Shown: piece by piece, positions 1 through 21,415 of the stretch
Layout: every line of letters begins with the position of its first letter
How positions within the stretch are numbered: the first letter of the stretch is position 1
IMG/VR virus record: IMGVR_UViG_3300020118_000024
Span: 1-21,415 of that record
Length of the DNA: 21,415 nt
Strand: one strand, 5' to 3'
Origin: a virus
Made by a program: the position numbers and the translations under genes
Notes under the pieces: generated by a model
What the model saw: the letters and a program-made list of their open reading frames with translations, nothing else
The model's database searches: none
Told to the model about the DNA's origin: nothing

Positions 1-246
1 ATCGATAAAATAAGCTGGTTTTGTCGGATCTATTGGTGTGATAGTTTCGGTTTCTGTTTCGGTATTAATAGAATCATTTTCGACAATCGAAGTTTCTTTT
101 TTAACATTACTTTCGATTTCCTTATTTTCCAAAACAATCTCTTTTTTTTCAGCTATTAAGGATTCTTTTGTGGTTGATTTTTCAGTTTTTCTTGCTCCAC
201 ATGAACACAGAATAGATATTAATAAAATCAAAAATAAGTTTTTCAT
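1..246 (-). CDS. Lipoprotein after the endolysin, candidate spanin (3' end outside window)
   Basis: The reading frame is open for 82 codons from ATG at 246 to the window edge, so the C-terminus is missing. The N-terminus is a clear lipoprotein signal: a short basic start (MKN), a hydrophobic run (LFLILLISIL), then a lipobox LCSC with the modified Cys at residue 16 followed by Gly. The mature part is Lys/Glu/Thr-rich, hydrophilic and without another membrane segment. Its ATG overlaps the endolysin stop by 4 nt (ATGA), so the two are translationally coupled. A small outer-membrane lipoprotein directly after an endolysin in a phage of a Gram-negative host fits an Rz1-like or unimolecular spanin, which disrupts or fuses the outer membrane in the last step of lysis. 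The lipoprotein call is read from sequence. The spanin role is inferred from position. A u-spanin would need a C-terminal transmembrane helix, which would lie beyond the window. Confidence 0.75.
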   Translation of the reverse strand, partial: MKNLFLILLISILCSCGARKTEKSTTKESLIAEKKEIVLENKEIESNVKKETSIVENDSINTETETETITPIDPTKPAYFID

Positions 247-824
247 ATGCCTAGTTTTTTCTTCCATTTATTTGTAAATTCTTTCCTGTGAGCATATCCG
301 ATTGCATCTCCTGCTTTTGGCGTATGATGTCCGATATTAATCATGTCACTCACGCCGTCGCAGTCGTCTTTATCCGCATATGCGTTAAGCCCCGCAGCTT
401 TCCAATAATGGAGCGCAGCAATTAAAGAGTTTCCTTCAGTCAGGATTAGATCGGGATTTCCAACAAAATCGATACCAGTTTCTTTTTTTAATATTTCATA
501 CTGGCTTTTCCCGGTAGTTCCTATAAAACCTCCAGATCTATAACGCCAGCCATCTCCAGAAGCCTCATCACCATTACCCATTCTGTTAGCGTAGATTCTA
601 TTTGCGATAGCCTGCTGGTTATGTGCGTATTTATTGCAAAGTTCGATAGTAGGAAAATACTTTTTAAATAAAGTACCTAAAACCTCAGGGCGATAATTCT
701 CATTCTCTCTAACAAGTTTAAAACCGCTCTCATTTTCACATTGCCCCATAAAATGGGCTTTTCTAAGTGGCGTATTTACACCCCATGTGTCGAAAAGAGT
801 TTTATATTTTTCGTATAGCTCCAT
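243..824 (-). CDS. GH19-family endolysin (chitinase-like muramidase)
   Basis: A 193-aa protein with the hallmarks of phage GH19 lysozyme/chitinase-fold endolysins, which cleave the peptidoglycan glycan strand. The segment HFMGQCENESGF (residues 24-35) matches the usual AQ..HESG box, with E32 as likely general acid. E40 in RENENY aligns with the second acidic residue. ANRIYANRMGNGDEASGDGW (74-93) is the family's central signature. The box after it reads SGGFIGTTGKSQY (97-109), where the usual form is GRGxIQLTGRxNY, so some substrate-cleft residues differ. There is no signal peptide or membrane segment, so it would need a holin to leave the cytoplasm. It lies 2 nt after the 71-aa holin-like gene, and its stop overlaps the lipoprotein start. 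The length is normal for a single catalytic domain without a wall-binding module. Confidence 0.9.
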   Translation of the reverse strand: MELYEKYKTLFDTWGVNTPLRKAHFMGQCENESGFKLVRENENYRPEVLGTLFKKYFPTIELCNKYAHNQQAIANRIYANRMGNGDEASGDGWRYRSGGFIGTTGKSQYEILKKETGIDFVGNPDLILTEGNSLIAALHYWKAAGLNAYADKDDCDGVSDMINIGHHTPKAGDAIGYAHRKEFTNKWKKKLGI

Positions 825-826
825 AA

Positions 827-1042
827 CTATTGTGCGGGTGTAGTTTCTCCCTGCATGAGTTTCTTGATTAAGTAAGCTGCGCCTCCGGCAATAGCCAAAT
901 GTCCTAAATTTTGCCAGTCTAAGTCAATGCTTCCGCTTTCAAATACTTTTAATACGACGCCAATGACTGGCGTGCCTATTGCCATGGCTAATCCGTGCAG
1001 GGCGTCTTTCCAATTTAGTTTCAAAAATTCTGATTCTTTCAT
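827..1042 (-). CDS. Small two-helix membrane protein, probable holin
   Basis: A 71-aa protein with two predicted membrane segments, about residues 15-34 (LHGLAMAIGTPVIGVVLKVF) and 46-60 (LGHLAIAGGAAYLI). They are separated by a short acidic loop, with a basic residue pair after the second segment. The N-terminus FLKLNWKD resembles short proteins found before endolysins in Flavobacteriia phages. It lies 2 nt before the endolysin and 3 nt after the 141-aa membrane protein. Small size, two helices and position favour a class II holin, which permeabilises the inner membrane to release the endolysin. The 141-aa gene could be the true holin and this one an antiholin or accessory protein. Sequence alone does not decide this. 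Confidence 0.65.
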   Translation of the reverse strand: MKESEFLKLNWKDALHGLAMAIGTPVIGVVLKVFESGSIDLDWQNLGHLAIAGGAAYLIKKLMQGETTPAQ

Positions 1043-1045
1043 AAA

Positions 1046-1471
1046 TTAATTTTTAAGGTTATTGATATTCTCTTTGATACATTTCAATTCAGCTACAAAA
1101 GATTTTATAGCTTCTAAAGTACTTCTGTTGCCCAGTTTTACCCAGTTTCTATCTATAGATTTCGCCTCTTTAAATACCCACATACAGGTAAAGAGTTTAG
1201 ATAAGAAAAGATTAATCCCGAAAAGCTCGTTTTCTAAAATATAGGCATCGAAAAGAAAGCAAAGCAGTATGGTCGATATGTAAAAGGTTAATTTTTTGAA
1301 GATTTTAAGGAACTTTTCAAACTCAAATTCTTCATTTAAAGCCACGTAAAAAACTAAATATACTGCTAAAGACGAATCCACCATTACACAGGCAGAGATT
1401 AGATAGATCAAGCCTTTAACCGGAGCTATAAATGTTAGAAATGAGAGAAGATAAGCAGAGAAAGACTTCAT
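1046..1471 (-). CDS. Phage_holin_4-type (PF05105-like) holin family membrane protein
   Basis: A 141-aa protein with a hydrophobic N-terminal two-thirds: segments around residues 5-45, 60-78 and 84-101, and a charged cytoplasmic-type tail. FIAPVKGLIYLISACVMVDS (14-33) resembles the FLxPIKGLxxxxxxxxxLD opening of the Bacteroidota phage holin family. FKEAKSIDRNWVKLGNRS (100-117) resembles the conserved ExxSIxENxxxxxG motif before the C-terminal tail. The 4-nt overlap with the 137-aa membrane protein upstream (ATGA) and the 3-nt gap to the next holin-like gene place it in the lysis operon. It may form lysis holes in the inner membrane or modulate the smaller holin. The family assignment is from remembered motifs. 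Confidence 0.65.
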   Translation of the reverse strand: MKSFSAYLLSFLTFIAPVKGLIYLISACVMVDSSLAVYLVFYVALNEEFEFEKFLKIFKKLTFYISTILLCFLFDAYILENELFGINLFLSKLFTCMWVFKEAKSIDRNWVKLGNRSTLEAIKSFVAELKCIKENINNLKN

Positions 1472-1881
1472 TTAACGTATTTTAAGTAAAAGGATAAAAC
1501 ATATTTAATAAAAAGCCCAAATAAACCACCAGCATAGAACGTATATACAATAATATCAAAGTGTTCTGGGTTATATCCTGAATATATCAAACAAAAAGTA
1601 GTTATCTGGTCTAGGAAATAAGCATATACAATTGTTTTAGTACACAAACAGGCGCTAAATCGTAAAATACGAAATACAAAGAAGATAGAAATCGTAAGAG
1701 TCGATAGGCTAGATAGCAAAGGGGCATAATAAAAAGCATATTGATTCAAAACTGAATATTCTACTGTATCAAATCGCGATTGTAGAAAGAAGCTAGTTAA
1801 TTCTAAAGCAGTTAAGATAAAAATAGTCGAGAGCATACCTAAATCAAAGAGATCTTTTAGATTGAATTTATTATCTGCCAT
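1468..1881 (-). CDS. Four-helix membrane protein of unknown function in the lysis cassette
   Basis: I do not recognise this 137-aa protein. It has a short hydrophilic N-terminus (MADNKFNLKD) and about four strongly hydrophobic segments, near residues 15-33, 50-70, 80-100 and 110-132. It ends in a basic tail (KYVK), and most of its few charged residues lie in the loops and tails. It starts 6 nt after the 40-aa ORF and its stop overlaps the start of the holin-family gene by 4 nt, which indicates coupled translation with the lysis genes. It could be an antiholin, a third pore-forming component or a superinfection-exclusion protein. None of these is shown by a motif. Confidence 0.7.
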   Translation of the reverse strand: MADNKFNLKDLFDLGMLSTIFILTALELTSFFLQSRFDTVEYSVLNQYAFYYAPLLSSLSTLTISIFFVFRILRFSACLCTKTIVYAYFLDQITTFCLIYSGYNPEHFDIIVYTFYAGGLFGLFIKYVLSFYLKYVK

Positions 1882-1887
1882 TCGACT

Positions 1888-2010
1888 CTATTTTTTTATC
1901 GTTTGATTCGGAGGTTTGATCTCGGAAAAAGGAGAAGAACCTAAAGGTTTTCTTTCAGTAGTAATATTTTTGCCGCTCGGTGCCGGCTGAGTTATCTTAT
2001 TAAAAGCCAT
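1888..2010 (-). CDS. Small Pro/Ser/Lys-rich ORF (40 aa), first gene of the lysis operon
   Basis: An ATG at 2010 opens a 40-codon frame that ends at TAG (1888-1890), 6 nt before the next gene. The start is preceded by AATTTTTAACAA, the A/T-rich ribosome-site style of the other genes here. The peptide starts MAFNKITQPAPSGK, ends TIKK and is hydrophilic and probably disordered, with no membrane segment. A TAnnTTTG-type promoter box lies about 35 nt upstream, just after the terminator of the preceding genes. This makes it the first possible gene of the lysis transcript. The function is unknown. It could be a short regulatory or leader peptide, or not translated at all. Confidence 0.5.
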   Translation of the reverse strand: MAFNKITQPAPSGKNITTERKPLGSSPFSEIKPPNQTIKK

Positions 2011-2043
2011 TTGTTAAAAATTATTTAGATTGATTATTGATAA

Positions 2044-2051
2044 CAAAAATA
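2044..2051 (-). promoter_or_regulatory. Candidate Bacteroidota -7 promoter box for the lysis operon
   Basis: The minus strand reads TATTTTTG, which fits the Bacteroidota sigma consensus TAnnTTTG. It lies directly downstream of a terminator and about 35 nt before the first ORF of the lysis cassette. No clear TTTG/TTG -33 element lies at the expected distance; that region falls inside the terminator hairpin. The match is to one box only, in AT-rich DNA. Confidence 0.35.
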
Positions 2052-2060
2052 GTTAAAAAA

Positions 2061-2092
2061 GAATAACCCGCTCGATAAAAAGCGGGTTATTC
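2061..2092 (-). terminator. Rho-independent terminator after the accessory genes
   Basis: A perfect 12-bp inverted repeat (GAATAACCCGCT at 2061-2072 and AGCGGGTTATTC at 2081-2092) with an 8-nt loop. On the minus strand it is followed by TTTTTTAAC. It begins 4 nt before the stop codon of the 70-aa gene is reached on the plus-strand scale, so it ends the transcript coming from 2308-2096 and separates it from the lysis genes. Confidence 0.88.
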
Positions 2093-2095
2093 GGG

Positions 2096-2308
2096 TTAAA
2101 CTGAGTAAGTGTCAGGTTCTATGCCTTTTGCACGAAAATAGTCTTCCATTTTCTTATAAGCTAAAACCATATATTTCTCATGTTCTTTTCCCTTTTTGTC
2201 TTTTTTAAGAGCGTGCTGTGCGCATTCAACCTCTTTATGAATGTCTTTTATGACCGTCATCTCGGCAAAGTCCTGCGGGTGCTTCTGAAAATATGTTGTA
2301 AAATCCAT
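2096..2308 (-). CDS. Small hydrophilic protein of unknown function (70 aa)
   Basis: I do not recognise this 70-aa protein. It is charged and mostly helical in character, with a Lys-rich middle (KKDKKGKEHEKYM) and no signal peptide, membrane segment or Cys pair. Its ATG lies 6 nt after the stop of the 107-aa gene, and it is the last gene before a strong terminator. The two form a small unit between terminators at 2673-2703 and 2061-2092. The compact spacing and the terminator right at its stop support it as real. Confidence 0.7.
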   Translation of the reverse strand: MDFTTYFQKHPQDFAEMTVIKDIHKEVECAQHALKKDKKGKEHEKYMVLAYKKMEDYFRAKGIEPDTYSV

Positions 2309-2314
2309 AGTATT

Positions 2315-2638
2315 TTATTTTAATTGATTTGATAATCCTTCAATTTGTTTTGCCATTGATGCAATAACGTTTTGATTTTCTAAAGATTGTTTTGCCATTG
2401 TTTCCATCATACTTTTCAATTCAGAAACTTCTTTTGAAGGATCTGGATGTTTTGTATTATGCCACATTAAAAACTTATTTTTCAAATCTGCCTGAGCCTC
2501 TTTACCTTCATCTGTTGCAAGAAACATTTGATAAGCTTGAACCTGTTGTTCTTCTTCAATTTGCTGAGGTGTTTTTTGAGGTTGTGGATTTAATAAATGC
2601 TGATATTTACTTAGGATTTGTTGAGTATATGGATCCAT
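2315..2638 (-). CDS. Gln-rich coiled-coil protein of unknown function (107 aa)
   Basis: No family is recognised. The N-terminal part is Gln/Pro-rich (NPQPQKTPQQIEEEQQ, residues 17-32). The C-terminal part from about residue 67 has heptad-like hydrophobic spacing (SELKSMMETMAKQ, then SMAKQIEGLSNQLK) and should form a coiled coil. There is no signal peptide or membrane segment. It starts about 35 nt after a terminator, so it may need its own promoter or readthrough. It is followed at 6 nt by the 70-aa gene. Possible roles are a virion-associated or regulatory oligomer; neither is shown. Confidence 0.7.
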   Translation of the reverse strand: MDPYTQQILSKYQHLLNPQPQKTPQQIEEEQQVQAYQMFLATDEGKEAQADLKNKFLMWHNTKHPDPSKEVSELKSMMETMAKQSLENQNVIASMAKQIEGLSNQLK

Positions 2639-2672
2639 CTTGGCTTTTACTTTAGATTTAATTTTAGAAAAA

Positions 2673-2703
2673 TAACGCCTAAACGAATTAGGCTTAGGCG
2701 TTA
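2673..2703 (-). terminator. Rho-independent terminator after the Gly-rich gene
   Basis: A 10-bp perfect inverted repeat (TAACGCCTAA at 2673-2682, TTAGGCGTTA at 2694-2703) with an 11-nt loop. On the minus strand it is followed by TTTTTCTAAAAT. It starts about 10 nt past the stop of the gene at 2713-3420. Confidence 0.8.
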
Positions 2704-2712
2704 GGTCCGCAA

Positions 2713-3420
2713 TTACTTTATGTTAGTAGCGGCAGTTGATTGTGTTCCTGATGCAACCATGGTTCCTAGGTTAATGATACCTTGTTTAGTAACATTTGTT
2801 TGTTCAAACAAAGCGTTAAATAAACGAGAGTTTTCATCTCTTTGAGTTTGAATAGCGGTCAACACATTAGTGTTGTTGTTCGTGTTGATGATAGTTGTTT
2901 TTTCATCATCATGTCTACGTCTTTCCTCCACAGAAGCGATTTCCAAAGCGAAAATTCTATCTCTTAGATTTTGTTCGTTGTCAGAGCTGATTTTAGCTAA
3001 AATAGCCGCTGTGTTTGTTCCCGCTTCACGAGAAGCTGCAACTGCAAAAGCGGTAGCCTGCGTACTAAGTTCATTTGTGTTGCGTTCAGCTTGGATAGCT
3101 GCTGCATAATTGCCATCTTTAACGGCATCATTTACAGCAAATAATCCCGCGTTAATTCCACGAAATTCGCCTACGCTCATGTCTTTATGGCGTCCTAATT
3201 CAGCTAGAATATTTGTAGAATTTTGAAGTTCTACAACTTTTGCAGCGATTCCAGAAGCATCCAAATCAGGAGAACCACCATCTCCACCGAACAAACCGCC
3301 TCTATTACGTCCTAGTAAAGAAGCAAGGATAATTCCTTCTAAAATACCACCGCCTCCGAAGCCACCTAATCCAAGACCACCAGCTCCGCCTAATACTTCG
3401 TTTCCACCTGTTGAAATCAT
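2713..3420 (-). CDS. Gly-rich, Ala/Asn-rich phage protein, possibly virion-associated
   Basis: A 235-aa protein in three parts. Residues 1-50 are a Gly-rich segment (GGAGGLGLGGFGGGG, then a hydrophobic EGIILASLLGR and RGGLFGGDGG). Residues 55-130 are an Ala-rich helical region (SGIAAKVVELQNSTNILAEL and following). The rest is long helical with charged patches (NLRDRIFALEIASVEERRR) and an Asn/Thr stretch (TTIINTNNNTN). This layout, a Gly-rich LLGRxxGGLFG start followed by a long Ala/Asn/Gln helix, recurs in unannotated phage proteins I have seen, but no function is assigned. Its start codon lies at the edge of a nested inverted repeat (3423-3465), and a terminator follows the stop. It could be an internal virion protein or a membrane-active protein. 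Confidence 0.75.
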   Translation of the reverse strand: MISTGGNEVLGGAGGLGLGGFGGGGILEGIILASLLGRNRGGLFGGDGGSPDLDASGIAAKVVELQNSTNILAELGRHKDMSVGEFRGINAGLFAVNDAVKDGNYAAAIQAERNTNELSTQATAFAVAASREAGTNTAAILAKISSDNEQNLRDRIFALEIASVEERRRHDDEKTTIINTNNNTNVLTAIQTQRDENSRLFNALFEQTNVTKQGIINLGTMVASGTQSTAATNIK

Positions 3421-3422
3421 AA

Positions 3423-3465
3423 TATCTAATTTTTATTGGTTAATTAATAACCTCAAAATTAGATA
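3423..3465. repeat. Nested inverted repeat (hairpin or operator) upstream of the Gly-rich gene
   Basis: The outer arms TATCTAATTTT (3423-3433) and AAAATTAGATA (3455-3465) are perfect complements of 11 bp. Inside them GGTTA (3438-3442) and TAACC (3448-3452) form a second stem around ATTAA. The element fills the gap between the HTH gene and the next gene. Its left arm covers the ribosome-site region of the gene starting at 3420, and its right arm contains a TAnnTTTG box. No T-run follows on the minus strand, so it does not look like a terminator. Confidence 0.7.
3454..3461 (-). promoter_or_regulatory. Candidate -7 promoter box inside the inverted repeat
   Basis: The minus strand reads TAATTTTG, which fits TAnnTTTG. 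It is about 35 nt before the ATG of the Gly-rich gene and overlaps the right arm of the inverted repeat. No good -33 TTTG is seen, so this is only a half-match. Confidence 0.3.
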
Positions 3466-3471
3466 GGAGAT

Positions 3472-3747
3472 TTAATTAAAGTGTTGCTCTATGCGACAAT
3501 GACCTGCAAGAGTTAAAGCAGTAGTAACCAAACTAGCTAAAGTAACCCCCAAAGCCCTTGCGAGCTTTGAGAGAGTTGCTAATTTTGGATTTTCGACCTC
3601 CATATTTTCAAGCCGTGAAATAGTGGTATTTTCAACTTCTGCCAGAGCGGCTAAATGCGATTGAGATAATCCCTGCTCAAATCTGTTTTTACGTAGATTC
3701 TTAGAAATATCGGCTATTGCGTTTAAATGCATGGTATTGTTTTTCAT
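3472..3747 (-). CDS. Cro/C1-type (XRE) helix-turn-helix regulator
   Basis: A 91-aa DNA-binding protein of the HTH_3 type. With ATG at 3747 as residue 1, the core runs from about residue 14 to 75. LSQSHLAALAEVENTTISRLENME (27-50) spans the two HTH helices, and LATLSKLARALGVTLASLV is the typical closing helix pair. A start at TTG 3753, directly after the fibre stop, is possible, but ATG 3747 preceded by TTTTAATTGATT fits the local ribosome-site style better. It follows the tail fibre gene with a few nt between them and precedes a nested inverted repeat that could be its operator. A small regulator inside the structural region is unexpected. It might control the accessory/lysis genes or its own expression. 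The HTH fold is clear; the target is inferred. Confidence 0.85.
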   Translation of the reverse strand: MKNNTMHLNAIADISKNLRKNRFEQGLSQSHLAALAEVENTTISRLENMEVENPKLATLSKLARALGVTLASLVTTALTLAGHCRIEQHFN

Positions 3748-3753
3748 AATCAA

Positions 3754-5778
3754 TTAAAATGTAGATAAAGCAGTACGCTGCCATGTATTTGTAGCCACAC
3801 ATACATAAATAAAGCCGTTAACAAATCTTATTTCTCCTAAAGTTCCTGTACTAGAACTTGTAGCCGGAGCGGAATTTAATGCCGAAAGATTAAACTGGGT
3901 TGCAACTACTGAACCTCCTACCTGCACTCTATTAATGTTATCATCTGTAAAAGTTCCACCGTTTTGAAGTATAAGGTTTCCTGTTGTTGGTGAAAATTGG
4001 CCTTTCTTTGAGTTTCCTAGCCTTATTTCTATAGCCCCGCTTACAAGGGGAGCGTTTAAGTAGCATGTAGAGGCACTCGCAGCAAAAAAGTAATTATTAG
4101 CAGAGGGTGATGCAACTGAATAAAGCAAGGAATTCCCAGGTACGCCCCCATCATTAATTGTGAAATTCGAAGTATTCCAGGTAGCTTTTAATACATTATT
4201 CTTAACCCCTGTAAAAGCACCATTTGTAAAAGTTGGGCTTAAATCCAAACAAGTTAAATCGTCATTATTTGCAGCGGCAGTTAACGTATTTGTAAAAGAG
4301 TTGCCTTTCGCACTTGCGGAAACTGCCGTAAGTGCGCCATTTGAGCGTAAAGTTCCTGCGGTAATTTTACCGTTACCATCAACTAATAAAGTATTAGCCC
4401 CCGAACCGTTCTGCCCAACTAAAATATTATCTGTATCAGTAGCAGAACCGCGTTTAAGTGCAAGAGCCCCAAGTGCTGTGGTAGTAATTAATTGTGGAGA
4501 GGTTGAGTTACCATAAACACTCTGTATTGTTTCGGCGCCAACATTTACTTTACTATTAATTTGATTCTGTAGCTTACCTAAAGCGCCCAAAATACTATCT
4601 GTCGCAAGAATAGTCCCCCCGATAGCGGTAGATAACCCCGTAAGCAGGGTAGATAACCCTCTAAGCGCGGTATAATATAGATTTGATGAGCCTTCGGTAA
4701 CTTGATCTGAGGTATAGTCTCCTGATTGAGCCGTTACGTTACCCGTTCTACCGAATACCGAAGATACAGCATCAGTATTGTCAACCTTACCCCAGTTAGC
4801 TCCATCTGATATTATCCAGTCTCCTGTATTTAATTTAAGTCCGAAGCGAATAGTTTCGTTTGCCCCAGTACAAATATAATAATGCCCCTTAGTCTCTGCT
4901 GTAGTTAAGGCAGGAGAATTAGCAACTTGATCCCAAAGCCCTTGATATTGAACATTCCCTAAAACGGCGTCATTCATATTTGCTAGAGGAACTTTTGCGT
5001 TACCATCTAATCCAGCATAACCATTTACCGCCCCTTTATTAGAGGTAGATTCCTTAGCGTTCCAGATTCCTTTCTCCGTATCTGTTGCAAATCTATGCGC
5101 AGCATCTTGCGTAATATTCGAAGGGTTTGTGGTATCCGTATTTGGCACATTGCCTAAACCTACCTGAGCTTTAGTTACCGAATGAGGGTTATTTATAGCA
5201 GTTAAATGGCTTAATAAAGTGGTACCGTTTGTAGTTACCCAATCATAGGCAGTCTTGAAAAAAGACCAATCTGTAGAAAGCAAATAACCATCATTAGAAG
5301 CAGAAGCTGCGCCTAAAGTAGATTCTATTTCTGCTTTTGTCATTGTCCCTCCGCCGCCAGTACTTTCCGACACAACTATGGTGTAATTTACAATTTCAGT
5401 TTCATTTGTTATTGTTATACTATCAGGAGTAGGGTTTACTGGCTGGTGCTTAGTAATAATCCAAGTACCTGAAAGTATCCCCGAAGTATTATCTCCAATA
5501 GTCACGAAAATATCGAAAGTATAAGTCCCTTCTTTTGCTAAAATAAGAGCGGGATTAATTATGAAAACTCCCGTAGCAGGATCCGGAATAATAATAGTAC
5601 TATCTGCTGTTTTAAAACTGAAATTCTCTGAACCATTGAAAATTTTAAAAGCCGCCACTATTGAGGCGCCTGTTAAATTCACAGGCACATCTACCCCAGC
5701 ATCATTTTTAATTAAGTATGTTACACTCATACCTGCCCAAGTTGTCTTACTTTGGTGGTCTTGTATTATGTTAGCCAT
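3754..5778 (-). CDS. Tail fibre / receptor-binding protein with BppU-like N-terminus
   Basis: A 674-aa protein. Residues about 10-112 form a beta domain resembling the N-terminal domain of baseplate upper proteins (BppU_N): a VPVNLTGASIVAAFK strand pair, then PDPATGVFIINP and GTYTFDIFV. Residues 191-213 carry the phage-fibre motif INNPHSVTKAQVGLGNVPNT. Residues 245-407 are a cassette (KGAVNGYAGLDGNAKVP, VFGRTGNVTAQSGDYTSDQV, LATDSILGALGKLQNQI) homologous to the neighbouring fibre. The rest is Ser/Thr/Asn-rich beta sequence ending GFIYVCVATNTWQRTALSTF, a common C-terminal signature of Bacteroidota phage fibres. It probably attaches to the baseplate through its N-terminus and binds the host surface with its C-terminal part. 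No self-cleaving chaperone domain is seen. It starts 9 nt after the 370-aa fibre gene. Confidence 0.85.
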   Translation of the reverse strand: MANIIQDHQSKTTWAGMSVTYLIKNDAGVDVPVNLTGASIVAAFKIFNGSENFSFKTADSTIIIPDPATGVFIINPALILAKEGTYTFDIFVTIGDNTSGILSGTWIITKHQPVNPTPDSITITNETEIVNYTIVVSESTGGGGTMTKAEIESTLGAASASNDGYLLSTDWSFFKTAYDWVTTNGTTLLSHLTAINNPHSVTKAQVGLGNVPNTDTTNPSNITQDAAHRFATDTEKGIWNAKESTSNKGAVNGYAGLDGNAKVPLANMNDAVLGNVQYQGLWDQVANSPALTTAETKGHYYICTGANETIRFGLKLNTGDWIISDGANWGKVDNTDAVSSVFGRTGNVTAQSGDYTSDQVTEGSSNLYYTALRGLSTLLTGLSTAIGGTILATDSILGALGKLQNQINSKVNVGAETIQSVYGNSTSPQLITTTALGALALKRGSATDTDNILVGQNGSGANTLLVDGNGKITAGTLRSNGALTAVSASAKGNSFTNTLTAAANNDDLTCLDLSPTFTNGAFTGVKNNVLKATWNTSNFTINDGGVPGNSLLYSVASPSANNYFFAASASTCYLNAPLVSGAIEIRLGNSKKGQFSPTTGNLILQNGGTFTDDNINRVQVGGSVVATQFNLSALNSAPATSSSTGTLGEIRFVNGFIYVCVATNTWQRTALSTF

Positions 5779-5787
5779 ATTGTAGTA

Positions 5788-6900
5788 TTAAGAAGTGAAA
5801 TATTGAACTGTTACCGAAGCCCATATGCAGTTAATTGAACTTTGAGCTATAAAAATCTCGTATCCAGTAGCCGCGGCATTTACTCTCAAAGCAGAAAAAG
5901 GACTGATAAGGGAAGCTGAATTTCCAGCGGAGAGTAAATGCCCAGAAGCGGGGTAAAGGATGTTACTCGCTCCGAATCTTCCGGTAGGAGATACAGGGGC
6001 AGGGCAATCAGCAGGCAGTGTTAAGGACACTAGAGTCGTATTGCTTGAAGCTACGGCATAAGCTAGATCTATTGTCAAAGTGACTAAATTACCTATCTGC
6101 GCCCAGTTATAAGAGTGGGCAGTACTTCCAGAAGCAGCAGTCGAACCCGTCCAAGTTACCGTACCCGAATATGTTTGTATGCTTTTTGCTGTATAGACCG
6201 CATTCGTAGCGTTCGCAGTTCCGTTCGTGTTATTAACCGGGAAAGAATAAGCTGGACGAGAGATGGTAAGATAGGTAGAAGCAATTGCATTTAATTGGTT
6301 TTGTATCTTCCCAAAAGCAGCCAAAACGGTATCTGTCGCTATTACCGCGCCCCCCGTTACTGTCGAGAACCCGGTTAATGCCGTAGCTAAAACCCTAGCG
6401 ACTGTGAAATATAGATTTGTTACTTCGGTTACTTGTGAAGTATTATAATCTCCCGAGGTCGCTGCAACTGCACCAGATCTGCCGAACACGGTAGTCACAT
6501 TATCTGCCCCAGAGTGAGATTTCTCCCAAGTTGAGCCATTATATACGGCATAATCCCCTACAACAAAATTGAGAGAGTTAACCCCTGCACCCGCTACCGA
6601 AGCTTTCCAAACATCGCCTGTATTTCCTGTACCATCGACAAGAGTAGGTGTATTAGTTGAAGCATTATAAAGCCCCTGATACTCCATAATAGAATTAGGG
6701 AGTTGTGACACTGGAACTTTACCCCCGCTATCTAATCCGGCATATCCGTTAGCTGCGCCTTTACGAGAAGTTAACTCCGTGCCAGCTATACTTGTATAGT
6801 TATCGGTAAAATTTTTATTGATATTATCGAAAGCTGTTCTTAACGGGTCTCCTGTGCCGTCATTGGCTATGGCCCCTATGTTTATTGTTCTTTGTGCCAT
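5788..6900 (-). CDS. Tail fibre protein, shares a cassette with the next fibre
   Basis: A 370-aa protein. Residues 4-35 (INIGAIANDGTGDPLRTAFD and NINKNFTDNY) are a common phage fibre N-terminal attachment motif. Residues 45-203 match the middle of the 674-aa fibre in order: KGAANGYAGLDSGGKVPVSQ, EYQGLYN, VFGRSGAVAATSGDYNTSQV and IATDTVLAAFGKIQNQL. Residues about 240-370 form a C-terminal beta domain (QTYSGTVTWTGSTAASGSTA, then WAQIGNLVTLTIDLAYA and LTLPADCPAPVSP) of a type often found at the tips of phage fibres. Its start overlaps the connector stop by 1 nt. Likely role: short fibre or receptor-binding subunit. Partner and receptor are unknown. Confidence 0.82.
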   Translation of the reverse strand: MAQRTINIGAIANDGTGDPLRTAFDNINKNFTDNYTSIAGTELTSRKGAANGYAGLDSGGKVPVSQLPNSIMEYQGLYNASTNTPTLVDGTGNTGDVWKASVAGAGVNSLNFVVGDYAVYNGSTWEKSHSGADNVTTVFGRSGAVAATSGDYNTSQVTEVTNLYFTVARVLATALTGFSTVTGGAVIATDTVLAAFGKIQNQLNAIASTYLTISRPAYSFPVNNTNGTANATNAVYTAKSIQTYSGTVTWTGSTAASGSTAHSYNWAQIGNLVTLTIDLAYAVASSNTTLVSLTLPADCPAPVSPTGRFGASNILYPASGHLLSAGNSASLISPFSALRVNAAATGYEIFIAQSSINCIWASVTVQYFTS

Positions 6901-7388
6901 TATATAGAAGCATTAAGCCACGGAAAAGCGGCATTTGGTTGTGGTGTGTCCGAAGTAATTAAATATTCGGGTATGTTTATCGTTTTCATGTAGGCGACAA
7001 AAGAAGTTTCTACATTTGTAGCAAGTTGTTTAAACCTGCTTTCTAATCCGTCTATATCTGCTCGCGCAATAGGTGTAGTTTTATCTGGTGCGCTTATGAA
7101 AAGCCCTTCTTGACTGATTTTATAGCCTCCAAAGGTGCAATATATTGCACAAGCTAAATAAGAAAGCATATCAATTATATAAGTTTCGTGTATATATAGA
7201 TATTGCCCAGTTAAAGATCCAGTATTATAGTCTGTCATTAACTTATTATACAAAGGATCGCCTAGAATACGCCTAATTTCAGTAGTTTGAGCTGCATAAA
7301 TATGCGGCTTTAAATTATCTACATCGATATTCCCGTCGAAATTAGTTAAATTCGGGATATCGCTCGGACTGATTAATAGAGTTACCAT
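6900..7388 (-). CDS. Head-tail connector / adaptor protein (DUF6712-like)
   Basis: A 162-aa, largely helical protein. LKPHIYAAQTTEIRRILGDP (26-45) followed by LYNKLMTDYNTGSLTGQY resembles the conserved opening of a Bacteroidota phage family (DUF6712-like) in which a helix leads to an ILGxxLYxKL motif. Such proteins sit beside the portal and are thought to act like gp6-type ring connectors that extend the portal channel. It overlaps the portal gene by 7 nt, which supports this role. The family name is from memory; position and helical pattern are the direct evidence. Confidence 0.7.
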   Translation of the reverse strand: MVTLLISPSDIPNLTNFDGNIDVDNLKPHIYAAQTTEIRRILGDPLYNKLMTDYNTGSLTGQYLYIHETYIIDMLSYLACAIYCTFGGYKISQEGLFISAPDKTTPIARADIDGLESRFKQLATNVETSFVAYMKTINIPEYLITSDTPQPNAAFPWLNASI

Positions 7389-8572
7389 TTTATAGAGTTT
7401 AAAAAGGTTTTGAATTTATCTAAACGTTTGCTTTCTTCCTTCTCGTCGTCCATTTTTACAGGCGTAGTAGCAGTTGTATTATTGATCAAAGTATTATCTT
7501 CTTTAAAATCATCAAAATCTAAGATAATAGAAGGGTTAATAACGGAGAAAATCTCAGCTAAACCGTCCAAAATTACCTCGCGCATAGGATTAATAACCCC
7601 TGAATAAAGAGATTTAGTAGCTACGGCTATTTCGTCTGCATTAGAACTGAAACCCGAAGTACCCGGACGGGCAAAAAGAATAGATAGCGCTTGGTGTGAA
7701 GCCATTAATTTAATTTCAGCAGTCTCGTCATAAGATACAAATTGCTCATTTCTGCCTCTCGGCTCTATTGTATCGACTATCAAAGCTTGTTCTGGGCTTT
7801 CGTTTATAGAGACTATTACTCCGCCCGCATTATCCACTCCGGTAAAGGACTTTTTAACCTGTAAACGGCTGGCTTCTTTCACGTCTTCGTCTATTAAGGA
7901 TCCGACATTCATATTAATAACTGTTTTCCCCGCAAAGCCGCTCTGCACATGGTTCAAAGCATCTACAAGTAAAGCCGCTTCTATCTGGGCAGACTTTAAC
8001 CCACTAAAATAATCAGGAAAAGGAAAGAAAGGTTCAGAACTTGGTCGCTGCACTACTAATATTTCGATATGCGCGTCTTTATATGTCCCATCGAATTTAG
8101 GATAATGCACAGGTTTAAACTTACCTTGGTTAGTCCAATCAAAACAATACCAGTAGCCTGTAGTTTGTAAGTATGTTAAGCTCTCAGGTTCTAAATCTAT
8201 GGCAAGACCTATTGTTTTAATAGGCAAATGGTAAATCTTCAAAGGTTTTCTGTCCGCTTCGTTTGAATCCCAAATAATTTGAACAGAATAAGCCCCATGC
8301 GTTTTATAATCCAGACAAAGAAGACGAAGATCTTTATTTGAAAGGTTTATACTCGGCGTGTATGCCCCGCTTTTATCCACCAATCCTGATCCTATAATAT
8401 AGTTTGTGATCCTATTGATTATAAAGGAATTGGTAGGCGAATCGTCAAAAGCATCTTGATAGATTTTATAGTTTAAATTGTGATCTCCGTTGAGTGTCCA
8501 TTTCTGCCCATAATTTGGCTGTGTTATACTCGGGGTATAACTTGAAAAATTAAAAACTTCTACTTGGCTCAT
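7382..8572 (-). CDS. Phage portal protein
   Basis: A 396-aa protein with a portal-like layout. Residues 45-64 (SPTNSFIINRITNYIIGSGL) match the usual helix leading to an IxGxGL turn. IYHLPIKTIGLA (113-124) is the common xHLPxxxIR-like stretch. PFPDYFSGLKSAQIEAALLV (184-203) leads into the long stem helix, ending near NHVQSGFAGKT. A second helical region after residue 280 (MASHQALSILFARPGTSGF) fits the crown/clip side. The portal dodecamer forms the DNA entry ring at one capsid vertex and docks the terminase. It overlaps the upstream beta protein by 4 nt (ATGA) and the connector by 7 nt. The length is near the short end for portals. Confidence 0.85.
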   Translation of the reverse strand: MSQVEVFNFSSYTPSITQPNYGQKWTLNGDHNLNYKIYQDAFDDSPTNSFIINRITNYIIGSGLVDKSGAYTPSINLSNKDLRLLCLDYKTHGAYSVQIIWDSNEADRKPLKIYHLPIKTIGLAIDLEPESLTYLQTTGYWYCFDWTNQGKFKPVHYPKFDGTYKDAHIEILVVQRPSSEPFFPFPDYFSGLKSAQIEAALLVDALNHVQSGFAGKTVINMNVGSLIDEDVKEASRLQVKKSFTGVDNAGGVIVSINESPEQALIVDTIEPRGRNEQFVSYDETAEIKLMASHQALSILFARPGTSGFSSNADEIAVATKSLYSGVINPMREVILDGLAEIFSVINPSIILDFDDFKEDNTLINNTTATTPVKMDDEKEESKRLDKFKTFLNSIKW

Positions 8573-8913
8573 TTGAATCTAGGTGTTTTTTGAGTTGAAG
8601 GCGAATAATTTTGAATATCTGAGCCAGAAGCCGTGATCAAAAGTTTACCTCTGTAAATAACGTAATTATTATTTAGATTGGTTATAAATAGTTCGTATTT
8701 ATTCAAAGGTGAAATACTAGGGATTAGATCTACGGGGGTGCAAGTAACTAGATTATTCGTAGTAAATTCATTAACTATAAAAGCAAGTCCGGTGGTAAAA
8801 ACATCTCCTTTAGCTTCATTTCTAATAGTTAACTGTAACATATCCATACCCGAAGGAACTTCTCTAGGCATAAATGAAAAACTTTGATTGGAAGAAAGTT
8901 CTATTGTTATCAT
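8569..8913 (-). CDS. Small beta-rich structural protein of unknown role (114 aa)
   Basis: No named family is recognised. The sequence alternates short hydrophobic strands and polar turns (MITIELSSNQSFSFMPRE, LQLTIRNEAKGDVFTT, KYELFITNL, NNYVIYRGKLLIT), suggesting a compact beta-sandwich. The ending YRGKLLITASGSDIQNYSP resembles short proteins that accompany portal genes in Bacteroidota phages. Its stop overlaps the portal start by 4 nt and it starts after a terminator (8927-8948). It may be a head decoration or head-tail joining protein. Confidence 0.7.
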   Translation of the reverse strand: MITIELSSNQSFSFMPREVPSGMDMLQLTIRNEAKGDVFTTGLAFIVNEFTTNNLVTCTPVDLIPSISPLNKYELFITNLNNNYVIYRGKLLITASGSDIQNYSPSTQKTPRFK

Positions 8914-8926
8914 AGGCAGTATTAAA

Positions 8927-8948
8927 AAACCCCTAATTAAAGGGGTTT
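8927..8948 (-). terminator. Rho-independent terminator before the portal genes
   Basis: An 8-bp inverted repeat (AAACCCCT at 8927-8934, AGGGGTTT at 8941-8948) with a 6-nt AATTAA loop. On the minus strand a run of T follows the stem. It lies just after the stop codon of the probable tail tube gene and before the ATG at 8913. Confidence 0.8.
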
Positions 8949-8951
8949 AAA

Positions 8952-9473
8952 TTATCCGATTGGCATGATAGCTGCCAAATAGTCCGTAATTCCGGTTCCT
9001 GTAATTTCAAAAGCAGTATTGCGTTCTTTTGATTGTACTGTAACCGTCCATCCTTGCGTATCAGAGCTATTAACTACAGTAGTTATATCTGCCCCATTTC
9101 CAGAGCCGAAAACAAATACTTTTCCGTTATAGTCTTCTATGAAAGTAAGCCACAAAGACCCGTTGAAAGCCATCATAGCGTTTCGAAGAGCGATGTCGTT
9201 ACCCGGAATAAAAACAGTATTCACGCCAACGAACTCATTTGTACGAGTAGCTTCGTCAAAAGTTCCTGTATCATCAAATTTATTTCCTGTTGCTTTCACT
9301 TCAAATCTAGCAATAGAGGGAGGTGTTTTTAAATAAGCAGGTAAAGCGACTACTCCTGTTGTTGTATTTACAATTAAATTGCTACCGTCATATTTCGCGA
9401 ACCCAATAGATTTAATACCTTTCATTGGTGCGCATCTGGAAATACTACGAGAGCCTGTTAAGGTTGTACACAT
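8952..9473 (-). CDS. Probable major tail tube protein
   Basis: A 173-aa beta-rich protein. The start MCTTLTGSRSISRCAPMKG, with two spaced Cys and a following Gly-Ile-Lys, resembles a family next to the capsid gene in Bacteroidota phages. Later parts, FIEDYNGKVFVFGSGNGADI (111-130) and GWTVTVQSKER, are consistent with the beta-barrel of a tail tube or a capsid-associated protein. It lies directly after the major capsid gene and is isolated by terminators on both sides, which suits a highly expressed structural protein. No other gene in the window is a better tail tube candidate. A decoration protein is the main alternative. Confidence 0.55.
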   Translation of the reverse strand: MCTTLTGSRSISRCAPMKGIKSIGFAKYDGSNLIVNTTTGVVALPAYLKTPPSIARFEVKATGNKFDDTGTFDEATRTNEFVGVNTVFIPGNDIALRNAMMAFNGSLWLTFIEDYNGKVFVFGSGNGADITTVVNSSDTQGWTVTVQSKERNTAFEITGTGITDYLAAIMPIG

Positions 9474-9490
9474 ATATTTTTAAGTTTTAA

Positions 9491-9514
9491 AAACCGCCCA
9501 TTTCTGAGCGGTTT
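9491..9514 (-). terminator. Terminator after the major capsid gene
   Basis: Inverted repeat AAACCGC (9491-9497) and GCGGTTT (9508-9514) with a 10-nt loop, followed on the minus strand by further T residues (TTAAAACTT). It lies between the capsid stop at 9523 and the next ATG at 9473. The stem is short, so it is probably a partial terminator allowing readthrough. Confidence 0.65.
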
Positions 9515-9522
9515 ATTAATTA

Positions 9523-10569
9523 TTATCCTCCGTAGTAAACTCCGAATTTTTGTTTTCCGATACAAGCTGAAAGCGTGTAGATAGAACGAACAAAAACTAA
9601 GTCAGCATTAGGAGCTACTTTGTCTACCTGAACTTTAGAAACATCATCTAGCAAGTCAGTATTCCAACTTACTCTTAAACGAGTTGAAGCATAAGCAGAA
9701 GATTTGAAACCTGTAGGAAAAGGAACAAAAAGCATTTCTACCCCATTATAGTAACATCTAGCCATAGCAGAAGTATCGCTAAAGTCAAAGTTTTTATTAG
9801 ACGCCGCGCCCACTGAGTTATTGGCAGATCTAGCAAAAGCTCTCCATTCTTCCGGGCAATAGATAACAGCAGGATCAATTGTGTTAGCTAAATCCGCAGG
9901 GTTAATAGCTAAATAGATTTTGTTTACCTCTGCTGCGATATTAGCAGCGGTTATCGTAGTGTTTGCCACCTTAACGTAAGTACCTAAACCCGCTGCTTGC
10001 ATCATAGCGTTATAGGCTACAGAAGATAGAACCCCATCTACGTCAGCAGGATCAGCAGTTAATCCAGCGTAAGCCGTTTGTGCTGCGGCGGTCATAGATC
10101 CTTGACCCGCTCCCGGAGTTAATCCAGCGATTGCCGTTTTTGTAGCGGCTGAAATACCTCCCCAAAATTTAATCTCTGCATCTCTAGCTATTTTAGGCGC
10201 CATGTTTACAAGGACTTTAGTAGCAAATTCATTACTCGTAACATTCCAAGCGCCAGTATCCATAGTTTCGTTGAAACGAGAAGTTCTCAAAGTTTCAGGC
10301 ATAAAATCTTGATAGTATTCAATTTTCTTAGGAACAATAGTGTAATCGATTGTTCTGATCGCTCCGTTAGAAGTCAAAGGAACGCCACCTGTATATTTTT
10401 GACCTACTACATCAATCTCGCTTTCGGTCAAAATAGACCCCGCTTTGATGTCAGTGTTAAATGAAACTTTTCCATCTCCAATTGTGCTATTTTGAAGGAA
10501 CACGTCCCCCAAAATAATAGCTACGTCTTTACCCGTTTTTAATACCGGGGTAGTATAAGTTAATGCCAT
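9523..10569 (-). CDS. Major capsid protein (HK97-fold type)
   Basis: A 348-aa protein. FMPETLRTSRFN (89-100) is typical of Bacteroidota phage capsid proteins, in which an early FxPxxLR segment precedes a helix with a KFWGG motif (KFWGGIS, 134-140). IDPAVIYCPEEWRAFA lies in the A-domain. The region near the C-terminus has the usual order: YNGVEMLFVPFPTGF, LRVSWNTDLLDDVSKVQVD, NADLVFVRSIYTLSACIGKQ. It builds the icosahedral shell. It follows the protease/scaffold gene and two small genes and is closed by a terminator. Its start is preceded by AATTAACCAAATAAATT-type A/T sequence without Shine-Dalgarno. There is no separate N-terminal delta domain, which fits a scaffold carried on the protease. 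Confidence 0.85.
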   Translation of the reverse strand: MALTYTTPVLKTGKDVAIILGDVFLQNSTIGDGKVSFNTDIKAGSILTESEIDVVGQKYTGGVPLTSNGAIRTIDYTIVPKKIEYYQDFMPETLRTSRFNETMDTGAWNVTSNEFATKVLVNMAPKIARDAEIKFWGGISAATKTAIAGLTPGAGQGSMTAAAQTAYAGLTADPADVDGVLSSVAYNAMMQAAGLGTYVKVANTTITAANIAAEVNKIYLAINPADLANTIDPAVIYCPEEWRAFARSANNSVGAASNKNFDFSDTSAMARCYYNGVEMLFVPFPTGFKSSAYASTRLRVSWNTDLLDDVSKVQVDKVAPNADLVFVRSIYTLSACIGKQKFGVYYGG

Positions 10570-10595
10570 TTATTTTTAATTTATTTGGTTAATTG

Positions 10596-10982
10596 TTAGA
10601 TTGCTTTTATGTATAGGATTACATCCGCTACATAATTCACGGTTGCATTAGTAAGATACGTATTTGCTCCGGCTGTACTATTTGGATTCATGTTTGTATC
10701 CAAATTTGTCATGATAGCGAAAGCGGTTACTGTTGGTGTGGTCAAATAATCAGCAGTAATTATATCCGTTATCTGCTTATTTATACCTACTGTCGCGTTA
10801 CTTAAAATATTCGCCATTGTAGTTGCTGCCGAAGCTACTGATACAGTAGATTGTGATACGCTTAAACGCAAAGAGCGCGTGTATTCATAATCGTTAAAAG
10901 TCGCAATTACTGGCGGAGTATATCCTACGGGCAATTTGCTCGCGTCTAATCCGTTTACTGTTCCTAAATTAGATATTGCCAT
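10596..10982 (-). CDS. Small Thr/Ala/Ser-rich protein between protease and capsid (128 aa)
   Basis: I cannot name this protein. It is rich in Ala, Thr, Ser, Val and Asn and poor in charged residues, in the style of virion proteins (VSVASAATTMANILSNATVG; NPNSTAGANTYLTNATVNYV). There is no signal peptide. Its ATG lies 14 nt inside the end of the 73-aa gene, and it ends just before the capsid gene. A head decoration or assembly role is suggested by position and composition only. Confidence 0.65.
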   Translation of the reverse strand: MAISNLGTVNGLDASKLPVGYTPPVIATFNDYEYTRSLRLSVSQSTVSVASAATTMANILSNATVGINKQITDIITADYLTTPTVTAFAIMTNLDTNMNPNSTAGANTYLTNATVNYVADVILYIKAI

Positions 10983-11190
10983 CTGTTACAGGTGTTATGT
11001 CTTCCGACTGGTTCAAACTATCTTGGTAAACTTTAAGATCCTTTAAAAGCCATTCGATTTGATCAGCTTCTAAGTTTCCTTTTATATATTCTTCCACGGT
11101 CATCTCTTTTGGGATAGCCGCCAAGAAGTCTACGTAAGAAACTCCGGCATCATAAGGATTAATAAATTCGGGTTTAATTTTAGCCATCAT
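10969..11190 (-). CDS. Small acidic protein of unknown function (73 aa)
   Basis: A 73-aa acidic protein: INPYDAGVSYVDFLAAIPKE (10-29) then TVEEYIKGNLEADQIEWLLKD (31-51). The pattern resembles short conserved proteins beside the protease in Bacteroidota phages; no function is known. The gene starts 1 nt after the protease stop (TAAAATG) and overlaps the 128-aa gene by 14 nt, indicating tight coupling in the head module. A second ATG one codon later is an equally good start. Confidence 0.65.
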   Translation of the reverse strand: MMAKIKPEFINPYDAGVSYVDFLAAIPKEMTVEEYIKGNLEADQIEWLLKDLKVYQDSLNQSEDITPVTDGNI

Positions 11191-11191
11191 T

Positions 11192-12262
11192 TTATTGGAT
11201 TTGTTCTCTAATTTGTTTTTGGATTTGCTCTTTTACAGTCAAAGGTTTTCCGTTTTCTGCCGCCATGTGCGTAGGCACAATTTTAGCAGCCGCGGGAGTC
11301 TTAGTTTTCAAAGCCGTATTCTCAGCAGACATTTTAGTACTTGCTGCTTCGGCTTTAACAAGCTTTGCTTGCAAATCTGCATTTTCATTTTGAAGTTTTG
11401 TGATCTGAGCTTGCAAGTCTGTAGTGTCTGTGCTAGCGGTGTCTGTCGAAGCTGTTGCATCTTCTTCTGTTCCTGCGTCCTCTTCGGTCTCTTCCTCTGG
11501 GGTTTCGATAGAATCGATTAAACCATTTTCGTCTGTTTCATAATCAACTCCTGCGATTGTGAAAGTACCGCTCGGCATAGGCGCACCTTTTACGTCGGTA
11601 ACTACGCTACCAAGCTCTAAAGTCTTGGCATAAATAGTAATATCTCCGCTCTGGTAAGCTGTGCCTAAATCGGCTGCCATTTTAATTTTGCCCATTTCCT
11701 CCGCAAAGAGGGCGCGGACTTGTTCTTCATTCATATTATACGAGGTATTAGTTATTAATTTTTTATCCAGGAAAGCTTCAATAGATAATCCTTTGAGTTT
11801 ACCTGTTTTAATTTGAGTATCCCAAATATTTCTGTCTTCAATCTTTTGCCCTAGAACCCAGTCGCCTTTTTGAACTTGTAAGCCCATATGAGTAGCTTTA
11901 TCCATGGCGGGATCGGCGACAATCCATGATTCAAAAGCAAAAACCCCATCTGTTTTAGCAGAATGGTCAAGTGTAGAGCCTAAATTGCTTCCATTTTTGA
12001 AGAAATTCTGTTGTAAATCACGGACAGTAGACTCAGAATAGAATACCATTGCGGGCTCTCCGTTGATATTACTGCGAGGAATCAACATATTTGGGCGCAT
12101 TGCCACAGAATATATAACTTGTTGGTCTTCATCTTGGAAAAAATCAGGGGTAGTGTCGTCTGAAAAATACATTAACTCAGCTCTAACAGCTGGATTTGCT
12201 ACGATGGAAACGCAATAAACCCCCGTTTCTCCTTTATTATATGTTAATTCATATCTTTTCAT
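11192..12262 (-). CDS. XkdF-like prohead protease with C-terminal scaffold-like coiled coil
   Basis: A 356-aa protein with two parts. Residues 1-170 match the XkdF/Peptidase_S78_2 type. VSIVANPAV (18-26) is the usual start. H100 in STLDHSAKTDGV and S160 in GKLKGLSIEAF are the likely His and Ser of the catalytic pair, with ESWIVADPAMDKA (111-123) between them. Residues 255-280 are an acidic/Thr linker (EEETEEDAGTEEDATAS). Residues 281-322 are a Leu/heptad coiled coil (LQAQITKLQNENADLQAKL), and the tail ends KEQIQKQIREQIQ. Prohead proteases cleave scaffold and capsid after shell assembly. The coiled coil suggests that the protein itself acts as scaffold before self-cleavage. It lies upstream of the capsid gene and after the tape measure gene. 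Confidence 0.82.
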   Translation of the reverse strand: MKRYELTYNKGETGVYCVSIVANPAVRAELMYFSDDTTPDFFQDEDQQVIYSVAMRPNMLIPRSNINGEPAMVFYSESTVRDLQQNFFKNGSNLGSTLDHSAKTDGVFAFESWIVADPAMDKATHMGLQVQKGDWVLGQKIEDRNIWDTQIKTGKLKGLSIEAFLDKKLITNTSYNMNEEQVRALFAEEMGKIKMAADLGTAYQSGDITIYAKTLELGSVVTDVKGAPMPSGTFTIAGVDYETDENGLIDSIETPEEETEEDAGTEEDATASTDTASTDTTDLQAQITKLQNENADLQAKLVKAEAASTKMSAENTALKTKTPAAAKIVPTHMAAENGKPLTVKEQIQKQIREQIQ

Positions 12263-12308
12263 CGATCAAAAATAATGATTTTATTTAGACTAATTAAAAA
12301 TAAGCTAA

Positions 12309-14219
12309 TTAAATATGGTTTTTCTCAACTAAAGCCCTAACACTATTTTGCGCAAAGGTTATATCGCTTTCTGCTACGAAGACTTTTAGCGGTTGCTGGG
12401 CATTTATCCCTCCTGTCACTGTCTGTCCTATTTGGTTAGCCTGACTAGCTACGAAGCCTACGCTGGGTTGGCTAGATCTGCTCATAGTAGGCGCAGAAGG
12501 CGAACCACCTGAGCCTATTGCAGACAACGCTTTGGCGGTTGCTGCCACGGAAGAGGCTATTCCGAGCCCTGCACTAACATCATTAAGGATTGTTTCGGTT
12601 GCCGCTAAAGCTTCGCCCCCCGGAAGCAAGGCATATTTTAAATTCACTGCCGCATTAGCCGCCTGTGTATTGATAATAATTTTCGCTACCCCTACTGCAT
12701 TCTCTGCTATGATCGCCCCAGATTGTAAAGCTTTACTTTTAGGTGCGAGGGATTGAATAAGTTGCGCCCCTTGTGTAATAATATTTAAAGTACTGTCTTG
12801 GACTGACTTTTTATGATTAAGCACTGCAGTATCCGTAGCTATTGTGAGCTTTGCAGCGGCTTCTTCGGCATCGGTCAGCCTTTTCAGGAAATCTTCTTTG
12901 TCTTTTACTTTTGCATCTTGGTCTCTTTTATCGGCTTTTACCTTTTGTTCAATTAAAGCCGTCTGCACTTCATCATCTTTCGCAGCCATGTCCTTCAAGT
13001 CCTTCTCTCTGTCTGCAATTCTTTTGGCCTTATCTTTCTCCTTCTGCGTTTGTGTTTTTTGGTCGGCTTTGTCTTGTATGTCTTGGTGTTTTTGATTTGA
13101 AGCGATTTGCGCATTTAAAGCAGTAAGAGTTTGGTCGTTTATAGCTTTATTTACATCATCATTAGCTTTAGTATAACTGTCTTTTGCTGCATCTCTGGCA
13201 TCGGTTGCGCTTTTTATAATATCTTCATTACCAGAGCGCAAAGCTTTTGATAAGTTTTCTTGTGAATCAGTTAAATTCTTATAGGCATCGCGTGCGTTCT
13301 GTAGCGCCGTTGACGAAGCAAGTTGCTTTTGGCTCGCTATTATCTTCTGTATTTGTGCATCGCTCGCGCCTAGAGCTTTAGCCCTAGCGACCTCGATAGC
13401 ATTAGCGCTTTCTGTTGTGCTTTTATTTTCTTCTATTGACGCTTCTAGTTTATCTGTAGCTAGTTTATTAGCATTGACTGCGTTTGTGGTCTTTTGTAGT
13501 TGAGCTTCACTTTTCTTGCTGTATTCTATCCAAGCGTAGGTTGCAACCCCTACCGCAGCTATAGCAGACGCCAGAAGAATGTAAGGGTTTTGTTTTGCAA
13601 CAAGGTTTAATATTTTCTGTGCCGCCGTAGTTTCTTCGGTTACAACAAGTTCTGCCTGTCGGGCTGCGACTATTTTGGCAAAGGTATCGGTAACAATAGA
13701 TTTGAATACTTTGAACTGATCGCCTAAATTCGAAAGATTACTTACTGCATCACTGAAAGCCATTGCCGCCTGTACTTTCAAAAGTTTCTCTTGCGTATCT
13801 TTTGATTGATCGCCGAAGAGAGCCATCCCGGCAGTAACTCCTTGCAGTCCGGTTCCTGCAATTTGGGTGGCAGCGCCAAGAGCTTTCATTTTCTGATCAG
13901 GATTGAAGCCTTTGGTTAAATCGCTTGCCGCTTGCATTTGGTCTTTCAACTCAGCGACCCCTTTAGCCGCATTTATGGCTTGCGTAGAGGTCTCACCATG
14001 GAGTTGGATAGCTTTTTGCAATTCCACATTAGCTTCTTTGATCTGCACTTTAAGAGTCTTATAGCCCGCATTTTGTTTCTCAGTCGCTTTGGCGGCTTCT
14101 TCGGTGCTAGTTGTCGTATCATCAATTGAAGCATTAAGATTATTAATGTCTCCCGCTACTTGTCCCGCATTCGTATTAAACTTTAAGGAAATTTGTTCCT
14201 CTTCTGAATTGTCTGCCAT
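12309..14219 (-). CDS. Tail tape measure protein
   Basis: A 636-aa long helical protein. Residues 1-110 are polar and helical. LFGDQSKDTQEKLLKVQAAM (134-153) is a motif common in Bacteroidota tape measures. A strong hydrophobic segment lies at about 211-231 (PYILLASAIAAVGVATYAWI). A long charged coiled coil follows (about 240-470, for example QTQKEKDKAKRIADREKDLK). The Ala/Gly-rich hydrophobic C-terminal third ends with VFVAESDITFAQNSVRAL. The tape measure sets tail length and is ejected with the DNA. At about 1.5 angstrom per residue it would specify a tail of roughly 95 nm, which fits a siphovirus (estimate). It starts 1 nt after the 766-aa tail protein. No chaperone pair with a frameshift is seen before it. 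Confidence 0.88.
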   Translation of the reverse strand: MADNSEEEQISLKFNTNAGQVAGDINNLNASIDDTTTSTEEAAKATEKQNAGYKTLKVQIKEANVELQKAIQLHGETSTQAINAAKGVAELKDQMQAASDLTKGFNPDQKMKALGAATQIAGTGLQGVTAGMALFGDQSKDTQEKLLKVQAAMAFSDAVSNLSNLGDQFKVFKSIVTDTFAKIVAARQAELVVTEETTAAQKILNLVAKQNPYILLASAIAAVGVATYAWIEYSKKSEAQLQKTTNAVNANKLATDKLEASIEENKSTTESANAIEVARAKALGASDAQIQKIIASQKQLASSTALQNARDAYKNLTDSQENLSKALRSGNEDIIKSATDARDAAKDSYTKANDDVNKAINDQTLTALNAQIASNQKHQDIQDKADQKTQTQKEKDKAKRIADREKDLKDMAAKDDEVQTALIEQKVKADKRDQDAKVKDKEDFLKRLTDAEEAAAKLTIATDTAVLNHKKSVQDSTLNIITQGAQLIQSLAPKSKALQSGAIIAENAVGVAKIIINTQAANAAVNLKYALLPGGEALAATETILNDVSAGLGIASSVAATAKALSAIGSGGSPSAPTMSRSSQPSVGFVASQANQIGQTVTGGINAQQPLKVFVAESDITFAQNSVRALVEKNHI

Positions 14220-14220
14220 C

Positions 14221-16521
14221 TTAATAATTTAATAAGTTCATTTTTGAAGCTCCTGTAGTCATGTCTATACTCGCGTCAAGGATACTGTATTTTGTTTCGC
14301 CTATGATAATATCATTTTGAAGACGAAAGCCACTCGTAGGCTGATCTGTTGATGAAGTTCCTGTTAAAGGAATTGCTCTAGCAGGTAGTGTCATTGTAAC
14401 CGCATTCGCCATAGAGGAGGTACTTAATAACCTTTGTATTTGCGCATCATAATAAAGTAAGTAAAGCGAGTTATTATACAAGTAAGTGAAATCATTTATA
14501 GGACTGAATGAAAGAGTATGTCCTTGTCCTTGTAAATCTACTGGCGAAGTTCTGATATACCCATCAAGTTCATTCGCAAGGCTTCGAGCATATACACTCA
14601 AAGGCTTATCCGATAAATCAACAAAACCATTATTATAAAACAAAGTAAGCTCCCCGAAGTTAGGTTTATAAATGCCGTTGGCGTCCGGTGGGTCTACGGT
14701 AAACCCATAAGCTGTATAAACTGTTCCCGAGCCGTTTAAAAGTTCTGGCTTTATAATAGAGAATTGTGTTTGTACCGTAAACTCGTTAGGATGCAAAGGC
14801 TTTACTACCGGGTATTTATTTTGTCCGTATTGAGTGCGGAGAGCATCAAAAGCATTTGAGGCTTCGAACACTTTCACATTCGAATAGTATTTAGATTCTA
14901 CGTGTTGGAAGTTAAAGCAATTATACGGCGTCGGGATAGATCTCTCTATAGAGTCTATATTCACATAATCGGTATAATCATATGTTTGCTTAACAAAAGA
15001 TTGATCTGTACCGACCGGAGCGGAGACTATATCGCTAGGGGTAAGCCAGTATAAAGAATCAGAAGAGACCATCTCTAAGTCTAAGTCTTTTCTGCCCGTA
15101 GGCAGTGCTGATATATTGAACATCTTAAAATAAGAAGTTAAAAAGTCAATTATCTTCATCGGAGGCAAAGACTTAAATAGATCAATACTGCCCCCGCCAA
15201 CGGAAGTCATATTAGCATTGCTTAAACTTTCATTTTTATATTTCGCTCGTTCTACAGACCCAAAACCGAAATAAGTATAGTGGTGGTAATATTGCTGTCT
15301 TACGGCAATATCCATAGAGTCGTAAGTAAAGGACTGCTGCGGGGTAGCTCTTATCTTAAAAGAAATCGAAGGAGCATAAGAAGGCAAATAAGAAGGGTCG
15401 TCTTTAATGAAAATATCACATTCTAAATATTTATTTACCGAAGTCGCTTCTCCTGAATTATAGATCGCCCCCGTTGAAGGATTATAGACATCAAATTTAA
15501 AATCGCAATCCCCTATCGCATCAATTCTTATGACATTATGCAATTTTATATTTACCCAGAAGCCGCCGTCCCATCTATCTGGATAAAAAGAATTAGCTGT
15601 GTCTAGTGTCAATGTAATAAGATCGGTAGCAGGATTTGACGAAACGATATACCTAGGGAATGATGTTAAGCCATCTCCTCCGTCATCATTTTGAGAATCG
15701 TATTGTTCTGTTGCTGCTAAACTATTAATTAAATCAACCGTGCTAGCCGTTTGAATATTCATAGTTTCATTGTTGCACCATACAAAAAGACCTTGGAACT
15801 CACTACGTGATTCAATAGGGCTTATAACATTGAGTTTGTATTTAAGTTTTATAGCGTTCAGAATAGCCGCGAAACTTATTGCCGGACGAACCTCCCTAAT
15901 ATTTATTCCTGCTGCTGGATTAACATTTCTAGTATCATAATAAATGTTATTAAGCTTTCCAGAAGCTGGCTCTGGATCATAACACCATACTCGATTATTT
16001 GAAATAAGCGGTACAAAGTAAGATCCTGCTGTAATTGAATTACCGGAGGTAAAACCTTGCAAATTCATTAAATCATAAACTAAATTGGCATCGGTATAAG
16101 GCACAATCGCGGTAGTTAAGTTCTGGATAGTATCCTCTCCTACAATATCTTTCAAAGCTACCATACCCGAAGCGAAATCACAAGAATACTCAGTAGTCTC
16201 TAAATGCGTCAGCGATATAGCTGATACCGTTAGCTTACCTGATTGAAAAGGAATGCCTCCGATATATATTTTACAGTCGTATATATTTGATCCCGAAGTT
16301 CTGTAGATCTTAGTATCTCCGATAAAGCCTAAGGCAAGCTTATTCTTTTCGGTAGCTGGTATTTTGAAAGACTGAGTATATGGATTATATATCTTCGAAA
16401 TATCATTGGTATCCTTTAGAACCATTTTAAGATTGATCGCTTCGCCTTCTTTCAGATCTAATAAAATATATCTTGGGAAGGGTGAAGTATCAGCTTTGTC
16501 TTGTATATATAGCTTTACCAT
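14221..16521 (-). CDS. Large tail-tip/baseplate structural protein
   Basis: A 766-aa protein. Its N-terminus LDLKEGEAINLKMVLKDTND (21-40) followed by NPYTQSFKIPATEKN (46-60) is the start I associate with a Bacteroidota phage tail protein family, where a DI...N.YSQxFxxPAxxxN motif leads a large beta protein. The rest is beta-rich with many Tyr, Asn and Pro residues, and no signal peptide or membrane helices. It directly follows the 382-aa tail protein (adjacent TAA ATG) and precedes the tape measure. By position it should be a tail-tip/hub component (Dit/Tal-like role), an inference from neighbours. No peptidoglycan-hydrolase domain is visible. Confidence 0.72.
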   Translation of the reverse strand: MVKLYIQDKADTSPFPRYILLDLKEGEAINLKMVLKDTNDISKIYNPYTQSFKIPATEKNKLALGFIGDTKIYRTSGSNIYDCKIYIGGIPFQSGKLTVSAISLTHLETTEYSCDFASGMVALKDIVGEDTIQNLTTAIVPYTDANLVYDLMNLQGFTSGNSITAGSYFVPLISNNRVWCYDPEPASGKLNNIYYDTRNVNPAAGINIREVRPAISFAAILNAIKLKYKLNVISPIESRSEFQGLFVWCNNETMNIQTASTVDLINSLAATEQYDSQNDDGGDGLTSFPRYIVSSNPATDLITLTLDTANSFYPDRWDGGFWVNIKLHNVIRIDAIGDCDFKFDVYNPSTGAIYNSGEATSVNKYLECDIFIKDDPSYLPSYAPSISFKIRATPQQSFTYDSMDIAVRQQYYHHYTYFGFGSVERAKYKNESLSNANMTSVGGGSIDLFKSLPPMKIIDFLTSYFKMFNISALPTGRKDLDLEMVSSDSLYWLTPSDIVSAPVGTDQSFVKQTYDYTDYVNIDSIERSIPTPYNCFNFQHVESKYYSNVKVFEASNAFDALRTQYGQNKYPVVKPLHPNEFTVQTQFSIIKPELLNGSGTVYTAYGFTVDPPDANGIYKPNFGELTLFYNNGFVDLSDKPLSVYARSLANELDGYIRTSPVDLQGQGHTLSFSPINDFTYLYNNSLYLLYYDAQIQRLLSTSSMANAVTMTLPARAIPLTGTSSTDQPTSGFRLQNDIIIGETKYSILDASIDMTTGASKMNLLNY

Positions 16522-17670
16522 TTATCGAACATTATTTATAAAGCTGTTAGTCTCGTCGAAGGTCAAATCGTATGATATTTTATTTTTATCGTTCAATTTT
16601 GATTTATGGATATATGAGGTATTCGTACAAATAACTGGGATCTGTTTAAAGTTAGAATAGAAGCCTAAACTACTTACTGTTACCGCAGTAGTATCAGCCG
16701 TAATAGTTGTATCATCTGCTGATGCCGTAGTAGTGTCTGCCGTCATTCCTACTTGTGCCGAAGTAATTACCGCCCCGGAGAACGCCACCAAATAAACTTT
16801 TGGGCTATAGATCAATTCTTGTATCTGGTAGATCATGCTCTCATCTAAAGCTCCGGTATTAATGGTATATGAAACCTTAGAAGCTTTCTGTCCTTGCATA
16901 ACTGAATGCTTAATCGAATTATTGATATGTAAAGGATCTCGATAAGTTCGATTATATGAATTACCTGAAATAGTTTCGTTTGTTACAATTTTCCCGAAAG
17001 GAGTAAAGGTATCCCACAAGCCAAGTTTATTCAAATAGGCGATTAGATAAGGGCTTCCTGTTTGGCAGTCTGGATTATAAGGAACTATTGGAGTCTGCGC
17101 TATCATTCCTACCGTCGCCTTATTACCGCTATGTGAAGTAGCTGCTACGGTTGTCAATCTAAAATCACAATCATCGTAAAGAATATTTCGCGCCCATTTG
17201 CGCGCAGAGCCTTCGTCTTCATAAGTCGAATAAGGTAGACCTTTCTGCTCATAATTACCACGGAAGCCAAGAGTTGCGAAGTTTGTTCCGTATTGGACTA
17301 TCCCGCCCCCAGAAGAAAGTCTAGTTACTATCTGCCAGTAAACCCCCTCGCCAGCAAGCGTTGCAGCTTTTACATTATTATAGTTCCATTGGGGATTAGA
17401 CTCGTTTACATTGCTAGCCACAATGTAAGACCTGATTTGTTCGCTGATCTCGAAAGCAACATAGGTATCTGCTGCGGAAACTAAAGGAATTCCCCGATAA
17501 GATATTTGTGGGGTAGTTGGTAAGTCTGCAGTCTGATAACCTCTCCAAATGTATAAGTCTAAGTCTACAGGGGCGGAAGTAGTTATATCAATATGGATTG
17601 GGCTGCCTGCAAAATATATCTGTGATCTATCGGATATGTTCGTAAGAGTTGGCGTTGCTATTGGTGTCAT
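16522..17670 (-). CDS. Tail protein (distal-tail-like) with Thr/Asp low-complexity insert
   Basis: A 382-aa beta-rich protein. Motifs: ISDRSQIYFAGSPIHIDITT (12-31); SYRGIPLVSAADTYVAFEIS (57-76) leading to EQIRSYI; and a C-terminus DKNKISYDLTFDETNSFINN (361-380). The ending resembles the NKIxYxxxFxxxxxxINNVR close of a Bacteroidota phage tail protein that precedes the large tail-tip gene. Residues 309-332 are a degenerate low-complexity insert (MTADTTTASADDTTITADTT) between the SPKVYLVAFSG strand and SSLGFYSNFKQIPVI. It abuts both neighbours without a gap. Likely role: distal tail protein joining tube and tip, inferred from position. Confidence 0.7.
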   Translation of the reverse strand: MTPIATPTLTNISDRSQIYFAGSPIHIDITTSAPVDLDLYIWRGYQTADLPTTPQISYRGIPLVSAADTYVAFEISEQIRSYIVASNVNESNPQWNYNNVKAATLAGEGVYWQIVTRLSSGGGIVQYGTNFATLGFRGNYEQKGLPYSTYEDEGSARKWARNILYDDCDFRLTTVAATSHSGNKATVGMIAQTPIVPYNPDCQTGSPYLIAYLNKLGLWDTFTPFGKIVTNETISGNSYNRTYRDPLHINNSIKHSVMQGQKASKVSYTINTGALDESMIYQIQELIYSPKVYLVAFSGAVITSAQVGMTADTTTASADDTTITADTTAVTVSSLGFYSNFKQIPVICTNTSYIHKSKLNDKNKISYDLTFDETNSFINNVR

Positions 17671-18042
17671 TTATTTCTTTCTAAAAGGGGAGAGTAAATA
17701 GTCAGTAAGTTCTTTTTTTATATGTTCTACGCCCTCGGGCTTCATGTCGTCAATAGTAATTCTCAAAGCATTATACGGCGGCGAAGGATATGCTCCTTGT
17801 TTACTTTCACGCTTTGGCATCGGCACGTTGTTCGGAGTTATCCATTTACCATAAATATTTTGTGTAAAGTTCAACTGCGTATAGGGTTTAACAAAAAAGT
17901 TTATTGAAGGTTTTAAATTGTTCTCGTCTACCCTTGTAAGCTGCTTTGCTTCAAATCGTATCTGAGCACCAAGATAATTAAGTTGCCTTTTTATTATCGC
18001 GTCCACTTGTCTTTCCTGTAGAGTCCTTTGTTTCTTTGCCAT
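17671..18042 (-). CDS. Small basic tail-completion-like protein (123 aa)
   Basis: A 123-aa basic protein (N-terminus MAKKQRTLQERQVDAIIKRQ) with a middle beta part (NLKPSINFFVKPYTQLNFTQ) and a segment AYPSPPYNALRITIDDM. No named family. Position in a run of three small genes between terminase and tail tip suggests a head-tail joining or tail completion protein. It overlaps the upstream 142-aa gene by 65 nt in another frame, which is long. No obvious later ATG exists, so the overlap appears real unless a GTG or TTG start is used. It directly abuts the 382-aa gene. Confidence 0.65.
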   Translation of the reverse strand: MAKKQRTLQERQVDAIIKRQLNYLGAQIRFEAKQLTRVDENNLKPSINFFVKPYTQLNFTQNIYGKWITPNNVPMPKRESKQGAYPSPPYNALRITIDDMKPEGVEHIKKELTDYLLSPFRKK

Positions 18043-18406
18043 TTTTAGCTAGTGCATTTAAGAATTTCTTAATATTCCTTGAAGCTCCTGTATGTGTCCC
18101 AATATTCGTGCTTCGTAGTATCTTACCCGATTTAGTTTTAAGTGTTCCGGTATAAGGTTGTCCATCTTCTCCGATTAAAATAACCTGCCATTGTATTTCA
18201 CGAGGCATCATAGTTATTGCATTCTGAACTAAATCAGAATTGTCATTATACATCCCATAGAACATTTCCTTGAAAATGATATTTCCGCGACTTAGATAAC
18301 GGTAGAGAGATCGATATAATCGCCCTGTATCATAATGCGCGGACTTTTTAGTCTTATCTATTACTTCTTGGGCGATTCGTAGCTTATCAGCATCGGTATA
18401 TTCCAC
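17978..18406 (-). CDS. Tail completion protein (HK97 gp10-like), GTG start
   Basis: A 142-aa protein. YDTGRLYRSLYRYLSRGNII (25-44) contains the DTGxLxxSL motif typical of gp10-like tail-completion proteins, and FKEMFYGMYNDNSDLVQNAI follows it. The C-terminus is Lys/Gly/Ser/Thr-rich (GKTSGRDNKKAT). The start is GTG at 18406, sharing its G with the TAG stop of the preceding gene (TAGTG). No usable ATG lies nearby. The family match rests on the DTG motif and length. It would help close the head-tail interface. Confidence 0.65.
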   Translation of the reverse strand: MEYTDADKLRIAQEVIDKTKKSAHYDTGRLYRSLYRYLSRGNIIFKEMFYGMYNDNSDLVQNAITMMPREIQWQVILIGEDGQPYTGTLKTKSGKILRSTNIGTHTGASRNIKKFLNALAKNGKETKDSTGKTSGRDNKKAT

Positions 18407-18855
18407 TAGATACAGTTGTTTTGTATAGTTAAATCTACTTCAAAAGTAACTCCATCTAAACTATTACGCTCTGCTCTGGATTTAATGCTGATCTTCGATA
18501 TAGAAGCAATTCCAATATTGTCATCATTATTCAATCGTGAAATAGTATTAATGAAATCAACCGCGATAGAATGGCACTCGTTGATATTATCAATGTAATT
18601 AGTTCCCGCCATTAACTTAGTATTGTCAGATTCCTTCGAAATATTGCGTTGAGCATAAACTGAAATAGCTAGGGTTACTTCGACTAAAGGATCTAGTACT
18701 TCGCTTTCTAACAATTCAATAGATACCAAAGGATAAATATTCTCTTTGGCTTTATCGATAATCGAATCGTCAACAATCTCGATAGTATTTACTAAAGGAT
18801 TAATGTCGAATGAATCGACAACGAATTTTAGCAAGGTGCTTATTTGATTTGCCAT
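18406..18855 (-). CDS. Tail terminator-like protein (149 aa)
   Basis: A 149-aa alpha/beta protein. YPLVSIELLESEVLDPLVEV (41-60) continuing to TLAISVYAQRN, then a helical HSIAVDFINTISRLNNDD and a closing strand DGVTFEVDLTIQN. The strand-helix-strand pattern and position in the run of small completion genes fit a tail terminator protein capping the tail tube. No decisive motif is visible. It starts directly after the 189-aa gene stop and shares 1 nt with the GTG start of the next gene. Confidence 0.6.
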   Translation of the reverse strand: MANQISTLLKFVVDSFDINPLVNTIEIVDDSIIDKAKENIYPLVSIELLESEVLDPLVEVTLAISVYAQRNISKESDNTKLMAGTNYIDNINECHSIAVDFINTISRLNNDDNIGIASISKISIKSRAERNSLDGVTFEVDLTIQNNCI

Positions 18856-19425
18856 CTATTTTATATTCTCAATTGATTTTCTTTTCATTAAATATCCTGC
18901 GAAGTGTAAAAACTTATCAGTCTCCCAATCCAAAACCTGATCAGATTTAGTGAAGTCCCCTACACAGATTAAATCCAGCATCATCATATATCCCGTGTAC
19001 TCTTCTGCAAATTCTCGCCTTAGCTCAGAGCCTTGCGTTTGCTCTCCGGGTAATCCATAGCTTTGAGGGTTATAAACATTCGGAAATCTCTCTTTCAAGG
19101 CTTCCGATTCCTTTCGATATTTCAAAAGTACCGCTTTTAGATCTTCTATGTAGAACGATTCTAAATTATTTTTATTTAGGTAAAGCTTAACAAAGGCTTC
19201 GAAGTTTTCATCTACTAAATAATTTTCTAAATCAATGAAATCCCCTACCCGGCATTTAGCTAGAGATGGAATAGTTTTGAAACGGAGTTTACCTTCGCGA
19301 AGTAACGCAGCTTCTATCTCTTGCATATTGGCTTTGCGCCCAAATATGCCTTGCACGTCCTGTTCTGTTAGATCCGTGCCAAATGCTTTTAAAGCTTCAT
19401 ATTGTGCTAAATTTATCCTACGCAT
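18856..19425 (-). CDS. Conserved-looking phage protein of unknown function (189 aa)
   Basis: I do not recognise a named family. The N-terminal half is helical (AQYEALKAFGTDLTEQDVQG), then AKCRVGDFIDLENYLVDENF (56-75) resembles a GxFIDLEN stretch seen in Bacteroidota phage proteins. The C-terminus DWETDKFLHFAGYLMKRKSI (167-186) is amphipathic. No catalytic motif is seen. It overlaps the end of the terminase gene by 13 nt. It could be a tail assembly chaperone or adaptor. Its distance from the tape measure gene argues against a classic chaperone. Confidence 0.65.
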   Translation of the reverse strand: MRRINLAQYEALKAFGTDLTEQDVQGIFGRKANMQEIEAALLREGKLRFKTIPSLAKCRVGDFIDLENYLVDENFEAFVKLYLNKNNLESFYIEDLKAVLLKYRKESEALKERFPNVYNPQSYGLPGEQTQGSELRREFAEEYTGYMMMLDLICVGDFTKSDQVLDWETDKFLHFAGYLMKRKSIENIK

Positions 19426-20807
19426 ATTGTTCTGGATTTACCTCCATTAATGAAGGCTGAGTATTCTTTTCTAAACATCGTGCAGCAAATATAACGCAAA
19501 GTATCTGATGCGTGTCCGAACTCTTGATAGCTGGCGCCCGTTTCTTTATTCTTAATTACTTTCTTATCCATGCCCCCGTCTTCATTCTCTTGCGCATATT
19601 GGTAGTCATAGATAGAGCCTGCGCAATTCTTACCTATTGCTAACTGTCCTTCTGCAAACATATTATTAACAAATAGCTTCGACATTACTACACTCGGATT
19701 CTTTACTTCTATTTTGAACTGGGGACGGTAAACGGCTAAATATCCAGCTATCAATGAATAAAAGTTTGCACCCTTCTCAAGCTTTACGTCTTTCTTATTT
19801 GAGGTAGCATCGCCATAAACGAACAACCCGGAACGGTGTGCCAAATATCGCTCTGAGAATACTTGGCAAGTATGTTTTAAAGTATTCTTTGGATCTGGTA
19901 ACATGATCTCGTCTATCTGTGTTAGTACATCATTATGAAGCTGCCATACATTGCAAGTTAAATAAGGCTGTACGTTTTCATCAAAGGTTAAGTGCAAAGG
20001 TAATTCTGGGCGATAAGCGGTATTAAGTGTATTGCGGTTAACATCGAAGTCTTTAAAGAATTCGCCACCTGTGCGGAGTTTACCCCAATTACCCATGGCG
20101 TAGATTTGATAGTATGCATTGTCGCTTATTCTATCCTTCTCGAAGTCGTCAATCGTATGCTGATCAACAAACTTTCCCCCGACTATAAACTCGTTATCAA
20201 GATAGCAGGTTTTCAAAATAACCATATTGCCTGTAGCGTTTATTTGCTTTTGTTGTATAGTGGTCGGTAATTCCTTGAAGATTTCTTTGTCGAATATTTC
20301 TTTTTTAATAAAAGAGTTTTCCGAAACTGGGTTAAATATCCCGATAATCTGCTGCCCAACTTTACCTCTTAAACGTTTTCTAACTTGTTTGAAGTCTGCT
20401 AATTCAAATTGATTAAGCTCTTCCATACAGATTTTTTTAAAGCCCGTAAGCCCTTTGATCTTCTCTGAGTCATCTAAGCCTTTGAATACCGTATAGCTTC
20501 CGGTTATTTTGCATTTGATAAAGTTCTGCTGGATTATGAAGTAATCACTCAGCTCCCAATCTGAAATTATCTGTTTGAAATCGGCGAAAATTGAATCTTT
20601 TATATCTACCGAGTATTTACGAAAGATCAGAGTGTTATTAGCGTTGCCTTGAAGCATATACAAAATATCCCATTGGACAAAAGAATACGTCTTAGACGAA
20701 GAAGAACCTCCGTAAATAAACAAAAACCTTACAGAATTATCCTGTAAGGTTTTATCTATTTCGAAGTAGATTTTAGTAAAAAAGTCTTCGTCTATTTCTA
20801 ACTCCAT
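19413..20807 (-). CDS. terL: Large terminase subunit (ATPase/nuclease)
   Basis: A 464-aa packaging motor of the Terminase_3/PBSX type. Walker A is YGGSSSSKTYS (32-42). Walker B is KKICMEELNQF (124-134). The ATPase coupling region includes GIFNPVSENSF (156-166). The C-terminal RNase-H-like nuclease contributes likely metal-binding acids D276 (LTFDENVQPY), D333 (FVYGDATSNKK) and D435 (GHASDTLRYI). It pumps DNA into the prohead through the portal and cuts concatemers. It lies after the small terminase and a small ORF. Its start is preceded by TAATTTAA, without Shine-Dalgarno. Length is complete. Confidence 0.95.
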   Translation of the reverse strand: MELEIDEDFFTKIYFEIDKTLQDNSVRFLFIYGGSSSSKTYSFVQWDILYMLQGNANNTLIFRKYSVDIKDSIFADFKQIISDWELSDYFIIQQNFIKCKITGSYTVFKGLDDSEKIKGLTGFKKICMEELNQFELADFKQVRKRLRGKVGQQIIGIFNPVSENSFIKKEIFDKEIFKELPTTIQQKQINATGNMVILKTCYLDNEFIVGGKFVDQHTIDDFEKDRISDNAYYQIYAMGNWGKLRTGGEFFKDFDVNRNTLNTAYRPELPLHLTFDENVQPYLTCNVWQLHNDVLTQIDEIMLPDPKNTLKHTCQVFSERYLAHRSGLFVYGDATSNKKDVKLEKGANFYSLIAGYLAVYRPQFKIEVKNPSVVMSKLFVNNMFAEGQLAIGKNCAGSIYDYQYAQENEDGGMDKKVIKNKETGASYQEFGHASDTLRYICCTMFRKEYSAFINGGKSRTICVG

Positions 20808-20871
20808 TTAAATTATAATAGATTATTAGTTTTATTACTTGATTCGCGTAAGCCATTCATATAATAGGCTA

Positions 20872-21144
20872 TTAACTTTTGTGATCGCGTATATTGCTAC
20901 AGATGCGGGCATCAGACAAGCGTTCGTACATACTTAGATCTCGTAGTTTATATTTCTGGCGCAATTTGTTTATTGTTTTTTCGCAAGTCTCTAAGACATC
21001 CGACATCGTAGCCGATTGTAGGGATACATCTAGGCGAAGGACTTTAAAATTAAAAAGGCTATGAAAATAAATAATTTTAACTTTCACGATGTCAGTATTT
21101 AGATTTAGTCTAAATAAGATAATTGCATTTTTATAAATCCTCAT
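20872..21144 (-). CDS. Uncertain small ORF between small and large terminase
   Basis: A 90-codon ORF that overlaps the small terminase stop by 14 nt. The first half is hydrophobic and AT-driven in composition (KNAIILFRLNLNTDIVKVKI) and may not be coding. The second half, from an internal ATG at 21006 (MSDVLETCEKTINKLRQKYK), looks more like a protein, so translation may begin there, giving 44 aa. No family is recognised and no Shine-Dalgarno is present. It may be a small packaging-region protein or non-coding sequence around a packaging site. Confidence 0.4.
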   Translation of the reverse strand: MRIYKNAIILFRLNLNTDIVKVKIIYFHSLFNFKVLRLDVSLQSATMSDVLETCEKTINKLRQKYKLRDLSMYERLSDARICSNIRDHKS

Positions 21145-21415
21145 TGTTCTTCTTGAATTTGATTTTAATTACTTGGTTCACACTCTCTCCGTTTGTAGTT
21201 GTATCGGTCTTATCTACCAACCCATTCAGTCGTTGAGTTATGCTTGGATTATAGAATCCTAATAGACCACCTATGATCTGATTTTCTCTGATTTCCTCCT
21301 TTATCGCGCGGCAGATACTAATAAAGTCAACATAACAATTATCTTGATTCATAAAGTATTGTTCTACTTCACCGTAGTTATTTCTACAAAATCTTTTAAA
21401 TCCCTCAAATGTCAT
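21131..21415 (-). CDS. terS: Small terminase subunit, C-terminal part (5' end outside window)
   Basis: The frame reaches the window edge, where the first visible Met may be internal. Visible residues 44-72 (ENQIIGGLLGFYNPSITQRL then NGLVDKTDT) match the conserved C-terminal signature of Bacteroidota small terminases, a GGxxGxYNPxIxxRxxGLxDK pattern. TFEGFKRFC at the edge resembles the segment that normally lies about 40-60 residues in. The N-terminal DNA-binding region is therefore probably missing from the window. It recognises the packaging site and hands DNA to the large subunit encoded downstream. Confidence 0.75.
   Translation of the reverse strand: MTFEGFKRFCRNNYGEVEQYFMNQDNCYVDFISICRAIKEEIRENQIIGGLLGFYNPSITQRLNGLVDKTDTTTNGESVNQVIKIKFKKNNEDL

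Follow-up and report, generated by a model that had tools for sequence, protein, structure and literature searches.

The general flavophage cassette model, potential antiholins included, is already published: the available excerpts of PMC8776804 propose a canonical holin/endolysin scheme, in which GH19 endolysins have potential holins, antiholins and a spanin nearby. According to the same excerpts, phages Harreka and Nekkels, like the locus studied here, have a GH19 enzyme devoid of a membrane-binding domain beside several membrane proteins, and a potential unimolecular spanin lies in the GH19 lysis region of Nekkels. A first-pass annotation of our locus had called lysis of Bacteroidota hosts little studied. 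No bench study of it was found in open-access PMC listings; a model has been put forward in the scheme just cited. The membrane proteins of the lysis block are annotated 'hypothetical' without exception in the records of Fpv5, FPSV-S2 and MA9V-3.

A packed five-gene block

The window, i.e. the whole 21,415-base virus record analysed here, ends inside a lipoprotein gene, one of five lysis-block genes that are all on the minus strand and span 1881-1 (Table 1). This block had been described as tightly packed, and it is: genes A and B overlap by 4 nt, the endolysin and lipoprotein frames also by 4 nt, and gaps of 3 and 2 nt separate B from C and C from the endolysin. The upper bound of 2010 given to it belongs, however, to a sixth ORF that had not been listed, is without family match in PHROG or Pfam, and is perhaps not a real gene.

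Table 1. Features of the lysis block and the preceding ORF
Feature	Position	Strand	Basis or remark
40-aa proline-rich ORF, 6 nt before gene A	1888-2010	-	ORF list
Gene A, 137-aa membrane protein	1881-1468	-	family phrog_14274
Gene B, 141-aa PF05105 (Phage_holin_4_1) protein, probable holin	1471-1046	-	Pfam match
Gene C, 71-aa small membrane protein	1042-827	-	hydropathy; holin-like or accessory candidate
GH19-type endolysin, 193 aa	824-243	-	phrog_181 and solved relatives
Lipoprotein start, 82 aa visible, lipobox LCSC	246-1	-	translation; probable unimolecular spanin

The five-gene run goes beyond a chance arrangement, because it packs together a match to a holin family, an endolysin and a protein with a lipobox and, when gene order is compared with related phages, A-B recurs in six other lineages. 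The block probably serves a virus of Flavobacteriia for lysis: its first-pass description as a lysis cassette is backed by the PF05105 match, by GH19/phrog_181, and by comparable blocks in phages of Flavobacterium and Chryseobacterium. The cassette looks ordinary overall, save for the membrane-protein partner of its candidate holin. A recent acquisition of A-B, judged from composition, was rejected: A-B is AT-richer (30.5% GC vs 38.2% for the window), but fourfold sites are alike (29/102 in A-B vs 836/2817, p 0.83).

The membrane proteins

Gene B matched PF05105 over residues 14-130 with 25.8 bits (E 1.2e-5), above the Pfam cut-off of 22.2, so that its earlier assignment to a holin family stands; B is a probable holin. 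Four hydropathy segments were found at windows 15 and 19. The search for solved relatives by sequence gave one match, at E 0.91, which was disregarded, and Foldseek, run with the AlphaFold model (pLDDT 59.5) against the viral fold library, retrieved no entry at E 0.001.

Gene A matched phrog_14274, a PHROG family without assigned function, over residues 7-112 (E 4.5e-6, 28.3 bits); other A proteins match the same family, at 1.9e-93 for Fpv5 gp15 and 1.7e-14 for MA9V-3. It had been described as a four-helix protein. Four helices are present in the AlphaFold model (8-37, 44-72, 81-102 and 108-136; mean pLDDT 64.8), but hydropathy gave three clear segments and a weak one (85-99). The models of A and B, being of low confidence, were used for helix counts and loop lengths only. 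A sequence search for a solved relative of A found none, nor did Foldseek retrieve an entry at E 0.001 when the low-confidence model of A was compared with the viral fold library.

As for gene C, said to have two helices, one segment is clear (15-33), but the second (49-63) is marginal, with 1.31 at window 15 and less than 1.2 at window 19. A class II holin would have two such segments and both termini on the inner side; in C the loop is acidic (0 K/R, 3 D/E), and the C-terminal part holds 2 K/R and 1 D/E. No similarity was found to the small protein of L044 (loci compared here are cited by L numbers), nor to any ORF of at least 45 aa in L002-L038. Two weak matches to C, among 397 genomes of the family to which the genome of the short-B Flavobacterium contig (see below) belongs, were rejected, as they lie inside multi-segment transporter-like ORFs.

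The endolysin

The GH19 endolysin without signal peptide was borne out by a match to phrog_181 (lysis, E 5.7e-54) and by solved relatives, five of them at E 1e-11 or below and the PWe1 endolysin and 4ok7 among their number; the score against Pfam PF00182 was under the cut-off (17.3 bits vs 25.5). Hydropathy detected neither signal peptide nor membrane segment. Counting by hand, the endolysin's E32 and E40 correspond in the alignment to E64 and E73 (chain numbering) of 4ok7, which we take to be its catalytic glutamate pair. The alignments also show a near-invariant motif, RGRG.(I/L)Q.TG..N, from which the window's endolysin deviates: it reads YRSGGFIGTTGKSQY, and lacks the motif Q and N. These two residues are kept in 11/11 other aligned phage proteins (a small choice from 921 records); in the solved relatives shown, the Q is present in 5/5 and the N in 4/5. 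The GH19 proteins of L008 and Harreka are among the relatives that carry the motif in its usual form.

The A-B pair in other phages

No direct IMG/VR relatives of genes A, B and C were obtained from one-sequence queries, and two were obtained for the endolysin; relatives beyond single-sequence reach were recovered with alignment-based searches. Altogether, we found seven distinct A-B pairs: those of the window, of Chryseobacterium phage MA9V-3, of the F. psychrophilum Fpv5 group (29 records, RefSeq duplicates included) and of four IMG/VR contigs. B lies directly downstream of A, with frames overlapping by 4-34 nt, in 7/7 A genes found; the window's A is 23-30% identical to the six others. By tblastn, 30 phage records were reached with the MA9V-3 A (E limit 0.1) and 30 with the L015 long-form B (E limit 0.01), in both cases 29 of Flavobacterium and 1 of Chryseobacterium, counts in which RefSeq duplicates are included and the 29 Flavobacterium records are one close group. 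Among the A matches listed, 20/20 records occur within the 30 listed for B. No publication on the A-B pair or phrog_14274 was found by title or abstract in open-access PMC.

The wall enzymes near the pair are of four kinds: GH19 (window and L044), NlpC/P60 (Fpv5, and L047 by likeness), a PF11860 muramidase (L012) and amidase_3 (L015). A weak GH19 match in MA9V-3 is separated by one gene from the lipoprotein, which it follows. A lipoprotein with a C-terminal membrane segment belongs to the A-B block in MA9V-3, Fpv5 and L047; no adjacent lipoprotein carrying such a segment was seen in L012, L015 and L044.

The only links between the short B of the window and the long form found in the other pairs are PF05105 and a common motif. 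Two of the six long forms were tested against PF05105, and both were below the cut-off (MA9V-3, 18.5 bits; Fpv5 gp16, no match). Comparison of the two profiles gave E 0.12, and neither HMM finds the other form. A is absent beside the long B in 2/7 IMG/VR loci (L045 and L049), as well as from their whole records, and beside the short B in all 25 loci besides the window, L038 being uninformative as its upstream part is cut. A is therefore not indispensable to B. Nine short-B loci were read gene by gene, and in eight of them B stands directly before a wall enzyme. In the nearest structural-gene relatives, neither A nor B was found over 22.8 of 34.8 kb in lotta8-1, over 21.0 of 35.2 kb in FPSV-S1 and over the whole of P12024S.

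In bacterial genomes, the scan of contigs for the short B gave one Flavobacterium contig, and no long B was found in 299 genomes of the family. A pattern scan for gene A in genome contigs produced 356 pattern matches, 0 of them confirmed. The A profile found none in 395 genomes of the class (at most 9-10 candidates scored per genome among the matches listed); in a control made on virus records only, it recovered 6/6 known carriers and 0/4 non-carriers. Two weak A matches in the 397 genomes mentioned above were rejected: the frame of L039 holds a stop and sits in a gap between DnaJ-like and ABC-transporter-like genes, and L040 lies inside a larger unrelated ORF.

A proposed course of lysis

The locus as a whole is best explained, with a probability of about 0.6, as a canonical holin-endolysin-spanin cassette of a Flavobacteriia virus. 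A and B would be made late in infection from one message, their translation being coupled through the overlapping frames. B, the PF05105 holin, would make a timed opening in the inner membrane. As the endolysin has no membrane segment, a hole is needed; the GH19 enzyme, devoid of export signal, would cross through it and cut the peptidoglycan. Last, the outer membrane would be disrupted by the lipoprotein, acting as a unimolecular spanin that is attached to this membrane and, as in its counterparts, also to the inner one through a C-terminal segment. A would bind B within the membrane, and C may be an optional helper. Gene order, family matches and the recurrence of the A-B pair are observations; the course of events and the roles given here are inferred.

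The first-pass annotation had proposed that a holin is accompanied here by an antiholin or by accessory parts. The steady A-B pairing (7/7) backs a holin with a dedicated partner, but does not tell antiholin from co-holin, and no relative was found for the 71-aa protein. A is most likely the dedicated partner of B, antiholin-like or co-holin, and we tentatively favour, at slightly less than even odds, an antiholin-like A that would set the moment of triggering. The next choice, rather unlikely, is that A and B are obligatory subunits of one hole. Their order and overlap, fixed in all seven pairs, suggest that the two are produced in step; several membrane segments are present in A, whose low-confidence model shows short loops only; and there is a two-protein precedent, mycobacteriophage LysF1a and LysF1b both being needed for efficient lysis (PMC13056207, available excerpts). 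Against obligatory subunits, B-like genes occur without A in L045, L049 and the 25 short-B loci, and the short B alone is usually followed by a wall enzyme. It is improbable that C is the actual holin, a class II-like hairpin, with A-B serving otherwise, for example in the exclusion of other phages: C does directly precede the endolysin, as small two-segment proteins do in L044, L015, L008 and Immutovirus, but its second segment is marginal, it resembles neither the L044 protein nor the ORFs of L002-L038, the holin-family match belongs to B, and Fpv5, L047, L012 and MA9V-3 carry A-B without such a gene between B and the next block gene. Slightly less probable still, A would be no lysis gene but a neighbour of B merely through late-gene packing. 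The lack of a known-function family, of a solved relative by sequence and of a viral fold match for its low-confidence model would fit; yet partner, order and overlap stay constant despite the divergence of A, and so does the pair beside endolysins of four different families.

For the lipoprotein, the earlier claim holds as to the lipobox LCSC signal (N-terminal sequence MKNLFLILLISILCSC, judged by eye), but the gene is incomplete at the contig end. It is probably the start of a unimolecular spanin. No cysteine follows the lipobox in the 66 visible residues, the remainder lying beyond the contig end; such a cysteine is carried by 2/10 lipoproteins compared (L014, Arctus_1) and, according to excerpts of PMC6139136, by none of 58 known unimolecular spanins. 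A less probable reading, to which we give low odds, makes it the outer-membrane subunit of a two-component spanin, with its partner past the contig end, or a superinfection-exclusion lipoprotein. Its C-terminus is outside the record, the Fpv5 and L047 counterparts weakly match Cor-like and Rz-like families, and possible two-gene spanin arrangements exist in L009 and L045. However, the lysis-block lipoproteins of 11b, MA9V-3, Fpv5, L047, L014 and L017 have a C-terminal membrane segment, the window's protein resembling them weakly (24/2000 shuffles scored at least as high against the related family), and excerpts of PMC12596118 report 'USP', which we read as unimolecular spanin, as the exclusive spanin type of Bacteroidetes phages.

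More broadly, A-B might be a dedicated two-protein holin unit of Bacteroidota phages, inherited as a block and combined with at least four unrelated kinds of wall enzyme; A would then be a new holin-partner family, and the place before the holin a slot filled in turn by one or another of several unrelated membrane proteins, A and the gp63/Harreka gp15 family among them. We hold this possible, at a little under an even chance. A conserved holin-partner pair would predict which two genes set lysis time, and some of these phages are growable isolates. Annotation could improve in about 30 phage records (RefSeq duplicates included), among them that of the Fpv5 endolysin, listed as a tail lysozyme.

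Comparison with known systems

Unlike the window, neither stretch examined of Harreka and Nekkels revealed an A or a B. In Muminvirus tooticki (gp62-gp65), a short PF05105 B (gp64, 37% identical) stands directly before the endolysin, as in the window, but the endolysin is an amidase, and an unrelated one-segment protein, gp63, precedes B in place of A. The unimolecular spanin gp11 of T1 has a lipoprotein signal and is the last cassette gene (PMC6139136, excerpts), two features in which the window's lipoprotein resembles it; a C-terminal membrane segment would lie outside the visible part. MA9V-3 has A, B and a lipoprotein with a C-terminal membrane segment in series, all annotated hypothetical, but no endolysin between B and the lipoprotein. 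Fpv5 differs from the window by its long-form B, the absence of a C gene, an A only 28% identical, and a wall enzyme that is NlpC/P60 (annotated baseplate hub/tail lysozyme) instead of GH19. Its genes gp15 to gp18 nevertheless keep the window's order, with overlapping frames: A, B, the wall enzyme and a lipoprotein with a C-terminal membrane segment.

Layout of the five-gene block

The window spans an entire virus record of 21,415 bases. Its minus-strand genes run from the terminase, through the portal and tail genes, to a five-gene block at the low end (see table). All five genes named in the first-pass annotation are present at the sizes it gave, and coordinates and junction letters confirm their tight packing, with 4-nt overlaps at the first and last junctions and gaps of 3 nt and then 2 nt at the two between. 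Of the lipoprotein, the first 82 residues are present before the gene runs off the record. The terminase best matches Flavobacterium phages (∼40% identity) and at E 1e-5 the portal matches four Nonlabens phage records and no others, so that a flavobacterial host is likely. The XRE-type regulator sits among the late genes, with a tail gene on one side and the lysis block on the other; the 235-aa protein that separates it from that block has no convincing family. Proline-rich ORFs stand ahead of gene A and of the lysis genes of L009, a 168-kb contig.

Coordinates of the features discussed
Locus	Feature	Position	Strand	Remarks
Window	terminase large subunit	20807-19413	-	PHROG match
Window	XRE-type regulator, 93 aa	3472-3753		TTG start; phrog_5823, 2.8e-14
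Window	235-aa protein	2713-3420		glycine-rich start
Window	proline-rich ORF, 40 aa	1888-2010		6 nt before gene A
Window	altered GH19 motif	489-542 (GH19 residues 95-112)	-	RSGGFIGTTGKSQY vs near-invariant RGRG.IQ.TG..NY
L002	Muminvirus gp63	5643-5960
L004	Harreka gp15	4626-4997
L005	N-terminal-segment protein	4533-5111
L009	proline-rich ORF, 56 aa	4029-4199
L009	Rz-like series	4196-4890, 5498-5884
L010	Fpv5 gp17, 178 aa	5063-5599
L012	N-terminal-segment protein	6009-6707		PF20647 (DUF6808)
L014	membrane protein before B	5438-5935
L045	N-terminal-segment protein	7400-7834
L050	Nekkels membrane protein	2650-3189

B (141 aa) matches PF05105, a holin family, at 25.8 bits, above the Pfam cut-off of 22.2 (1.2e-5). 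It is 37% identical to Muminvirus gp64, which carries PF05105 in its record and directly precedes an amidase. A (137 aa) is a membrane protein with several segments, whose loops are short in a low-confidence model; its single family match is phrog_14274, of unknown function. For C (71 aa), PHROG and Pfam gave no convincing family; of the two helices proposed earlier, hydropathy clearly supports the first, but the second is marginal.

A and B form a conserved pair

With tblastn, A of the window matched one phage, the Chryseobacterium phage MA9V-3 (E 0.03), and A of MA9V-3 in turn retrieved 29 records of Flavobacterium phages, which include RefSeq duplicates and form one close group. As a tblastn query, the long form of B found in other A-bearing phages gave 30 phage records, equal to the number for A, and among the matches listed 20/20 A records were also in the long-form B list. 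In IMG/VR, alignment-based queries recovered contigs L012, L013 and L015; a scan with long-form B returned the same three plus L044, L045, L047 and L049.

A profile search over ORFs of at least 40 aa in loci L001-L039 and L043-L049 located A in the window, MA9V-3 (L007), the group of the Flavobacterium psychrophilum phage Fpv5 (L010, L011, L013, L046), L012/L048, L015/L043, L044 and L047, i.e. seven distinct A-B pairs. B directly follows A in all seven, and the frames overlap, by 4 nt in the window, 25 in MA9V-3, 34 in L012 and 16 in Fpv5, L015, L044 and L047. Window A shares 23-30% identity with the other six. A search of bacterial genomes, run with no positive control in such a genome, confirmed A in 0 of 397 (family) and 0 of 395 (class), which is consistent with non-integrating phages.

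Short and long B are connected weakly, through PF05105 and a shared E..SI alignment motif only: MA9V-3 B scores 2.2e-3, below the cut-off, Fpv5 B has no PF05105 match, profile comparison of the two forms gives E 0.12, and a profile of either form misses the other.

Wall enzymes and lipoproteins vary beside the pair

The neighbours of A-B vary while the pair stays constant. A GH19 enzyme is found in the window and L044 (phrog_181, 8.8e-53), NlpC/P60 in Fpv5 (gp17, PF00877 above cut-off) and, judged by eye, L047, a PF11860 muramidase in L012 (9.7e-63), and an amidase_3 with LysM in L015 (1.9e-18); MA9V-3 has a weak GH19 match past the lipoprotein, one gene between. Fpv5 gp17 carries the annotation 'baseplate hub subunit and tail lysozyme'; it is placed between B and a spanin-like lipoprotein, and is probably the endolysin.

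The 193-aa window enzyme is of GH19 type (phrog_181, 5.7e-54; solved relatives such as the PWe1 endolysin, 1.1e-27), and lies below Pfam's GH19 cut-off. As first annotated, it lacks a signal peptide: hydropathy found no hydrophobic segment, and a hole is therefore required for it to reach the wall. Both glutamates are kept, and the otherwise conserved motif reads YRSGGFIGTTGKSQY. The glutamine after I/L is kept in 11/11 other aligned phage proteins and the 5/5 solved relatives shown, and the closest relative found (L008, 58% identical) keeps the whole motif. Activity of the window enzyme could be reduced or altered.

MA9V-3, Fpv5 and L047 each have, in this block, a lipoprotein with a C-terminal membrane segment. 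L012 instead has a protein whose N-terminus bears a segment and whose C-terminus matches DUF6808; neither type adjoins the endolysin in L015 and L044. Lysis-adjacent proteins of L012, L045 and L005 share an N-terminal segment and an apparently beta-rich C-terminal end closing in or near F, and are possibly another means of linking inner and outer membrane. In L009, an Rz-like pair (a 141-aa protein bearing N-terminal segments, followed by a lipoprotein of 90 aa), a GH19 enzyme and a PF11351 (GTA_holin_3TM) protein stand in series.

Against a profile of the 11b, L017, L019, L038 and L029 lipoproteins, the window lipoprotein scored 19.7 bits, reached by 24 of 2000 signal-peptide-preserving shuffles, a weak family link.

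B occurs without A

Among IMG/VR loci with long B, A is present in 5/7 and absent from the whole records of L045 and L049; in L049 an unrelated 117-aa membrane protein occupies its place. None of the 25 short-B loci other than the window, many of them near copies of one another and one (L038) cut just before B, has A. A wall enzyme directly follows B in 8/9 short-B loci read gene by gene, L026 ending there (L014 was assigned by Pfam, the rest by visual inspection or by resemblance to the annotated amidase of Muminvirus). B therefore resembles an independent holin, and A a partner that may be missing or substituted.

Unannotated membrane proteins also precede the holin or endolysin, in gene A's place, in Muminvirus (gp63) and Harreka (gp15), and are homologous (37%, 2e-19). 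Weak similarity (E 0.003, single comparison) links several-segment membrane proteins located before B in L014 and two genes before GH19 in Nekkels.

Discussion

Beyond gene order, the mechanism is one we infer throughout: B would form the hole, the GH19 enzyme would cross through it, and the lipoprotein would complete outer-membrane disruption. We tentatively rate a role for A as a B-binding, antiholin-like timing factor above a co-holin role, because it has several segments with short loops, its frame overlaps that of B, and it is absent in some B-bearing relatives.

The lipoprotein may be read as a unimolecular spanin from its position, from ten compared lipoproteins selected for showing a lipobox and a C-terminal segment (a simple lipobox pattern missed MA9V-3 and matched the wrong place in L019), and from the statement in PMC12596118 that Bacteroidetes phages use 'USP' exclusively. 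A cysteine occurs downstream of the lipobox in the L014 and Arctus_1 lipoproteins, but in none of the 58 unimolecular spanins of PMC6139136.

Neither A nor B was found in the stretches examined of Nekkels, phi19:1, Immutovirus and Leeuwenhoekiella phage Arctus_1, and the literature searched held no account of the pair. PMC8776804 considers the canonical holin/endolysin model likely for flavophages, and locates the GH19 enzymes of Harreka and Nekkels close to potential holins, antiholins and a spanin. Since these are already published, the cassette as a whole is ordinary; the conserved A-B pair is a modest new observation.
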